Part shown: piece by piece, positions 1 through 64,000 of the stretch
How positions within the stretch are numbered: the stretch's first letter is position 1
How the letters are laid out: each line of letters begins with the position of its first letter
Source: Sphaerisporangium corydalis
GTDB taxonomy: Bacteria > Actinomycetota > Actinomycetes > Streptosporangiales > Streptosporangiaceae
Direction of reading: 5' to 3'
DNA length: 64,000 nt
NCBI RefSeq assembly: GCF_025506355.1
Contig: NZ_JANZYP010000026.1
Coordinates: 40,237-104,236, forward strand
Notes under the pieces: generated by a model
Databases searched by the model: none
What the model was told of the DNA's origin: nothing
Seen by the model: only the letters and a program-made list of their open reading frames with translations
Made by a program: the position numbers and the translations under genes

Positions 1-1
1 C

Positions 2-1564
2 CCAGGCCGCCAGGCGAACCGGTGGTCGGTGCTCGCGCTGCTCTGCTCCAGCCTGCTGCTGATCGCCGTGGACGCCACCGTCCTGCACATCGCCGTGCCC
101 GCGCTCACCGCCGCTCTGGAGCCGTCGGCCGTCGAGCTGCTGTGGATCATCGACGTCTACTCGCTCGTCGTGGCCCCCCTGCTGGTCACCTTCGGCACGC
201 TCGGCGACAGGTACGGCAAGCGGCGCTTCGTCCTGGCCGGGTACGTCGTCTTCGGGGTCGCCTCGCTGTCAGCGGCCTTCGCCGGCAGCCCGCCGGCCCT
301 CATCGCCTCGCGCGCCCTCCTCGGCGTCGGCGGGGCGATGATCATGCCCGCCACGCTGTCGATCATCCGGCAGGTCTTCACCGACCGCCGTGAGCGCGCG
401 GTCGCCCTCGGCGTCTGGAGCGCGGTCGCGGCCGGCGGCGCCGCCGTCGGCCCGCTGGTCGGCGGTGTCCTGGTCGAGCACTTCTGGTGGGGCGCGGTCT
501 TCCTGATCAACGTCCCGCTGCTCGTCGTGGCGCTCCCGGTGGCCATGCGCCTGCTGCCCGACTCGCGCGGCGACACCACCCACAGGTGGGACGCGCCGAG
601 CGCGGTGCTGTCCACCCTCGGCATCCTGTTCCTGGCCTTCGGCCTGAAGGAGGCGGGCCACGGCGCGACGCTCGGGTCGCGCCCGGCGCTGGCCGTCCTG
701 CTGACCGGCGCCGGCCTGCTCGTCTGGTTCACCGCCCGCCAGCGGCGGCTCGCCCACCCCCTGCTCGACGTCGGCCTGTTCGCCCGGCGCGGCTTCGCCA
801 TCGGCGTGGTGTGCGTGCTGCTGGCGGTCTTCGCGCTGGTCGGCCTGGAGCTGATGCTCGCCCAGTACCTCCAGCTCGTCCTCGGCGACAGCCCGCTGCG
901 CGCCGGGGTGCGCATGCTGCCGCTGATGGTCGCCGCCATCGCGGGCGGCCTGTCCGCGGCCTGGCTGCTGCGGCGCCTCGGGCTGCGCGCGACCATGGCG
1001 GGCGGTCTGGCCCTGGCCGGGCTGTCCCTGGCGCCGACCGCCGCCTGGGGCGCCGAGCAGCACCCCCTGATGCTGTGCCTGTGCTTCGCGGGCATCGGCT
1101 TCGGCGTCGAGGTCGCGCTGCTCGCCGCCTCCGACACGATCATGGCGTCGGTGCCCGAGTCGCGGGCCGGCGGAGCCGCCGCCATCGAGGAGACGGCCTA
1201 CGAGCTGGGCGCCGGGCTCGGCGTGGCCGTGCTCGGCACGATCACCACCATCGTGTACGCCCCGTCGGTGGGCGCCGTGGCCGGCATCGGGGCCGGGGCG
1301 ATGGGGCAGGCGCGGGAGTCGCTCGCCTCCGCCGCGCACGTCGCCGGCGTGGTGGGCGGGCCGGCCGGCGACGCCCTGATGGACTCCGCGCGCGCCGCGT
1401 TCGTCACGGCCCTGCACTCTGCCGTGCTGGTCAGCGTCGCGCTCCTGGCCCTCACCGCGCTGGCCGCCGGCCTGCTGCTGCCGCGGCGCGACACCGGGCA
1501 GGCGGCCGAATCCGAACGGCTCGGCGTCCATCCGGACGGCGCGCCCGCCACCACGAGTGCATGA
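2..1564 (+). CDS. MFS multidrug exporter, DHA2 type (5' end outside window)
   Basis: Integral membrane drug:proton antiporter of the 14-helix DHA2 (EmrB/QacA) group. Visible signs are the motif VDATVLHIAVPAL in the first helix, the loop GDRYGKRR after helix 2 (MFS motif A) and many hydrophobic segments over about 510 residues. The frame is open to base 2 with no stop, and the residues before the GTG at 29 (Asn-Arg-Trp-Ser) look like the usual N-terminal lead-in, so the true start probably lies to the left. The substrate cannot be read from sequence. A DoxX gene follows 51 bases downstream on the same strand. Confidence 0.9.
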   Translation, partial: PGRQANRWSVLALLCSSLLLIAVDATVLHIAVPALTAALEPSAVELLWIIDVYSLVVAPLLVTFGTLGDRYGKRRFVLAGYVVFGVASLSAAFAGSPPALIASRALLGVGGAMIMPATLSIIRQVFTDRRERAVALGVWSAVAAGGAAVGPLVGGVLVEHFWWGAVFLINVPLLVVALPVAMRLLPDSRGDTTHRWDAPSAVLSTLGILFLAFGLKEAGHGATLGSRPALAVLLTGAGLLVWFTARQRRLAHPLLDVGLFARRGFAIGVVCVLLAVFALVGLELMLAQYLQLVLGDSPLRAGVRMLPLMVAAIAGGLSAAWLLRRLGLRATMAGGLALAGLSLAPTAAWGAEQHPLMLCLCFAGIGFGVEVALLAASDTIMASVPESRAGGAAAIEETAYELGAGLGVAVLGTITTIVYAPSVGAVAGIGAGAMGQARESLASAAHVAGVVGGPAGDALMDSARAAFVTALHSAVLVSVALLALTALAAGLLLPRRDTGQAAESERLGVHPDGAPATTSA

Positions 1565-1615
1565 CGTGAGCGATACAGGGCAATTGTCTGTGCAAGGCAG
1601 ACCGACCCCGAAAGA

Positions 1616-2410
1616 ATGGCTACCGTGAGACGAACCTTTACGGATCTCGCTTCGCTGGCCGCCCGGCTGGGCGTCGGCGGGATCTTCTTCGCCAACGGCT
1701 GGCACAAGCTCGAGTTCGGGCTGACCGCGACGAGCGAGCAGTTCGCGAAGATGGGCGCCCCCGGGCCGGGCATCTGGGCCCCCACCACCATGCTGGTCGA
1801 GCTCATCGGAGGGGCCCTGCTGGTCGCGGGCCTGGCCGTGCCCGCCTGCGGGCTCATCCTGTTCGCCGAGGCGCTGGCGGTGTTCACCCTGGTGAGCGGG
1901 GACACCGGCCTGCCGCTGACCGGCGGCGACATCAACCTCATCGTCGCGCTCGGCGCCGCGTCGGTGCTGCTGGCCGTCGTCGGGGCCGGCCGCCTGTCGA
2001 TCGACCACCTCGTGGTGATCCGGCGCCGGGAGGCCGACGCCGCCGACGAGATGGCCGCCGACGCGGAGGCGGACGACGTCATCTCCTCCTGGCGCGAGAC
2101 CACGCGCACGACCCCCGCGTCCCCGGACACCGGGTCCAAGGACGCCGCTCCCAAGGACGCCGTACGCGACGCGGACGGCACCAGCGCGAAGGGCCCGGTC
2201 ACCTTCCCGCAGAAGAAGGCGGAAGCCGAAGAGACGGCCGAGGTCACCGCGCCGCGCAAGACGACCCGCCCGCGCCGGCCGTCCAAGCCCTCGGACGAAC
2301 CGGAGGGCACCGCCACGCGGTCGCCGATGGACGCGCCGCCCGTGCCCGCCGACAAGCGCGACCGCCTCGTGGCCGGCGGGCGCAAGACCACCGCACCCGA
2401 CGCCGAATAG
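1616..2410 (+). CDS. DoxX family membrane protein with long charged tail
   Basis: Small integral membrane protein of the DoxX family. Residues 1-130 hold the family pattern: RLGVGGIFFANGWHKL in helix 1, then three more hydrophobic segments. Relatives act in membrane-associated redox or sulfur chemistry, but no catalytic residue fixes a role here. Residues 135-264 form a hydrophilic Ala/Asp/Thr/Lys/Pro-rich tail, probably disordered and cytoplasmic; many DoxX proteins lack such an extension and end near residue 140. ATG start at 1616, with no strong Shine-Dalgarno sequence. It may be co-transcribed with the upstream exporter. Confidence 0.8.
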   Translation: MATVRRTFTDLASLAARLGVGGIFFANGWHKLEFGLTATSEQFAKMGAPGPGIWAPTTMLVELIGGALLVAGLAVPACGLILFAEALAVFTLVSGDTGLPLTGGDINLIVALGAASVLLAVVGAGRLSIDHLVVIRRREADAADEMAADAEADDVISSWRETTRTTPASPDTGSKDAAPKDAVRDADGTSAKGPVTFPQKKAEAEETAEVTAPRKTTRPRRPSKPSDEPEGTATRSPMDAPPVPADKRDRLVAGGRKTTAPDAE

Positions 2411-2530
2411 CCCGGGCGCGGCACCCCGGCGGTCCCGGGCACGGCCGCCGCCCGCTCACTCTCCGTGCCCGGATTCCGGCCTTGAAGATCCGTCCCAGGG
2501 CGCACGACACCCTCGAACCGACAACTTAAT

Positions 2531-2542
2531 TTGTCTTGACAA
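2531..2542 (+). promoter_or_regulatory. -35-like TTGACA inside a short inverted repeat
   Basis: TTGTC-TT-GACAA is a 5+5 bp inverted repeat that contains a consensus -35 hexamer (TTGACA, 2536-2541), 120 bases before the dihydrofolate-reductase-like gene. The expected -10 position (AAACGT, 2559-2564) is poor, so this is a weak promoter or operator call. Confidence 0.3.
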
Positions 2543-2661
2543 TCAGCACGCTCGGTGGAAACGTGGAAAGCGTATTCGGCGGACGGCCGCACGAAAGGCG
2601 GTTCGCGGAACACGGCGGGCGATCCACCAGGGACCGCCCGGGCGACTCACGAGGAGGCTTC

Positions 2662-3231
2662 ATGCGGAAGGTTATCGTGTCCTTGTTCGCGACGCTCGAT
2701 GGCTACGCCACCGGCCCGAATGAGACGATGAATTGGGTAACCGACAATTTCGGGGAGGACACGGCAAAATACGCACATGACCAGCTCTTCGCCTCAGACC
2801 TCCTCATTCTCGGCCGGGTGACGTACGACATCATGGCGGGCTCCTGGCCGACCATGTCGGACGACGTCGGTTTCGCGGACCGGATGAACGGCCTGCCGAA
2901 GGTGGTCTTTTCCAGAACGCTGAAAGAGCCGCTCTCCTGGAACAACGCGACCGTCGCCGAGCACGAGGTCTCCGAGGAAATCCGCCGGCTGAGGAAAGAG
3001 CCCGGCCAGGACATCCTCGTTTACGGCAGCCTCTCCATCGTCCGGGAACTGATGCGGCTCGGCCTGGTCGACCGCTTCCGCCTGTGGCTGCATCCCGTCA
3101 CCCTGGGTGACAGCGGGCTGAGCCCGATCTTCGACGGGTACGACACGGGCGACCTCAAGCTCATGGACTCCACGGTCCTGTCCTCGGGCGTCGTGATCCT
3201 CGACTACGAGCCGGTCACCACCGCCGGCTGA
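2662..3231 (+). CDS. Dihydrofolate reductase family protein (RibD C-terminal-like)
   Basis: A 189-residue soluble protein of the dihydrofolate reductase / RibD C-terminal superfamily: RKVIVSLFATLDGYATGP at the N terminus, LLILGRVTYDIM in the middle, and DILVYGSLSIVRELMRLGLVD late in the chain. Members reduce pterin- or pyrimidine-like substrates with NADPH, but most stand-alone actinobacterial copies (YyaP/YwjB-like) have no known substrate. The ATG at 2662 is preceded by GAGGAGG at correct spacing; a longer in-frame reading from 2536 lacks such a site and is rejected. A strong hairpin follows the stop codon. Confidence 0.88.
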   Translation: MRKVIVSLFATLDGYATGPNETMNWVTDNFGEDTAKYAHDQLFASDLLILGRVTYDIMAGSWPTMSDDVGFADRMNGLPKVVFSRTLKEPLSWNNATVAEHEVSEEIRRLRKEPGQDILVYGSLSIVRELMRLGLVDRFRLWLHPVTLGDSGLSPIFDGYDTGDLKLMDSTVLSSGVVILDYEPVTTAG

Positions 3232-3256
3232 CCGGCGGCCGGCAGGTACGGCGCGA

Positions 3257-3279
3257 GCGGCCCTCAGGGTGAGGGCCGC
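3257..3279 (+). terminator. Hairpin terminator after the DHFR-like gene
   Basis: A 10-bp perfect stem (GCGGCCCTCA / TGAGGGCCGC) with a GGG loop lies 25 bases after the stop. There is no U tract, as is common for high-GC actinomycete terminators. Confidence 0.6.
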
Positions 3280-3354
3280 CCCGCGCGGCGGGAACACTTC
3301 CGCCCGACGCGAACCGATACCCCTATTTCCGGATCGGACCACAAAGATGGGCAC

Positions 3355-4530
3355 ATGCGCCTGCCCAGCTGGTTCGCGGAGAGCGTCGCGCCCGTCTCCC
3401 CCGATCAAGAGCTCCGCGTCTCCACGCTCGAGCTGTTCTTCGACCTCGTCTTCGTCTTCGTGGTCACCCAGCTCACCACACTGCTGGTGGACGGGTTCGC
3501 CGACGGCGCCGAGGCGCACGGCAGCCCGGCCGAGGGCGCTTTGCGGGTCCTGCTGGTGTTCGGCGTCATCTGGTGGATGTACTCGGGGTACGCCTGGCTG
3601 ACCAACGCGATCCCGCCGAGCCGTCCCGCCCGCCGGGTGCTCATCCTGCTGGGCATGGCCGGGTTCCTCATCATGGCGCTGGCCATCCCCACGGCCTTCG
3701 ACGGCGGCGGCTGGGCCTTCGCGCTCGGCTACCTGATCATCGTGCTGGTCCACTCGGGGCTGTACTTCCAGGCCACCGCCTCGTTCGTCCGCGTGGTGCC
3801 GTTCAACCTGGCGGCCACGGCGCTGTTGTTCGCCGCCGGCCTGGTCGACGGCCCCCTGATCTACCTGCTGTGGGCGGTGGCCATGGTGCTGCTCTGGGGC
3901 AGCCCGTACTTCATCGGGCAGAAGGGCTTCTCGCTGCATCCGGCGCACATCGTCGAGCGGCACGGCCTGCTGGTGATCGTCGCGCTCGGCGAGTCGGTCG
4001 TGGCCATCGGCATCGGGGCGCACGGCCAGGTCGACCCCGGGCTGCTGCTCGCGGCCACCCTCGGGCTGGCCCTCGCGGCGTGCCTGTGGTGGAGCTACTT
4101 CGGCCGCGATGACGACGTGGCCGCCGAGCACGCCCTCCTGCGCGCCGAGGTGGTGCGCCGCACCCGGCTCATCCTCGGCGCCTACTTCTACGCCCACATA
4201 CCGCTGCTGCTCGGGATCGTCGGCGTCGCGGCGGGGGTGAAGAAGGCGCTCGGCCACCCCCTCGACCACATGCACCTTGCCCCGGCCATCGCCCTGGCCC
4301 TCGGCGTCACGCTCTACCTGGCGGGCGACACGCTGTACCGCAGGGTCCTCGGCCTGACCGCGCGCCCCCTCCGCCTCGCGGTCGCCGTCCTGGCCCCCGT
4401 CACGATCGTGCTGGGCCTGTGGGCCGCCGTCGCCCAGCTCGCGGCCCTCGTCGTCCTGTTCGCCGCCGCCCTGGCGGCCGAGCACCGCCGGACCCAGGCC
4501 GTCCCCGCCGAAGGACAGGTGACGGCCTGA
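3355..4530 (+). CDS. Low temperature requirement A (LtrA) family membrane protein
   Basis: A 391-residue polytopic membrane protein of the LtrA family. The family signature VSTLELFFDLVFVFVVTQL lies at residues 22-40, followed by about ten hydrophobic segments and the conserved motif HPAHIVERHGLLVIVALGES in the middle of the chain. The name comes from a Listeria mutant that cannot grow in the cold; the molecular function is unknown. The gene ends 4 bases before the end of the convergent lacI-type gene, so no separate terminator fits between them. Confidence 0.88.
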   Translation: MRLPSWFAESVAPVSPDQELRVSTLELFFDLVFVFVVTQLTTLLVDGFADGAEAHGSPAEGALRVLLVFGVIWWMYSGYAWLTNAIPPSRPARRVLILLGMAGFLIMALAIPTAFDGGGWAFALGYLIIVLVHSGLYFQATASFVRVVPFNLAATALLFAAGLVDGPLIYLLWAVAMVLLWGSPYFIGQKGFSLHPAHIVERHGLLVIVALGESVVAIGIGAHGQVDPGLLLAATLGLALAACLWWSYFGRDDDVAAEHALLRAEVVRRTRLILGAYFYAHIPLLLGIVGVAAGVKKALGHPLDHMHLAPAIALALGVTLYLAGDTLYRRVLGLTARPLRLAVAVLAPVTIVLGLWAAVAQLAALVVLFAAALAAEHRRTQAVPAEGQVTA

Positions 4531-4534
4531 GCGG

Positions 4535-5542
4535 TCAGCGGCCCCTGGTGCTCTGCCGGATGGCGAGACGCGGTTCGAGCAGCGTCGAGTCGGGGACCGC
4601 GACACCCTCCAGCTTGGCCATCAGCAGCCGCACGGCCTGGTAGCCGACGTCGGCGGCCGGGATGAGCACCGACGTCAGCGGCGGGCTGGCCCGCTCGGCC
4701 ACGTCGTCGGGGCAGATGGCCATCACCGACACGTCCTCGGGCACCCGCCTGCCCAGCACCCGCAGGGCGCCCAGCACGTGCCCGGTCGCCGCCTCGTTGT
4801 GCACGACCAGCCCCGACAGCCCCGGATGCCGCTCCAGCAGGTCCCTGACGGTCGCGCACACCTCGTCGAACCCCTCCTCGCAGGGCGAGGCGATCGTCGT
4901 CACACCGTGCGTCCTGCCCGCCTCGACGAAGCCCTCCATGGTCCGCTCGGCGTACCCGGTGCCGCGCTTGTAGACGACGTTCGGCGCGCCGAGCAGCGCG
5001 ATCTCCCGGTGGCCGAGCGAGGCGAGGTGGTCGGCGCAGGCGGCGCCCGCGCGGGCGAAGTCGAGGTCCACGCAGGTCAGCCCGGAGGCGTCCGCGGGGA
5101 ACCCGATCAGCACGCTCGGCTCCCCGAGCTCGCGCAGCAGCGGCACGCGCGGGTCGTGGATCTCCACGTCCATCAGCACCATGCCGTCCACCAGGGCGCT
5201 CGCGGCGACCCGGCGGAGCCCGTCCGGCCCCTCGTCGGCGGTCATCAGCAGCACATCGTGGTCGAACTGCCGCGCCGTGGTCACCACCGAGGTGGCGAAC
5301 TGCATCAGGACGGGCAGGTGCATGCCCGCCCGCAGCGGCAGGACCAGCGCGATCACGTTCGACCGCTTGCTGGCGAGCGCACGCGCGCCCGCGTTCGGGT
5401 GGTAGCCGAGCGCGCGCACGCTGCGCATCACGCGCTGGCTGGTGGTCGCGGAGATCGCCCGCTTGCCGCTCAGCACGTACGACACGGTGCTCACCGCGAC
5501 GCCCGCGTGCTTGGCGACGTCGGTGATGGTGACCGTTCTCAA
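4535..5542 (-). CDS. LacI family transcriptional regulator
   Basis: DNA-binding repressor of the LacI/GalR family, 335 residues. The N terminus carries the HTH (TITDVAKHAGVAVSTVSYVLSGKRAIS) and hinge helix (NAGARALASKRSN), followed by a periplasmic-binding-protein-like sensor domain. It starts with TTG at 5542, and this codon overlaps the stop of the upstream GH3 gene in a TTGA arrangement, so the two are translationally coupled. It therefore sits last in an operon that it probably controls. LacI-type palindromes (core GTCGAAGCGCTTCGAC) lie in front of that GH3 gene and are the obvious operator. The inducer is probably a beta-glucoside or its product. Confidence 0.92.
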   Translation of the reverse strand: MRTVTITDVAKHAGVAVSTVSYVLSGKRAISATTSQRVMRSVRALGYHPNAGARALASKRSNVIALVLPLRAGMHLPVLMQFATSVVTTARQFDHDVLLMTADEGPDGLRRVAASALVDGMVLMDVEIHDPRVPLLRELGEPSVLIGFPADASGLTCVDLDFARAGAACADHLASLGHREIALLGAPNVVYKRGTGYAERTMEGFVEAGRTHGVTTIASPCEEGFDEVCATVRDLLERHPGLSGLVVHNEAATGHVLGALRVLGRRVPEDVSVMAICPDDVAERASPPLTSVLIPAADVGYQAVRLLMAKLEGVAVPDSTLLEPRLAIRQSTRGR

Positions 5543-8427
5543 CGAGCGCCCCCCGTGACTCCGTGCGCGGCCTCCCGCGCGGGCGCCGTCTCCGGCGCGA
5601 CCGGCACGGCGGCCACCGGCGTGAACTCCAGCCGGCTCACCGTGACCCCCGCGTTCTCGAAGACGACGTACAGATCATGCGTTCCGGCGGCGCCGGCGAG
5701 CGGGCAGCCGACGGTCACGAGATCGTACCGGTCCATCGACGGCGCCACCGAGACCGCGCCGACGACCGTGCCGAAGAGCGGGTCGCCGAGCCGCAGGGTC
5801 AGCACGCCGCCCTCGCTGCTGGCGACCGTCAGCGCGCACGACGCGGCGCCGTCCAGGAAGCCCACCTCCCGGAAGGCGATCCACCCGCCGGCGTCGGTCC
5901 CCCGGACCGCGTCGCCGGCCGCTCTCGCGGCGTCGCACAGCACGATTCCGTCGTACTCGTCGTTGTCGGCCGCGTCCAGAGGGCGGGCGTAGGGATCGCG
6001 GGCGGGGACGCGCTCGCCGGCCACCGTGAAGCGCGCGCTCAGCCGGATGTCGCGGGCCGACCGGCCCACCTGCACCTTGTGCGGCGCCTCCTCCACGACG
6101 AACCTGCCCCGTGTGACGTCCCAGAACGCCAGGTCCTCGATGTCCACGGCCATGGTCACCACCCGGCTCTCCCCGGGGGCGAGCCGCACGCGCTCGAAGC
6201 CCCTGAGCTGGCGCAACGGCTGCTTGACCCGCGAGCGCCGCTGGTGGGTGTAGAGCTGGACGACCTCGCTGCCCGGCCGCTCCCCGGTGTTGGCGACGGT
6301 GACCCGCACCGTCAGGACGTCGCCCGGCCCGGCGGTCGTGTGCGAGAGCGACAGGTCGGAGTAGGTGAACCGGGTGTAGCTGAGGCCGTGGCCGAAGGGG
6401 TACAGAGGGGTGCCCCGGTAGTACAGGTAGGTCGAGTCGGTGGCGATGATGTCGTAGTCGAACAGGTCGGGCAGCTCGCGCGCCGAGCGGTACCACGTCT
6501 GGGTCAGCCGGCCTCCGGGGTCCTCGTCGCCGAACAGCACCCCGGCGAGCGCGTGGCCGTACTCCTGGCCGCCGTGCGAGGACCACAGGATGGCGGGCAC
6601 GTTGTCCTCGGCCCAGGTCACCGCGAACGGGTAGCCGCTGCTGATGACCAGCACGGTGGCGGGATTGGCCGCGTGCACGGCCCGCAGCAGCGCCTCCTGG
6701 GCCGGCGGCAGCCCGAGGCCGGTCCTGTCCTCGGTCTCCCTGCCGTTGACCAGCGGGTGGTCCCCGGCGACCACGATGGCGACGTCGGCGCCCGCGGCCA
6801 GCTCGGCGGCGGCCTGGGCGCCGCTCTCGACCAGCTCCATGGTCAGGACGGCCGCCGCGTCCGGGTCGCCGGTCAGCCGCAGCGTCCCGTCCACCAGCCC
6901 GACGTGGTGGCCGGTGGAGATGTGGCGCAGGACCACGGTCCCTCGGGGCCGCTCGTCCAGGCGGAAGGTCTGGCGCACCTCCCAGCCGTTCGGGCCGGGC
7001 TGGTCGTTCACCAGCACCCCGTCGTCGCCCGCGGTCACGTACCTGCCGTTGGCGACCGCACGCAGGGCGTACGCGCCGCCGCCCCAGTCGAACAGGTCGA
7101 ACCACGTGAGCCTCGGATCGGGGGCGGCGCCCACCGCCAGGGGCGCGCCGCCGAAGTCCTGCCCGGCCGTCACCAGGCCGCCGGGCGCGTGCAGGGCGAC
7201 CCGGTCGACGCCTTCATGGAACTCCGTCACGCACCGCTCGGCGAGCCCGGCGTGCGCCGTCACCGCGTACGGCAGGGTGCCGCTGTACCAGTCCTCCATG
7301 AGGGTGTCGGCGAGCGGCCCGATGACCGCGACCCGGGAGGGCTCGCCCAGCGGCAGGATGCCGTCGTTCTTCAGCAGCACGATCGACTGCGCGGCGGCCC
7401 GCCGCGCCAGCGCCTGGTGCTCGGGACGGTTGACGACCGCCTCGGTGATGTCGTCATAGGGCGTGCCGGGGTCGAACTCGCCGAGCCGGAAGCGGATCGC
7501 CAGCGCGTGGCGGGCGGCGGTGTCGACGTCGGCCTCGGTCAGCAGGCCGCGGTCCAGCGCGGTCCGCAGGTGGCGCAGCGTGTCCCCCGGCCGGTCGTCG
7601 TCCTGGGTGAAGCTGTCGAGCCCCGCCCTGACGGCGGCGGCGCAGGCCTCGGCGGGGTCGGCGTAGTAGGCCTGGGAGCCGGTCAGGTTCGCGGGCGCGT
7701 GGGCGTCGCTGACCACCAGCAGGTCCTCGTCGGTCCACGACCGCACGACGTCGTTGATCAGCGGGCTCAGCGTCGCGGGGCGGCCGTTGACCAGGTTGTA
7801 GGACGGCATCAGGGAGACGGCGGCGCCGGCCGCGATCGCCGGGCGGAACGCCTTCAGCTCGTACTCGTGCAGCACCCTGGGCGGCAGGTTGCTGGAGGTG
7901 ACGCACCGGTCGGACTCGTTGTTGTACGCCAGGAAGTGCTTGAGCGTGGGCGCGGTCTTGAGCGTCGGGTGGTCGCCGCGCAGTCCCCTAGCGTAGGCGG
8001 TGCCCATCACGCCGGTCAGCCACGGGTCCTCGGAGTACCCCTCCTCGTTGCGCCCCCACCGGGGGTCGCGCAGCGGGTTCACCACGGGGGCCCAGACGTT
8101 GAGCCCGGCGGCCGCGGGGTCCTTGCGGTGGAACGCCACGACCTCGTCGCCGGTGGCCGCGCCGACGCTCCGCACCAGGTCGGGGTCCCAGGTGCTCGCC
8201 AGCCCGATCGCCTGGGGGAAGACGGTCGCGGGCCCGAGCCACGCCGGGCCGTGCAGGGCCTCGGTGCCGGTGCGGAAGGCGCCGATCCCGAGGCGGGGCA
8301 CCGCCGCCTGGTACTGGTGCAGCAGGCCGAGCTTCTCCTCGACGGTGAGCCGGCCGAGCAGGTCGGCGATCCGGGCCGCGATCGGCCGGCCGGGGTCGCG
8401 GAAGGTGCCGGGCACCGGTTCGTTCAT
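5539..8427 (-). CDS. GH3 beta-glycosidase, cytoplasmic, with inserted beta-trefoil-like domain
   Basis: Glycoside hydrolase family 3 enzyme (962 aa) acting on non-reducing ends of beta-gluco- or beta-xylo-oligosaccharides. Residues 15-320 form the TIM-barrel domain with GRNEEGYSEDP and the predicted nucleophile Asp241 in VVSDAHAP. Around residues 400-530, between the two catalytic domains, is a fascin/ricin-like insert (GRYVTAGDDG..., then FRLDERPRGTVVLR). The second catalytic domain, a fibronectin-III-like domain (about 680-790) and a CBM6-like C terminus follow. No signal peptide is present, so imported oligosaccharides are the likely substrate. AAGGATGG precedes the ATG. It is coupled to the downstream lacI-type gene. 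Confidence 0.92.
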   Translation of the reverse strand: MNEPVPGTFRDPGRPIAARIADLLGRLTVEEKLGLLHQYQAAVPRLGIGAFRTGTEALHGPAWLGPATVFPQAIGLASTWDPDLVRSVGAATGDEVVAFHRKDPAAAGLNVWAPVVNPLRDPRWGRNEEGYSEDPWLTGVMGTAYARGLRGDHPTLKTAPTLKHFLAYNNESDRCVTSSNLPPRVLHEYELKAFRPAIAAGAAVSLMPSYNLVNGRPATLSPLINDVVRSWTDEDLLVVSDAHAPANLTGSQAYYADPAEACAAAVRAGLDSFTQDDDRPGDTLRHLRTALDRGLLTEADVDTAARHALAIRFRLGEFDPGTPYDDITEAVVNRPEHQALARRAAAQSIVLLKNDGILPLGEPSRVAVIGPLADTLMEDWYSGTLPYAVTAHAGLAERCVTEFHEGVDRVALHAPGGLVTAGQDFGGAPLAVGAAPDPRLTWFDLFDWGGGAYALRAVANGRYVTAGDDGVLVNDQPGPNGWEVRQTFRLDERPRGTVVLRHISTGHHVGLVDGTLRLTGDPDAAAVLTMELVESGAQAAAELAAGADVAIVVAGDHPLVNGRETEDRTGLGLPPAQEALLRAVHAANPATVLVISSGYPFAVTWAEDNVPAILWSSHGGQEYGHALAGVLFGDEDPGGRLTQTWYRSARELPDLFDYDIIATDSTYLYYRGTPLYPFGHGLSYTRFTYSDLSLSHTTAGPGDVLTVRVTVANTGERPGSEVVQLYTHQRRSRVKQPLRQLRGFERVRLAPGESRVVTMAVDIEDLAFWDVTRGRFVVEEAPHKVQVGRSARDIRLSARFTVAGERVPARDPYARPLDAADNDEYDGIVLCDAARAAGDAVRGTDAGGWIAFREVGFLDGAASCALTVASSEGGVLTLRLGDPLFGTVVGAVSVAPSMDRYDLVTVGCPLAGAAGTHDLYVVFENAGVTVSRLEFTPVAAVPVAPETAPAREAAHGVTGGAR

Positions 8428-8460
8428 CTGGGAACCATCCTTCGCTCACCGGGGGGCGTA

Positions 8461-8554
8461 TCGAAGCGCGTCGACGTCGAGCGTCTCTGGGCCGTCGAAG
8501 CGCTTCGACGCTTCTGACGTGCGAGAGGCTGTCGAAGCGCTTCGACGGTGTATA
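8461..8554 (-). promoter_or_regulatory. Promoter with three LacI-type operators upstream of GH3
   Basis: Three copies of one palindrome lie in front of the GH3 start (8427). They are TCGAAGCGCGTCGA at 8461-8474 (one mismatch), the perfect 18-mer CGTCGAAGCGCTTCGACG at 8493-8510, and the perfect 16-mer GTCGAAGCGCTTCGAC at 8531-8546. Centres are 34 and 37 bp apart. A -10-like TATACA on the minus strand (8549-8554) lies just upstream of the third copy, so bound repressor would sit at the transcription start. The central CG-containing symmetric core is typical of LacI family operators. Confidence 0.8.
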
Positions 8555-8640
8555 CGAAGATTTCAGCGGTGTTACATCCGGGGTTCTCCAGAAGAGTGCC
8601 GCTTTGCGGGCCTCGGGTCAAGAGCCCTTTTCGTACCCGG

Positions 8641-9852
8641 TCAGCCGTGAGCGGGCAGCCGGCCGGAGTCGATCGAGTCGAGGAGCCGGGCCGCCGCGCC
8701 GAGGGCCGCGGCCCCGTATCCGAGCGCGGAGGCGACCAGCCGCGTGCCCCCCGAGTCCGGCGCGAAACTGCGGAGCGCGAGCTCGTCCTGGGCGGCGGGC
8801 AGCACCCACGGCGCGAGCGCGACGTAGTACCCGCCGAGGACGACGACCTCCGGGTTGAGCACGTTGGCGATGATCGCGACGCCTCTGCCCAGGTTCGCGC
8901 CGATGGCGGTGAGCGTGGCGAGCGTGGCGGCGTCCCCGCCCTCCGCGAGCCGTACGACCTCGTCGACCTCCGGCTCCAGCTCGGCGGGCGTGGCGTCCGG
9001 CGCGGTGTCCTTCAGTACGGCGCCGATGCCCGCGACGGCCTCAAGGCAGCCCCGGCGGCCACAGCGGCACTCCGGCCCCGAGGGGTCGATCTGGATGTGG
9101 CCGATCTCCCCCGCGAACCCCAGCCCGCCGCGGCGCAGCCGGCCGTCCAGGATGACGCCGGCCCCGACGCCGACCTCGCCGGTGAGGTAGACGAGGTTCT
9201 CGGCGCCGCCGTGCGCGCCGAAGCGGTGCTCGGCGAGCGCGGCGAGGTTCGCGTCATTGTCGACCAGGACCGGGAAGCCGGGGTCGCGCAGCGCCTTGGC
9301 CAGGTCGCCGGCGAGGTCGACGTCGCGCCAGCCGAGGTTCGGCGCGATGCGCACCGAGCCGTCCACGTCGACCAGGCCGGGCACCGCGACGGTGATGCCG
9401 AGGACCTGGCGGGCCTCCTTGCCCATGCGGTTCAGCACGCGGCGGGCGAGCGCGGCCACGGCGGCGACCGCCTGGTTGGGCGTCGCGGTCGCGCCGGGGA
9501 AGGAGCGGCGCCACGACAGCAGCTCGGTGCCCGCGAGGTCGACGGCCACGGCGGTGAGGTAGTCGACGTTCACCTCGAGGCCGATCGCGGCGTAGGGGGA
9601 GCCGTCGAGGACCAGCATCGTCGCGGGCCGGCCGACGCGGTTCTCGGTGAGCCCGGTCTCGCGCAGCATGCGGCGGTCGATGAGGTCGGCGACCAGGCTC
9701 GACACCGTCGCCTTGTTCAGGCCGGTGGAGGCCGCGATGTCCGCGCGCGAGCACGGCGCGTTCTCCCGGACGAAGCGCAGGACGACCGCGAGGTTGGTGG
9801 CCCTGACGTCGGCGAAGTCCGCCGGTTGAGGGCCGGTGTGCGTGTTGATCAA
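8641..9852 (-). CDS. ROK family transcriptional regulator (NagC/XylR type)
   Basis: A 403-residue repressor with an N-terminal winged HTH (residues about 18-75: NLAVVLRFVRENAPCSRADIAASTGLNKATVSSLV) fused to a ROK domain. The ROK zinc motif CRCGRRGCLE is intact near residue 260, preceded by GHIQIDP. ROK regulators of this build sense sugars such as xylose, glucose or N-acetylglucosamine. Start is TTG at 9852 with GGGG about 7 bases upstream. The gene runs in the same direction as the GH3-lacI pair and divergently from the SBP/permease operon. XylR-like operators at 10035-10062, 24408-24433 and 24488-24510 are its likely targets (inference). Confidence 0.92.
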   Translation of the reverse strand: MINTHTGPQPADFADVRATNLAVVLRFVRENAPCSRADIAASTGLNKATVSSLVADLIDRRMLRETGLTENRVGRPATMLVLDGSPYAAIGLEVNVDYLTAVAVDLAGTELLSWRRSFPGATATPNQAVAAVAALARRVLNRMGKEARQVLGITVAVPGLVDVDGSVRIAPNLGWRDVDLAGDLAKALRDPGFPVLVDNDANLAALAEHRFGAHGGAENLVYLTGEVGVGAGVILDGRLRRGGLGFAGEIGHIQIDPSGPECRCGRRGCLEAVAGIGAVLKDTAPDATPAELEPEVDEVVRLAEGGDAATLATLTAIGANLGRGVAIIANVLNPEVVVLGGYYVALAPWVLPAAQDELALRSFAPDSGGTRLVASALGYGAAALGAAARLLDSIDSGRLPAHG

Positions 9853-10011
9853 AATCAGCCCCGTTCCCGCTGAACCCCGGTGGGCTCATCATGCCGCATC
9901 GCCGAGCAGGTGGTCATGCCTCGCCCTCTGCGCTCCCTCGTCACGCGTGCCGTCACCGGCCCACGTCATCAATCTGTGACCGCAACCCGGGCGAACGCCG
10001 CCGGGCCTCCC
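9853..10011. other. Start of the long ROK/transporter intergenic region
   Basis: The gap between the ROK regulator and the solute-binding-protein gene is 385 bases. This left part shows no convincing element. The right part holds a promoter, an operator and two tiny ORFs, listed separately. Confidence 0.4.
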
Positions 10012-10062
10012 TTGTGGCGCCGGTCACCCTCGACTAATTTGTTTGGTCGAAAGACGAACTAA
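10012..10062 (+). promoter_or_regulatory. Promoter and ROK-like operator of the Lpl-type transporter operon
   Basis: TTGTGG (10012-10017) and TAATTT (10035-10040) are separated by exactly 17 bp. Directly downstream, 10041-10062 reads GTTTGG, then ACGAACTAAC. On the minus strand this resembles the TTAGTTTG / CGAACAAAC half-sites seen at the GH31/GH42 promoters and known XylR-type ROK operators. The operator would cover the transcription start. Confidence 0.6.
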
Positions 10063-10134
10063 CTCTACCCCGGAGCCCGCCTCTCCCGACACCCTTGACG
10101 ACCGCACCGCAGAACCCGAACGAAGGAACGTGCC

Positions 10135-10197
10135 GTGAGACAACCTGACCACAGTCCCACGCCCGCCGCCCGCCCCGGCCAGGGGAGCGCGTCATGA
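10135..10197 (+). CDS. Tiny leader ORF 1 (20 codons), coupled
   Basis: GTG start with AAGGAA seven bases upstream; product begins MRQPDHSP. Its TGA overlaps the ATG of the next tiny ORF as ATGA. There is no homology to judge by; support is only the Shine-Dalgarno sequence and the overlap. It could be a coupling or regulatory leader rather than a functional peptide. Confidence 0.3.
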   Translation: MRQPDHSPTPAARPGQGSAS

Positions 10198-10241
10198 CCG
10201 CGCCGCCCGCCGCACTCCCCCGCGAAGGGACCGCGCCGTGA
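10194..10241 (+). CDS. Tiny leader ORF 2 (15 codons), coupled to SBP gene
   Basis: ATG start with GGGGAG six bases upstream; product MTAPPAALPREGTAP. Its TGA overlaps the GTG start of the solute-binding-protein gene as GTGA. Together with leader ORF 1 it makes a chain of overlapping starts and stops. Confidence 0.3.
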   Translation: MTAPPAALPREGTAP

Positions 10242-11947
10242 GCGGCGGCCCGGACCTCACGGCCGCCGCGCCCGGCCCCGGCCGCCGGGGATTCCTCCGG
10301 CTGGCCGGCCTCGGCGCCGCCGCGCTCGCCGGAGGCGGCCTGCTGGGCGCGTGCGCCCCCCCGGCCGGGCGCAAGCCCGGCAGCGGAGGCGCCACCGCCG
10401 CCGCGGCCGACAAGCTGAAGTCGCTCACCCCGTCCTACCTGCCGTTCAAGGCCGTCACGCCCGACATCCCCGGCACCGTCTCCACCCTGCCCGGGGTGCC
10501 CGACGTCGGCGGCGGCTTCCTGAAATATCCGGCGAACCTCGCCGACGGGATCACGGGTCCGGCCGGCAAGGGCGGCGCCTACAAGGCCATGACCCCCCTG
10601 TGGGGCCCGCCGCCGCCCGGCCTGGCCGACAACGCCTACTTCCAGGCGTGCAACGCCGACATCGGCGCGACCATCGAGTTCCAGATCGCCGACGGCAACA
10701 CCTACGCCGACAAGGCGACCGCCCGGCTCGCGGCCGGCGACATCCCCGAGATCATGGTCATCCCCCAGTGGGAGATCGAGAAGATGGCGGACTTCAACCT
10801 CGCCGTCGACAAGGCCTTCGAGGACCTCACCCCCTACCTTCAGGGTGACAAGGTCAAGGCCTTCCCGATGCTGGCCAACCTGCCCAGCGCGGCCTGGGCG
10901 TTCTCGGTGTTCAACGGCAAGCTGATGGCGGTGCCGTTCCCCACCGAGCCGTACCCGTTCGCCCTGCTCTACCGCAAGGACATCTTCGACGCCAACAGCG
11001 GCTGGGCGCTGCCCACGACCGCCGACGAGCTGTACGAGCTGGGCAAGACGATCACCGACCCGAAGGCCAAGCGCTGGGCGTTCGGCGACATCCACGAGAT
11101 GGTGTGGCCCATCTTCAAGGTCCCGCAGGAGTGGCGGTACGAGGGCGGCAAGCTCGTCTTCAAGTACGAGACGCCCGAGTGGGAACAGATGATCATCTTC
11201 ATGCGGAAGCTGTTCGCGGAGAAACTGATCCACCCGAGCGTCGTCAGCAGCAAGGGCGCCAACGAGAAGGACCTCTTCGCCTCCGGTCAGATCATCTTCT
11301 ACCGCGACGGCCTCGGGGCCTGGAAGGAGCTCCTGCAGCAGCACCGCGGCAGGAACCCGGACTTCGCGATCGGGGCCGTCCCCCTGTTCTCCAGCGACGG
11401 CAGCACGCCGATCATGTACCACAACAGCCCGGCGGGGATCTTCACCTTCGTCAAGAAGGGCCTCGGCGCCGCGAAGATGCAGGAGATCCTCGGCATCCTC
11501 AACTGGTGCGCCGCGCCGTTCGGCACCAAGGAGTACGAGCTCGCGACCTACGGCGTCGAGGGCAAGCACTTCACCCGCGACACCGACGGCGTGCCGCAGT
11601 TCACCGAGCTCGGGCGCAAGGAGGCGCAGCCCAGCTACGTGTTCCTCGGCGGCCGGCCCATCGTGGCCGACTACGTCATGTTCCCCGACGCCGTCAAGGG
11701 CAACCTGGAGTGGCAGAACGCCAGCTTCCCCCACATCCAGAAGACCCCGCTGGACGGCATCCGGCACCAGCGGCCCTCCCGGATGTCCGGCCTGCAGATC
11801 CCCACCGAGGACAAGTTCACCGACGTCATGCGGGGGCGCCGTCCGGTGAGCGACATCAAGCAGATCGCCGCGGAGTGGCGGCAGGACGGCGGCGACGAGG
11901 CCCGCGACTTCTACATGAAGGTCCTGCGGGACAACGGCCGTGCCTAG
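10238..11947 (+). CDS. Extracellular solute-binding lipoprotein, Lpl-type sugar ABC transporter
   Basis: Large (569 aa) family 1 solute-binding protein, anchored outside the membrane, that captures an oligosaccharide for the two permeases encoded next. It has a twin-arginine motif GRRGFLRLAG at residues 15-24 and a lipobox LLGAC ending near residue 39, so it is probably Tat-exported and lipidated. Size and partner permeases match the LplA/LplB/LplC group rather than the 430-residue MsmE group. GAAGGGA precedes the GTG at 10238. No ATPase gene accompanies the operon, as expected where a shared MsiK-type ATPase serves many CUT1 systems. Promoter and a ROK-like operator lie upstream. Confidence 0.9.
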   Translation: MSGGPDLTAAAPGPGRRGFLRLAGLGAAALAGGGLLGACAPPAGRKPGSGGATAAAADKLKSLTPSYLPFKAVTPDIPGTVSTLPGVPDVGGGFLKYPANLADGITGPAGKGGAYKAMTPLWGPPPPGLADNAYFQACNADIGATIEFQIADGNTYADKATARLAAGDIPEIMVIPQWEIEKMADFNLAVDKAFEDLTPYLQGDKVKAFPMLANLPSAAWAFSVFNGKLMAVPFPTEPYPFALLYRKDIFDANSGWALPTTADELYELGKTITDPKAKRWAFGDIHEMVWPIFKVPQEWRYEGGKLVFKYETPEWEQMIIFMRKLFAEKLIHPSVVSSKGANEKDLFASGQIIFYRDGLGAWKELLQQHRGRNPDFAIGAVPLFSSDGSTPIMYHNSPAGIFTFVKKGLGAAKMQEILGILNWCAAPFGTKEYELATYGVEGKHFTRDTDGVPQFTELGRKEAQPSYVFLGGRPIVADYVMFPDAVKGNLEWQNASFPHIQKTPLDGIRHQRPSRMSGLQIPTEDKFTDVMRGRRPVSDIKQIAAEWRQDGGDEARDFYMKVLRDNGRA

Positions 11948-12021
11948 AGTCGCGCGCCGAGGCGTCGCGGAGCCCCCGGGAACCGGGCGGCCCGCGTGCT
12001 GAGAAGGGACGCGGGAACCGG

Positions 12022-12052
12022 CCCGGCGGGTGACCTGACCTCACCCGCCGGG
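12022..12052 (+). promoter_or_regulatory. Intercistronic hairpin after SBP gene
   Basis: A 12-bp perfect stem (CCCGGCGGGTGA / TCACCCGCCGGG) with a 7-base loop lies between the SBP gene and the permease genes. Stem-loops here are known in binding-protein operons to protect the SBP transcript or attenuate read-through, giving more binding protein than permease. Confidence 0.55.
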
Positions 12053-12068
12053 ACCGGCACCCCCAACA

Positions 12069-12116
12069 ATGTCCGCAAGAGGACCTCCAAGGCAAGCCGG
12101 ACCACCGGAAACATGA
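12069..12116 (+). CDS. Tiny ORF (15 codons) coupled to permease 1
   Basis: ATG start, product MSARGPPRQAGPPET, with TGA overlapping the permease ATG as ATGA. The Shine-Dalgarno site is weak. Its reality rests on the repeated pattern of such overlaps in this operon. Confidence 0.22.
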   Translation: MSARGPPRQAGPPET

Positions 12117-13051
12117 CCGGAAGGCGGGCGATTGCTGCCCCAAAGCCGTTCCGCACCCGCCTGAGGCGCGACTGGCCCCTTCTGCTGATGACGCTGCCGG
12201 CGGCCGGTCTGCTGCTGGTCTTCCACTACGTCCCCCTGCTCGGGAACGTCATCGCCTTCCAGGACTACTCGCCGTACGTCGGGATCAAGGACAGCCCGTT
12301 CATCGGCCTGGCCAACTTCCAGTGGCTCCTGCAGGACCAGAGCTTCTGGGACGCGACGCTCAACACCCTGGGCATCACGACCTTCCAGCTCATCTTCTAC
12401 TTCCCGATCCCGATCGTCCTGGCGATCCTGCTGGACAGCGTCGTGCGCCCCCGGCTGCGGCTGATGATCCAGGCCGTCGTCTACATGCCGCACTTCTTCT
12501 CGTGGGTGCTGGTCGTGACGCTGTTCCAGCAGATGCTGGGCGGGGCCGGGCTGATCTCGCAGATCCTGCGCGACCACGGCCGCCAGGGCATCGACCTGAT
12601 GACCGACCCCGGCACGTTCCTGCTGCTGGTGACCGGCGAGTCGGTCTGGAAGGACGCGGGATGGGGGACGATCATCTTCCTGGCCGCGCTGGCGGCGATC
12701 GACCAGAACCTGTACGAGGCGTCGGCGGTCGACGGCGCCGGCCGGTGGCGGCGGATGTGGCACATCACCCTGCCCGGCCTGCGCCCGGTGATCATCCTGC
12801 TGCTGATCCTGCGCCTGGGCGACGCGCTCAACGTGGGCTTCGAGCAGTTCTTCCTCCAGCGCGACGCGGTGGGCAGGGAAGCGGCCGAGGTGCTGGACAC
12901 CTTCGTGTACTGGCGGACGCTGACCACCGGCGAGTGGAGCTACGGCGCGGCGGCCGGCCTGGTCAAGGGCCTGGTCGGGCTGCTGCTCATTTTGGTCGCC
13001 AACAAGGTGGCCCACCGGTTCGGCGAGCAGGGGATCTACCGGCGATCATGA
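12113..13051 (+). CDS. Sugar ABC transporter permease, LplB type
   Basis: Inner-membrane permease (312 aa from the ATG at 12113) of a CUT1 importer, with about six transmembrane helices beginning at LLLMTLPAAGLLLVFHYVPL. The EAA loop that contacts the ATPase is EASAVDGAGRWRRMWHITLPGL. The longer reading from 11996 adds 39 hydrophilic residues and runs through the intercistronic hairpin, so the shorter start is preferred. The stop TGA overlaps an ATG that opens a 26-codon ORF leading into the second permease. Confidence 0.88.
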   Translation: MTGRRAIAAPKPFRTRLRRDWPLLLMTLPAAGLLLVFHYVPLLGNVIAFQDYSPYVGIKDSPFIGLANFQWLLQDQSFWDATLNTLGITTFQLIFYFPIPIVLAILLDSVVRPRLRLMIQAVVYMPHFFSWVLVVTLFQQMLGGAGLISQILRDHGRQGIDLMTDPGTFLLLVTGESVWKDAGWGTIIFLAALAAIDQNLYEASAVDGAGRWRRMWHITLPGLRPVIILLLILRLGDALNVGFEQFFLQRDAVGREAAEVLDTFVYWRTLTTGEWSYGAAAGLVKGLVGLLLILVANKVAHRFGEQGIYRRS

Positions 13052-13128
13052 CGACCTCACGCGATCCCGACGGGACGGCAGGAGCGACGATGACGGCACC
13101 GTGCGACGGCCCGGGGCGGCGGCCATGA
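13048..13128 (+). CDS. 26-codon ORF bridging the two permease genes
   Basis: This ORF starts at an ATG overlapping the stop of permease 1 (ATGA) and ends at a TGA overlapping the ATG of permease 2 (ATGA), so the three frames are stitched together with no untranslated base. The peptide begins MTTSRDPDGTAG and looks unstructured. It may serve to carry ribosomes across the gap. An inner ATG at 13090 in the same frame follows GGAGCG. Confidence 0.4.
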   Translation: MTTSRDPDGTAGATMTAPCDGPGRRP

Positions 13129-14030
13129 CCGCGTTCACGTCCCGGCCGGTCTGGGACGAGCGGCCGAGCCTGGCCGGACGGCTGGTCAAGGGCACCGTCC
13201 TGACGCTCATCGTGGTGAGCGTCGTGTTCCCCATCTACATGGTCGTGCTCACCAGCCTGTCCACCCAGGACACCGTCACCCGGGCCGGCGGGCTCGTCTC
13301 GGTGCCGGGTGAGCTGTCGATCGGCGCCTACCAGGAGCTGTTCGCCGGCGGGGTGGTGACCAGGGCCGTCCTGGTCAGCCTCGGCGTCACGACCGTGGGC
13401 ACGGCCATCAGCCTGGTCACGACGGTGCTGGCCGCGTACGGGCTGTCGCGGCCCGGGTCGCTGTTCCACCGGCCGCTGCTGTTCATGGTCCTGCTGACGT
13501 TCCTGTTCGGGCCCGGCATCATCCCGAACTACCTGCTGGTCAGCTCGCTCGGGCTCATCGACAGCTACTGGTCGCTGATCCTGCCCTCCGCGGTCACGGC
13601 GTTCAACCTGGTGGTCATGCGGGCGTTCTTCATGAACATCCCCGGCGAGGTGACCGACAGCGCGCGCATCGACGGCGCCGGGGACTTCCGCATCCTGTGG
13701 CGGATCGTGCTGCCCATGTCCAAGGGCGTCGTGGCGGTGATCGGCCTGTTCTACGCGGTCGGCTACTGGAACGCGTTCTTCAACGCGGTCCTGTACCTGA
13801 ACGACAACGCCAAGTGGCCACTGCAGGTCGTCCTGCGGCAGTACGTGCTGCAGGGGCAGTCGCTGGTCACCGGGCAGACCAGCGCCACCATCGCCGGGGA
13901 GGCGCTGCCGCCCAGCCTGGCCATCCAGATGTCCATCGTCGTGGTCGCGCTGGTCCCCGTCCTGTTCATCTACCCGTTCGTGCAGCGCCACCTGACCAAG
14001 GGAGTGATCATCGGCGCGGTCAAGGGCTGA
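13125..14030 (+). CDS. Sugar ABC transporter permease, LplC type
   Basis: Second permease (301 aa) of the importer, with six predicted helices and the EAA loop DSARIDGAGDFRILWRIVLPMSKG. The C terminus HLTKGVIIGAVKG is the usual CUT1 ending. The start at 13125 is translationally coupled to the preceding small ORF, and its own Shine-Dalgarno site is weak (GGGGCGG). It is the last gene of the operon; the next gene converges from the other strand. Confidence 0.9.
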   Translation: MTAFTSRPVWDERPSLAGRLVKGTVLTLIVVSVVFPIYMVVLTSLSTQDTVTRAGGLVSVPGELSIGAYQELFAGGVVTRAVLVSLGVTTVGTAISLVTTVLAAYGLSRPGSLFHRPLLFMVLLTFLFGPGIIPNYLLVSSLGLIDSYWSLILPSAVTAFNLVVMRAFFMNIPGEVTDSARIDGAGDFRILWRIVLPMSKGVVAVIGLFYAVGYWNAFFNAVLYLNDNAKWPLQVVLRQYVLQGQSLVTGQTSATIAGEALPPSLAIQMSIVVVALVPVLFIYPFVQRHLTKGVIIGAVKG

Positions 14031-14087
14031 GCGGGCATGATGAGGGGCCGCCGGTGGGCGGCTCACGGGCCGGGCCGGCGGGCGAGG

Positions 14088-14339
14088 TCAGTGGGCGGCG
14101 GCCCCGACGCGGTCGACGAGCTGGGAGACGCCCTTCTCCCTGGCGCAGTGGGCGCAGCAGTACCAGTGGCCGTTCGCCTCGACGCCGTGGCCGATGATCC
14201 GGCACGCGCAGTGCTCGCACGAGGGTGCCATGGCCTGGATCGCGCACTCGAAGCTGTCGAACGTGTGCACGCCCCCACCGGTGGCATGCACTTCAAAGCT
14301 CATATCGTAATCATTGCCGCATACTTCGCATTCAGCCAT
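14088..14339 (-). CDS. Metallothionein-like cysteine/histidine-rich protein
   Basis: An 83-residue protein with ten cysteines and several histidines. The N-terminal part has CEVCG and DSFEC. The C-terminal part has CEHCACRIIGHGVE followed by HWYCCAHCA, which follows the spacing of bacterial SmtA/BmtA metallothioneins (C-x-x-C-x-C, then YC-x-x-x-C). The likely role is binding zinc or another soft metal in the cytoplasm. AAGGAAG precedes the ATG at 14339; a longer upstream reading lacks a ribosome site. It is a single gene between the transporter operon and the DUF397 gene, with no metal-responsive regulator beside it. Confidence 0.7.
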   Translation of the reverse strand: MAECEVCGNDYDMSFEVHATGGGVHTFDSFECAIQAMAPSCEHCACRIIGHGVEANGHWYCCAHCAREKGVSQLVDRVGAAAH

Positions 14340-14480
14340 GATCTTCCTTCCCGGTCTGCTTTCTACCGGGTTACCCAGGAAGGGTGGGAGGGGACTCCCC
14401 GCCAGGGGTTCCCAGACGCACAATTGATGCTCTCCGTACGCGTTTGTTAAGAAGACGGGCGGTCGCGCGGCCACGGCCTT

Positions 14481-14519
14481 CTGGCCCGCCGCACCCGGGA
14501 CCGGGCGCGGCGGGGCCAG
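14481..14519 (-). terminator. Hairpin after the DUF397 gene
   Basis: CTGGCC-CGCCGC pairs with GCGGCG-GGCCAG (12 bp, one bulged G). It lies 12 bases past the DUF397 stop on the minus strand. Confidence 0.5.
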
Positions 14520-14531
14520 GCGGCCGCGGGG

Positions 14532-14732
14532 TCAGTGGCCGAACGTGCCGCGCCGGACGCCGCCGAGGAACGCCCGCCACTCGCCCGGCGAGAGCACCAG
14601 CGAGGGACCCTGGCGGTGCTTGGAGTCGCGGAGCGCGACGACCCCGGGCAGGTTGGTCGCGACCTCGACGCACTCGCCGCCGTCGCTCCCGGACCGGCTG
14701 GACTTACGCCACAGCGCGCCGCTCAGGTCCAC
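14532..14732 (-). CDS. DUF397 domain protein
   Basis: A 66-residue protein with the DUF397 pattern: WRKSSRSGSDGGECVEVA, then VVALRDSKHRQGPSLVLSPGEWRAFL. These small proteins are very common in actinomycetes beside Xre-type regulators and are thought to act as partners or antagonists of them. GTG start at 14732, overlapping the end of the regulator gene by 10 bases, so the pair is coupled. Confidence 0.85.
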   Translation of the reverse strand: MDLSGALWRKSSRSGSDGGECVEVATNLPGVVALRDSKHRQGPSLVLSPGEWRAFLGGVRRGTFGH

Positions 14733-15553
14733 TTCTGCTTCACCACTTCCTCGATCATCTTGCACGAAAGGTGCTGGGGGTAGGCGTCGGCGCGGATGGC
14801 GTCGAAGCAGCCGATCAGCTCCGCGATCGTGCCCCTGTCGGCCACCGTTCGCCCCCACGGCTGGGACTCCACTCGCACCGTATACGGATTCCCCCGCATC
14901 TCGGCAATGGTGAAGGCCCCGCTCAGCCCGGACAGCGCCTCGGCGCCGTAGGGGACGATCTGGACCGTCACCTTGGGGCGCCTGGCCATCTCCAGGAGGT
15001 GCTCCATCTGCTCGCGCATCACCGCGGGCCCGCCGATCGGACGGTGCAGGACCCCTTCGTCGATCAAGGTCGTCACCGTCGGCGGGTTGTCGCGGGACAG
15101 GATCGCCTTGCGCTGCATCCGCCCCCTGACCCGTTCCTCCACCTGCTCGGGGCTGGTGCCCGGCAGGCGCGAGAGCACCTGCCGGGCGAAGTCCTCGGTC
15201 TGTAAGAGGCCGGGCACCAGCAGCGGGGCCCAGAACCGCAGGGCGGTGGCGCGCTGCTCCTCCACCGCCCAGTCACGGAAGTGTGCCGGGACGGGGGGCG
15301 GCGGCGGCCAGACCTCGGCGTAGAGGCGCGCCATCACGCCGTCCAGCCCGAAGACCTGGTCGCACAGCTCGGCGAAGCGCTCCGACGGCCGGAACTTGGA
15401 CGTCTCGACCATGGCGACGGCGCTGGTGGAGAAACCGATGCGCCGGGCGAGCTGCTTCTGGGTGAGCTCCGCCGCCAGACGGTGGCGGCGGAGCTCGTAG
15501 GCGAACCGAGCACGCGGCGACTCGTCGGGGTCGATGTCGATCATTTTGGTCAT
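14723..15553 (-). CDS. Xre-family regulator (HTH + DUF5753)
   Basis: A 276-residue DNA-binding protein: a Cro/C1-type HTH at residues about 12-65 (ELTQKQLARRIGFSTSAVAMVETSKFRPS) followed by a DUF5753-like domain (LRFWAPLLVPGLLQTEDFARQVL). Such regulators, paired with DUF397 proteins, affect development and antibiotic production in Streptomyces. The ATG at 15553 follows GAGGGG; GTG at 15571 is an alternative. The perfect palindrome CTGACGTCAG at 15592-15601 lies just upstream and might be an autoregulatory site. Confidence 0.88.
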   Translation of the reverse strand: MTKMIDIDPDESPRARFAYELRRHRLAAELTQKQLARRIGFSTSAVAMVETSKFRPSERFAELCDQVFGLDGVMARLYAEVWPPPPPVPAHFRDWAVEEQRATALRFWAPLLVPGLLQTEDFARQVLSRLPGTSPEQVEERVRGRMQRKAILSRDNPPTVTTLIDEGVLHRPIGGPAVMREQMEHLLEMARRPKVTVQIVPYGAEALSGLSGAFTIAEMRGNPYTVRVESQPWGRTVADRGTIAELIGCFDAIRADAYPQHLSCKMIEEVVKQKWT

Positions 15554-15760
15554 GAGGTCCCCTCGCGACACCTGGCCAGACCTGACTCACTGACGTCAGA
15601 ACAACTCCGGAGTCATTCCGTAGTCAATTCGCTACCAAGCGTAATGCCCCGCATCAAGCCTTGGGGCAAGAAATCATGACTCCAGGCACGCGTCGGGAAG
15701 ACCGATCCACCCCAGCACCTCACCCCGCCCCGGGTGACGGCCTCATCCGGCACGACGGCG

Positions 15761-15799
15761 GGAACGGCGCCCGCCTCGTGCGAGGCGTGGCGCCGTTCC
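15761..15799 (-). terminator. Long nested hairpin, terminator of the GH31-SBP-GH3 operon
   Basis: An outer 11-bp perfect stem (GGAACGGCGCC / GGCGCCGTTCC) encloses a second 7-bp stem (CGCCTCG / CGAGGCG) with a two-base loop, giving a nearly continuous 18-bp stem. It lies 20 bases past the stop of the secreted GH3 gene. Apart from this and the CTGACGTCAG palindrome, the 265-base gap shows nothing else. Confidence 0.7.
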
Positions 15800-15818
15800 G
15801 CCGGCGGGCCGGGACGGG

Positions 15819-18776
15819 CTACCTGGTCAGGGCGAAGTCCCTGACGCGGACGTCGCCGGTGAAGACGAGGTAGACGTCGTGCACGCCGCCGGTCCTGGCC
15901 AGCGGGGCGGTCACCGTCACATAGGAGCGGACGTCCCCGGTCGCCGGCACCGTGGCGGTGCCGAGGAGCCGTCCGGCCGGCGAGCCGAGACGGACCTCGA
16001 TGCGCCCGGCCGCCGTCGCGGCGACCCCGGCCCGCAGGCCGGTGGCGCCCCGGCCGAGGTCGGCCCCCGCGAACGAGATCCAGTCACCGGTCGCGGTCCC
16101 GCCGACGGCGTCGCCGGAGGCCTTGGTCTCGTCGACGAGCTCGACGCCCTGGTAGTCGTCGAAGCCGGCGGCGCGGGTGACCCGGAACAGGTCCCGGGCG
16201 GGGATCGTCTCCCCCTGGACCTCCAGCGTCGCGCGCCGGCGCACGTCGTCGGAGGAGCCGCCCACCATCACGTCGTGCGCGGACCGCTCGACGACCCACC
16301 GGCCGCGGGTGACGTCCCACAGCGCCAGGTCGGCGGCCCTGAACGACAGCGTGACCGTCTTGCTCTGCCCGGCGGCGAGATGGACCCGCCGGAACGCGCG
16401 GAGCTGCTTCTCCGGCTGGACGGCCCGCGAGGACCGCTGGTGGGTGTAGAGCTGGACGACCTCGTCACCGGCGACCCGGCCGGTATTGGTCACCTTGACG
16501 CTCGCCTCGACCCTCCCGTCCGGCCGTACCGGGCCGGCGGCCAGCCGCAGGTCCTGGTATCCGAAGGTCGTGTAGCTCAGGCCGTGGCCGAACGGGTAGA
16601 GCGGCCTGGCCGTGGAGTACAGGTAGGTCGCGCGGGTCTTCACGATGTCGTAGTCGAGGTTGTCCGGCAGATCGGCCGCCGACCGCGGCCAGGTCTGCGT
16701 CAGGCGGCCGGCCGGGTTGGCGTCGCCGAAGAGCACGTCGGCAAGGGCGTGCCCGGTCTCGGCGCCGGCGTGCGTGGTCCACAGGATCGCCGGGACGTTG
16801 GCCTGCTCCCATCCGATGGTCGCCGGGTAGCTGTTCTCCAGCACCACCACCGTGCGCGGATTGGCCTTCCGCACCGCCTTGACCAGGGCCTCCTGGCCCT
16901 CGGCGAGGTTCATGTCCGTGCGGTCGTGGTCCTCGCGGCCGTTGATGAACGGCATGCTGCCGACCACGACCACCGCCACGTCCGCGCCCTTGGCCGCCGC
17001 GACGGCCGCGTCCACGCCGCTCGCCACGGTCTCCTTGGCGAACCTGGCGGCCTGGTCGGCCGTGGTGAGGACCAGGGTGCCGTCCGCGTCCGCCTTGAGG
17101 TACTTGTTCGGGCCGAACCAGTCGTAGGCGGTCTCGTACCCGGCGTACCGCAGGAGCTGGGTGCCGTCGGGCTGAGGCTCCAGCTTGAACTGCTGCTGGA
17201 CGAACCACCCGTTGGGCTGGTCCTGGTCGTTGACGAAGTTCGACCAGTTGTAGCCGACGTACTTGCCGTTGGCGGCGCTGCGCAGGGTCAGGATGCCCTG
17301 GCCCCAGTCGAAGGCGTCGAACCTCTCGGTGTCGCCGGCCGTCGTCGCGCCCTCCTTGAGCACCGCGCCCGTGCCGGTACCCGCGGTCACGTACCTGCCG
17401 GTGGCCACGTCCTTGAGCGCGATGCGGTCCGCCCCCTCGGTGTCGGTGACCGTGCCACCAGGGCCGAGCCGCTCCTTGATCCCCTCCAGCGGGGTGACGC
17501 GGTAGGGCATCTCGCCGGAGTACCAGTCGGTGTACAGGGTCTTCTCAAGCGGGCCGATGACCGCGACCTTCCTGGCCGAGGCGCCGAGGGGCAGGGTGGC
17601 GCCCGCGTTCTTCAGCAGCACCATGGCCTCGGCGGCGGTCTGGCGGTTGAGGCTCCGGTGCTGCGGGGTGTCGATCGCCTCCTTGCCGATCCCGCCGTAC
17701 GGGCCGCCGCCCGGGTCGAACTCGCCGAGCCGGAAGCGGACGGCGAGGATGTGCCGGACGGCGGTGTCGACGTCGGACTTCTTGAGCAGGCCCTGGGCCA
17801 GGGCCGTGGTGATGGCCGTCGTGGTCGGGCCCGCGTCGGTGTTGTCGGTCGTGTAGCTGTCGATGCCGGCCTTGAGCGCGGCGGCGTCGGCCTCGGCGAG
17901 GGCCGGGTAGTAGGCCTGCGAGCCGGTCAGGTTGTTCGGCGCGCCCGCGTCGGTGACGTTGAGCAGCGCCCGGGAGGTCCACGACCGCGCCACGTCGTTC
18001 AGGTCGGGGTTGACCGTGGCCGGGCGCCCGTTGACCAGGTTGTAGGAGGCCATGACCCCGGTGGCGGCGTCGGCCGCGATGGCCGGCCTGAACGCGGCCT
18101 GGTCGTACTCCTGCTCCACGCGGGGCCGCAGGCTGGAGGAGGTGGTGTCCCTGCGCACCTCGTTGTTGTTGGCGAGGTAGTGCTTGAGCGTGGGGGCGGC
18201 CCTGAGGTGGTCGGGGTCGTCGCCCTCGATGCCCGAGCCGTAGGCGACGGAGATCGCGCCGGTGAGGGCCGGGTCCTCGGAGTAGCCCTCCTCGTTGCGG
18301 CCCCAGCGCGGGTCGCGCAGCAGGTTCACGACCGGCGCCCACAGGTTCAGGCCCCAGACCCTCGGGTTCACGGCGTTGAAGCCCCTGGCCTCGTTTCCGA
18401 CGGCCGCGCCGACCCGCTTGACCAGCTCGGTGTCCCAGGTGCTCGCCAGGCCCACCGCCTGCGGGAAGACGGTGCCCTTGGCCGTGACGACGTTGCCGCC
18501 GTCGTCGATGTTCGTCGACCAGGCGACCCCGTGCAGCGCCTCGGTGCCGGTCTTGAACAGGCCGATGCCGAGGCGCGGGATGGCGGGCTGGTACTGGTGG
18601 AGCAGGGAGATCTTCTCGGTGAGGGTGAGCCGTCCTATGAGGTCGTCGATCCGGGTGTTCAACGGCAGGGCGGGGTCGCGGAACGGAAGGTCTGCGGCCG
18701 CTCTGGCGGGGACCGCCAGCAACGTGATGAGCAGGCCGAAGACGGCCGCGAGCCATAACGGTCGTCGCAGGGACAT
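15819..18776 (-). CDS. GH3 beta-glycosidase, secreted, with inserted beta-trefoil-like domain
   Basis: Family 3 glycoside hydrolase (985 aa), clearly paralogous to the enzyme at 5539-8427. Here a signal peptide is present (residues 1-27, RRPLWLAAVFGLLITLLAVPARA), so it acts outside the membrane. The barrel domain carries GRNEEGYSEDP and the predicted nucleophile Asp276 in VTDAGAP. A fascin/ricin-like insert (GRYVTAGTG, then GKYVGYNWSN) separates it from the second catalytic domain; fibronectin-III-like and CBM6-like domains follow. GGAGG lies before the ATG. It is the last gene of the alpha-xylosidase/transporter operon, 69 bases after the permease gene. Confidence 0.92.
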   Translation of the reverse strand: MSLRRPLWLAAVFGLLITLLAVPARAAADLPFRDPALPLNTRIDDLIGRLTLTEKISLLHQYQPAIPRLGIGLFKTGTEALHGVAWSTNIDDGGNVVTAKGTVFPQAVGLASTWDTELVKRVGAAVGNEARGFNAVNPRVWGLNLWAPVVNLLRDPRWGRNEEGYSEDPALTGAISVAYGSGIEGDDPDHLRAAPTLKHYLANNNEVRRDTTSSSLRPRVEQEYDQAAFRPAIAADAATGVMASYNLVNGRPATVNPDLNDVARSWTSRALLNVTDAGAPNNLTGSQAYYPALAEADAAALKAGIDSYTTDNTDAGPTTTAITTALAQGLLKKSDVDTAVRHILAVRFRLGEFDPGGGPYGGIGKEAIDTPQHRSLNRQTAAEAMVLLKNAGATLPLGASARKVAVIGPLEKTLYTDWYSGEMPYRVTPLEGIKERLGPGGTVTDTEGADRIALKDVATGRYVTAGTGTGAVLKEGATTAGDTERFDAFDWGQGILTLRSAANGKYVGYNWSNFVNDQDQPNGWFVQQQFKLEPQPDGTQLLRYAGYETAYDWFGPNKYLKADADGTLVLTTADQAARFAKETVASGVDAAVAAAKGADVAVVVVGSMPFINGREDHDRTDMNLAEGQEALVKAVRKANPRTVVVLENSYPATIGWEQANVPAILWTTHAGAETGHALADVLFGDANPAGRLTQTWPRSAADLPDNLDYDIVKTRATYLYSTARPLYPFGHGLSYTTFGYQDLRLAAGPVRPDGRVEASVKVTNTGRVAGDEVVQLYTHQRSSRAVQPEKQLRAFRRVHLAAGQSKTVTLSFRAADLALWDVTRGRWVVERSAHDVMVGGSSDDVRRRATLEVQGETIPARDLFRVTRAAGFDDYQGVELVDETKASGDAVGGTATGDWISFAGADLGRGATGLRAGVAATAAGRIEVRLGSPAGRLLGTATVPATGDVRSYVTVTAPLARTGGVHDVYLVFTGDVRVRDFALTR

Positions 18777-18845
18777 TGCGCCTCCAGGTCAGGTGGGTGA
18801 CGCGGTTCTCGTTCGATCAGGTGAGGTCGGGGGGTGCCGGCGGGG

Positions 18846-19733
18846 TCACTTGACGGCGCCCACCGTGACCCCCCGGGTCAGCGTCCGCTGGAAGATCAGG
18901 AAGAACGCGACGGCCGGCACGATGCCGAGCAGGGCCGACGCGCTGGACAGGGTGGCGTCCATCATCTTGTCCCCCTGCAGCACCCCCAGCGAGACGGGGA
19001 CGGTCTGGTTGTCGTTGGAGATCAGGAAGATCAACGGCAGGAAGAACTCGTTCCAGGTCCAGATGAAGAAGAAGATCATCATGACGCTGAGCGTGGGGCG
19101 GCTGATCGGCACGACGATCCGCCACAGCACCCGCCAGCGGCCGGCGCCGTCCATGGCCGCCGCCTCGATGATCTCCCTCGGGAACTCGCCCAGCACGGCC
19201 GACAGCAGGTACGTGCCGAACGCGCTCTGCACGACGGTGAAGATGATGATCACCGCGAGCCGGGTGTCGTAGAGTCCCGTCGCCTTGGACAGGTAGTACA
19301 GCGGGTAGGCCAGCGCCTCCTGCGGGAGCGTGTTCGCCATTAGGAAGACCACGAGGATCCACAGCCGGCCCCGCACCCGGCCGACGCCGAGGGCGTAGGC
19401 GTTCAGCACCGACAGGACCACGGCGAGCACGGCGACCGACGCGCTGATCACGAAGCTGTTGAGCAGCTTGCGGCCGAAGTCGACCCGGTTCCAGAACTCC
19501 ACCAGGCCGTCGAGGTAGAAGCCGCGCGGCAGGCTGAGCGGGCCGTTGGAGGAGTACTCCGCGGGACTCTTGAGCGCGTTGAGCGTGACGATGGCGAAGG
19601 GCAGGAGCATCACCACGGCCAGGACGACGAGCGCGGCGAGGACCGCCCACCGGCCGGGCCCCGGGCCGGTCACGTGGCCGCGCGCGCGCCTGGCCCGCCG
19701 GGCCTCCTCCCGCCGCAGCGACAGGGAGGTCAT
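18846..19733 (-). CDS. Sugar ABC transporter permease (MsmG/CUT1 type)
   Basis: A 295-residue inner-membrane permease with six predicted helices. The EAA loop is EAAAMDGAGRWRVLWRIVVPISRP and the C terminus is TLTRGVTVGAVK, typical of CUT1 second permeases. The ATG at 19733 shares its A with the TGA stop of the preceding permease gene, so the two are translationally coupled. The substrate, inferred from neighbours, is a xylosylated beta-gluco-oligosaccharide. Confidence 0.92.
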   Translation of the reverse strand: MTSLSLRREEARRARRARGHVTGPGPGRWAVLAALVVLAVVMLLPFAIVTLNALKSPAEYSSNGPLSLPRGFYLDGLVEFWNRVDFGRKLLNSFVISASVAVLAVVLSVLNAYALGVGRVRGRLWILVVFLMANTLPQEALAYPLYYLSKATGLYDTRLAVIIIFTVVQSAFGTYLLSAVLGEFPREIIEAAAMDGAGRWRVLWRIVVPISRPTLSVMMIFFFIWTWNEFFLPLIFLISNDNQTVPVSLGVLQGDKMMDATLSSASALLGIVPAVAFFLIFQRTLTRGVTVGAVK

Positions 19734-20671
19734 CACGCACGCTCCTGGACGCGCAGGAACAGGAAGGTCACGATCACGATGACGAGCGCGAGCACGGTGG
19801 CGATGGCCGAGCCGTAGCCGACGTTGGCCTTCTCGAAGAAGTTCTGGTAGCTGAAGTAGGACGGCACGATCGTCGCCTTGCCCGGCCCGCCCCGCGTCAG
19901 CACGAAGATCGGGCCGAAGACCTTGAGCGCGGCGATGGTGCAGGTCAGCAGCACCACGCTGATCTCGGGCCTGATCTGCGGCACGGTGATGTGCCAGAAC
20001 CGCCGCCACCACGACGCGCCGTCGATCTCCGCGGCCTCGTACAGGGCGGGGTCGACCCGTTGCAGCCCGGCCATGAAGATGACGACCGGGTAGCCGAGCT
20101 GGAACCAGACCATGATCGCCATGACCGACGCCAGCGCGAAGTCGGGGTCGCCGAGCCAGTTCTCCGCGAGCGCGCCGAGCCCGACGGCTTCGAGCGCCTC
20201 GTTGAGCGCGCCGTAGGAGGGGTGCAGCATCCAGCCCCACACCACGCCCGCGACCGCCACCGGCAGCACCTGCGGCAGGTAGTACGCGGCCCGCAGCGCG
20301 CTGGCCGTGCGGGTGCCGAACCGCTTGCCGATGTAGTCGAACAACGCGGACGCGAGCACCAGGCCGATCAGGGTCGGCAGGATCGCCATCGCGACGATCA
20401 GCGCGACGTTGTGCTGGAACGACGCCCAGAAGGTCGCGTCGGCGAACAGCCGACGGTAGTTGTCGAGCCCGGTCCACCTGGGCGTGCCGACCCCGCTCCA
20501 CCTGGTGAAGCTCGTCCCGATGTTCATCAGGAACGGCACGATGACGACCGCGAACAGGAGCACCGCGCTGGGTACCAGGTAGACCCAGTACCCCGGGCTC
20601 CTCCGGAAGCGGCGGACCGGCTCGGGCGCCCGGGTCCTCGCCGGCCTCGTCGCCGGAGCGTGAACTGCCAT
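19733..20671 (-). CDS. Sugar ABC transporter permease (MsmF/CUT1 type)
   Basis: A 312-residue permease with the first helix at WVYLVPSAVLLFAVVIVPFL and EAA loop EAAEIDGASWWRRFWHITVPQI. The start is uncertain: the ATG at 20671 overlaps the TGA of a 20-codon upstream ORF (TGATG), which suggests coupling, while a GTG at 20692 would add seven residues but has no well-placed ribosome site. It forms the pore with the MsmG-type partner. The ATPase is encoded elsewhere. Confidence 0.9.
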   Translation of the reverse strand: MAVHAPATRPARTRAPEPVRRFRRSPGYWVYLVPSAVLLFAVVIVPFLMNIGTSFTRWSGVGTPRWTGLDNYRRLFADATFWASFQHNVALIVAMAILPTLIGLVLASALFDYIGKRFGTRTASALRAAYYLPQVLPVAVAGVVWGWMLHPSYGALNEALEAVGLGALAENWLGDPDFALASVMAIMVWFQLGYPVVIFMAGLQRVDPALYEAAEIDGASWWRRFWHITVPQIRPEISVVLLTCTIAALKVFGPIFVLTRGGPGKATIVPSYFSYQNFFEKANVGYGSAIATVLALVIVIVTFLFLRVQERA

Positions 20672-20733
20672 CAGTGAACCGGCGGGAGCCACACCGCGCG
20701 GCGTGGCCCCTGCCGTCCCTCCTCTACGCGCAT
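20671..20733 (-). CDS. 20-codon ORF between SBP and permease genes
   Basis: ATG seven bases after the SBP stop, ending in a TGA that shares its A with the permease ATG. It contains an AGGAGGG stretch. The only support is position and overlap; it mirrors the tiny coupled ORFs of the other transporter operon. Confidence 0.22.
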   Translation of the reverse strand: MRVEEGRQGPRRAVWLPPVH

Positions 20734-20740
20734 GGTGCGG

Positions 20741-22051
20741 TCAGTTGCCGATGTCGGCGAGGTTGTCGTTGTACGGCTGCGCCAGGTCGTCCAGGACCTT
20801 GTCCGGGGCCTTGCTGCCGTTGATGAGCTCCTGGACGCCGGACACCAGCACGTCGTAGTAGCCGGGGGCGGGCCAGTCGGGGTAGAACGCCAGGCCGTCC
20901 TGCGCGGAGAGCTTGTTGAAGTTCTCGATCAGTTCCTTGTTCTTCTCGTCGGTGATGGCGGCGGGGTCGGCCGCGACCGGGACGCCGCCCGCGTTGCCGA
21001 GCTCGTTCTGGATGTCCTTGCTCATCGTGATGTCGATGAAGTCGTAGGCGAGGTCCTTGTTCTTGGACTTCTCCGGGACGACCCACAGGTTGCCGCTGGA
21101 TCCGGCGCTCATCTGGTTCCCGGGCCACAGGAACGTCCCCCACTTGAACTTCTTGACGTCGGAGCCGAACCGGCCGTACAGCCAGCTCCCCGACACCAGG
21201 ACCGGGAACTTGCCGGAGATGAACCCGACGATCATGTCCTCGGCCTTCAGCCCGGCCGAGTCCTTCGCGACGTACCCCTTCTTCACCCAGTCGGCGAAGG
21301 CGGTGGCGCCGTAGGTCAGCTCGGGCCCGTGGAAGTCGACCTTGCCCTTGTAGAGCTGGTAGGCGTCCACCCACGGCCGCTGCGCCTTGCTGAGCGCGAG
21401 CTGGTACATGATCTGCTGGGCGGGGTACTCGGCGCCGCCGGTGGAGACGGGGGTGACGCCCGCCTTCACGAACTTGTCCATGGCGGCCGTGAACTCTTCG
21501 TAGGTGGCGGGCACCTCGATGCCCTGCTTGGCGAAGGCGTCCTTGTTGTAATAGACCATGACGTACTCGGCGTAGTTCGGCACGCCGAACCACTTGCCCG
21601 AGCCCATCACCCCCCGCTCGTCGTACCTGGCCGTGGTCTGCAGGCTGGGGCTGAGCAGCTTGTCCCAGCCGCGCTTGGCCGCCTCCTCGCTGAGGTCGGT
21701 GAGCAGCCCCTGCTTGGACAGCAGTCCCGCGGTCGCGTTGCCCTTGTTGTACTCCATGATGTCGGGGGCCTGGTCGGACCCGAGCACCATCCCGGCCGTC
21801 TTCTGGATCTGCTCGAAGCCTTTCTCCTCGAACTTCACCGTGACGTTCGGGTGGCTCGCCTCGAACTTCTTGATCGCGTCGGCCCAGGCGACGCCCATCG
21901 CGCTGGTCTTGCCCTCGTAGTGCCAGAGGGTCAGCGTCCTCGCCTCGGGCGAGCCGCCCCCCGCGCTCGGGGCCGGGGAGCCGGACGAGCCACAGGCGGC
22001 CAGTGTCAGCGCCGCCGCGACGAACGCGGCGGCGATCCCTTTTTTGGACAT
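20741..22051 (-). CDS. Solute-binding lipoprotein of a CUT1 sugar transporter
   Basis: A 436-residue family 1 extracellular binding protein. The signal peptide MSKKGIAAAFVAAALTLAAC ends in a lipobox LAAC. The mature part has the usual SBP_bac_1 pattern (LTLWHYEG, then DAIKKFEASHPNVTVKFEE). The ATG at 22051 lies 19 bases after the alpha-xylosidase stop; a longer in-frame reading from 22198 runs back into that gene and is rejected. It delivers ligand to the MsmF/MsmG-type permeases encoded downstream. Confidence 0.92.
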   Translation of the reverse strand: MSKKGIAAAFVAAALTLAACGSSGSPAPSAGGGSPEARTLTLWHYEGKTSAMGVAWADAIKKFEASHPNVTVKFEEKGFEQIQKTAGMVLGSDQAPDIMEYNKGNATAGLLSKQGLLTDLSEEAAKRGWDKLLSPSLQTTARYDERGVMGSGKWFGVPNYAEYVMVYYNKDAFAKQGIEVPATYEEFTAAMDKFVKAGVTPVSTGGAEYPAQQIMYQLALSKAQRPWVDAYQLYKGKVDFHGPELTYGATAFADWVKKGYVAKDSAGLKAEDMIVGFISGKFPVLVSGSWLYGRFGSDVKKFKWGTFLWPGNQMSAGSSGNLWVVPEKSKNKDLAYDFIDITMSKDIQNELGNAGGVPVAADPAAITDEKNKELIENFNKLSAQDGLAFYPDWPAPGYYDVLVSGVQELINGSKAPDKVLDDLAQPYNDNLADIGN

Positions 22052-22070
22052 GGTGTTTCTCCAGTTGGTG

Positions 22071-24368
22071 CTAGTCGATGACGACCGTGGAAGGGGCGCC
22101 GGCGACGGGAGCGATGTCGACGTCGGTGATCTGCTTGGGCCCGGTGACGCGGACGTGGAGCACGTCGCCGTCCCGGGTGGCGGTGACCGTCGTGTCACCG
22201 TCCACGTCCCTGACGGTGGTCCGGCTCTCCGCTCCGGGCTCGGCGCCGTAGCTGACGACGGTGACCTCGGCGAACGGTTCGCCGCCGACCGTGTCGCCCA
22301 CCTCGGTCACCGGGATCAGCGCCCCCTTGCGGACGAACAGGGGGATCTGGCCGAGCGGCTTGGTGACCGCGAGGTAGCGGCCGCCGGTGTGGACCTCGTG
22401 GGTCCAGTGGTCGACCCACTCCCCGGCGGGCAGGTAGACCTGCCGGGTCCCCTCGGGCGAGGTCATGGGGGCGACGAGCAGGTCGGGCCCGAGGAGGTAC
22501 TCCAGGTCGGCCTGCCAGGCCACCGGGTCGTCCGGGAAGTCCACGCACAGCGCGCGCATCATCGGGGCGCCGGTGCGGGCCGCCTCGACCGCCGCCGAGT
22601 AGATGTAGGGCATGAGCCGGTAGCGCAGCCGGATCGCCTCGACCGCCAGGTGCTCCACCTCGGGGAACTCCCACGGCTCGCGCGAGGTGGTGCCGTGGAA
22701 GCGCACGAGCGGCGACAGCACGCCGAACTGCGCCCACCGCACGTAGAGGTCGTCGGACGGGGTGCCGGTGAAGCCGCCCGCGTCGTGGCTCCAGAACGGG
22801 ATCCCCGACAGCCCGTGCGACAGCCCGCCCCGCAGGGTGCTGCCCATGGCGGCGTAGGAGGTGTAGGTGTCGCCGCCCCACTGGGCGGCGTGCCGCTGGC
22901 CGCCGAGGAACGACGAGCGCGCCCAGACCATGCCGTGCCCGTTCACCTCGCGGGTCACCTCGGAGACCGCGTCGTTGAACAGCAGGGAGTACACGTTGTG
23001 CAGCTCGGTGCCGGTCATCCCGTTGGCGGCCACCGCGTCCACCGGCACGCCCTCGGCGAAGTCGGTCTTGAAGACCGAGACGCCCTGGCGGAGCAGGGGT
23101 CGCAGCAGGCCCTTGTACCACTCGACGGCCGCCGGGTCGGTCAGGTCCACGATCCCGCAGGCGGGGTAGGAGCCGTGCCAGGAGTCGGCGACGTAGGCCG
23201 CGCCGGCGGCGTCCCGCAGCAGGTACCCGCTGGCCGCCGCCTCGGCGAAGACCGGGCTGAGGTGGGAGATGTAGGGGTTCATCCACAGGCAGGTCTGGAA
23301 GCCCTGCTCCTTGAGCGTGGCCAGCATCCCCTCGGGGTCGGGGAAGCTCTCGGGGTCCCACCGCAGGTCGGACCAGTGGCCGGTCACCTGCCAGTAGCAG
23401 TCCAGGTGCAGGACGTCGCAGGGGATGCCCCGGTCGCGGATCTTCCTGGCCCGCGCCAGCACCCGCTCCTGGGTGTCCTTGAAGAAGCCCGAGGAGATCC
23501 AGCTCCCGAAGGCCCACTTCGGCGGCAGCACGGGGGCGCCGGTGAGCAGGTCGTACCGCGCGAGGATCCCGGGCACGTCCGGCCCGGCGATCACGTAGTA
23601 GTCGATCAGGTCGTCCGGGACGACGATCTCGACGCAACTGTGCGTCGAGCGGCACATGTCGAACTCCACCGGCATGCCACTGTCCACCAGCAGACCGTAG
23701 CCCCGGCTGGACACATAGAATGGAACGTTCTTATACGAACGATCGGATTCAGCGCCAAAAGCATCAAAGTTCCACATCAGCGGGCGCTGGCCGCGCTTGT
23801 CGAGCGGGGTGAACTTCTCGCCGAAACCGCCGAAGTGCTCGTCCGGCTGGGCCACCAGGCTCTCCTGGTAGGCCACTGTCACGCCGCCCGCGTGGGAGCG
23901 CCCGAAGGGCAGGGTGCGCAACCGGCCGCTGATGTCGACGTGGCCCGGGTCCTGCTCGGTCAGCATGCGGCCGGCGGCGTCGGTGAAGCGCAGGTGCCAC
24001 GGATCGAGGGTGATCTCCGCGCGCAGGGCGCCCGCGTCCACGACGACCAGCGCGTCACCGGTACGCACCCGCGCGCCGGCGTACTCGCCGGGGTGGACCA
24101 TCTCGATGACCCGCGCGGAGCGGGTGCGCGCCTCGGGGTCCTCGCCCAGCCGCACGCGGATCACGCCCTCGCCGGCCACGGTCACCTGGACGACCAGGAC
24201 CTCCTCGGCGGTGGTCGACCCCTTGAAGGTCACGCCCTGCCCGTCGGCGGCCATCAGCTCGGCACGCGCGAGGGCCGAGAGACCCTGCTCACCCTGCGCG
24301 CGCACCGGCAGCTCCGGCGGGTCCGCGCTGAAGTACTCGTGCGCGATCAGAGGGGGACGGTACGGCAT
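22071..24368 (-). CDS. GH31 alpha-xylosidase (YicI type)
   Basis: Glycoside hydrolase family 31, 765 residues from the ATG at 24368 (AGGAGCG upstream; GTG at 24389 is an alternative). The catalytic nucleophile is predicted as Asp436 in FKTDFAEG and the acid/base as Asp500 in WGGD, in the same contexts as Escherichia coli YicI. The pair Cys324-Tyr325 in LDCYW matches the Cys-aromatic pair (DCFW) linked to xylose specificity in YicI, which argues for alpha-xylosidase rather than alpha-glucosidase. No signal peptide, so it acts in the cytoplasm on imported oligosaccharides. First gene of the operon; its promoter overlaps a ROK-type operator. Confidence 0.88.
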   Translation of the reverse strand: MPYRPPLIAHEYFSADPPELPVRAQGEQGLSALARAELMAADGQGVTFKGSTTAEEVLVVQVTVAGEGVIRVRLGEDPEARTRSARVIEMVHPGEYAGARVRTGDALVVVDAGALRAEITLDPWHLRFTDAAGRMLTEQDPGHVDISGRLRTLPFGRSHAGGVTVAYQESLVAQPDEHFGGFGEKFTPLDKRGQRPLMWNFDAFGAESDRSYKNVPFYVSSRGYGLLVDSGMPVEFDMCRSTHSCVEIVVPDDLIDYYVIAGPDVPGILARYDLLTGAPVLPPKWAFGSWISSGFFKDTQERVLARARKIRDRGIPCDVLHLDCYWQVTGHWSDLRWDPESFPDPEGMLATLKEQGFQTCLWMNPYISHLSPVFAEAAASGYLLRDAAGAAYVADSWHGSYPACGIVDLTDPAAVEWYKGLLRPLLRQGVSVFKTDFAEGVPVDAVAANGMTGTELHNVYSLLFNDAVSEVTREVNGHGMVWARSSFLGGQRHAAQWGGDTYTSYAAMGSTLRGGLSHGLSGIPFWSHDAGGFTGTPSDDLYVRWAQFGVLSPLVRFHGTTSREPWEFPEVEHLAVEAIRLRYRLMPYIYSAAVEAARTGAPMMRALCVDFPDDPVAWQADLEYLLGPDLLVAPMTSPEGTRQVYLPAGEWVDHWTHEVHTGGRYLAVTKPLGQIPLFVRKGALIPVTEVGDTVGGEPFAEVTVVSYGAEPGAESRTTVRDVDGDTTVTATRDGDVLHVRVTGPKQITDVDIAPVAGAPSTVVID

Positions 24369-24407
24369 CGCGGCGCTCCTGTACGGCACTCGGGAAGGAC
24401 TCGCGAA

Positions 24408-24438
24408 TTAGTTTGCCGACTATACGAACAAACGTCAA
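24408..24438 (-). promoter_or_regulatory. Promoter and ROK-like operator of the GH31 operon
   Basis: On the minus strand, TTGACG (24433-24438) and CAAACT (24410-24415) are 17 bp apart. The same bases contain, on the plus strand, TTAGTTTG (24408-24415) and CGAACAAAC (24425-24433), an imperfect inverted repeat with GTTTG/CAAAC ends like XylR-type ROK operators. Binding would cover the whole promoter. Confidence 0.65.
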
Positions 24439-24465
24439 CGCCATCCCGGCCGCGCCGCCGTACCG

Positions 24466-24510
24466 TTGACATCGCCGTGGCCGCTACTTAGTTTGGCTAC
24501 CGTACGAATT
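24466..24510 (+). promoter_or_regulatory. Promoter and ROK-like operator of the GH42 gene
   Basis: Consensus -35 TTGACA (24466-24471) and -10 TAGTTT (24489-24494) with a 17-bp spacer. The -10 lies inside a second operator copy, TTAGTTTGG ... TACGAATT (24488-24510). This arrangement allows one regulator to control both divergent units. Confidence 0.7.
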
Positions 24511-24553
24511 CCGTGCCGCCCGGCGGGCCGGCGGGACGAGCGGGGAACGCGGC

Positions 24554-26758
24554 GTGAGATGGCCGGAAGGGCTGGACGGGCTGTGCTACGGGGGCGACTA
24601 CAACCCCGAGCAGTGGCCGGAGGAGGTCTGGCACGAGGACGTCGCGCTCATGCGCGAGGCCGGGGTCACCCTGGTCACGGTCGGCGTCTTCTCCTGGGCG
24701 AGCCTGGAACCCGCGCCCGGCCGCCTCACCTTCGACCGGCTCGACCGCGTGCTCGGCCTGCTGGACGCGGGCGGCGTCCGGGTCGCCCTGGCCACCCCCA
24801 CCGCCTCACCCCCGCCGTGGTTCGGCCTCGCCCACCCCGACGCGCTGCCCGTGTCCGCCGACGGCACCCGCCTGACGCACGGCAGCCGCGACACCTACTG
24901 CGTGTGCGCCCCGGCGTACCAGGAGGCGTCGGCGCGGATCGTACGGGCGCTCGCCGAGCGCTACCGCGACCACCCCGCCCTGGCCATGTGGCACGTCCAC
25001 AACGAGTACGGCACCTGGTGCCACTGCGACCACGCGGCGGCGGCGTTCCGCGCCTGGCTGCGGGCGCGGCACGGCTCACTGGACGCGCTCAACGACGCGT
25101 GGACCACCGCGTTCTGGGGCCAGGGCTACGGCGCGTGGGAGGAGGTCATGCCGCCCCGCGCCACGCAGTACCTCCCGAACCCCTCGCAGGCGCTCGACTT
25201 CCGCCGGTTCCTGTCGGACGCCACACTCGGCCACTTCCGCGCCCAGAAGGCGATCCTGCGCGAGCTGACCCCCGGCGTGCCGGTGACCACGAACCTCGCC
25301 TACGGGGACTGGGTCCCGGTGAACCCCTGGGAATGGGCGGGCGAGGTCGACCTGATCGCCGTCGACCACTATCCGCCGGACCGCGAGCACGCGGCCGAGC
25401 ACGTCGCGTTCGCCGCCGACCTGGCCAGGGGGTGGGCCGGCGGGCGGCCGTGGCTGCTGATGGAACAGGCGGCCGGCATCGTCTACACCGGCCCCCGGAT
25501 GCTGCCCAAACGGCCCGGCGAGATCGCCCTGCACAGCGTCCAGCACGTGGCCCGGGGGTCGCGCGGGGCGATGTTCTTCCAGTGGCGGGCCTCCCGGGGC
25601 GGCTCCGAGCTGTGGCACGGCGGGATGGTGCCGCACGCGGGGCCCGGCGGCCGGGTCTTCCGCGAGATCCGCGACCTCGGCCGCCTGCTCCCCCGCCTCG
25701 CCGAGGTGCCCGGCGAGGCCCGGGTCGTGGCCGGGGTGGCGATCCTGTGGGACCCGGAATGCTGGTGGGCGCTGTCCGCGCCCGCGTTCCCCTCGTCCGA
25801 GGTGTCGTATCTGGAGGAGGTACGGCAGGCGCACCGGGTGCTGTGGCGCGGCGGCGTCACCACCGACTTCGCGCGCCCGTCCGGCGACCTCTCCGCCTAC
25901 CGGGCGGTGCTGGTCCCGAGCCTCTACCTGATCTCCGACGCCGACGCCGGGAACCTCGCCGCGTACGTCGAGCGGGGCGGGACGCTGGTCGTCTCGTTCT
26001 TCAGCGGCGTCGCCGACGAGCACGCGCGGGTGCGGCTCGGCGGGTACCCGGGCGCGCTCCGCGACCTCCTCGGCATCCGCGTCGAGGAGTTCCTCCCCCT
26101 GGACGCCCCCGCGCCGATCCTTTTGGACTTCGCGCTGGACGACGCTCTGGACGTCGCCGTCCCCGACTCGGCCGCTGTCGCCGTCGCGAGCGGGACCGGT
26201 ACCGGTTCGGGGGCCGACGGGCGTACGGGCGGGGGGCGTGGCCTGGTGGAGGGGACGCTCTGGAGTGAGCGCGTCGAGGCGCTCGGGGCGACGGTGCTCG
26301 CGCGCTACGAGAGAGGCGTCCTGGACGGCCTGCCCGCCGTCACCCGGCACCGGCACGGCGCGGGCCAGGCGTTCTACCTGTCCACCCACCTGGACGACGC
26401 CGCCTATGCCACCGTCCTGTCCCGCACGGGCGCCCTGCCGTCCTCGGACGTTCTGGCGGGCGGCGATGCCGAGCCCGGCGCAGGTGGCCTGGCCGGTGGC
26501 GGCGCGCTTGTGCCCGCCGGGCTGGAGCTGGTATGGCGCGGCGAGGAGGGGGCGGGCTGGCTGTTCGCCCTCAACCACACGGCCGCCGAGCAGACCGTGA
26601 CGGTCAGCGGCACGGACCTGGTCACCGGCCTGCCGACCGGCGGCGCCCTGCGACTGGCCCCCGGCGGCTTCGCCGTGATCCGCGCCCACGTCGCCGGTGC
26701 GACCGCAGGCCCCGCCCGGCGTTCCGGTGACGAGGCGTCGCGGAGTGCAACCGCCTGA
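24554..26758 (+). CDS. GH42 beta-galactosidase
   Basis: A 734-residue family 42 beta-galactosidase. It begins with the family hallmark YGGDYNPEQWPEEVW. The predicted acid/base is Glu151 in HNEYG and the nucleophile Glu304 in LLMEQAAG. Cys116, Cys118, Cys156 and Cys158 lie where GH42 enzymes hold a zinc ion. The C-terminal part carries the trimerisation-like domain and a Gly/Thr-rich insertion near residue 555. No signal peptide. GTG start at 24554. Divergent from the alpha-xylosidase operon and under the same operator type; with it, the enzyme would remove galactose from xyloglucan side chains (inference). Confidence 0.92.
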   Translation: MRWPEGLDGLCYGGDYNPEQWPEEVWHEDVALMREAGVTLVTVGVFSWASLEPAPGRLTFDRLDRVLGLLDAGGVRVALATPTASPPPWFGLAHPDALPVSADGTRLTHGSRDTYCVCAPAYQEASARIVRALAERYRDHPALAMWHVHNEYGTWCHCDHAAAAFRAWLRARHGSLDALNDAWTTAFWGQGYGAWEEVMPPRATQYLPNPSQALDFRRFLSDATLGHFRAQKAILRELTPGVPVTTNLAYGDWVPVNPWEWAGEVDLIAVDHYPPDREHAAEHVAFAADLARGWAGGRPWLLMEQAAGIVYTGPRMLPKRPGEIALHSVQHVARGSRGAMFFQWRASRGGSELWHGGMVPHAGPGGRVFREIRDLGRLLPRLAEVPGEARVVAGVAILWDPECWWALSAPAFPSSEVSYLEEVRQAHRVLWRGGVTTDFARPSGDLSAYRAVLVPSLYLISDADAGNLAAYVERGGTLVVSFFSGVADEHARVRLGGYPGALRDLLGIRVEEFLPLDAPAPILLDFALDDALDVAVPDSAAVAVASGTGTGSGADGRTGGGRGLVEGTLWSERVEALGATVLARYERGVLDGLPAVTRHRHGAGQAFYLSTHLDDAAYATVLSRTGALPSSDVLAGGDAEPGAGGLAGGGALVPAGLELVWRGEEGAGWLFALNHTAAEQTVTVSGTDLVTGLPTGGALRLAPGGFAVIRAHVAGATAGPARRSGDEASRSATA

Positions 26759-26827
26759 CAAGAGGACGTCAAGCGGCCGGAGCCATAGTCTCCTCAGGAA
26801 CTCGATCCTCGACCGGAGGAGACAGCG

Positions 26828-26929
26828 ATGAGACGCATCAGGATCGCCCGGCCCCGCGCGGGCCGCCGGACAGGCACGGCATTCTCCCTGGACCTGCGCT
26901 CCCCCTCGGGTCGCACGCTCCCGTTCTAG
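26828..26929 (+). CDS. Small basic protein, 33 aa, unknown
   Basis: ATG with a strong GGAGGAG site at ideal spacing. The product starts MRRIRIARPRAGRR and ends RSPSGRTLPF; it is highly basic in its first half. No family is recognised. It lies in the 494-base gap between the GH42 and MarR genes and is followed by an AT-richer stretch and another small ORF. Confidence 0.4.
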   Translation: MRRIRIARPRAGRRTGTAFSLDLRSPSGRTLPF

Positions 26930-27000
26930 ATCTTTACAAGGGTCTTACGCCTTCATCTGTAGACATCTCACGTAACGAAATCATCACGCCGGGGGGCTCG

Positions 27001-27180
27001 ATGAAAAGGCTGACGGCGGTACCGGAGTTCGTTCCACGCCACAAAGTGCGCGACATCCGGTCGGGGCGGCGCCGGAAGCCCGCCCACGACGCCTCCGTGC
27101 CCATCGTGGTCAACCTGCAGGCGTACGCGGGGCGCAACGTCATCCGCTTCCCCCGCTCGGGCCCGACGCCCGCCGCCTGA
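27001..27180 (+). CDS. Small basic protein, 59 aa, unknown
   Basis: ATG start after a GGGGGG stretch. The product begins MKRLTAVPEFVPRH and has a mixed hydrophobic segment (VPIVVNLQAYAGRNVIRF) near the C terminus. No family is recognised. Upstream is a locally AT-rich stretch (26930-26985) that could be a promoter. The 3' end lies in an imperfect direct repeat (27156-27208 and 27215-27259), the second copy of which covers the MarR gene end. Confidence 0.4.
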   Translation: MKRLTAVPEFVPRHKVRDIRSGRRRKPAHDASVPIVVNLQAYAGRNVIRFPRSGPTPAA

Positions 27181-27252
27181 ACCGCCCGGCGGGCCCGCCG
27201 ATCAGTGGCGGCCGCTCGGGCCGACGCCTGAGCCGTTCCGAGGGCACGCCGA

Positions 27253-27723
27253 TCAGTGGTGCAGGTCGTACAGGCGCTGGAAGTGCGCGTCGAGGTCGTC
27301 GGCGAGCTTGGGGACCAGCCGGATCAGCTCCTTGCGGTCCTCCTCGGGCCAGTTGCGCAGCGCCGCGTCGAACCAGGCGCCGGTCACCCCTCGGCACCGG
27401 TCCGCCGCGTCCTCACCGATCGGAGTGAGGCGGATCAGGCTCGCGCGCCTGTCGTGCGGGTCGGCGACCCGTTCCACGTAGCCTCGGCGTTCCAGGACCG
27501 CGACGTGCCTGGTCACGTGAGGGCTCTCGACCTGGAGCTCGTCGGCGATCGCGCCGATCCGCCGGGGCTCCCCCGCCACGCGCAGCGAGCCGAGGATCTT
27601 CTCGGCGGGCCGCTCGATCTGGACCCCCGCCTCCTGGGTCAGCATGTCGTGCGTCCTCGCCCGCCCGAGCGCCCGTATGAGACGCGAGAGCGCCATGACC
27701 ACGTCGTCAAGAGCCTCGGGCAT
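27253..27723 (-). CDS. MarR family transcriptional regulator
   Basis: A 156-residue winged-helix repressor. The DNA-binding core is at residues about 45-100: RIGAIADELQVESPHVTRHVAVLERRGYVERVADPHDRRASLIRLT, with the conserved DxR wing. Divergent from an MFS exporter gene across a 15-bp perfect inverted repeat. The standard logic would be repression of the exporter and itself, relieved by a small aromatic or drug ligand. Confidence 0.92.
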   Translation of the reverse strand: MPEALDDVVMALSRLIRALGRARTHDMLTQEAGVQIERPAEKILGSLRVAGEPRRIGAIADELQVESPHVTRHVAVLERRGYVERVADPHDRRASLIRLTPIGEDAADRCRGVTGAWFDAALRNWPEEDRKELIRLVPKLADDLDAHFQRLYDLHH

Positions 27724-27742
27724 GGACCCACCTCGCTTGCTT

Positions 27743-27790
27743 ACCTAACTTAGGTATGTATCATGTCGACTCAATTACATACCTAAGTTA
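27743..27790. promoter_or_regulatory. MarR operator: 15-bp perfect inverted repeat
   Basis: TAACTTAGGTATGTA at 27746-27760 is repeated exactly in inverse at 27776-27790, spaced by 15 bp. The left arm also lies in a smaller palindrome ACCTAAcTTAGGT (27743-27755). The repeat fills the divergent gap between the MarR and MFS genes, so it should serve both promoters. Confidence 0.8.
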
Positions 27791-27804
27791 CCTAAGGAGA
27801 TGCC

Positions 27805-29223
27805 GTGCCGCTGACCGCCGCCCTCCCGGCCACCCGCCCTCCAGAAAGCCGGCGGCGTGACCGGATCGTCGTCGGCACCCTCGCCTTCGCCACCGCCACG
27901 GCCGCCCTCCAGCAAAGCGTCGTCGTCCCCCTGCTCCCCCGGCTCCAGGCGGATCTGCGCATCTCGGTGACCGCCGTGACCTGGACCCTGACCGTCAGCC
28001 TGCTCGTCGGCGCCGTCACCACTCCGCTGCTCTCGCGGTTCGGCGACATGTACGGCCGCCGCCGCATGATCATGATCGCCCTGGTGCTGCTGACGGCCGG
28101 GTCGGTGCTGAGCGCGGTGTCGTCCTCCCTGCCCGTCCTCATCGCCGGGCGGCTCCTGCAGGGCGCCTCGATCGCCCTGGTGCCGCTGTCCATCGGCGTC
28201 GTCCGCGACGTGCTCCCCCTGCGCGAACTGCCCACCGCGATCGGGGTGCTCAGCGCGACACTGGGGTTCGGTAGTGGGGGCGGCATGATCCTGGCCGGGC
28301 TGTCGGCGGGCGACTACCACGCGGCCTTCTGGACGACCGCCGCCCTGGCCGTCGTGGCGACCGTACTGGTGGCCGTCCTGGTCAAGGACGTCGTACCCGC
28401 CGTCGGGGGCCGGCCCGACCTGCCCGGGGCGATGCTGCTGACCATCGCCCTCATCGCGTCGCTGCTGGCGATCAGCCAGGGCCGGTCCTGGGGGTGGGGC
28501 TCGTGGCAGGTGCTCACCCTGATCGCGGTCTTCGCCGTCGCGTCGGTGGCGTGGGTGCTGGTGGAACGCCGGACGGCCGATCCGCTGGTCGAGATCCCCA
28601 TGCTGACCCACCGCGGAACCGTCGGGGCCACGATCGCCTCCTTCCTGCTCGGCTTCGCGTTGTTCTCCAGCATGACGGCGATCTCCCCGTTCGTTCAGGC
28701 GCCCGTCTCCACGGGGTACGGCTTCGGCGCCTCGACGCTGCAGGTCGGGTTCTACCTGCTTCCCACGACCCTGCTGATGCTGGTCGTCTCGCTGTTCGCC
28801 GGGCGGCTGATGCGCCGGTTCCCCGCCGCCTCGCTCGTCACCGTCGGCGCCGTGCTGGTCGCGCTGGCCGACGTGTGGTTCCTGGTCTCGCACACCCGCC
28901 ACGCGGACGCGTACGTCATGACCACCCTGCTCGGCGCCGGGGTCGGCCTCGGGTACGCCGCGCTCGGCACCATGGCCGTCGAGCACGTCGACCAGGGCAA
29001 GACCTCGGTCGCCAGCGGCGTCAACGTCCTGGTCCGGATGATCGGCGCCAGCGTGGCCGGTTCTGTGGTGGGCGCCGTGCTCGGCGGCCACACCTCCGGC
29101 GGCGCGTTCCCCTCGGTCCAGGGCTACCTCTCCTGCTTCGCGCTGGCGGCCGTCGTCGCCGGGCTCGCCGCCGTCTCGGCCGCCACGTTCGGCGTCATGA
29201 ACCGGCGCCTCGGCCGGGCCTGA
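27805..29223 (+). CDS. MFS exporter, DHA2-like
   Basis: A 472-residue transporter with repeated hydrophobic helices. Motif A reads GDMYGRRRMI; QLQGASIALVPL-like helix-4 and GFGSGGGMILAG helix-5 (motif C) features mark an antiporter. GTG start at 27805 with AAGGAGA just upstream; an ATG at 27800 reads into an early stop. Controlled by the divergent MarR gene. Its last 29 bases overlap the end of the convergent MFS gene. Confidence 0.9.
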   Translation: MPLTAALPATRPPESRRRDRIVVGTLAFATATAALQQSVVVPLLPRLQADLRISVTAVTWTLTVSLLVGAVTTPLLSRFGDMYGRRRMIMIALVLLTAGSVLSAVSSSLPVLIAGRLLQGASIALVPLSIGVVRDVLPLRELPTAIGVLSATLGFGSGGGMILAGLSAGDYHAAFWTTAALAVVATVLVAVLVKDVVPAVGGRPDLPGAMLLTIALIASLLAISQGRSWGWGSWQVLTLIAVFAVASVAWVLVERRTADPLVEIPMLTHRGTVGATIASFLLGFALFSSMTAISPFVQAPVSTGYGFGASTLQVGFYLLPTTLLMLVVSLFAGRLMRRFPAASLVTVGAVLVALADVWFLVSHTRHADAYVMTTLLGAGVGLGYAALGTMAVEHVDQGKTSVASGVNVLVRMIGASVAGSVVGAVLGGHTSGGAFPSVQGYLSCFALAAVVAGLAAVSAATFGVMNRRLGRA

Positions 29224-30610
29224 CCGCCGCCTTAGGAGCCTTAGGAGCCTTTGGGGCCCTTGGAGCCCTTTGGGCCCCGCCGCCCGTGAAGGCCCATCCG
29301 ATCGCCGGCGCCGCGAGCAGGACCAGGCCGGCGGCCAGGAAGAGCGCGGCCGACGTGCCGTCCCCCGTCGTCCCTTTCGCGACCACCCCCATGACCGCGA
29401 CGCCCAGGGTCGCGCCCACCTGCCGTACGGCGTTGAGCACGCCACCGGCCGTACCGGCCAGGCCAGGAGGCGCCGCCGACACCACCCCGGCCACCAGCGC
29501 GGGCAGGCAGCACGACAGCCCGAACCCCATGAGCGCCAGCCCGCAGACCAGCAGCGGCCCGAGACCGGAGGCCGCCCGGACGGCGGCCCCCGAGGCCACC
29601 AGCCCGGCGAACAGCAGGACCAGCCCGGCGGCCACGGAGGGCCGGGGACCGAACCTCGCCACGACGCGGCCGGTGACCAGCGCGTTGAAGGTCATCGGGA
29701 CGGTCAGCGGGAGGAAGGCGAGCCCCGTCTCCAGCGGGGTGAGCCGCCCCGCGCCCTGGAGCAGCAGCGTGATCACGAACAAGGCACCGGCGAACGCGAA
29801 GTTGACCACCGCGCCCGTGGCGAGGCCCGGCCCGGTGGCCCTGAGCAGGCCGCCCGGCAGGGCGGGGGCCGAACCGCGCCGCTCCCGCCACACGAGCAGC
29901 GCCAGGACCACGGCCGAGGCGACCAGGGGCGGCAGGCTGACCTCGGTGGCGGCGTCGGCGAGCAGGGCCAGGAACGCGCAGGCGGCGGCCTGGACCGGCC
30001 AGTCGATCCGGGTGCGCCCCGCCGGCGAGGTCAGGCCCCGGGTGACCAGGACCCCGGCGGCGGCGAGCAGGGGGTTGACCAGGAAGACCGCGCGCCAGCC
30101 GTACAGGCCGGTGAGCAGGCCGCCGGCGAGCGGGCCCGCGGCCAGGGCGGTCCCGCTGACCGCCGCCCACACGCCCATCGCTCGGGCGCGCCCGGCGGGG
30201 TCGGGGTACAACTGGGCGATCAGCCCGAGCGAACCGGACAGGCAGAGCGCACCGGCGACCCCGAGCAGGGCCCTCAGCACCACGAGGACCCCAAGGCCGG
30301 GGGCCAGCGCGCACAGCAGTGAGACGGCGCCGAACGCCACGATCCCGGCGCGGAAGACGCGGGCCGCGCCGTAACGGTCCGACACCGCCCCGCTGGTCAG
30401 CAGGGACGCGGCGAACGCGACGGTGTATCCGTTCACCGCCCACTGCTGCCCGGCGAACGACCCGCCGAGCGAGGCGCGCAGATCGGGAAGCGCGACCGTC
30501 AGGACGGTGGTGTCGAGCAGGACGAGGAAGTAGGCGAGCGAGAGCCCGACGAGGGTCTTCGGCGAGGTCCGTGACCCGGTGAGGGTGTTCGAGAAGGTCC
30601 GTGAAAGCAC
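29195..30610 (-). CDS. MFS exporter, DHA2-like, with Ala-Pro-Lys tail
   Basis: A 471-residue exporter with DTTVLTVALPDL in helix 1, SDRYGAARVF as motif A and QWAVNGYTVAFAASLLTSG between. The GTG at 30610 is chosen because GGGGAGAG lies at proper spacing; the longer reading from 30661 begins with an unlikely Gly run. The C terminus is low-complexity (repeats of APK/APR), encoded by near-identical GGAGCCTTA-type units, and overlaps the convergent MFS gene. Divergent from a LysR gene that is the probable regulator. Confidence 0.9.
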   Translation of the reverse strand: MLSRTFSNTLTGSRTSPKTLVGLSLAYFLVLLDTTVLTVALPDLRASLGGSFAGQQWAVNGYTVAFAASLLTSGAVSDRYGAARVFRAGIVAFGAVSLLCALAPGLGVLVVLRALLGVAGALCLSGSLGLIAQLYPDPAGRARAMGVWAAVSGTALAAGPLAGGLLTGLYGWRAVFLVNPLLAAAGVLVTRGLTSPAGRTRIDWPVQAAACAFLALLADAATEVSLPPLVASAVVLALLVWRERRGSAPALPGGLLRATGPGLATGAVVNFAFAGALFVITLLLQGAGRLTPLETGLAFLPLTVPMTFNALVTGRVVARFGPRPSVAAGLVLLFAGLVASGAAVRAASGLGPLLVCGLALMGFGLSCCLPALVAGVVSAAPPGLAGTAGGVLNAVRQVGATLGVAVMGVVAKGTTGDGTSAALFLAAGLVLLAAPAIGWAFTGGGAQRAPRAPKAPKAPKAAVRPGRGAGS

Positions 30611-30649
30611 GCCGCGAACTCTCCCCGCTCCACCGCCCCCACCCAACAG

Positions 30650-30682
30650 GCCGAACCGCACCCCCCATTCGGCAAAGCCGAA
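30650..30682. promoter_or_regulatory. Putative LysR binding site
   Basis: An inverted repeat TTCGGC-AAA-GCCGAA (30668-30682), with another GCCGAA half-site about 10 bases to the left, lies in the divergent gap between the MFS and LysR genes. Size and position fit a LysR-type activation/recognition site. Confidence 0.5.
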
Positions 30683-30726
30683 CGCCCCTGGTCCGCCGCG
30701 CCCGGGAGGATCGTAGGCTCGGGGGC

Positions 30727-31554
30727 GTGGAGTTGCGGCAGTTGCGGGGGTTCGTGGCGGTCGCCGGGTGTGGCACGGTCACCGAGGGCGCCCATTCGCT
30801 CGGCCTGGCGCCCGCGTCGGTGTCGGAGCAGATCCGCCGGCTGGAGGACTCGCTCGGGGTCAGGCTGTTCGACCGCACCCCGTCCGGCATGCGGCTCACC
30901 GGGCACGGCCGCGCCTTCCTGCCCGAGGCGCGCGGCCTGCTCGACCACGCGGACGCCGTGCGCGGGTCGGTGCGGGGGCACCCCCGGACCGTGCGGGTCG
31001 GGACGCTCGAAACGCTCGTGGCGACCCACGTGCCGGGCATCGTCCGGCGGCTGGCGGACCGGCGGCCCGACATCGGGCTCGACGTGCACGCACTCCCCCG
31101 GCGGCGGCTGCTCGACGAGGTGGCGCGCGGCGGCCTGGACGCCGGGCTGCTCCTGGACGCGGGCGCCGAGATCGGCTCGCTCGGGTTCGACCCGCCGTCC
31201 GGGCTGGAGTTCCTCGACGTCGGCGAGGTCGGGCTGACGCTGGTGGCCGCGCCGGGCGGCTCGACGGAGACCCTGCTGGTCACCGAGGGCGCCTGCTCGT
31301 TCAGGATGGCGGCCGACCAGGTGCTCGGCGACCACGCCGTGCGCAGGGAGTTCTCAGGCGTGAGCACCGTACGGGCGTGGGCGCGGCAGGGTCTCGGCAT
31401 GGCCCTGCTGCCGGACTTCGCCGTGGCGGAGGACCTCGCCTCCGGCGCCCTGGTCGACCTCGCGTTCCCGGCCCCGACGCTCGCGCTCCGCCTGGTATGG
31501 CAGTCCGGCCGCGAACCCCACCTCCGCGACGTCCTGTACGCCATGAGCGCCTGA
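30727..31554 (+). CDS. LysR family transcriptional regulator
   Basis: A 275-residue regulator: HTH at residues 1-60 (MELRQLRGFVAVAGCGTVTEGAHSLGLAP, then VSEQIRRLEDSLGVRLFDRT) and a co-inducer domain behind it. GTG at 30727. The upstream in-frame extension to 30601 has no ribosome site and overlaps the divergent MFS promoter, so it is rejected. Likely controls the divergent exporter. Confidence 0.9.
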   Translation: MELRQLRGFVAVAGCGTVTEGAHSLGLAPASVSEQIRRLEDSLGVRLFDRTPSGMRLTGHGRAFLPEARGLLDHADAVRGSVRGHPRTVRVGTLETLVATHVPGIVRRLADRRPDIGLDVHALPRRRLLDEVARGGLDAGLLLDAGAEIGSLGFDPPSGLEFLDVGEVGLTLVAAPGGSTETLLVTEGACSFRMAADQVLGDHAVRREFSGVSTVRAWARQGLGMALLPDFAVAEDLASGALVDLAFPAPTLALRLVWQSGREPHLRDVLYAMSA

Positions 31555-31660
31555 CCCCCACCCCGCCACCAGACGAAACCGGTCACGACGGAACGGGACG
31601 CCTTCCGACGGAACGGCCGCGGGGGACGTCGTCAGGTGGCGGTGGTCATGGTGGGCGCCG

Positions 31661-32470
31661 TCAGGTGGTGGTGGTCGTGGTGGGGCGGGCGAGGGCTTCG
31701 GTGGTGAAGTCCTCGGGGTACGGGGAGCGGGCGAGGGCCTCGGCGGGCGGGAGGGCGCCGGTGGCGACCGCCCGGCACAGTGCCGCCACCTCGGCCAGCT
31801 CGGCCCGCTGGCGGGTCACGAACGCGGCGTCCACCGGCTCGCCGTGCCCGGGGACCACCGTGCGCGCCCCGAGGGCGAGGACCAGGTCGAGCGCGGACGG
31901 CCACGCCTGCGGGAAGGCGTCCCCGAACGACGGCGGCGCGCCCTCCTCCACCAGGTCCCCGGCGAACACCAGCCCGCTGTCGGGGACGTGGACCACCAGG
32001 TCGTGATCGGTGTGCCCCGGCCCAGGATGGACCAGCCGTACGAGACGGCCGCCGAGGTCGAGCTCGGCGGTGCCCGTGACGGTCCGGCCGGGCGGCACGA
32101 TACGCGCCGCCGCGATGCGCTCGGCGGCCTCCGGCCTGCCCTCCCTGCGGTAGTGCTCCGCCCAGGTGGCCCTCTGCGCCTCGCCCGTGCCGGCCAGCGC
32201 GGCCCGGCAGCCGGGATGGCCGAAGACCGGGCGGTGCCCGAACGCGGCCGTGCCGAAGGCGTGGTCGAAGTGCGCGTGCGTGACCACCACCGACCAGGGC
32301 AGGCCGGTCAGCTCCCGCACGGCCTTCGCGAACGCCGCGCCCTGCGTCTCGTCGGCGCCGGTGTCCACGACCAGGCAGGCGCGGTCGCCGGCCACCAGGC
32401 CGAGGGAGAGGTCCAGTTCGGCGTGCCGCCGCACCCAGGCCCGGTCACCGACCTCCACCCACCGGCCCAC
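31661..32470 (-). CDS. MBL-fold metallo-hydrolase
   Basis: A 269-residue metallo-beta-lactamase-fold protein. The zinc motif THAHFDHAFG (HxHxDH) is present, with HPGPGHTDHDLVVHVP and VVPGHGEPVD supplying later metal ligands. Activity could be lactonase, thioesterase or beta-lactamase-like hydrolysis; sequence alone does not decide. GTG at 32470 follows GGAGGTGG. It ends in a run of threonines. It lies 91 bases behind the epoxide-hydrolase-like gene on the same strand. Confidence 0.85.
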   Translation of the reverse strand: MGRWVEVGDRAWVRRHAELDLSLGLVAGDRACLVVDTGADETQGAAFAKAVRELTGLPWSVVVTHAHFDHAFGTAAFGHRPVFGHPGCRAALAGTGEAQRATWAEHYRREGRPEAAERIAAARIVPPGRTVTGTAELDLGGRLVRLVHPGPGHTDHDLVVHVPDSGLVFAGDLVEEGAPPSFGDAFPQAWPSALDLVLALGARTVVPGHGEPVDAAFVTRQRAELAEVAALCRAVATGALPPAEALARSPYPEDFTTEALARPTTTTTT

Positions 32471-32561
32471 CCGCCACCTCCGCTCACGCCGCCCGGCCCA
32501 AGTGTAATGATCCCCGCCCGGCCCCCGACGGTCTCGTATTGCGCGGGCGCGGGGCCCTCTT

Positions 32562-33743
32562 TCAGCGGTGGCGGCGGAAGAAGGCGCGTACGTCGCCGGT
32601 GTACAGGGTGGGGACCTCCATCGCGGGGAAGTGGCCGCCGCGGTCGAACTCCGACCAGTGCTCGGCCGTGCCGTCCGGGTCGACCAGGGAGCGGATGCCG
32701 TCGTCGGCCGCGAACACCGCGTACCCGGTCGGCCGGGGCGCCGGCGGCGGCCCAAAGTCCTCGCCGCCGGACCGCGACACGAACTCCCTGAACGCCCGCA
32801 TGCCCTCGTACACGAAGTTGGCCGAGGAGGCGCCCGCTCCGGCGAACCAGTAGACGCTGACGTTGGTGAGCAGCTGGTCGCGGTCGATCGCGTCGTCGGG
32901 CAGTTCGGCGGCGGGGTCGGTCCACTCCCGGTACTTCTCGGTGATCCACGCGAGCTGCCCCACGGGCGAGTCGTTCAGGGAGTACGCGAGGGTCTGCGGC
33001 CGGGTGGCCTGGAGGTGGAGATAGCCGAGCCCGCTCGCCTGGAACTCGTTGAACCGGGCGGCCCGCGCCTGGTCGGCCTCGCCGAGGCCGTCCGGGTCCA
33101 CCGGGGGCCCGAACGGGTACTGCCCGGGGCCGTTGACGTGGACGGCGACGACGCGTTCTGGCTCGATCGCCCCGAGCATCCCCGCCACCCCCGCCCCCAC
33201 GTCACCCGCCTGGAGGCCGTACCGCTCGTATCCGAGGCGGCGCGTCAGCTCGGCGAACGCCTGGGCGACGCGGAAGAGGTTCCCCCACCCCGTCTCGGTC
33301 ATCGTGGAGAACCCGAAGCCGGGCAGCGAGGGGATCACCAGGTGGAACGCGTCCGCCGGGTCGCCGCCGTGCGCCGCCGGGTCGGTCAGCGGGCCGATGA
33401 CCTTGAGGAAGTCGACGAACGAGCCCGGCCACCCATGGGTGAGCACCAACGGCAGCGCGTCCGGCTCGGGCGACCTGACGTGCAGGAAGTGGATGTCCTG
33501 GCCGTCGATGGCGGTGGTGAACTGCGGGATCTCGTTGAGGGCGGCCTCCTGGGCCCGCCAGTCGAACTCGGTCCGCCAGTACCCGGCCAGCTCCCTCAGG
33601 TAGGCGCCGGGCACGCCGCGGGTCCACCCGATGCCGGGCAATTCGGCCGGCCAGCGGGTGCGGGCCAGCCGGTCGCGCAGATCGTCGAGCGCGTCCTGGG
33701 GGATGTCAATGCGAAACGGGCGGATCTTGGTGTCATCGCTCAT
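32562..33743 (-). CDS. Epoxide hydrolase (EHN domain, alpha/beta fold)
   Basis: A 393-residue microsomal-type epoxide hydrolase. The N-terminal EHN domain starts [26 protein letters not shown]. The alpha/beta-hydrolase core shows the oxyanion motif HGWPGSF, the predicted nucleophile Asp in QAGDVGAGV near residue 180, and a C-terminal GHFPAMEVP that carries the catalytic His. It would convert epoxides to diols. Divergent from a WYL-domain regulator 61 bases away, which probably controls it. Confidence 0.9.
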
Positions 33744-33804
33744 GGGGGGAAGCTAGAAGCCATCGCGGAAAGGTTCCTTCCGCGTTCGGCGCGAGAATGA
33801 CGGC

Positions 33805-34785
33805 ATGCTGGAAACCTCGGCCCGGATGCTCCGCCTGCTGTCCCTGTTGCAGATGCCGCGCGACTGGTCGGGACCGCAGCTCTCCGAACGGCTCGGCGTG
33901 ACGACCCGGACGATACGCAACGACGTGGAGCGCCTGCGCGAGCTGGGTTACCCGGTCCACGCCACCCCGGGCGCGGGCGGCGGGTACCGGCTCGGCGCGG
34001 GCGCGTCCCTGCCGCCGCTCCTGCTGGACGACGATGAAGCGGTGGCCGTGGCCATCGGGCTGGGCACGGCGGCGGCCGGGACCGTCTCCGGCATCGAGGA
34101 GTCCTCCCTGCGGGCGCTCGCCAAGCTCGAACAGGTGCTGCCGTCGCGGCTGCGCCACCGGGTCACCACGCTGCAGCGGTACACGGTCGCGGTCCCCGGC
34201 TCCGGGCCGGCCGTGGACCCGGAGGTGCTGATGACCCTCGCCGCGGCGGCGCGCGCCCACGAGGGGCTCCGCTTCGACTACCAGGACCACCACGGCACCA
34301 CCGGCGTCCGCGTCGTCGAACCGCACCGCCTCGTCCACGCGCGGGGCCGCTGGTACCTGGTCGCCTGGGACCGCGAGCGCGACGACTGGCGCACCTTCCG
34401 TGCCGACCGGATCCGCCCGCGCACGCCGAACGGCCCGCGCTTCACCCCGCGCGAGGACCCGGGCGGCGACGTCGCGGCGTACGTGTCCAGGGGGCTCGGG
34501 GCCGCGCCGTGGAGGTGCCGGGCCCGGGTGACCGTGCACGCGCCCGCCGAGGCCATCGCGCCGCGGCTGCCGCCGCCCGTGGTGGTGGAGGCGCTCGGCG
34601 AGGGCAGCTGCGTGATCGACGTCGGGTCGGACACCCCGCACATGCTGGCGGTGTACCTGGGGATGCTGGACGCCGACTTCGAGGTCACCGGGCCCCCCGA
34701 ACTGATCGACCACCTCCGCCACCTGGCCGCCCGCTACCACCGCGCGACCGGCTTTCGCGCGCCCTCGGCGGGGCTTACGACGTGA
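33805..34785 (+). CDS. YafY-type regulator (HTH + WYL domain)
   Basis: A 326-residue regulator: DeoR-like HTH_11 at residues 5-60 (QLSERLGVTTRTIRNDVERLRELGYPVHATPG), then a WYL domain (EPHRLVHARGRWYLVAWDRER, about residues 172-192) and a WCX-type C terminus. WYL domains sense ligands or nucleic acid. Divergent from the epoxide hydrolase gene. The last 11 bases overlap the end of the convergent MFS gene. Confidence 0.9.
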   Translation: MLETSARMLRLLSLLQMPRDWSGPQLSERLGVTTRTIRNDVERLRELGYPVHATPGAGGGYRLGAGASLPPLLLDDDEAVAVAIGLGTAAAGTVSGIEESSLRALAKLEQVLPSRLRHRVTTLQRYTVAVPGSGPAVDPEVLMTLAAAARAHEGLRFDYQDHHGTTGVRVVEPHRLVHARGRWYLVAWDRERDDWRTFRADRIRPRTPNGPRFTPREDPGGDVAAYVSRGLGAAPWRCRARVTVHAPAEAIAPRLPPPVVVEALGEGSCVIDVGSDTPHMLAVYLGMLDADFEVTGPPELIDHLRHLAARYHRATGFRAPSAGLTT

Positions 34786-35962
34786 CGGGTTGTCCCTCGG
34801 ACGCGCGGGGTGCGGGTGCGCGGTGCAGCGCGGAGGCGAGGGCGATGGCGCCCAGGGTCACCACGCCGATCGCGGCCCCGGCCCAGGCGACGGACGGGTA
34901 GCCGAATCCCGCGGCGATGGTCAGCCCGCCGAGCCAGGGCGCCAGGACGACGCCGACGTTGAACGCCGAGGTGGCCGTGGCGCCGGCGATCGTCCTGGCC
35001 TCGCCGGCGATGGCGTAGATGCGGACGTTCAGCGCGGGGTTGACGAAGAAGCCGAAGCCGCCGAGCAGGAAGACCAGCACGGCCACGGGTGCCACGCTGG
35101 TCGCGGTCAGGGCCAGCAGGACCGAGACGGCGACGATGCCCGCCGTCCCGGCGTACAGCGCGGCGAAGGGCCGCGTGTCGCCGAACCGGCTGCCGAGGAT
35201 GATGCCGGTCAGCGAGCCCACGCCGAACAGCGCGAGCACGACGGGCACCCAGCCCTCGGGGAGTCCGGTGGTGGCGGTCAGCAGCGTGCCGAGATAGCTG
35301 AAGATGACGATCACGCTGCACGCCGACAGCGCGGCCACGCCGTAGGCCAGCCAGAGGCGGGGTTCGGCCATGGTCCGCAGCTCGCGGCGCAGGCGGGGCA
35401 TGGACTCCGCCGCCGGGCGTCCCCCTCGGATGGTGGCGGGGATGCCGATCGCCGCGAGGGCGGACATCGCGGCCACGGCCCAGAAGGCGGCCCGCCAGCC
35501 GAGGTGCTGGCCGATGAACGTCCCCGCCGGGACACCGAGGATCGTGGCGATGGTGAGGCCGCCGGTGACGATCGCCATGGCCTTGCCGCGCGCGCCTGGA
35601 GCGACCATGCTCACCGTCGCGACGGCCGCCACGGCCCAGAACCCCGCGTAGGCGAAGGCCGCCACGATCCTGGTCGCCAGCAGGACGCCGTAGCTGGCCG
35701 TCAGCGCGCCCACGACGTGCGCGGCGATGAAGACCGCGGTGAACGTGAGCAGGGACGTACGCCGTGGCCATCGAAGGGTGACGATCGCGAGCACGGGGGC
35801 ACCCACCAGCATGCCGACGGCGAACGCCGAGATCAGCAGTCCGGCGTCGGGAATGGTGATCCCGAGATCGGCGGCGATCTCAGGGAGCAGCCCCGAGAGC
35901 ATGAACTCCGAGGTCCCCTGGGCGAAGATCGCCAATCCCAGAAGATAGACGGCGAGGGGCAC
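34775..35962 (-). CDS. MFS exporter, DHA1 type (AraJ/YdhP-like)
   Basis: A 395-residue, 12-helix exporter. N terminus: VPLAVYLLGLAIFAQGTSEFM, then GLLPEIAADLGI, typical of the DHA1 sugar-efflux/chloramphenicol group. GTG at 35962 follows GGGAGAG; the longer frame to 36124 is rejected because it crosses an operator and a repeat. A 22-bp site directly upstream of the ribosome site closely matches one in front of the neighbouring tetR gene. Confidence 0.9.
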   Translation of the reverse strand: MPLAVYLLGLAIFAQGTSEFMLSGLLPEIAADLGITIPDAGLLISAFAVGMLVGAPVLAIVTLRWPRRTSLLTFTAVFIAAHVVGALTASYGVLLATRIVAAFAYAGFWAVAAVATVSMVAPGARGKAMAIVTGGLTIATILGVPAGTFIGQHLGWRAAFWAVAAMSALAAIGIPATIRGGRPAAESMPRLRRELRTMAEPRLWLAYGVAALSACSVIVIFSYLGTLLTATTGLPEGWVPVVLALFGVGSLTGIILGSRFGDTRPFAALYAGTAGIVAVSVLLALTATSVAPVAVLVFLLGGFGFFVNPALNVRIYAIAGEARTIAGATATSAFNVGVVLAPWLGGLTIAAGFGYPSVAWAGAAIGVVTLGAIALASALHRAPAPRASEGQPVTS

Positions 35963-35975
35963 GACACTCTCCCAA

Positions 35976-35997
35976 TTTGGATCAACCAGTACAAAAC
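35976..35997 (-). promoter_or_regulatory. TetR-type operator before the MFS gene
   Basis: The site reads TTTGGAtCaAcCAGTaCAA on the plus strand and matches the site at 36849-36870 at 17 of 22 positions. TTG and CAA ends give it dyad symmetry. It lies 14 bases before the MFS start. Confidence 0.7.
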
Positions 35998-36064
35998 AAA
36001 AGGACAAATCACCCGGCCAAGCGAAAGACCGCCCCACCAGAGCAGGACCAGAAGTGCGATGAGA

Positions 36065-36310
36065 GCTCCGTCGGGCCGGAGGAACGACGAGGCGGTGGCC
36101 GGGGTGGGGTGGGGCTCGTCGCATCGGGGGAAGGGTCAGAAGGCGGACAGGGCGGTGGTGACGACCGCTTCCAGGGCGGGGCGGCCGGCTCCATCGGGCC
36201 GGAGGAACGACGAGAGGGTGGCCGGGGTGGCGCGGGGCTCGTCACGTCAGGGGGAGGGCTAGAAGGCGGACAGGGCGGTGGTGACGACCGCTTCGAGGGC
36301 GGGGCGGTCG
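36065..36310. repeat. Tandem duplication of a 123-bp unit containing the tetR 3' end
   Basis: Bases 36065-36187 and 36188-36310 are imperfect copies of the same unit in direct tandem. The right copy contains the last 52 bases of the tetR gene (to 36259) plus 71 downstream bases. The left copy holds a vestige of the same coding end with its own in-frame stop. It explains most of the 296-base gap between tetR and the MFS gene. Confidence 0.85.
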
Positions 36311-36831
36311 GCGCCGCCGCGGGCGGCGATGCGGAGGCCGCCGGCCGTGGCGTGGACGAAGTGCGCGAGGGCCAGGGCGTCGCGGTCCGGCGGGATGTCG
36401 CCGTCGAGCTTGCCCGACTCGATGGCGGCCCTGATCGCCTCGACCTGGCGGTCGTAGTCGCTCTTGAGCGTGGCGGCCACATCCTGGTCGCGGTGGCCCA
36501 GTTCCAGGCTCGCGTTGACCACGAGGCACCCACGCCGCTCGCCGCACTCATCGTCGACCACCTGGACCAGGATCGTGCGGATCTTCTCCCGGACGGGCAG
36601 CGGCCCTTCCAGTATCTCGACCTGCCGGCCGGTCATCTCCTCGACGTAGCGGCGCAGCGCCTGGCCGAACAGGTCACGCTTGCTCTTGAACGTGTTGTAG
36701 ATGCTGCTGCGCCCAAGGCCGGTCGCCTCGCACAGGTCCTGCGTCGAGGTCGCCTCGTAGCCCTCGGCCCAGAACGCGCGCATCGCCGCGCCGACCGCCC
36801 ACTCCTCGTCGAACTTCCTCGGTCTCGCCAC
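36259..36831 (-). CDS. TetR family transcriptional regulator
   Basis: A 190-residue repressor: HTH at residues 10-55 (MRAFWAEGYEATSTQDLCEATGLGRSSIYNTFKSK), then an all-helical ligand domain of the TetR_C type with a CLVVNASLE segment. Probably represses the MFS gene downstream and itself through the two near-identical operators. Its 3' end has been duplicated in tandem. Confidence 0.92.
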   Translation of the reverse strand: MARPRKFDEEWAVGAAMRAFWAEGYEATSTQDLCEATGLGRSSIYNTFKSKRDLFGQALRRYVEEMTGRQVEILEGPLPVREKIRTILVQVVDDECGERRGCLVVNASLELGHRDQDVAATLKSDYDRQVEAIRAAIESGKLDGDIPPDRDALALAHFVHATAGGLRIAARGGADRPALEAVVTTALSAF

Positions 36832-36848
36832 TCCTCGACCGTATCCAT

Positions 36849-36870
36849 TTTGGACCGATCAGTGCAATAC
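36849..36870 (-). promoter_or_regulatory. TetR-type operator before tetR
   Basis: TTTGGAcCgAtCAGTgCAA, 18 bases before the tetR start; the partner of the site at 35976-35997. It resembles operators of the YxaF/LmrA TetR branch. Confidence 0.7.
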
Positions 36871-37011
36871 CCCGCCCCAATTCGCCCTTCCCGAGCCCTT
36901 CTCACCCGGGCGGCGACCGTCGACGGCGGACCCCCTCCAGAGCCCGAGGCTGATCATCCCGGGCTCCGGAAGCCGACACTCCGGAGCCCGAGCGATCGTG
37001 CGTCCGCGGCG

Positions 37012-37404
37012 TCAGGCGTTCGGGGCGAACAGGTCCACGGAGTTGCCGTCCGGGTCGTGGACGATGGCGTACCGCTGGCCCCAGAACGCGTCCCACGGCT
37101 CCTTGTGCCCGTGGTGGCCGGCCGAGAGCAGCTCGGCGTAGGCGGCGTCCACGTCCGCGGGGCTGTCGAGCCGGAACGCCAGCGCGACGCGGTGCCCGCC
37201 GGACGGGGGCTGCCACTCAGGGTCGAACGAGCGGATCGTGTCCACCGTGTCCCAGGCCAGGCGCGCCCCGCCGGGGAGCACCGTCTCGACGTGCGCCTCC
37301 GCGTCGGCCTCCGGCGGCAGTTCCACCCCCAGCAGCCGGTAGAACCCCAGCGACTTGGCCATGTCGGCCACGACGAGCCCGACGAAATAGAGGTCGGCCT
37401 TCAT
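37012..37404 (-). CDS. VOC (glyoxalase/bleomycin-resistance-like) protein
   Basis: A 130-residue protein with two beta-alpha-beta-beta-beta modules: LYFVGLVVADMAKSLGFYRLLG at the start and YAIVHDPDGNSVDLFAP at the end, the standard ending of the vicinal-oxygen-chelate superfamily. Role unknown; such stand-alone proteins can bind drugs or act as dioxygenases. ATG at 37404 with GGAGAG upstream, preferred over the 15-residue longer frame. Confidence 0.85.
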   Translation of the reverse strand: MKADLYFVGLVVADMAKSLGFYRLLGVELPPEADAEAHVETVLPGGARLAWDTVDTIRSFDPEWQPPSGGHRVALAFRLDSPADVDAAYAELLSAGHHGHKEPWDAFWGQRYAIVHDPDGNSVDLFAPNA

Positions 37405-37531
37405 ATTGAGCACTCTCCGATCCGCGAACACCACTGGGGCGACGAACACGATTCCGCCGCCTCAGGAAGCGTACCGCCATTCGAAATCCTGTTCGACGGA
37501 ATCCGTGAACCCCCGGGACCCGCTCGATGCC

Positions 37532-37595
37532 GAGACGCGACGTGCGGGAGACGCGACGTCCTGGAGACGCGACGTCCTGGAGACGCTGGGCGCCG
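37532..37595. repeat. Four 16-bp tandem units
   Basis: GAGACGCGACGT-type 16-mers start at 37532, 37548, 37564 and 37580; the two middle units are identical and the last has diverged. They lie in the 242-base gap between the VOC gene and the small repeat protein. Confidence 0.75.
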
Positions 37596-37613
37596 GAGAA
37601 ACGACGCTGGGCG

Positions 37614-37640
37614 GCTGCCCGGGTTCGGGGCCCGGGCAGC
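37614..37640 (-). terminator. Hairpin after the small repeat protein gene
   Basis: A 10-bp perfect stem (GCTGCCCGGG / CCCGGGCAGC) with a 7-base loop, six bases past the stop codon on the minus strand. No U tract. Confidence 0.6.
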
Positions 37641-37646
37641 CACGCC

Positions 37647-37913
37647 TCACTTCTTCTCAGAGTGGGATGGCGTCTGCGACAGTGCGCTACCGGCGGCGGA
37701 CTTCTCCGCGTCGGTCTCCCTCTTGCCGGCCAGCGTCTTGCCCGCGTCCGAGGCGGCCTTCGCACCGGTCTGGCCGGTGCTCTCGGGTGCCTGGGACAGC
37801 GCGCTGCCCGCGGCGGACTTCTCCGCGTCGGTCGCGTTCTCGCGGTTCAGCGTCTTGGCCGCGTCCGAAGCGGCCTTCTCACCGGTCTGACGAGGATTAT
37901 TCGAAATGATCAA
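37647..37913 (-). CDS. Small protein made of two 34-residue repeats
   Basis: About 88 hydrophilic residues. Two copies of one unit are seen: RQTGEKAASDAAKTL followed by DAEKSAAGSALSQ, then GQTGAKAASDAGKTL followed by DAEKSAAGSALSQ; the C terminus is SHSEKK. The units look helical and charged, as in stress or DNA-associated small proteins of actinomycetes, but no function is known. The start is unclear: AAAGAGGTG lies directly before, with TTG (37913), GTG (37916) and ATT (37907) as candidates; the ATT has the best spacing and gives an N terminus (I/M)SNNPRQTG. Confidence 0.6.
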   Translation of the reverse strand: MIISNNPRQTGEKAASDAAKTLNRENATDAEKSAAGSALSQAPESTGQTGAKAASDAGKTLAGKRETDAEKSAAGSALSQTPSHSEKK

Positions 37914-38144
37914 CACCTCTTTCCGGGGCGGATGCGCGTCGCGACCTCCGGAAGCCGATGTCGTACGTGGTCTGACTGAGCGCATCGACAGCGGTCCGGT
38001 GCCGCGACGCACGTCTGCCCCCTACAGGGCCGGGCGTTCGTCGTGCCGGCCGCCAGGCGAAGGCGGCCGCGACGAACGCGACTGCCCCCGGTTCCGGCGC
38101 GGAAACCAGGGGCGGTCGAGTCAGGCCGAAGCGGGCCGGCCCTC

Positions 38145-38177
38145 CGCGTCGGACGGCCGGCCCGGCCGTCCGACGCG
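38145..38177 (-). terminator. Terminator hairpin of nrdJ
   Basis: A 15-bp perfect stem (CGCGTCGGACGGCCG / CGGCCGTCCGACGCG) with a 3-base loop, 15 bases past the nrdJ stop. A second hairpin at about 38084-38121 follows further on. Confidence 0.75.
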
Positions 38178-38191
38178 GGCCGTGCCCGAGA

Positions 38192-41071
38192 TCAGCTGCA
38201 GCCGCTGGTGCTGCCGCAGCCCTCGCAGACGTAGCAGCTGCCGGCGGGCCGCATCTTGGTGCCGCAGGTCATGCAGAGCGGGGCGTCGGCCGTGCGGCCC
38301 TCGTGGCTTTCCAGGGCCGCCGCGGAGCCGTTCGGCCGCGAGGAGACCACCGGGGCGGACGGCACGCCGGCGGCGGGCGTCTCCACGGTGTTCCCCGAGG
38401 ACCGCTTCTCGGGCTTGTCCTCGGACTTGTCCTCGATCGGGGCGGACTGGGCGAGCGCCGCGGTGTCGATGATGACCTCCTGCGGCGCCCCCGGGTTCTC
38501 GCCGCGCTGCTGCGCCGCCCGCTCGGCCGCCGAGAAGACGCCGAGGGCCGCCCGCTCGTCGTACGGCAGGTGGTCCAGGGCCAGGCGGCGGAAGATGTAG
38601 TCCACCACCGAGGCGGCCATGCGGACGTCCGGGTCGTCGGTCATGCCGGCCGGCTCGAACCGCATGTTCACGAACTTGCTGACGAAGGTGTCCAGCGGGA
38701 CCCCGTACTGCAGGCCCACGGAGATCGCGACCGAGAAGGCGTCCATGACGCCGGCCAGGGTCGAGCCCTGCTTGGACATCTTCAGGAAGACCTCGCCGAG
38801 GCCGTCGTCGGGGTAGGACGACGCCGTCATGTACCCCTTGGCGCCGCCCACGGTGAAGCGTGTCGTGGTGCTCGGCCGCTGGTTCGGCAGGCGCCGGCGC
38901 TTGGGCTTGGGCACCTCGACGACCTGGACGACCGGCGCCGTCGCCTTCTCCTCGGTGCGCTTGGAGATCGACAGCGGCTGCCCGACCTTGCAGTTGTCGC
39001 GGTAGACCGCGAGGGCCTTCAGGCCGAGCTTCCAGCCTTCGAGGTACACCTGCTCGATGTCCTCGACGGCGGCCGACTCGGGCAGGTTGACCGTCTTGGA
39101 GATGGCGCCCGACAGGAACGGCTGGGTGGCCGCCATCATGCGGACGTGCCCCATCGGGGCGATGGCCCGCTCGCCCATGGCGCAGTCGAACACCTCGTAG
39201 TGCTCGGGCCGCAGCCCGGGGGCCGCCATGACGTGACCGTGCTCGGCGATGTACTCGACGATGGCCTCGACCTGCTCGGGCTGGTAGCCGAGCTGCCTGA
39301 GCGCCCTCGGGATGGTCTGGTTGACGATCTGCATCGACCCGCCGCCGACGAGCTTCTTGAACTTCACCAGGGCCAGGTCGGGCTCGATGCCGGTGGTGTC
39401 GCAGTCCATCATCAGGCCGATGGTGCCGGTCGGGGCGAGCAGCGAGGCCTGCGCGTTGCGGTAGCCGTGCTTCTCACCGAGGCGCAGGCACTCCTGCCAC
39501 TGCTTGGTCGCCTCCGACAGGATCGGCCGGTCGAGGGAGTCGTTGGGCCGCAGGTCGTCGCCGGCGGCGGCGTGCTTGCGCATCACCCGCTTGTGCGGCT
39601 CGGCGTTGCGCTTGTAGCCGTCGTAGGGCCCGACGATCGCGGCCAGCTCGGCGCTGCGGCGGTAGGAGACGCCGGTCATCAGGCTGGTGATGGCCGCCGC
39701 GACCGACCGGCCGCCGTCGGAGTCGTAGGCGTGGCCGGTGGCCATCAGCAGCGCACCGAGGTTGGCGTAGCCGATGCCGAGCTGGCGGAATGCGCGCGTG
39801 GTCTCGGCGATCTTCGGGGTCGGGAAGTCGGCGAAGGTGATCGAGATGTCCATCGCGGTGATGATCAGCTCGGTGAGCCGGACGAAGCCCTCGACGTCGA
39901 AGGTGTCGTCGTCGCGCAGAAACTTCATCAGGTTGATGCTGGCGAGGTTGCACGAGGAGTTGTCCAGGTGGACGTACTCCGAGCACGGGTTGGAGGCGGT
40001 GATCCGGCCGGACTCCGGGCAGGTGTGCCAGTCGTTGATCGTGTCGTCGTACTGGACGCCGGGGTCGGCGCACTCCCAGGCGGCCGTGGACATCTTGCGG
40101 AACAGCGACCGGGCGTCGATCTCCTCGATCACCTCGCCGGTCAGCCGTGCCCGGAGGCCGAACTTGGCGTCCGACTCGACGGCGCGCATGAACTCGTCGG
40201 AGACCCGGACGGAGTTGTTGGCGTTCTGGTACTGCACCGAGACGATGTCCCTGCCGCCGAGGTCCATGTCGAACCCGGCGTCGCGCAGCGCGCGGATCTT
40301 GTCCTCCTCGCGCGCCTTGGTCTCGATGAACTCCTCGATGTCGGGGTGGTCGACGTCCAGGACGACCATCTTGGCGGCCCGGCGGGTCGCGCCGCCCGAC
40401 TTGATCGTGCCGGCCGAGGCGTCGGCGCCGCGCATGAACGACACCGGGCCGCTGGCCGTGCCGCCGCTCGACAGCAGCTCCTTGCTGGAGCGGATGCGCG
40501 ACAGGTTGACCCCGGAGCCGGAGCCGCCCTTGAAGATCACGCCCTCTTCCTTGTACCACTCGAGGATGGACTCCATCTGGTCGTCCACCGCGAGGATGAA
40601 GCACGCGGACACCTGCTGGGGCGAGGCGGTGCCGACGTTGAACCAGACCGGCGAGTTGAAGCTGAACACCTGGTGGATCAGGGCGTGCTTCAGCTCGTGG
40701 TCGAAGATCTCGGCGTCCTCCTCGGAGGCGAAATAGCCGTTCTCGCGGCCCGTGCGGGTGTACACGCCGACCACCCGGTCGACGAGCTGCCGCAGGCTCA
40801 CCTCGCGCTGCGGCGTGCCGACGGCGCCGCGGAAGTACTTGGTGGTCACGATGTTGGCCGCGTTGACCGACCAGGAGTCGGGGAACTCGACGCCGCGCTG
40901 CTCGAAGTTGACCGAGCCGTCCCGCCAGTTCGTCATGACGACGTCACGATGCTCCCAGCGCACCAGGTCGTACGGGTGCACGCCGGGCGTGGTGTGGATG
41001 CGCTTCATCTTCAGGCCTTTGTGGGGCCTTTTGCCCCCGCGCCCCACTGAGCCACTCACCGTCTCCGTCAT
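38192..41071 (-). CDS. nrdJ: Vitamin B12-dependent ribonucleotide reductase, class II
   Basis: Adenosylcobalamin-dependent ribonucleoside-diphosphate reductase (959 aa) that makes deoxynucleotides with or without oxygen. The active-site pattern is complete: QVSACFILAVDD (first redox Cys), NPCSEYVHLDNSSCNL (radical Cys loop) and GSGSGVNLSRIRSSKE. The C terminus has a Cys cluster (CMTCGTKM, then CYVCEGCGS) that includes the redox-shuttle cysteines and a zinc-ribbon look. Length is normal for actinobacteria, so there is no intein. It lies 130 bases behind nrdR on the same strand. No cobalamin riboswitch was recognised in front of it. Confidence 0.96.
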   Translation of the reverse strand: MTETVSGSVGRGGKRPHKGLKMKRIHTTPGVHPYDLVRWEHRDVVMTNWRDGSVNFEQRGVEFPDSWSVNAANIVTTKYFRGAVGTPQREVSLRQLVDRVVGVYTRTGRENGYFASEEDAEIFDHELKHALIHQVFSFNSPVWFNVGTASPQQVSACFILAVDDQMESILEWYKEEGVIFKGGSGSGVNLSRIRSSKELLSSGGTASGPVSFMRGADASAGTIKSGGATRRAAKMVVLDVDHPDIEEFIETKAREEDKIRALRDAGFDMDLGGRDIVSVQYQNANNSVRVSDEFMRAVESDAKFGLRARLTGEVIEEIDARSLFRKMSTAAWECADPGVQYDDTINDWHTCPESGRITASNPCSEYVHLDNSSCNLASINLMKFLRDDDTFDVEGFVRLTELIITAMDISITFADFPTPKIAETTRAFRQLGIGYANLGALLMATGHAYDSDGGRSVAAAITSLMTGVSYRRSAELAAIVGPYDGYKRNAEPHKRVMRKHAAAGDDLRPNDSLDRPILSEATKQWQECLRLGEKHGYRNAQASLLAPTGTIGLMMDCDTTGIEPDLALVKFKKLVGGGSMQIVNQTIPRALRQLGYQPEQVEAIVEYIAEHGHVMAAPGLRPEHYEVFDCAMGERAIAPMGHVRMMAATQPFLSGAISKTVNLPESAAVEDIEQVYLEGWKLGLKALAVYRDNCKVGQPLSISKRTEEKATAPVVQVVEVPKPKRRRLPNQRPSTTTRFTVGGAKGYMTASSYPDDGLGEVFLKMSKQGSTLAGVMDAFSVAISVGLQYGVPLDTFVSKFVNMRFEPAGMTDDPDVRMAASVVDYIFRRLALDHLPYDERAALGVFSAAERAAQQRGENPGAPQEVIIDTAALAQSAPIEDKSEDKPEKRSSGNTVETPAAGVPSAPVVSSRPNGSAAALESHEGRTADAPLCMTCGTKMRPAGSCYVCEGCGSTSGCS

Positions 41072-41201
41072 GGTCCTCCCCCTTCCGGGGCTCCAAGGAG
41101 CCCTTGTGTCCGAAACACTTCAAAGCGCCGTTCGCATCCCCGGCGCCGGGGCCCGGCACGGCCCCTGGCCTGCTCGGGCCCGCCGGGTGTTCGCTGTCCG
41201 T

Positions 41202-41663
41202 TCAGTCTTCTTTGACGGCCCGCGCCGCCCGTAGCTGCTCGATCTCCTCTTCGAAGTCGGCGAGGGTCTCGAAGCCGCGGTACACCGAGGCGAAGCGCAG
41301 GTAGGCCACCTCGTCCAGCTCGCGCAGCGGCCCGAGGATCGCCAGCCCCACCTGGTGGGCCGGGATCTCCGCCGAACCGGTCGCCCGGATGCTCTCCTCG
41401 ACGCGCTGGCCGAGCTGCGCCAGCGAGTCCTCGCTGACGGGCCGGCCCTGGCAGGCACGGCGCACGCCGGCGATCACCTTGTCCCGCGAGAACGCCTCGG
41501 TCACCCCGCTGCGCTTGCTCACCATCAGCAGGACGGTCTCCTGGGTGGTGAACCGGCGCCCGCACTCAGGGCAGGTGCGCCGGCGGCGGATCGCCGCGCC
41601 GTCTTCGGTGGAACGGCTGTCGATGACCCGCGTGTCCGGATGACGACAGAATGGGCAATGCAC
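41202..41663 (-). CDS. nrdR: Transcriptional repressor NrdR
   Basis: A 153-residue repressor of ribonucleotide reductase genes. The zinc ribbon uses Cys3, Cys6, Cys31 and Cys34 (MHCPFCRH, then [11 protein letters not shown]). An ATP-cone domain ([24 protein letters not shown]) senses ATP/dATP. First gene of the nrdR-nrdJ unit; a pair of NrdR-box-like sites lies upstream, so it is probably autoregulated. Confidence 0.96.
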
Positions 41664-41854
41664 GCGTCGCCTCCCTTTTCTCGCGGCTCCCAGGAGTTAC
41701 GCCGGCGCGCCCTCGAATGCCGAGGTCCCCGGGGCGCCGACCCCAGGGGAAAATGCCGCCATATGTTTCGCATTCCACGCGCTTTTCGCCCTTCCCAACT
41801 AAACGGGAATAGGCGTACGCACGCACTGCGGTCTTCCCCAGTGCGGTGACGGAA

Positions 41855-41902
41855 ACACAACCTATGGTGAGCCCACATCGGTGTAACTACTAGATGTTGT
41901 GG
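41855..41902 (-). promoter_or_regulatory. Pair of NrdR boxes before nrdR-nrdJ
   Basis: ACACAACCTATGGTGA (41855-41870) matches the NrdR-box consensus at about 12 of 16 positions. On the minus strand, CCACAACATCTAGTAG (41887-41902) matches at about 11 of 16. Centres are 32 bp apart, three helical turns, as usual for NrdR box pairs. Confidence 0.7.
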
Positions 41903-41973
41903 TCTCTAACCGTAGGAGGGCCGCACCATGAACGCAAGTCGGCAAGGGGTCCCCTACTGAAACCGGCCGCCCA

Positions 41974-42165
41974 TCAGGGCGAACGGACCTCGCCCGGCGT
42001 GTCGCGGCCCGCCGGCCCGCGCCGCCGCCGCCGGGCGGGGCGGCCGTCCACATGCCGGATCGCTCGCGTGATCGACTTCCGGCGTCCCTCAGGCATAAGA
42101 TCAGAAAGTCGAACACGATATCGATCGAACTCCCGTACGATGTCCTTCACCGGACGGTCCGACAT
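41974..42165 (-). CDS. Small basic protein, 63 aa, in the nrdR-lexA gap
   Basis: ORF starting MSDRPVKDIVREFDRYRV; the first 40 residues look protein-like with mixed codon use, the rest is Arg/Pro/Gly-rich. No family recognised. A LexA-box-like sequence lies 13 bases upstream of its ATG and is shared with lexA. In mycobacteria and corynebacteria the same position, between lexA and nrdR, holds an SOS-induced cell-division regulator, but no LysM or membrane segment is visible here. Ribosome site weak. Confidence 0.35.
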   Translation of the reverse strand: MSDRPVKDIVREFDRYRVRLSDLMPEGRRKSITRAIRHVDGRPARRRRRGPAGRDTPGEVRSP

Positions 42166-42217
42166 TACGGTGAGTCTCGAACAACTGTTTGATGACGATC
42201 TTGAACGGAGCTATTGT
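42126..42217 (+). promoter_or_regulatory. lexA promoter with LexA (SOS) boxes
   Basis: -35 TTGATG (42189-42194) and -10 TATTGT (42212-42217) are 17 bp apart. A box CGAACaactGTTTG (42178-42191) overlaps the -35 and differs from the actinobacterial consensus CGAACNNNNGTTCG at one base. A second one-mismatch box CGAACtcccGTACG lies at 42126-42139. This fits LexA autorepression. Confidence 0.8.
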
Positions 42218-42310
42218 CGCTGTGTGCGACATCAGGAATACAGACCGGGAGCCGGCCGGGCGGGCACGGCGTGACGGAGCGCCTCACGGGCGCCCGGCGA
42301 GGAGGAGCAT

Positions 42311-43024
42311 ATGAGCGAGCAGGACGAGGTCGGCACGGTCGTGAGCGATCTGGCGGTGCGCCGGCGCGACTCCCTGGGCCTGACCCCACGGCAGCGCAAG
42401 ATCCTTGAGGTGATCCGCGATTCGGTGCAGCAGCGCGGTTATCCGCCCTCCATGCGAGAGATCGGCGAGGCCGTCCAGCTCACCAGCACCTCCAGCGTCT
42501 CCCACCAGCTGACCGCCCTGCAGCGCAAGGGCTACCTGCGCCGCGACCCGCACCGGCCGCGCGCGCTGGAGGTCCGCCTGCCCGGCGAGCCGGCCCTGTG
42601 GGTCGACCCGGTCGGGCCCGGCGAGGAGGAGCAGCTGATCAGCCGCCCTACGGCCACGTTCGTCCCGCTGGTCGGGCGCATCGCCGCCGGTGGTCCCATC
42701 CTGGCCGAGGAGCGCGTCGAGGACGTCTTCGCCCTGCCCAAGCAGCTGGTCGGCGAGGGCACGCTCTTCCTGCTCCAGGTCGCCGGTGACTCGATGATCG
42801 AGGCCGCCATCGCCGACGGCGACTGGGTCGTCGTGCGCCAGCAGCCGGTGGCCGACAACGGCGACATCGTCGCGGCCATGATCGACGGCGAGGCCACGGT
42901 GAAGACGTTCAAGCGCAAGGACGGCCACGTCTGGCTGGTCCCGCACAACGCCAACTACGACCCGATCCCCGGCGACGAGGCCACCGTGCTCGGCAAGGTC
43001 GTGGCGGTCCTGCGCAAGCTCTGA
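42311..43024 (+). CDS. lexA: SOS repressor LexA
   Basis: A 237-residue repressor and self-cleaving serine protease. The winged HTH lies at residues 25-85 ([28 protein letters not shown]). The cleavage site is Ala126-Gly127 (RIAAGG), the catalytic Ser161 is in GDSM, and Lys198 in ATVKTF. GGAGGAG precedes the ATG. It represses DNA-repair genes until RecA filaments trigger cleavage. LexA boxes lie on its own promoter. Confidence 0.97.
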
Positions 43025-43041
43025 CCCCCACACCGCCCGTC

Positions 43042-43077
43042 CCGCCTGAGCGCCCACCCCGGTGAGCGCTCAGGCGG
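43042..43077 (+). terminator. Hairpin terminator of lexA
   Basis: A 12-bp perfect stem (CCGCCTGAGCGC / GCGCTCAGGCGG) with a 12-base loop, 17 bases after the lexA stop. Confidence 0.65.
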
Positions 43078-43106
43078 TTCTGATTCCGGCCCGATCACGG
43101 GTCCCG

Positions 43107-43146
43107 CCTGACCTGTTGATAGCGGTACCGCTATCAACAGGTCAGG
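43107..43146. terminator. 40-bp perfect palindrome, bidirectional terminator
   Basis: Each strand reads CCTGACCTGTTGATAGCGGT followed by its exact complement, 20 bp per arm with no loop. It covers the stop codon of leuS (43142-43144) and lies 83 bases past lexA, so it can end transcripts from both sides. Confidence 0.8.
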
Positions 43147-45604
43147 GGACGATGTTGACGAGCTTGGGGGCGCGGACGATGACCTTGCGGGGGGTGCCGT
43201 CCAGGTGGAAGCGGACCTTCTCGGAGGCCAGGGCCAGCTCCTCCAGTTCCTGCGCGGTGATCGACGGGGACACCTCCAGGCGGTCCCGCACCTTGCCCGC
43301 CACCTGCACGACGCAGGTGACCGACTCCTGCACCAGCAGCGACGGCTCGGCCACCGGCCAGCCCGCCCGGGCCACCGACGGCGGCTGCCCCAGCCGCTCC
43401 CAGCCCTCCTCGGCCACGTACGGCGCGACCAGCGACAGCATGACGGCCAGCGTCTCCGCGGCCTCGCGCACGGCCGGGTCGGCCGCGCCGGGACCGGAGT
43501 CGATGGCCTTGCGTGCCGCCGAGGTCAGCTCCATCATGCGGGCGACCGCCACGTTGAAGCGGTAGGAGTCGACCAGCCGGGTGACCTCGTCGATCGTGCG
43601 GTGGACGACCTTGCGCAGCTCCAGGTCGCCGGTCGCGGTGTCCACGCCGGGGGCCGACGCCGCGCCGGCCTCCGCCATGACGCGGAAGGCCCGGGCCAGG
43701 AACTTCTGCGAGGCCGCGGCGGACACGTCCGCCCAGTCGATGTCGTCCTCGGGCGGACCCGCGAAGACCATGGTCAGGCGGACCGCGTCGACGCCGAACG
43801 CGTCGATCTGCTCGCCCAGGTCGACGCCGTTGCCCAGCGACTTGGACATGGACTTGCCCTGGTTGATCACCTGGCCCTGGTTCAGCAGCCGCTCGAACGG
43901 CTCGGTGAAGTCGACCATGCCCATGTCGTGCAGGACCTTGGTGAAGAACCGGGAGTACAGCAGGTGGAGCACGGCGTGCTCCACGCCGCCGACGTACTGG
44001 TCGATCGGCCCCCACAGCCTGACCTTGTCGACGTCGAACGCGCCGTCCTCGAAGCCCGGCGAGCAGTAACGCAGGAAGTACCACGAGGAGTCGACGAAGG
44101 TGTCCATCGTGTCGGTGTCCCGCTTGGCGGGGCCATCGCACTTGGGGCACGCGACGTTGACCCACTCGGTCGCGCTCGCCAGGGGCGAGACGCCCTTCGG
44201 GGACAGCGCCTCGCCGCGCAGGTCGGGCAGCGTCACCGGCAGCTGGTCGTCCGGGACGGGGACCTCTCCGCAGTCGGCGCAGTGGATGATCGGGATCGGG
44301 GTGCCCCAGAACCGCTGGCGGGACAGCAGCCAGTCGCGCAGCCGGTAGTTGACGGCGCCGGCGCCCGTGCCGCGCTCCGCCAGGATGCCGATGATCCGGG
44401 GGATGGCCTCGGCCTTGGTCAGGCCGTCCAGCGGACCGGAGTTGACCATGGTGCCCTCGCCGGCGGTGGCGACGCCGGTCTCCCCGGGGTCGGCCATCCC
44501 GGTGTGCAGGACCACCCGCACGGGCAGCTCGAACTTCATGGCGAAGTCCAGGTCGCGCTGGTCGTGCGCGGGCACGGCCATGATCGCGCCGTGCCCGTAG
44601 TCGGACAGGACGTAGTCGGCGGCCCAGACCGGGATGCGCTCGCCGTTCACCGGGTTCACGGCGTACCGGCCCAGGAAGACGCCGGTCTTGTCCTTGTCGG
44701 TGGACAGCCGCTCGATGTCGCTCAGCTTGGCGACCTCGGCGCGGTAGGCCTCGAAGTCCGAGAACCGCTCGGGGTCGCAGATCTCCTCGGCCAGCGGCGC
44801 GTCGACGGCGACCACGAAGAACGTCGCGCCGTACAGGGTGTCGGGGCGGGTGGTGTAGACCGTGACCGGCTCGTCGCGGCCCTCGATCTCGAACCGGACG
44901 TCGGCGCCCTCGGACCGGCCGATCCAGTTGCGCTGCATGGTCAGCACGCGGTCGGGCCAGCCGCCCTCCAGCCGCGCCATGTCGTCCAGCAGCCGGTCGG
45001 CGTAGTCAGTGATCTTGAAGTACCACTGGGTCAGCTCACGCCGGATGACCTCGGACCCGCAGCGCTCACACCGGCCGGCGACGACCTGCTCGTTCGCCAG
45101 CACGGTCTGGTCCTTCGGGCACCAGTTGACCAGGCCGCCCTTGCGGTAGGCCAGGCCGCGCTCGAAGAAGCGGTTGAACAGCCACTGGTTCCAGCGGTAG
45201 TACTCCGGGTCGCTGGTGTGCAGGCGCCGCGACCAGTCGAAGGAGATCGCGTACCTCTTGAAGGAGGTGGCCTGGGTCTCGATGTTGGCGTAGGTCCACT
45301 CGGCGGGGTGCGCGTTCCGCTTGATCGCGGCGTTCTCCGCGGGCAGGCCGAAGGAGTCCCAGCCGATGGGGTGCAGCACGTTGTACCCGCGCTGGAACCA
45401 GTAGCGGGCGACGACGTCGGCGATCGCGAAGACCTCGCCGTGACCCATGTGGAGGTCACCGGAAGGGTAGGGGAACATGTCGAGCATGTACCTGCGGGGA
45501 CGCTCGTCCCCGGCGTCCTCGACCGCCCGGAAGGGGTCCAGTTCCTCCCACCGCGGCTGCCATTTCGCCTGCAGCGCCTGCGGATCGTACTGCTCGTCAC
45601 TCAC
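43142..45604 (-). CDS. leuS: Leucyl-tRNA synthetase
   Basis: Class I aminoacyl-tRNA synthetase (820 aa) that charges tRNA-Leu. The HIGH motif is HMGH at residues 52-55 ([13 protein letters not shown]) and the KMSKS motif is SMSKS near residue 585 ([10 protein letters not shown]). The editing domain (CP1) lies around 220-420. Zinc-binding cysteine pairs CERCG and CPKCDG are visible. GTG start at 45604 with GAGGGA upstream. A ribosome-mediated attenuator with a Leu-rich leader peptide precedes it. Confidence 0.97.
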
Positions 45605-45648
45605 GGCCCATGTCCCTCGGTTGGCTCAGCGCGGATGGCTCGACCAAT

Positions 45649-45713
45649 AAAGAAACCCCCCGTGTGCACGAGGGGCAGCCGCGTCGACCGCTGTCTCAGC
45701 TCAGTCGACGCGG
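45649..45713 (-). promoter_or_regulatory. leuS transcription attenuator: hairpin and intrinsic terminator
   Basis: Reading the minus strand, a 10-bp perfect stem (CCGCGTCGAC / GTCGACGCGG; 45704-45713 and 45679-45688) overlaps the end of a leader peptide gene. A terminator follows: CCCCTCGTG pairs with CACGGGGGG (45675-45656), then TTTCTTT (45655-45649). A real U tract is rare in this genome, which supports a regulated terminator. Confidence 0.82.
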
Positions 45714-45743
45714 CCCGCTAAGAAGCAGGGTGCTGCCACGCAT
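45696..45743 (-). CDS. leuS leader peptide
   Basis: 15 codons, MRGSTLLLSGPRRLS, with three leucine codons in a row (CTG CTT CTT). A -10-like TACCCT (45750-45755) ends six bases before the ATG, so the transcript may be leaderless. Stalling at the Leu codons when charged tRNA-Leu is short would let the following RNA fold differently and spare leuS from termination. Confidence 0.75.
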   Translation of the reverse strand: MRGSTLLLSGPRRLS

Positions 45744-45943
45744 AGCCCAAGGGTAGCGCAGGGGACAATCGGTCTTCGTCTCGTTTCCCCCGCTCCCCTG
45801 GTGGGCCGGGAAAAACGGCCATCTTGCCATCCGATGGTGATAGATCCGTTGTGACCTCGTATGTCCCTTTAGATTACTCTTTCGCCGTGGTGAACTCGTC
45901 TGAAGAGGAACGCGGCCAGGATTTCGCGGAGGAGGGCCTGCCC
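45744..45943. other. Divergent gap between leuS leader and Pro/Gln-rich gene
   Basis: Holds the leuS -10 (45750-45755). On the plus strand there is a possible TTGTGA / TAGATT pair (45849-45854 and 45870-45875, spacer only 15). An in-frame TTG at 45824 could extend the next gene by 40 residues but lacks a ribosome site. Confidence 0.35.
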
Positions 45944-48094
45944 ATGCAGGACCCGCCGACCGATCCGACCGGCTTGCAGTTCCGCGGGGCTTTCTCCTAT
46001 TCTCCTGCGGACCCCCCCGCTTCGCATGAGATCATGCCGAGCACCCCCAATCCGGGCATGATGTCGGGAGGTTCGCCAGCGATGGCCCCTGAGTACGACA
46101 ACCGGTCCACGCGACCTCCCGCGTGGCCGGAGAACCCCCCCGCATGGCCGGAAATGCCCCCTCCGCCACCCCCCCCGCCCCCCCCCCCGGGGGTGGGGGC
46201 CGCCTCGGTCTTCGAGCCGCTCCCGTACGGCAGCCGCGCCGCCGCCGACCCGCAGTCGTCCTGGGACTCCACCCAGCAGTACGCGCCGGTCGCCTCGCTG
46301 GACCCCGCGCAGCAGTACGCCCCCCAGCAGGCCGCGCCGACCTCGTTCCCGCCGCCGGCCGCCTCTCCCGCGTCCCCGTTCGCCCCGCAGCCGACCGGCC
46401 CGCAGCCCGGTGGAACCGGACCTCAGCACTACACGCCGCAGCCGACGGGCCCGCAGCAGTACACCTCGCAGCCGTCCCCGGCCGGCCCGCAGCACTACGC
46501 CCCGCAGCCGGGCGCGCCCACCGGCCCCCAGCACAGCGGCCCGACCACGGGACCCCAGTCCGGCGGCCCTGACACGGGCCCGCAGTCCGGCGGCTCGTAC
46601 GCCGGTCCGCAGTCCGGCCCCCAGCCCACCGGGCCGCACTACGCTCCCCAGCCGTACACCCCGCAGGCCACCGGCCCGCAGCAGCCGCCCTCCTCGGGAC
46701 CGCAGCGGTTCTCCCAGCACGGCCCGACGACCGGGCCCCAGAACCAGCGGCAACAGCCTCCCGTGACGGGCCCCGGCGGGTTCCCGCAGCAGCCGCCGGC
46801 GACCGGCCCGCAGCAGTTCCCGCAGGACGCGGTGCGCCGGCAGGCCGACGGCAGGCAGTTCCCCGAGGCCCCGGCGCAGCCCCACCAGTTCCAGGAGGGC
46901 GCCGCGCCCGCCTACGTCCCGCCCGGCACCGAGACGACCGTCCGGGTGTCCGCCCACATGGCGGCTCCGGCACGCCAGGCCCCGCCCGGCCCGCAGGCGC
47001 AACCCGGTCAGCCGGGGCAGCAGCCCGGCCAGCCGGGACAGCCCGGTCCGATGGGGCAACCCGGCCAACAGCAACCCGGCCAGCAGCGGCCAGGCCAGAT
47101 GGGGCCCGGCCAGATGGGGCCGTCCGAGCAGCAGGCCTCCCCCGGGCGCCGGGCGCGACGCTCGGTGGGGCCCTCGAACGAGCCCGCCGACCCCTACAAG
47201 CCGTTCGTCACCGCCGGTCAGATCAGCGGTCCGAAGACGCCGCCGCCCGAGCGCCAGCAGGAGCTGTGGAACACCGTCTTCGGCGACAACTACGAGGCGA
47301 TCGGCGAGGAGGGCGAGGAGGCCGGGCACGGCAAGCGGGTCTGGCTGTTCGCCCTGATCGCCTCGGTGGTGGTCGCCCTGCTCGCGGCCCTGCTGTGGGC
47401 GTTCCTCGCGGGCCCGCTCCGCCCGGCGGCCGAGGAGACCGCGGCGGGCGGCGACGGCGGTGCCAAGAGCACGCCGAAGTCCACCTCGACCGGCAAGGCC
47501 GGCACCGGCACGACCAAGTCGCAGTCCGCCAGCCGGCTCCCGAAGTACACCGGCACCGCCTCGCCGCGCGCCGGGACGCTGACCGACAAGGCGTCGTCCA
47601 TCAGCCTGGCCCGGCTCGGCGGCCCGTGGCAGCTCGACCTGCGGTCCCAGCACGTGCGTACCACCTACGGCTTCGAGACCCGCCAGTACGTCGCGGCGGG
47701 CAGCGACACCGCGGGCACCCCGCAGTTCGCCCAGGTGATGACCGGCCCGCTCGCCCAGAACCTGGCAACCAAGTACTCCTCGGCCGCCCCGGACAAGCTC
47801 GCCCCGGTGATCAGCTCGGTGGCCTTCGCGGCGCGCAACAAGTTCTTCCCCGACGGCAACAAGGTGGTGAAGACCGCCGAGCAGCGCCTGTCGGCCGGCG
47901 GCCGTCCCGCGCGCGTGGTGGCGTACCAGATCCTCACGGGGACGGCCAAGACCACGCTGGTGGTGGGCGCGGTGAGCACCGGCGCCGACCTGCCGGTGAT
48001 CGTCTACATGTCGGTGCCGGACAGCAAGAAGGCGCTCCTGCCCGACATCAACACCGTGTTCTCCTCGATCCGCCCCACCGCCCCGGCCTCCTGA
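45944..48094 (+). CDS. Pro/Gln-rich single-pass membrane protein, unknown
   Basis: A 716-residue protein. Residues 1-440 are low-complexity, rich in Pro, Gln and Gly, with many TGPQ repeats and a run of 11 prolines near residue 75-85. One transmembrane helix lies at about 466-490 (VWLFALIASVVVALLAALLWAFLAG), followed by a Ser/Thr/Lys linker and an approximately 170-residue extracytoplasmic domain (LGGPWQLDLRSQHVRTTYGFETRQYV). The layout resembles actinobacterial proteins with disordered cytoplasmic tails tied to cell-envelope or division work. Function unknown. The ATG at 45944 has GGAGGAGGG at ideal distance. The proline run is encoded by C8-G-C11-G5, prone to slippage. Confidence 0.82.
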   Translation: MQDPPTDPTGLQFRGAFSYSPADPPASHEIMPSTPNPGMMSGGSPAMAPEYDNRSTRPPAWPENPPAWPEMPPPPPPPPPPPGVGAASVFEPLPYGSRAAADPQSSWDSTQQYAPVASLDPAQQYAPQQAAPTSFPPPAASPASPFAPQPTGPQPGGTGPQHYTPQPTGPQQYTSQPSPAGPQHYAPQPGAPTGPQHSGPTTGPQSGGPDTGPQSGGSYAGPQSGPQPTGPHYAPQPYTPQATGPQQPPSSGPQRFSQHGPTTGPQNQRQQPPVTGPGGFPQQPPATGPQQFPQDAVRRQADGRQFPEAPAQPHQFQEGAAPAYVPPGTETTVRVSAHMAAPARQAPPGPQAQPGQPGQQPGQPGQPGPMGQPGQQQPGQQRPGQMGPGQMGPSEQQASPGRRARRSVGPSNEPADPYKPFVTAGQISGPKTPPPERQQELWNTVFGDNYEAIGEEGEEAGHGKRVWLFALIASVVVALLAALLWAFLAGPLRPAAEETAAGGDGGAKSTPKSTSTGKAGTGTTKSQSASRLPKYTGTASPRAGTLTDKASSISLARLGGPWQLDLRSQHVRTTYGFETRQYVAAGSDTAGTPQFAQVMTGPLAQNLATKYSSAAPDKLAPVISSVAFAARNKFFPDGNKVVKTAEQRLSAGGRPARVVAYQILTGTAKTTLVVGAVSTGADLPVIVYMSVPDSKKALLPDINTVFSSIRPTAPAS

Positions 48095-48124
48095 CCGGGC
48101 GGGCCGCGCGGCGGGGCGGTACGG

Positions 48125-48146
48125 GCCGATCCGCTGGAAGATCGGC
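48125..48146. terminator. Convergent terminator hairpin
   Basis: GCCGATC / GATCGGC stem (7 bp) with an 8-base loop between the convergent Pro/Gln-rich and P450 genes; it touches the P450 stop codon. Confidence 0.5.
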
Positions 48147-49426
48147 TAGAAGTCGCAGGGCAGGTGCTTGACGCCGTTGATGAAGCTGGAGAACAGCCTC
48201 TTCGGCCGGCCCGCCTCGATCTCCGGCACCCGCTGGAGCAGTTCGCGGAACATCACCGTGATCTCGCGCCTGGCCAGGTGGGCGCCCAGGCAGAAGTGCG
48301 GGCCCGGCCCGCCGAACCCCAGGTGCGGGTTCGGGTCGCGGGTGATGTCGAAGCGGTACGGGTCGGCGAAGACGGCGCCGTCGCGGTTGGCCGCCCAGTA
48401 GTACAGGACGGTCTTCTCGCCCTTCTTGTAGTGGGTGCCGTTCATCTCGAAGTCCCGGGTGACCTTGCGGCGCATGTAGTTGACCGGCGCGGCCAGGCGG
48501 ACGATCTCCTCGACCGCCTTGGGCGCGCGGCCCTCGATGTCGGCCAGCCACCGGGCCTTCTCGCCGGGGTTGCGGGTGAGCAGGAGCAGGCCCTGGGAGA
48601 TGGCGTTGCGCGTGGTCTCGTTGCCCGCCACGACCAGCAGGATGAAGAACGACCCGAGCTCCTGCAAAGTGAGCCGTTCCCCGTCGATGTTGGCGCTGAC
48701 CAGCGCGGACGTCAGGTCGCCCGTCGGGTTCTCCGTGCGGTGGGCGGCGAGGTCCTGGACGAGCTGCTGGAGCTCCAGCCCGGCGTTGAGCATGGCCGAC
48801 ACGACGTTGTCCATGTCGCCGCCGGGGACGTACTCGGGGTCGGAGGCGCCGAGGATGATGTTCGACCGGTCGAAGACGAAGCGGTAGTCCTTCTCCGGGA
48901 TGCCCATCATGTCGCAGATGATCTTCAGGGGCAGCCGGGCCGCCACCTCGGTCACGAAGTCGCACCCCGGGCCGGTCTCCAGCAGGTCGTCGACGATGCC
49001 GACGGCGGCGGTCTGCACGTCCTCCTCGAACTTCTGAATCATCTTCGGGGTGAAGGCCCGGGACACGATCCGCCGCAGGCGCGCGTGCCGGGGGTCGTCC
49101 ATGTTGATCATCGACCCGAAGTACTCGGCGAACTCGGCCGGCATGTCGGCGATGTTGGTCGCGCCGCCCTCCCCCGAGGAGAAGACATCAGGGTTGCGGC
49201 TGATCTCGATGATGTCGGCATGCCTGACGATCGCGTGGTATCCGTCGCCCCTCGGCGCGAAGGACAGCTCGGGCTCGGCGAAGAAGACGGGCGTGTCCCG
49301 CTCACGCAGCAGGTCGAACGCGTGCTCACGCTCGGCCAGGGGCCGCGCCCAGAAATCCCAGTCCGACAGGTCGATCTGGTCGTAGGAGGTGATGGGCGCG
49401 CGCTCCTGGGGTGTTTCCACAGTCAT
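48146..49426 (-). CDS. Cytochrome P450, CYP124/125/142-like
   Basis: A 426-residue soluble P450. Landmarks: SMINMDDPRHARLRRIVSRAF early, the I-helix AGNETTRNA, the ExxR helix EEIVRL, and the haem loop FGGPGPHFCLGAHLAR with the cysteine ligand. These fit the actinobacterial CYP124/125/142 clan that hydroxylates the terminal methyl of sterol side chains or branched lipids; substrate here is not proven. ATG at 49426 with GGAAG upstream. Last gene of the GMC-P450-hydrolase-P450 unit, but with its own promoter-like element at 49431-49462. Confidence 0.9.
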   Translation of the reverse strand: MTVETPQERAPITSYDQIDLSDWDFWARPLAEREHAFDLLRERDTPVFFAEPELSFAPRGDGYHAIVRHADIIEISRNPDVFSSGEGGATNIADMPAEFAEYFGSMINMDDPRHARLRRIVSRAFTPKMIQKFEEDVQTAAVGIVDDLLETGPGCDFVTEVAARLPLKIICDMMGIPEKDYRFVFDRSNIILGASDPEYVPGGDMDNVVSAMLNAGLELQQLVQDLAAHRTENPTGDLTSALVSANIDGERLTLQELGSFFILLVVAGNETTRNAISQGLLLLTRNPGEKARWLADIEGRAPKAVEEIVRLAAPVNYMRRKVTRDFEMNGTHYKKGEKTVLYYWAANRDGAVFADPYRFDITRDPNPHLGFGGPGPHFCLGAHLARREITVMFRELLQRVPEIEAGRPKRLFSSFINGVKHLPCDF

Positions 49427-49430
49427 GCTT

Positions 49431-49462
49431 CCATGATTGAGAAAAGCGGTCACTTACGTCAA
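49431..49462 (-). promoter_or_regulatory. Element shared by both P450 genes (copy 1)
   Basis: The minus strand begins TTGACGTAAGTG, then TTCTCAA and ATGG. The first 12 bases are identical to the copy at 51636-51667, and length and layout agree. TTGACG could be a -35, while AAGTG...C-CTT has weak dyad symmetry. Confidence 0.55.
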
Positions 49463-49474
49463 ACGGGACACGGG

Positions 49475-50335
49475 TCAGGCGTCGAGCCAGCCGAGGACGA
49501 GGTCGTTGACCTCGCGGGGCCGTTCGAGCTGCAGGAAGTGCCCCGCCCCCGCGACGTACTCGACCCGTGAGCCCTCCGGGAGGTGGGCGCCCGCGTCCTT
49601 CACCAGCTCGGCGCCGAGGCAGCCGTCGTCCAGCCCGTGCAGGTACAGCACCGGCCGCCCGGCGACGCCGCCGGCCGCCGCCTGCTCGCGCTCGTAGCGG
49701 CCGGTCGGGGGCGTCGTGCCGAGCATGGCCCGGTAGTAGCCGATCGCGGCGGCGAGGTTGGCGGGGTCGCGCAGGCAGTCCTTGACGTGGGCGACGTCCT
49801 GCCCGGCCGCGTAGCCGGGCGACCAGTCGCGCCACAGGCCCTCGAAGAAGCCGTCGGAGGTGGCCGCGACCTCGGCGAGCCCGGTCTGGAAGAGGAAGAT
49901 GTAGAACGACCGCTTGAGCTGGTCGTACTGGAAGAAGGTCCCCAGCATGGCCGCCAGGGGCGGCATCGCCATGGCGACGGCCTTCCGCCACCGGCCGGGG
50001 GCGAAGGCGGTGGCCCCGTACACCGGCAGCGCGCCCCAGTCGTGGCCGATGACCACCGCGTCGGAGCCGCCGCCGAGTGCCTCGTGCAGGGCCACGACGT
50101 CGGCGACCAGCGCCCCGCCCTCATAGGCGCCGTCGGCGGGGACGCCCGTCGGCGCGTAGCCCCGCATGAACGGCGCGACGGCGTGGTAGCCGCGCTCGGC
50201 CAGTTCCGGGAGCAGGTGCCGCCAGGTGTGGGCGGAGTCGGGGAACCCGTGCAGGCACAGCGCGAGCGGCCCCGAGCCCATGGACAGGTAGCCGAACTCG
50301 ACGCCGTTCGCCTCGACGGTCCTGATCTCGTCCAT
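49475..50335 (-). CDS. Alpha/beta hydrolase (epoxide hydrolase / dehalogenase-like)
   Basis: A 286-residue alpha/beta-hydrolase. Oxyanion motif HGFPDSAHTW, nucleophile elbow GHDWGALP with Asp (as in epoxide hydrolases and haloalkane dehalogenases rather than serine esterases), and the late His in GAGHFLQLERP. Likely substrates are epoxides made by the neighbouring P450s (inference). It sits between the two P450 genes, 21 bases after the stop of the upstream one. Confidence 0.88.
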   Translation of the reverse strand: MDEIRTVEANGVEFGYLSMGSGPLALCLHGFPDSAHTWRHLLPELAERGYHAVAPFMRGYAPTGVPADGAYEGGALVADVVALHEALGGGSDAVVIGHDWGALPVYGATAFAPGRWRKAVAMAMPPLAAMLGTFFQYDQLKRSFYIFLFQTGLAEVAATSDGFFEGLWRDWSPGYAAGQDVAHVKDCLRDPANLAAAIGYYRAMLGTTPPTGRYEREQAAAGGVAGRPVLYLHGLDDGCLGAELVKDAGAHLPEGSRVEYVAGAGHFLQLERPREVNDLVLGWLDA

Positions 50336-50356
50336 GCGTCCCCTCCCGTGCGGGCG

Positions 50357-51616
50357 CTAGCTCGTCGCGTAGCCCATGTGCTTGATGCCGTTGATGAAGT
50401 TCGACAGCAGGTAGTCGGGCTCGCCGGTCGAGCGGATGGCGGGCAGGCGGGTGAACAGCTCGCGGAACATCACGGTGATCTCGCGCCTGGCGAGGTGGGC
50501 GCCGAGGCAGTAGTGCGGGCCGGGGCCGCCGAAGCCGACGTGCGGGTTCGGGCCGCGGGTGATGTCGAAGGCGCCGGGGTCGGTGAACACCGCCTCGTCG
50601 CGGTTGGCCGAGTTGTAGAAGAGCAGCACCTTGTCGCCCTTGCGGTACTCCTGGCCGTTCATCTCGTGGTCCTGGGTGAGCGTGCGGCGGAACTGGATCA
50701 CCGGCGTGGAGTAGCGGATGATCTCCTCGACCGCGCCGGGGATGTGGGTCTCGAAGTCGCCGAGCAGCAGCTCCCGCTGCTCGGGGTGGTCGGTGAACAG
50801 CTTCAGCCCGTGGGAGATGGCGTTGCGCGTCGTCTCGCTGCCCGCGACGACCAGAAGGATGAAGAACGACCCGAGCTCCTGCGGGGTGAGGTGCTCGTCG
50901 CCGTTGACCAGCATGCTGGTGAGGTCGCCGCTGGGCTCGCCCCGCCGTTCGCGGCCGAGCCGCCGGGCCAGGCCGCTGAGCTCGTGCCCGGCGCCGAGGA
51001 GCTTCACCAGGCCCTTGGCGACGTTCCACCGGGTGATGTCGGGCCGGATGCCGGTGTACTCGGCGTCGGCGTTGCCGAGGATGATGTTCGTGTTCCGCAG
51101 CACCATGTCGTGATGTGTCGGCGGAATGCCCATCATGTCGCAGATGACCTGCACGGGGAGCCGCGCGGCGATCTGCGGGACGAAGTCGCCCTGCCCCTCG
51201 GAGACCGCCCGGTCGACGATCTCCCGGGCCGCCCTGGCGACGTCCTCCTCCATCTTGCGCAGGATCTTCGGGGTGAAGGCGCGCGAGACGATCCTGCGCA
51301 GCCTGGCGTGCCGGGGGTCGTCCATGTTGATCATCGAACCGAAGTAGACCGCCAGCCACCTCGGCATGTCCGGGATGCTGTTGGACGTCGGCTCGCTGCT
51401 GAAGACGCCCGCGTTGCGTGAGGCCTCGGACACGTCGGCGTGCCGCACCAGCGCGTAGTAGCCCGGCCCGCTGCCGATGAAGGGGACCTTGTTCTCCTTG
51501 GTGAAGACCGGCCGGTCGAGCTCGCGCAGCCGCCGGAAGGCGTCGTCGCGGCGGTCGTGCGGCAGCCCCCAGAAGGGGATGTCGGAGAGATCGATGTCGG
51601 ACACGCCTACTGTCAT
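50357..51616 (-). CDS. Cytochrome P450, CYP124/125/142-like (paralog)
   Basis: A 419-residue P450, clearly paralogous to the one at 48146-49426: SMINMDDPRHARLRRIVSRAFTPK, AGSETTRNAISHG (I-helix), EEIIRYS, and FGGPGPHYCLGAHLARREITVMFREL. ATG at 51616 after GGAGGTG. The pair probably arose by duplication and may act in succession or on different stereoisomers. A promoter-like element lies at 51636-51667, overlapping the GMC stop codon. Confidence 0.9.
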   Translation of the reverse strand: MTVGVSDIDLSDIPFWGLPHDRRDDAFRRLRELDRPVFTKENKVPFIGSGPGYYALVRHADVSEASRNAGVFSSEPTSNSIPDMPRWLAVYFGSMINMDDPRHARLRRIVSRAFTPKILRKMEEDVARAAREIVDRAVSEGQGDFVPQIAARLPVQVICDMMGIPPTHHDMVLRNTNIILGNADAEYTGIRPDITRWNVAKGLVKLLGAGHELSGLARRLGRERRGEPSGDLTSMLVNGDEHLTPQELGSFFILLVVAGSETTRNAISHGLKLFTDHPEQRELLLGDFETHIPGAVEEIIRYSTPVIQFRRTLTQDHEMNGQEYRKGDKVLLFYNSANRDEAVFTDPGAFDITRGPNPHVGFGGPGPHYCLGAHLARREITVMFRELFTRLPAIRSTGEPDYLLSNFINGIKHMGYATS

Positions 51617-51635
51617 CCCTGACGCACCTCCGGGT

Positions 51636-51667
51636 CCATCGTTTGAGAAAGTGACCACTTACGTCAA
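51636..51667 (-). promoter_or_regulatory. Element shared by both P450 genes (copy 2)
   Basis: The minus strand begins TTGACGTAAGTG, then AAGTGGTCACTT (5+5 bp dyad) and TTCTCAA. See the copy at 49431-49462. CGTAAGT also recurs once in the gap upstream of the GMC gene (near 53243-53251). Confidence 0.55.
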
Positions 51668-53208
51668 GAGGCCCGGATGAGATCGGCCGCCCTTTCGGCG
51701 ATCATGATGGTCGGCGCGTGGGTGTGTCCCCGGTTGAGCATGGGCATCACCGACGCGTCCACCACCCGCAGCCCTGGCACCCCGACGACCCTGAGGGACG
51801 GATCCACCACCGCGTCGTCGCCGACGCCCATCTTGCACGTGCCGGCCGGGTGGTACAGCGTCTCGCTGTGCTCGTGCACGAACCGGGTGAGCTCCTCGTC
51901 GGTCTCCTCGCCGCCGTAGGGCGCCATGGGCCCGCCCGCGTACGGCCGGAGCGCCTCCGAGGCGAACACCTCCCTGGCCCTGCGCAGCCCGGCGACCAGG
52001 CGGCGCGCGTCGGCGGGGGCGGTGAGGTAGCAGGGGTCGATCACCGGCTCGCCGTCGGCCACCGTGATACGGCCCCGGCTCTCCGGCTGGAGCAGCACGA
52101 CGCCGATGGTCAGCCCGTGCCCGGACGGCGGGGTCAGCCCGTGGTCGGCGAACGCCACCGGCGCGAACAGCAGCTCGATGTCGGGGGCGGGCTCCTCGGC
52201 GGAGGTCCTGATGAACGCGACCGCCTCGCCCACGTTGGAGGTCAGCATGCCGCTGCGGCCCAGCAGGTAGCGAGCCAGGTTGCCGGCCGACTCGGCCCGC
52301 GCGAGGGTCACCGGCTCGGGGCACGCGAGGATGACCGCCGAGGCCAGGTGGTCCATGAGGTTGCGCCCGACGCCGGGCAGCTCGTGCCTCGGCTCGACGC
52401 CCGCCGCCCGCAGGTCGTCGGGGTGGCCGATGCCCGAGAGGATCAGCAGGTGCGGCGACCCGATCGCGCCCGCGGAAAGGATCACCTCCCTGGTCGCCGT
52501 CACCCGCAGCCCCTCGCCGTACTCCACGCCGGTGGCCCGCCCGTCCTGGTCCAGCACGATCCTGCGGACCTGCGCGCCGGTGAGCACGGTCAGGTTGGGG
52601 CGGCGCGTCGCGGGCCGCAGGTAGGCGTCGGCGGCGCTCCACCGCCGGCCGCGGTCCTGGGTGACCGGGGTCGGGGAGAAGCCCTCGTTGGAGGGGCCGT
52701 TGAGCTCGTCCAGCCGGGTGAGCCCGATCTCCTCGCACGCGCGCAGGAAGGCCAGGGTCGTCACGTTGGGGCTGCGCAGCTCCGAGATGTGGATCGGGCC
52801 GTCGGTCCCGTACACCTCGCCCCGGTTGGAGCCGGACCGCCGCTCGGCGCGCTGGAAGTACGGCAGGACCTCGTCGTAGGACCACCCCGGCAGGTCCCAG
52901 CCGTCGTAGTCGGCGCGGTGCCCGCGCACCCACATCTGGGCGTTGATGGAGGAGGAGCCGCCGAGGGTCTTCCCGCGCGGCCAGTACAGCTCGCGCCCGG
53001 ACATCTCGGCCTGCTTGGCCGTGCTGTAGTTCCAGTCGTACGGCGTCTTGAACAGCTTGGAGAAGGCGGCCGGGATCCTGATCTCCGTCTTGCGGTCAGG
53101 GCCGCCCGCCTCCAGCAGGGCCACCCGCACCGAAGGGTCCGCCGACAGCCGGTTGGCGAGGACGCAGCCCGCCGAACCGGCCCCGACGATGATGTAGTCG
53201 TATTCCAT
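51664..53208 (-). CDS. GMC family oxidoreductase (choline dehydrogenase-like)
   Basis: A 514-residue FAD-dependent alcohol dehydrogenase. The N-terminal dinucleotide motif is DYIIVGAGSAGCVLANRLS. GMC signature 1 is around GKTLGGSSSINAQMWVRG and signature 2 is GAIGSPHLLILSGIG. The catalytic His region HPAGTCKMG and the closing motif VVDASVMP follow. It oxidises a primary or secondary alcohol, here perhaps the P450 product. First gene of the leftward operon; divergent from the acyl-CoA ligase gene. Confidence 0.92.
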   Translation of the reverse strand: MEYDYIIVGAGSAGCVLANRLSADPSVRVALLEAGGPDRKTEIRIPAAFSKLFKTPYDWNYSTAKQAEMSGRELYWPRGKTLGGSSSINAQMWVRGHRADYDGWDLPGWSYDEVLPYFQRAERRSGSNRGEVYGTDGPIHISELRSPNVTTLAFLRACEEIGLTRLDELNGPSNEGFSPTPVTQDRGRRWSAADAYLRPATRRPNLTVLTGAQVRRIVLDQDGRATGVEYGEGLRVTATREVILSAGAIGSPHLLILSGIGHPDDLRAAGVEPRHELPGVGRNLMDHLASAVILACPEPVTLARAESAGNLARYLLGRSGMLTSNVGEAVAFIRTSAEEPAPDIELLFAPVAFADHGLTPPSGHGLTIGVVLLQPESRGRITVADGEPVIDPCYLTAPADARRLVAGLRRAREVFASEALRPYAGGPMAPYGGEETDEELTRFVHEHSETLYHPAGTCKMGVGDDAVVDPSLRVVGVPGLRVVDASVMPMLNRGHTHAPTIMIAERAADLIRAS

Positions 53209-53363
53209 TGACGCCTCCGAGGGATGGTAAGCAGCCCTTCACGTACTTACGCCGGTTCTGGCGCTACGTCCACGCTCGTTACCGATTAGTAGCTATCTGC
53301 TGCCAGGATGACGCCAGCAACAGGCGGGGTCGCGGCCTCGACCGCCCAGCGAGGAGGACATCC

Positions 53364-54917
53364 ATGCTCAATCTGTCGGTCGTCCTGGAGGACAGCGCCC
53401 GTGAGCACCCCGACCGCACGGCCGTGGTGCTCGGGGACGTGCGGATGCCGTACTCGCTGATCGACACCCTGGCCAACCAGGTGGCCAACCTGCTGGTCTC
53501 CCGGGGGATCGGCAAGGGCGACAAGGTGGCCCTTGCCTGCCCGAACATCCCTTATTTCCCGTTCATCTACTTCGGCATCCTGAAGGCCGGCGCCACCGTC
53601 GTCCCGCTCAACGTCCTGCTCCAGGCGCGGGAGATCGCCTACCACCTGCGCGACTCCGAGGCCAAGGCGCTGTTCTGCTTCGAGGGCACCCCCGAACTGC
53701 CGCTCGGCGCGCGCGGTCACGCGGGGTTCCGCGAGGTGATCCCGGCGGGCGAGCCGCACGCGGACGACTTCTTCATGCTGCCCACCCTCCCATTCGGCAC
53801 CGAGTCCGGCATCGAGGGCGTGCCGACCCTGTGGAAGGCCCTGGAGGGCCACTCCGGCCGGTTCGAGACCGTGGCGACCGCGCCGGACGACACGGCGGTC
53901 ATCCTCTACACCAGCGGCACCACCGGGCAGCCCAAGGGCGCCGAGCTGAGCCACCAGAACATGCTGATGAACGCCATCGTCTCCGACGAGATGTTCGAGG
54001 TCGCGGGCGAGGACGTCTTCCTCGCGGCGCTGCCGCTGTTCCACTCCTTCGGCCAGACCGTCATCATGAACGCCGGGTTCCGGCGCAGGGCGAGCCTGGT
54101 GCTGGTGCCGCGCTTCGAGCCGGCCGCCGCGCTGTCCCTGATGCGGGACGAGGGGGTCACGCTGTTCGCGGGCGTCCCGACGATGTACTGGGCCATGCTC
54201 ACCACGATCCACGCCGGCGGCGCCGAGGTGCCGATCAGCGTGCGGACGGCGGTCTCCGGCGGCGCGTCGCTGCCCGTCGAGGTGCTCAAGGACTTCGAGA
54301 AGACCTTCAGCGTGCCGGTGCTGGAGGGGTACGGCCTGTCGGAGACCTCGCCGGTGGCGAGCTTCAACCGGGCGGGCGGGGGCGCCAAGGCGGGGTCGAT
54401 CGGCACGCCCGTGTGGGGCGTGGAGATGCGGCTCGTGGACGCGGAGTGGAACGACATCGAGGGCGAGGAGCCCGGCGAGATCGCGATCCGGGGCCACAAC
54501 GTGATGAAGGGCTACCTCAACCGGCCCGAGGCCACCGCGGAGGTCATGCGCGACGGCTGGTTCCGCACCGGCGACATCGCCACCCGGGACGCGGGCGGCT
54601 TCTACTTCGTCATCGACCGGGCCAAGGACATGATCATCCGTGGCGGGTTCAACGTCTACCCGCGCGAGCTGGAGGAGGTCCTGATGACCCACCCGGCGGT
54701 CTCGCTGGCCGCCGTCGTCGGGGTCCCGCACGAGTCGCACGGCGAGGAGATCAAGGCGTTCGTCATCCCGAGGGCGGGGGCGGACCTCACCGAGGAGGCC
54801 CTGGTGGCGTGGGGCAGGGACAACATGGCGGCCTACAAGTACCCGCGCCTGGTGGAGTTCCGTGAGTCCTTCCCGATGACCGCGAGCGGCAAGATCCTCA
54901 AGCGCGAGCTGCGCTGA
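53364..54917 (+). CDS. Long-chain acyl-CoA synthetase (AMP-binding)
   Basis: A 517-residue ANL-superfamily ligase that activates a carboxylic acid with ATP and CoA. The P-loop is ILYTSGTTGQPKGAELSH; EGYGLSETSPV and GWFRTGDIA follow; the hinge and C-terminal domain are IIRGGFNVYPRELEE and the catalytic Lys lies in ASGKILKREL. ATG at 53364 with GAGGAGG. Divergent from the GMC-P450 operon, which supports a role in activating the oxidised side chain. Confidence 0.93.
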   Translation: MLNLSVVLEDSAREHPDRTAVVLGDVRMPYSLIDTLANQVANLLVSRGIGKGDKVALACPNIPYFPFIYFGILKAGATVVPLNVLLQAREIAYHLRDSEAKALFCFEGTPELPLGARGHAGFREVIPAGEPHADDFFMLPTLPFGTESGIEGVPTLWKALEGHSGRFETVATAPDDTAVILYTSGTTGQPKGAELSHQNMLMNAIVSDEMFEVAGEDVFLAALPLFHSFGQTVIMNAGFRRRASLVLVPRFEPAAALSLMRDEGVTLFAGVPTMYWAMLTTIHAGGAEVPISVRTAVSGGASLPVEVLKDFEKTFSVPVLEGYGLSETSPVASFNRAGGGAKAGSIGTPVWGVEMRLVDAEWNDIEGEEPGEIAIRGHNVMKGYLNRPEATAEVMRDGWFRTGDIATRDAGGFYFVIDRAKDMIIRGGFNVYPRELEEVLMTHPAVSLAAVVGVPHESHGEEIKAFVIPRAGADLTEEALVAWGRDNMAAYKYPRLVEFRESFPMTASGKILKRELR

Positions 54918-55048
54918 CCCCGGCAGGACCCCTGGGCGTCGACCGCCGGACCCCGGCGCGCGAGTCCACATCATCTATGCCATGAATTCCCCCCTAATGG
55001 GGGCAAACCTACGAGGAGGCCGGTTCGGCGATCTCTGGAGGCGATGGC

Positions 55049-56356
55049 ATGGACGTCCGCGAGCAGATGCGGCGGATCCCGGACTTCGACAGGTTCCCCA
55101 GCGTGGACGAGATGCACGCCGAACTGGACGAGATCGCCGCGCGCCACCCCGGTCTGGTCCGGTTGCGCCGCATCGGCACCTCCCGGCTCGGCGAGCCGCT
55201 CCGCGTGCTCACCGTCGGGGACGGCCCCCGCGACGCCCTGGTCATCGGCGGCCCGCACCCCAACGAGCCGATCGGCTCGCTGACGGCCGGCCAGCTCGCG
55301 TGGCGGCTCTGCGAGGACGCCGGGCTGCGGGAGGAGCTCGGCTACCGCTGGCACCTGATCCCCTGCGTGGACCCCGACGGGGCCCGCCTCAACGAGGGCT
55401 GGTACGCCGCGCCCGGCGACCGCCGCCGGTACGCCAGGCACTTCTACCGGCCCGCCTGGGCCGACCAGGTGGAGTGGACGTTCCCGCTGACCGGCGACGG
55501 CTACACCTTCGACAGGACCCTGCCCGAGACCGAGGCGCTGATCGGGGTCATGGACGAGGTGCGGCCCGCCTTCGTGTACTCCCTGCACAACGGGGAGTAC
55601 AGCGGCGCCTACTACTACATCAACCGCGACGACACCGTCCTGGCGGCCCGGCTCACCGAACTGCCCGGCCTGGAGGGCATCCCGCTGCACCACGGCGAAC
55701 CTGAGCTGCCCGGCGCCACGCTGATCGCCCCGGCCGTGTACCGCAGCCCGGGCGGGGCCCGCCAGGCCGAGATCTTCGGCGCCGGGGGCGGCAGCGCGGA
55801 CTACGCGGCCCGGTTCGGCGCCCTCCACCTGATCACCGAGCTGCCGTACTGGGCCGACGCCCGGGTGGCCGACACCACCCCGACGTCCACGCCGTACGGC
55901 GACGTGCTCAAGGCCGGGCTCTCCGCCCAGCGGGACCTGATCGACACCCTGCGCCCGGCCATGGACGCGGTGCGGCGCGACCTGACCGTGCGCTCGCCGT
56001 TCCGCCGGTCCGCCGAGGACATGTTCGACACCTACCGGAAGTTCGGCGACGAATGGGAGGGGCTGCCCGGCGCCGACCGGCCGGCGACGGTGGCCGAGCG
56101 GTTCGGCAACCGCCAGACGCTCCACATGCGCCGGCTGCGCTTCGCCGGGACCTTCTGCCGGATGCTGGACGCCGAGGCCGCCGCCGGCAACCTCACGCTC
56201 GCCGTGCGCCGGGAGCGGGCACGGGTGCGTGAGCTGTTCGAGGGGTGGTGCGACGAGGCCGAGGAGGAGTCGGGCGGGCGCCCGATCCCGCTGCGCGGCC
56301 TGGTCGCCGTCCAGCTCGCCGCCGCGCTGGTCGCCGCCGAGCACGCCAGGACCTGA
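55049..56356 (+). CDS. M14-family zinc carboxypeptidase-like protein
   Basis: A 435-residue protein of the M14 metallopeptidase fold. The first zinc pair is in GGPHPNEPIGS (HxxE) near residue 71 and the third ligand His lies in SLHNGEYSG near 182. Relatives are carboxypeptidases, aspartoacylases or endopeptidases; the catalytic Glu may be in HLITELPYW near residue 270. No signal peptide, so it acts in the cytoplasm. GGAGG before the ATG. No close functional link to the neighbours is evident. Confidence 0.82.
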   Translation: MDVREQMRRIPDFDRFPSVDEMHAELDEIAARHPGLVRLRRIGTSRLGEPLRVLTVGDGPRDALVIGGPHPNEPIGSLTAGQLAWRLCEDAGLREELGYRWHLIPCVDPDGARLNEGWYAAPGDRRRYARHFYRPAWADQVEWTFPLTGDGYTFDRTLPETEALIGVMDEVRPAFVYSLHNGEYSGAYYYINRDDTVLAARLTELPGLEGIPLHHGEPELPGATLIAPAVYRSPGGARQAEIFGAGGGSADYAARFGALHLITELPYWADARVADTTPTSTPYGDVLKAGLSAQRDLIDTLRPAMDAVRRDLTVRSPFRRSAEDMFDTYRKFGDEWEGLPGADRPATVAERFGNRQTLHMRRLRFAGTFCRMLDAEAAAGNLTLAVRRERARVRELFEGWCDEAEEESGGRPIPLRGLVAVQLAAALVAAEHART

Positions 56357-56392
56357 ACGCCGCGCCGTCCACGACGCCGCCCGTGAACGACG

Positions 56393-56426
56393 ACCGGCGC
56401 CCCGCCTGGGCAGGCGGGGCGCCGGT
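56393..56426. terminator. Bidirectional terminator, 14-bp perfect stem
   Basis: ACCGGCGCCCCGCC pairs with GGCGGGGCGCCGGT around a 6-base loop, between the convergent M14 and methyltransferase genes. Confidence 0.72.
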
Positions 56427-56472
56427 TCACACGCCCGTCCGGGAGGGCCGGCTCACCGGCCCGTCCAGGAGG

Positions 56473-57732
56473 TCAGGGCCAGTCGATCGACGGGCGCAGG
56501 GTGACGCCCGACTCCCCGTCCGCGCCGAGCTTGACGCCCAGCACCTGGTGGAGCTGCACCTTGTTGCGCTCGAAGCCGACGATGCACCCGGCCATGTACA
56601 GCCGCCAGACCCGCGCCGTCCCCTGCCCGACCTCGGCGACGGCCTCGTCCCAGTGGGCGTCCAGGTTGGCGCACCAGCCTTCGAGGGTCTTCGCGTAGTG
56701 CTCGCGGAGGTTCTCCTCGTGCCGGATCTCGAACCCGATGTCCTCCATCTCGCGGACCAGGACGCCGACCGACTCCAGCTCGCCGTCGGGGAAGACGTAC
56801 CGGTTGATGAAACCGGTCTTGTTGATCGTCCTCTCCTTGCCGGTGGGCCGGGTGATGCAGTGGTTGAGCAGCCGCCCGCCGGGCTTCAGCTTCCCGTACA
56901 GGAACTTGAAGTACCCGGGGAGCTGGTCCTTGCCGATGTGCTCGGTGAGGCCGATCGAGCTGACGGCGTCGAAGTCGCCTTCGGCGACGTCGCGGTAGTC
57001 GAGGTGGCGGACCTCGGCCAGCTCCGACAGCCCCGCCTCGGCGATCGCCTTCTGCGCCCATTCGGCCTGCTGCCGCGACAGCGTGACGCCGAGCGCCTTG
57101 ACCCCGTAGTGCTCGGCGGCGTGCATGACCATGCCGCCCCAGCCGCACCCGACGTCCAGCAGGCGCATGCCCGGCTCGAGGGCGAGTTTGCGGGCGACCA
57201 GGTCGAACTTGGCGTACTGCGCCTCCTCGAGCGAGGAGTTCTCCTCAGGGAACACGGCGCAGGTGTAGGCCATCGACGGGCCGAGCACCCACTCGTAGAA
57301 CCGGTTGGACACGTCGTAGTGGTGGTGGATCGCCTCCGCGTCACGCTGCTTGGCGTGGCGGCTGCCGAGTTTCGCCAGCGTGCTCCGCCGTACCTCCTGG
57401 GGTGGTGGAGGAACGCGCATGAGCAGCGGCTTGACCCCGAGCGACCTGGCGACGGAGATCTTCTCCTTCACCGGCAGGTCGTCGAGGGTGACGCGCGCCA
57501 TCTCCGACAGCAGGGTGTACATGTCCCCCTGCACGTCGATATGACCGGCGATGTAGGCCCGCGCGAGCCCCATCTCCCCTGGCGCCTGGGCCAGGTAGGC
57601 GACCGCGATCGGGCTCTTCACCTCGATGCGGACGGCGGCCTCGGAGGGACCCGCCTTGCTACCGTCGTAGGCGGCGAACTCGACGTTCGCCTCCGGCCCC
57701 ACGATCTTCTCGAAGATCTGGGCGAGTGTCAT
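56473..57732 (-). CDS. SAM-dependent fatty-acid methyltransferase (BfaA/UfaA1-like)
   Basis: A 419-residue enzyme of the cyclopropane-fatty-acid synthase family. The SAM site is LLDVGCGWGGMVMHAAEHYG; SIGLTEHIG and the C-terminal NKVQLHQVLGV are family marks. It adds a methylene/methyl group to the double bond of a phospholipid-bound oleoyl chain. ATG at 57732 with GGAGG. Its partner FAD enzyme is encoded 13 bases upstream in the same operon; the pair matches mycobacterial UfaA1/Rv0449c, which make 10-methylstearic (tuberculostearic) acid. Confidence 0.88.
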   Translation of the reverse strand: MTLAQIFEKIVGPEANVEFAAYDGSKAGPSEAAVRIEVKSPIAVAYLAQAPGEMGLARAYIAGHIDVQGDMYTLLSEMARVTLDDLPVKEKISVARSLGVKPLLMRVPPPPQEVRRSTLAKLGSRHAKQRDAEAIHHHYDVSNRFYEWVLGPSMAYTCAVFPEENSSLEEAQYAKFDLVARKLALEPGMRLLDVGCGWGGMVMHAAEHYGVKALGVTLSRQQAEWAQKAIAEAGLSELAEVRHLDYRDVAEGDFDAVSSIGLTEHIGKDQLPGYFKFLYGKLKPGGRLLNHCITRPTGKERTINKTGFINRYVFPDGELESVGVLVREMEDIGFEIRHEENLREHYAKTLEGWCANLDAHWDEAVAEVGQGTARVWRLYMAGCIVGFERNKVQLHQVLGVKLGADGESGVTLRPSIDWP

Positions 57733-57745
57733 CGAACCAACCTCC

Positions 57746-59128
57746 TCAACGCCCCCGTACGCATTTGTCATAGAGGTCGAGCAGCCGCCCTCCCGGGTCG
57801 TAGGCCCGTTTGACCGGCCAATAGGCGTCACCGTTGTAAAGACGCCAGAACTCCTCACGGGGGTAGAACGATGTCGAATACAGGGACTTGTGGCCGCCGA
57901 GTCCGTGCACGGAGTTCTCGATCAGACGGTTGTGGTACCCGTCGGACTGTCCGCGCGGCAGGGCGACCATGCCCCAGAATCCGAAGTTCACGTAGAGCTT
58001 TCCCGGCTCCAGCGGGTAGACCGGCCACTCGCCTGTGGCCTTGAGGGGGCACATCCAGACCGGGGCCATGCCCACCTTGTCGTGGAAGAACGAAAGGAAG
58101 TCCGCGCCCCTCTCGACGGGCACCTCGACGTCCTGGATGACCGACTCCTGGGTGGCGTTGTCGCGCCACCGGTCGATGCGGGCGGTCACGCCGTACTTCT
58201 GGTCGAGCCCGACGAGCCTGCGGTAGACGTCCGAGCGCAGCCAGCGCCGGGGCATCAGCGAGCGGACCAGCGGCTGCTGCACCCCGAAGGCGCGCGAGCA
58301 CCAGAACCAGTCGGTGTCCCAGCGCCACAGGTAGTCGCGGACGGTGAGCCAGTCGCGGGTGCGGGTGCGGATCGACTGGTAGTAGATGCGCATCCCGGTG
58401 TAGTCCGAGGCGTACGGCGCCCGCTCGGCGAACTGTCCCACGGTGATGTACATCTCGCCGGGCGCGAAGAACGTCCCGTCGATGAAGTCGATCTCCTCGC
58501 CGTCGTACCGCCCGGTGTCGCAGATCTCCTGCATGGCGAGCATGCACTTGTCGGCGTCGGAGAACGGGATGTGCGTCAGGCGCACGTACGGCTGGACGGG
58601 AAGCAGCTTGATGCGCAGCCGCAGGGCGTAGCCGAGGGTGCCGTAGGAGTTGGGGAACGCCTTGAACAGGTCGCTGTGCTCGTTGTCCGCGCGGGCGACC
58701 ACGATGCGGCCGTCGCCGGTGAGGATCTCCATCTCCTCGACCGACTCGTGCGGCAGCCCGTGGCGGAAGCTGGACGACTCGATGCCGAGCCCGGTCACGG
58801 CCCCGCCGAGAGTGATCGTCTTGAGCTGCGGCACCACGTGCGGCATCAGCCCGGACGGCAGCGTGGCGTCGACGAGGTGCTCGTAGGTCGTCATACCCTG
58901 GACCTCGGCGGTCCTGGTCTCCGGATCGACCTGGATCACCTTGTCGAGATCGCGCGCGGACAGCTTGGCCGACCTTCCCGCCTCGCGGAAGCGGAACAGG
59001 TTGGTGGTCGGCTTCGACAGCCGCGGGGAGGAGCCCTCGGGGAGTGCGGTGTAGGACTCCCTGATCTGCTCGACGGCCCTGCGATGGGCCGTCATCTGGG
59101 CGGTCGTCCTCACCGTGCGATCTGGCAT
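57746..59128 (-). CDS. FAD-binding oxidoreductase (BfaB/Rv0449c-like)
   Basis: A 460-residue flavoenzyme of the PCMH/FAD-binding-4 type: TTNLFRFRE, ARDLDKVIQVDPETRTAEVQGMTTYEHLVD and GGAVTGLGIESSSFRHGLPHESV are typical. It reduces the 10-methylene intermediate to the 10-methyl fatty acid, with NADPH in characterised relatives. GGGGGTGG before the ATG at 59128. 10-Methyl fatty acids are chemotaxonomic markers in several Streptosporangiaceae. Confidence 0.86.
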   Translation of the reverse strand: MPDRTVRTTAQMTAHRRAVEQIRESYTALPEGSSPRLSKPTTNLFRFREAGRSAKLSARDLDKVIQVDPETRTAEVQGMTTYEHLVDATLPSGLMPHVVPQLKTITLGGAVTGLGIESSSFRHGLPHESVEEMEILTGDGRIVVARADNEHSDLFKAFPNSYGTLGYALRLRIKLLPVQPYVRLTHIPFSDADKCMLAMQEICDTGRYDGEEIDFIDGTFFAPGEMYITVGQFAERAPYASDYTGMRIYYQSIRTRTRDWLTVRDYLWRWDTDWFWCSRAFGVQQPLVRSLMPRRWLRSDVYRRLVGLDQKYGVTARIDRWRDNATQESVIQDVEVPVERGADFLSFFHDKVGMAPVWMCPLKATGEWPVYPLEPGKLYVNFGFWGMVALPRGQSDGYHNRLIENSVHGLGGHKSLYSTSFYPREEFWRLYNGDAYWPVKRAYDPGGRLLDLYDKCVRGR

Positions 59129-59362
59129 GCCACCACCCCCTAGTACTAAGTGTGTGGAGATCGTCGCTAGAACGCTATCTCCTGAGATGACCACCGACCA
59201 GAGTAGACACGTTAAACCCGCGCAAACTCAGGGCCCCCCTCCGAAGCACCGGGACGCGCGAGCTAGCGTCGTTCCCGCGGGCGGGCGAGGTCGGCTTACC
59301 AAGCGTTTGCTCGCCCGCGTGGCGGCCGTCTATCGTCGGCATGGCACCTGAGGAGAGAACCG

Positions 59363-60523
59363 ATGAGCCGGAACGACGGCGAGCAGATCACATCGTACGA
59401 CCACGGCCGGGGTCCGCTGGCCGGAGTGCGCGTATTGGAGCTGGCCGGGCTCGCCCCTGGTCCGTTCGCGGGCATGATGCTGGCCGACCACGGCGCGGAG
59501 GTCCTGCGGGTCGACCGGGTCGCCACCGTCGCCAAGGCCGGCGACCGCCCCCGCACCGACGTCATGGACCGGGGCAAGCGGACGATCGGGCTCGACCTGA
59601 AGTCGCCCGACGGCGTCGCCGCGTTCAAGGACCTGGCCACCCGCGCCGACGTGGTCATCGAGGTCTTCCGCCCGGGCGTGGCCGAACGCCTCGGCATCGG
59701 CCCCGCCGACCTGGCCGCCGTCAACGACCGGCTGATCTACGGCCGGATGACCGGCTGGGGACAGGACGGCCCGCTCGCGCCGACGGCCGGGCACGACATC
59801 GACTACATCGCCGTCGCGGGCGTGCTCTCGACGCTCGGCCGGGAGGGCGGCAAGCCCACCCCGCCGATCAACATCCTCGGCGACTTCGCGGGCGGCGGGC
59901 TCATGCTGGCCTACGGCGTGCTCCTCGCGCTGTTCGAACGCGAGCGCACCGGCAGGGGCAAGGTGATCGACGCCGCGATGGTGGACGGCGCGGCCACCCT
60001 GTTCGCGATGTTCTACCACACCGCCCAGGCCGGGTTCTGGGGCCCGCGCGGCACGAACCTGCTCGACACCGGCGCCCCGATGTACGACACCTACGAGACC
60101 GCCGACGGGCGGTATGTGGCGGTCGGGTCGCTGGAGCCGGCCTTCTGGGCCGAACTGGTGGCCAGGACCGGGCTCACCGACCTCCCCAGCCGGGACGACC
60201 GGGCCAACTGGCCGGCGATCCGCGAACGGCTCGCGGCGGCGTTCAGGACGAAGACCCGCGCGGAGTGGGAGGAGATCTTCGACGGCTCCGACGCGTGCGT
60301 CTCGCCCGTCCTCGACATGAGCGAGGCGGCCGGGCATCCGCACAACGTGGCCCGGGGCAGTTTCGTCGAGGTCGAGGGGGTCGTCCAGCCCGCGCCCGCG
60401 CCGCGCCTGATCGGCAGCGGCCGGGGCGACCTCGCCCAGGCGACCCGGCTGCACGACCTGACCTCCTGGGGCCTTCCCGACGACCGCGCCAAGACCCTGC
60501 GCGCCGCGGGCGTCCTCGCCTGA
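59363..60523 (+). CDS. Alpha-methylacyl-CoA racemase (CoA-transferase family III)
   Basis: A 386-residue enzyme. Catalytic residues of Mycobacterium tuberculosis MCR (His126, Asp156, Glu241) have counterparts with matching spacing: His144 in GHDIDYIA, Asp174 in NILGDFAGGG and Glu258 in VGSLEPAFW. It would interconvert (R)- and (S)-2-methylacyl-CoA so that branched chains can enter beta-oxidation. This fits the nearby P450 and acyl-CoA ligase genes. Divergent from the bfaB-like gene. Confidence 0.92.
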   Translation: MSRNDGEQITSYDHGRGPLAGVRVLELAGLAPGPFAGMMLADHGAEVLRVDRVATVAKAGDRPRTDVMDRGKRTIGLDLKSPDGVAAFKDLATRADVVIEVFRPGVAERLGIGPADLAAVNDRLIYGRMTGWGQDGPLAPTAGHDIDYIAVAGVLSTLGREGGKPTPPINILGDFAGGGLMLAYGVLLALFERERTGRGKVIDAAMVDGAATLFAMFYHTAQAGFWGPRGTNLLDTGAPMYDTYETADGRYVAVGSLEPAFWAELVARTGLTDLPSRDDRANWPAIRERLAAAFRTKTRAEWEEIFDGSDACVSPVLDMSEAAGHPHNVARGSFVEVEGVVQPAPAPRLIGSGRGDLAQATRLHDLTSWGLPDDRAKTLRAAGVLA

Positions 60524-60647
60524 CCCTGCGGCGGCTTCCCTGGACCACGGGTGGCCATCGGCGGGTGATGCCGGGCTGCCCGGACGCTCCAGGCCCGGTG
60601 GGCGTCCTGGGGCCGTCCGCTCGCCGATTGTCCGGGTTCGTGGCCGG

Positions 60648-61154
60648 TCAGATCTGGGCGCGGTCCCGGGTGTGGCCGGCCGGGATCGGGTTGTGGCCGG
60701 GCAGGACGGCCAGGTAGAGGTCGACGCCCGCGCGGTGGTGGACCTCCAGGTCGGTGGTGAAGGCCCGCGCGGGAATGCCGCCTCCCTCGGTGTGCCGCCA
60801 CACCTGCTGCCAGGCCTCGATCAGCGCCTGGGGCATCGGGCCGTGCGCCTCGACCTTGAGCGACTGCACGCCCGGGACGCGGACCGCCACCATGCCCTCG
60901 GGCAGCCCGGCCGCCGTACGCACCGCCACCCCGACGATCTGCGTGTACGCCCCCTGCTGGCCGCTCTCGTAGTCGATCAGCACGGCGTAGAGGTTCTCGT
61001 CGACGCGCCCCGGCACGTGGGCGAAGGCCCCCGGCGCCCCGGCCCGCGCCCACAGCGCGGGGAGCTGGGCCCGTGACGGGTCGGCCTCCGCGGCGTTGTT
61101 GGTGCGCACTGCGTGACCGACCACGAGCACCTCCGGCCGTTCAACGATGATCAT
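60648..61154 (-). CDS. GyrI-like effector-binding domain protein
   Basis: A 168-residue protein resembling the GyrI/AraC effector-binding (SHS2) fold: IIVERPEVLVVGHAVRT at the start, YAVLIDYESGQQGAYTQIVGVAV in the middle, HRAGVDLYLAVL at the end. Such domains bind small molecules; a regulatory or detoxifying role is possible. ATG at 61154 with GGAGG, overlapping the stop of a short upstream ORF (ATGA). Confidence 0.75.
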   Translation of the reverse strand: MIIVERPEVLVVGHAVRTNNAAEADPSRAQLPALWARAGAPGAFAHVPGRVDENLYAVLIDYESGQQGAYTQIVGVAVRTAAGLPEGMVAVRVPGVQSLKVEAHGPMPQALIEAWQQVWRHTEGGGIPARAFTTDLEVHHRAGVDLYLAVLPGHNPIPAGHTRDRAQI

Positions 61155-61267
61155 CGCGCCTCCAACTCCAGGGCCGTCCATTCGCTCGACTCGATCGCGC
61201 CGTCAATGTATCCGTACTGCACGATCGACGTCTCGATCATCGCGCACAGAAGGATCGCCCCGGTCAT
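61151..61267 (-). CDS. Short coupled ORF, 38 aa
   Basis: Starts MTGAILLCAMIETSIVQYGY, with a mildly hydrophobic N terminus. GGGG lies seven bases before the ATG, and its TGA overlaps the next gene's ATG. No family recognised. Confidence 0.35.
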   Translation of the reverse strand: MTGAILLCAMIETSIVQYGYIDGAIESSEWTALELEAR

Positions 61268-61292
61268 TCGATGACCCCATCGGCGGACATAG

Positions 61293-62789
<1,497 letters not shown>

Positions 62790-62901
62790 CCCCCACCCCA
62801 CCCGCCCCGCGCCAACCAGCGCAGGCCACACACCCACCCACGCGCGCCACGCCGACCCAGCCCCAACCCCCCGCCGCCACACCTGCCTCAGCCCTCCCCC
62901 A
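62790..62901 (+). terminator. C-rich, G-poor stretch, possible Rho-dependent terminator
   Basis: For about 110 bases right after guaB1 the RNA-like strand is mostly C and A with few G. This composition, with little structure, is the usual Rho-loading signature. No hairpin terminator is present here. Confidence 0.4.
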
Positions 62902-62988
62902 CTAGGTACACCCTTGCCGGTCGAGAAAACGACCACCCGAAGGCGGCACTGACGTCCCCGGACGGGCCTCGAATCCCGGCGGTAACAG

Positions 62989-63021
62989 GCGTCACAGCCT
63001 GATAGGGCTGAGACGTGACGC
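62989..63021 (+). promoter_or_regulatory. Structured leader before the stress-protein gene
   Basis: Stem GCGTCAC / GTGACGC encloses an inner stem AGCC / GGCT. Further hairpins are GGTCG-AGAAAA-CGACC near 62916-62931 and ACCCGCC-TCC-GGCGGGT near 63067-63083. No known riboswitch class was recognised. Confidence 0.35.
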
Positions 63022-63130
63022 GCATGATGTCCTGACCGGTACGTCGTCACCCCGAGAATGGTGATAACCCGCCTCCGGCGGGTAGTCGGCGCGAAAAGCG
63101 ACTCCCTAGCCGCGGAGGCGGAATCCCCCC

Positions 63131-64000
63131 ATGATCGGTTCTTCACCCGGGCTGACCCCGGCACCCGCCGTAGACCGGCGGCTCCTGGTCAGCTACGACA
63201 ACTACCCTGCCGCGCAGCGTGTCGTCGACACGCTCTCGGACTCCGGATATCCCGTGCAGAACGTCGCCATCGTCGGCAACGACCTGCGCATGGAGGAGAC
63301 GGTCACCGGACGGCTGACCAACGCGCGCGCGGCGCTCTCGGGCGCGATCAGTGGCGCGGTCTTCGGTCTCGTCGTCGGCCTGTTCCTCGGCCTGTTCACC
63401 TCGACCACGGCGTCGTTCTTCGCGCTGACGGTGTGGGCCATACTGTGGGGCGCCGTGATGGGAGCCGCTTTCGGCTTCGCCAGCCACGCGTTCAAGGGCG
63501 GCACGCGCGACTTCACCTCGCGCAGCGCGATCGTTGCCGGCCGCTACGACGTCCTCGTCCCCTCCGCCGGGCTGGACGAGGCCCTCGCCGTGCTGGAAGG
63601 CGGCACCAGACCCGCCGACACGGTCGTGGTCGCCCGCCCCCCGTCCAGCGGCCTCCTCCAAACCCCCACCCCCTCCACCCCCGAATCCATCCCCACCCCG
63701 AACTACACCCCCACCCCGGAACCCGGCTTCACCCCAGAGTCCGACTTCACCCCGGAACCCGATTCCACTCCGGAACCCGACTTCACCCCGGAACCCGATT
63801 CCACTCCCGAATCCAGCCCCACCCCGAAGTACACCTCTCCCCCAAAGTCCAGTTTCACCCCGGCGTCCGACTTCACCCCCGAACCTGACTCCACCCCGGA
63901 GCCCTACTCCACCCCGGAGCCCCGCCCCGTCCACGAGGCCGCCCCGACCCCGGAGCCCAGCCCCGTCCAGGAAGCCCGCCCGGGGCGAGAGACCCCCGCC
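63131..64000 (+). CDS. General stress protein 17M-like membrane protein with TPEP tail (3' end outside window)
   Basis: Open frame from the ATG at 63131 (GGAGG upstream) to the window end, at least 290 residues. Residues 16-60 (RRLLVSYDNYPAAQRVVDTL, then NVAIVGNDLRMEETVTGRL) match the GSP-17M/YflT domain. Two transmembrane helices rich in glycine follow (ISGAVFGLVVGLFLGLF and LTVWAILWGAVMGAAFGF, about 72-120), then a short soluble part and a long tail from about residue 177 with Thr-Pro-Glu-Pro repeats. Common in actinomycetes as an envelope stress protein without known mechanism; the tail is unusual. Confidence 0.85.
   Translation, partial: MIGSSPGLTPAPAVDRRLLVSYDNYPAAQRVVDTLSDSGYPVQNVAIVGNDLRMEETVTGRLTNARAALSGAISGAVFGLVVGLFLGLFTSTTASFFALTVWAILWGAVMGAAFGFASHAFKGGTRDFTSRSAIVAGRYDVLVPSAGLDEALAVLEGGTRPADTVVVARPPSSGLLQTPTPSTPESIPTPNYTPTPEPGFTPESDFTPEPDSTPEPDFTPEPDSTPESSPTPKYTSPPKSSFTPASDFTPEPDSTPEPYSTPEPRPVHEAAPTPEPSPVQEARPGRETPA
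63667..63930 (+). repeat. Degenerate 15/30-bp repeats encoding a Pro-rich tail
   Basis: Units such as GACTTCACCCCGGAACCC and GATTCCACTCCGGAACCC alternate, giving FTPEPD and STPEPD in the protein. Two neighbouring 30-bp units (about 63740-63800) are almost identical. Confidence 0.8.

Follow-up and report, generated by a model that had tools for sequence, protein, structure and literature searches.

The leuS gene of Sphaerisporangium corydalis is preceded by a short open reading frame (ORF) with consecutive Leu codons and by a hairpin with a T-rich tail, which raises the question of whether and how the supply of charged Leu-tRNA controls leucyl-tRNA synthetase. We analyzed this locus in its window (the whole stretch of 64,000 nucleotides) and in related genomes. 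The leuS leader is most likely a ribosome-mediated transcription attenuator that acts on a predicted leaderless transcript. Its parts in the window are as follows.

45750..45760, minus strand: extended -10 promoter TGCGC-TACCCT, recognized from sequence; the predicted transcription start is the A of the leader ATG
45696..45743, minus strand: leader ORF MRGSTLLLSGPRRLS followed by TGA, 15 codons, with the ATG at 45743
45720..45728, minus strand: putative regulatory Leu codons CTG CTT CTT; of these, the final CTT at 45722-45720 is near-invariant
45704..45714, minus strand: 5' arm of hairpin P1, with its CCGC starting at a distance of 6 nt from the last Leu codon
45678..45688, minus strand: 3' arm of hairpin P1; it ends 1 nt ahead of the terminator
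45655..45676, minus strand: intrinsic terminator stem-loop of 9 bp (6 G-C) with a loop of 4
45647..45654, minus strand: T-rich terminator tail TTCTTTATT
43142..45604, minus strand: leuS, leucyl-tRNA synthetase, the putatively regulated gene (TIGR00396 935 bits, cut-off 548)

The leader reads ATG CGT GGC AGC ACC CTG CTT CTT AGC GGG CCG CGT CGA CTG AGC TGA. The original prediction of a 15-codon ORF with CTG CTT CTT was borne out by this reading (ORF at 45743-45696, Leu codons at 45728-45720), as was that of a -10 element six bases upstream of the ATG (hexamer TACCCT at 45755-45750, spacing 6 nt). The hairpin with a T-rich tail expected ahead of leuS was located at 45676-45655, with the tail TTCTTTATT; the gap between the terminator stem and the leuS GTG measured 50 nt instead of the 45 bases given earlier. 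A 10-bp stem overlapping the stop codon had also been described; the 5' arm of P1 does overlap the end of the ORF, but the stem comprises 11 bp and the stop codon (45698-45696) lies in its loop.

The leader and leuS, which follows it directly, are both encoded on the minus strand. On the opposite side of the leader lies a plus-strand ORF (45824..48094), whose product is proline/glutamine-rich and gave no Pfam match at E 1e-8. Genes for class II ribonucleotide reductase, NrdR, and LexA, assigned by Pfam, adjoin leuS at 38192..43024 of the window. A scan of positions 44000-47000 returned three terminator-like sites, with 0.6 expected, and the terminator of the leuS leader had the longest stem among them. 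The stretch 45605-45743 folded better than 196 of 200 shuffled sequences (z -2.46). Both strands of the window contained a single match, the leuS leader itself, to a rule demanding TANNNT, a spacing of 4-9 nt, ATG or GTG, and an ORF of 7-30 codons with an early Leu-Leu-Leu. Because this match is the only one in the window and its layout is conserved in related genomes, the leuS leader is more than a chance arrangement. ARAGORN found no tRNA genes in the window, and the plasmid collection searched gave no match.

Related loci were the best 80 of 589 leuS loci from one scan of genome contigs, the closest named ones among them belonging to Sphaerisporangium species (88-90% identity). A leader was called where TANNNT was followed after 5-7 nt by ATG or GTG and an ORF with at least two consecutive Leu codons; at loci with several candidate ORFs, preference was given to a CCG no more than 14 nt past the Leu run. 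By this rule, 55 of the 80 loci carry a leader, which together with that of the window gives 56 leaders. At least three consecutive Leu codons are present in 52 of them, and in all 56 a stem of 6 bp or more is followed by three or more T within the next nine bases (five or more T in 51 leaders, three or four in 5). Alignment of related leuS upstream regions, suggested with the original prediction, therefore revealed a conserved Leu run and terminator in 55 of 80 relatives plus the window, rather than the leaders devoid of Leu codons or terminator that would have been at odds with attenuation. The 25 loci without a leader by this rule included all eight Nocardiopsis loci as well as loci from Thermobifida, Streptomonospora, Microbispora, Planotetraspora, Kocuria, and some Arthrobacter; one of the 25, L013, is cut off inside leuS and is uninformative. 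In another set of 18 loci (L081-L098, the window's own included), the leader was present in 15. Since some genomes occur in both collections (L085 = L001, L090 = L002, and L094 = L034), the counts of the two sets are kept separate. One of these loci, L098 (G016:C325), has a Leu-run leader, MRARLLLRRPH, ahead of a longer, divergent LeuRS type. Two LeuRS-like genes per genome were seen at G013:C124:22515-27871 (L093, L102), where the divergent type adjoins the usual one, and at G257:C36 and C58 (L250, L253).

A covariance model of the leuS leader (R1), whose E-values are rough, matched at 66 bits or more at the leuS positions of 11 of 11 genomes of the genus. At E up to 0.01, it matched 175 of 296 genomes drawn from the class, a figure that cannot be read as the number of leuS leaders, given that sibling elements are detected by R1 as well. 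The genes downstream of 70 R1 places in the class, namely the 30 best matches plus a selection of 40 weaker ones from the list, were LeuS in 37 cases (30 of the 30 best and 7 of the 40 weaker), citramalate synthase in 26, ilvB in 6, and a LeuA-like gene in 1. Outside the class, R1 matched in 8 genomes of a draw of 296 genomes from the phylum, ahead of LeuS in three, ilvB in three, and a LeuA-like gene in one; the remaining match (L260) has an unrelated gene downstream and is probably false. Genome G488 contains two near-identical R1 places, L258, which is cut by the contig end, and L259.

Relic leaders were recognized at the Microbispora locus L004, the Planotetraspora locus L035, and L237-L240 (four of four examined in one related genus). 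In these loci the promoter hexamer and its surroundings are kept, and the start codon and third Leu codon are gone. Apart from L004 and L035, the rows used were those in which the promoter motif was found, namely L237-L240 together with L246, whose leader is intact. No R1 match was obtained for L004 up to E 1, or at leuS for L237-L240 up to E 0.01. Only L035 retains a recognizable terminator stem (R1 26 bits), and it lacks the T tract. The genomes of L237-L240 retain leaders ahead of citramalate synthase (L151, L155, L157, and L158). For the most part, the components of the leuS leader disappeared jointly, which would be expected of parts that function as a unit.

Next to its distribution, we considered the structure of the leader RNA. 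A hand-chosen alignment of 32 leaders from the order and near relatives (A1) contained compensatory changes in 7 of 11 P1 pairs and, for the main helix of the terminator, in 3 of 8 pairs, and 96.3% of its cells pair. None of 500 shuffles reached the observed values on four of five measures, including pairing, compensatory changes, and score; the fifth, the number of pair types, was not above the shuffles. When the partner was slid by 1-3 columns, pairing fell to 39-57%. These covariation, shuffle, and sliding results indicate that P1 and the terminator are RNA structures kept by selection.

The position of P1 relative to the Leu run is equally constrained. The tetramer located 6 nt past the last Leu codon, in the 5' arm of P1, is CCGC in 50 of 56 leaders, CCAC in 5, and CCGT in 1; the finding is the tetramer at that place, as the offset of 6 in the output is set by the procedure itself and is not evidence. 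The stop codon is the second codon past the Leu run in 32 leaders, where it is always TAG, and the ORF reads on in the other 24 of 56. The constant tetramer and the variable stop indicate that the stall site would be fixed relative to P1, with the end of translation left free. Hairpin P1 is separated from the terminator by 1 nt in 29 of 32 leaders of A1 and in 39 of 45 of alignment A2. As judged from these alignments, the leuS leader has a rigid, newly described layout, in which the last Leu codon is followed after 6 nt by P1, and P1, usually after 1 nt, by the terminator.

Codon choice within the Leu run is also uneven. In 54 of 56 leaders the Leu run ends on CTT, whereas CTT accounts for 2.6% of the 3802 Leu codons in the same leuS genes; this contrast is large, but no meaningful formal probability can be attached to it, the sequences being related. 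A terminal CTT is uniform across all members in 23 of 25 groups, defined by our own labels as genera, single MAGs, and the window. CTT is decoded by the Leu tRNA with anticodon GAG. Rare Leu codons are the classical sensitive regulatory codons of the Salmonella leu leader, as reported in PMC1183508.

The promoter was examined for signs of a leaderless transcript. In 54 of the 56 leaders, 6 nt separate TANNNT from the start codon (5 and 7 nt in one each), and TGCG plus one base precedes the hexamer in 46. No conserved -35 element was found in the 56 leaders, in which the best candidates match 1-4 of 6 bases, and a scan of 44000-47000 in the window returned no sigma-70 promoter. In Streptomyces lividans, the distance from the -10 element to the transcription start averages 6.3 nt, and the leader LeuL2 ahead of leuS is reported to be leaderless (PMC8079986). 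The 6-nt spacing, taken with this average and with LeuL2, suggests that the transcript of the leuS leader is likely leaderless, with its start predicted at the A of the ATG, in support of the idea of a leaderless leader peptide put forward originally.

The sibling elements detected by R1 share this architecture. In the window's own genome, a second R1 match (E 1.2e-5) lies ahead of the gene for citramalate synthase, cimA (TIGR00977 586 bits, cut-off 450), and the leader there was located as follows.

L112:1501-1595 (G000:C111:31777-31871), minus strand: citramalate synthase leader MFYGLLIISRRAG

Two sub-threshold Rfam matches in L112 (RF02502 over the leader, E 0.031, and RF01356 elsewhere, E 0.14) were taken as chance. 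Citramalate synthase leaders have the layout of the leuS leader with Ile codons in place of the Leu run (e.g., ALIIT and RLIIIS). Besides being seen in the genome of the window, the cimA-type leader was verified in a total of 62 genomes from the class. Two Ile codons occur shortly upstream of GCGC in 59 of 62 distinct regions from the 62 genomes of the class draw; the two patterns used for cimA leaders differ on a few rows, one missing L164, L178, and L219 and the other L152, L164, and L219. At least one of the Ile codons is the rare ATT in 51 of these 59 leaders, compared with 3.7% ATT among 807 Ile codons in the genes themselves. Alignment A3, which holds 26 of 27 cimA leaders (L158, a near copy of L155, was left out), showed compensatory changes in 6 of 10 P1 pairs and 5 of 10 terminator pairs, and 0 of 500 shuffles reached the observed values on four of five measures. 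The P1-terminator gap is 1 nt in 23 of 26 leaders, the other three being without the closing P1 pair.

A second model, R2, built from citramalate synthase leaders, matched 206 of 296 genomes of the class draw, which is an upper figure because R2 also finds leuS leaders. All 50 R2 places examined for their position (the 30 best and 20 hand-picked) lie ahead of citramalate synthase. Each of the 11 genomes of the genus gave an R2 match of at least 80 bits, the position ahead of citramalate synthase being verified in the window's own genome. A third type of leader, with Ile-Leu-Val codons and the layout of the leuS leader, precedes ilvB and accounts for 6 of the 40 weaker R1 places. The window's own genome contains one of these as well.

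L263 (G000:C111), 256 nt ahead of the codons for a GIPGGAILP motif: ilvB-type leader MRITRDSIAGLIRARLDGVVLRRRAGR

In MRITRDSIAGLIRARLDGVVLRRRAGR, GTA GTA CTT is followed by 6 nt, CGCG, and then a hairpin and a T-tailed terminator, the hairpins being judged by eye. The leader codons follow the downstream gene, since they are Leu at leuS, Ile at cimA, and Ile-Leu-Val at ilvB.

The conserved parts allow a mechanism to be proposed. Transcription would start at the A of the leader ATG, and the ribosome would accordingly enter the nascent RNA directly. With plentiful Leu-tRNA, the ribosome would translate all 15 codons and come off the RNA; P1 would then form, and transcription would end at the terminator. 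A shortage of Leu-tRNA would stall the ribosome at the final codon of the Leu run, the rare CUU, from where it would cover about 12 nt downstream and bury the 5' arm of P1. The freed 3' arm of P1 may then disturb the 5' arm of the terminator during its synthesis, so that transcription would enter leuS. A ribosome is reported to cover 12 nt downstream (PMC4833913). Such a cover would reach the 5' arm of P1 from the last Leu codon and would leave the arm free from the first Leu codon.

We folded the leaders in alternative states, as had been suggested for the original prediction. To represent a stalled ribosome, the mask on the RNA extended 12 nt beyond the last Leu codon; for a released one, it stopped at that codon. 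The lack of P1 pairing in the masked state is a product of the mask itself and was not used as evidence. In the folding set, L164 was skipped and L170 was left out. At equilibrium, the completed terminator formed equally well with and without the stalled ribosome (0.96 and 0.95), and the switch must therefore be kinetic or assisted. Before the 3' arm of the terminator was made, its 5' arm was paired elsewhere at 0.47 in the stalled and 0.29 in the released state of the 56 leuS leaders, rising by more than 0.1 upon stalling in 35 of 56 and falling in 4. The corresponding value was 0.21 for a stall at the first Leu codon and 0.35 without a mask. In 26 cimA leaders, sequestration of the terminator arm rose from 0.27 in the released to 0.43 in the stalled state (15 up, 0 down), and six ilvB leaders showed no such rise (0.27 to 0.29). 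The greater sequestration of the terminator arm in the stalled state speaks for attenuation at leuS, and the unchanged finished terminator at equilibrium speaks against it, as do the 25 of 80 loci lacking a leader by the above rule and the five terminators with a T-poor tail.

Whether this sequestration reflects a dedicated antiterminator was addressed by swapping in P1 segments from distant relatives. Foreign segments sequestered the terminator arm nearly as well as natural ones (0.44 versus 0.47); the natural segment exceeded the swapped mean in 27 of 56 leaders and gave a larger stall effect in 31 of 56. Because of this near-equality, no specifically co-evolved antiterminator was seen over the 56 leaders in this folding. 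Termination after P1 is blocked could thus be prevented by a weak, fast-forming competitor or by the loss of help from P1.

The latter would dispense with a dedicated antiterminator altogether, in that a foldable P1 would aid termination and a stalled ribosome would remove this aid. The 1-nt distance between P1 and terminator (seen in 39 of 45 leuS and 23 of 26 cimA leaders), the lack of a co-evolved antiterminator over the set, and the retention of the terminator in both states at equilibrium all point in this direction. We nevertheless regard it as rather unlikely, as the natural P1 segment of the window outdoes all 15 swapped segments in sequestering the terminator arm, which is the behavior of a true antiterminator, and antiterminators are drawn for Streptomyces leaders in PMC1262725.

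A leader that senses nothing is improbable in view of the Leu codons at leuS, the Ile codons at cimA, and the fixed spacing between codons and P1, which would be unexpected without sensing. The terminator would in that case cut leuS expression by a fixed factor, and the ORF would have no sensing role; the replacement of regulatory codons in the Streptomyces coelicolor ilv leader, reported to have had no effect (PMC1262725), fits such a constitutive leader and counts against the attenuation reading of leuS. A terminator ahead of an aminoacyl-tRNA synthetase gene could also belong to a T-box or other riboswitch sensing tRNA or leucine directly. This is hardly conceivable here, given that no Rfam family matched the window at the gathering score or 45560-45800 at E up to 1, and that the leader is short, half of it being ORF. 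Ribosome-mediated attenuation, in which the position of the ribosome on the Leu codons would decide the fate of the transcript, is the reading that we favor.

The leuS attenuator itself is not new, since classical leuS attenuators were predicted in Streptomyces avermitilis and S. coelicolor (Seliverstov et al., 2005; PMC1262725) and leuL2 was described ahead of leuS in S. lividans TK24 from RNA-seq in 2021, LeuL2 being reported as leaderless (PMC8079986). What is new is its range, its layout, the CTT bias, and the cimA sibling. The Streptomyces attenuator resembles that of the window in its short ORF with three Leu codons (LeuL2, MRAVRLLLSEPR), its hairpin, and its U-stretch terminator; the leader of the window differs in having 15 codons, in belonging to another family, and in that its transcription start is a predicted one. 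Enteric trp and leu attenuators share the predicted stalling at cognate codons, followed by hairpins and a terminator, and the enteric leu leader also shares the rare Leu codons (PMC1183508). In contrast to these, the leader of the window is predicted to be leaderless and has two conserved hairpins and no clear 2:3 antiterminator, although one feature of the classical 1:2 hairpin is present, in that the 5' arm of P1 sits where a stalled ribosome would cover it.

Among actinobacterial leaders, those of ilvL type (PMC1262725 and PMC8079986) have the same layout, with Ile, Leu, and Val codons and another downstream gene. The LEU element of leuA shares a Leu-run leader peptide in Actinobacteria but is described as a pseudoknot, one stem of which pairs with the Shine-Dalgarno sequence of leuA (PMC1262725), whereas the leader of the window precedes leuS and not leuA. 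The leuA leader of S. lividans is said to be without a typical terminator (PMC8079986). Our search found no earlier report of a cimA attenuator in literature that mostly left subscription journals uncovered, so that an earlier report is possible, and neither cimA nor citramalate is mentioned in the main texts of PMC1262725 and PMC8079986. Going by this literature, the citramalate synthase branch is new.

For the leuS case alone, the present analysis confirms and widens a published prediction. We tentatively suggest a wider reading, which we consider possible rather than probable, in which Actinomycetota possess an ancient leaderless module that the leuS leader represents as one of several copies. 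This module would be built on a fixed ruler of cognate codons, the last of them rare and with U in third position, followed by 6 nt, P1, 1 nt, and the terminator, would work by occlusion of P1 without a dedicated antiterminator hairpin, and would have been re-aimed by codon swap, to Leu at leuS and leuA, Ile at citramalate synthase (the new cimA branch), and Ile-Leu-Val at ilvB. If this is true, a leaderless RNA can support transcription attenuation from its first nucleotide onward, perhaps with no classical antiterminator involved, and the position of the sensor, a rare CUU or AUU codon whose distance to P1 is constant, would be directly testable. One translation-based device would then set branched-chain amino-acid supply in Actinomycetes through leuS, citramalate synthase, ilvB, and leuA.
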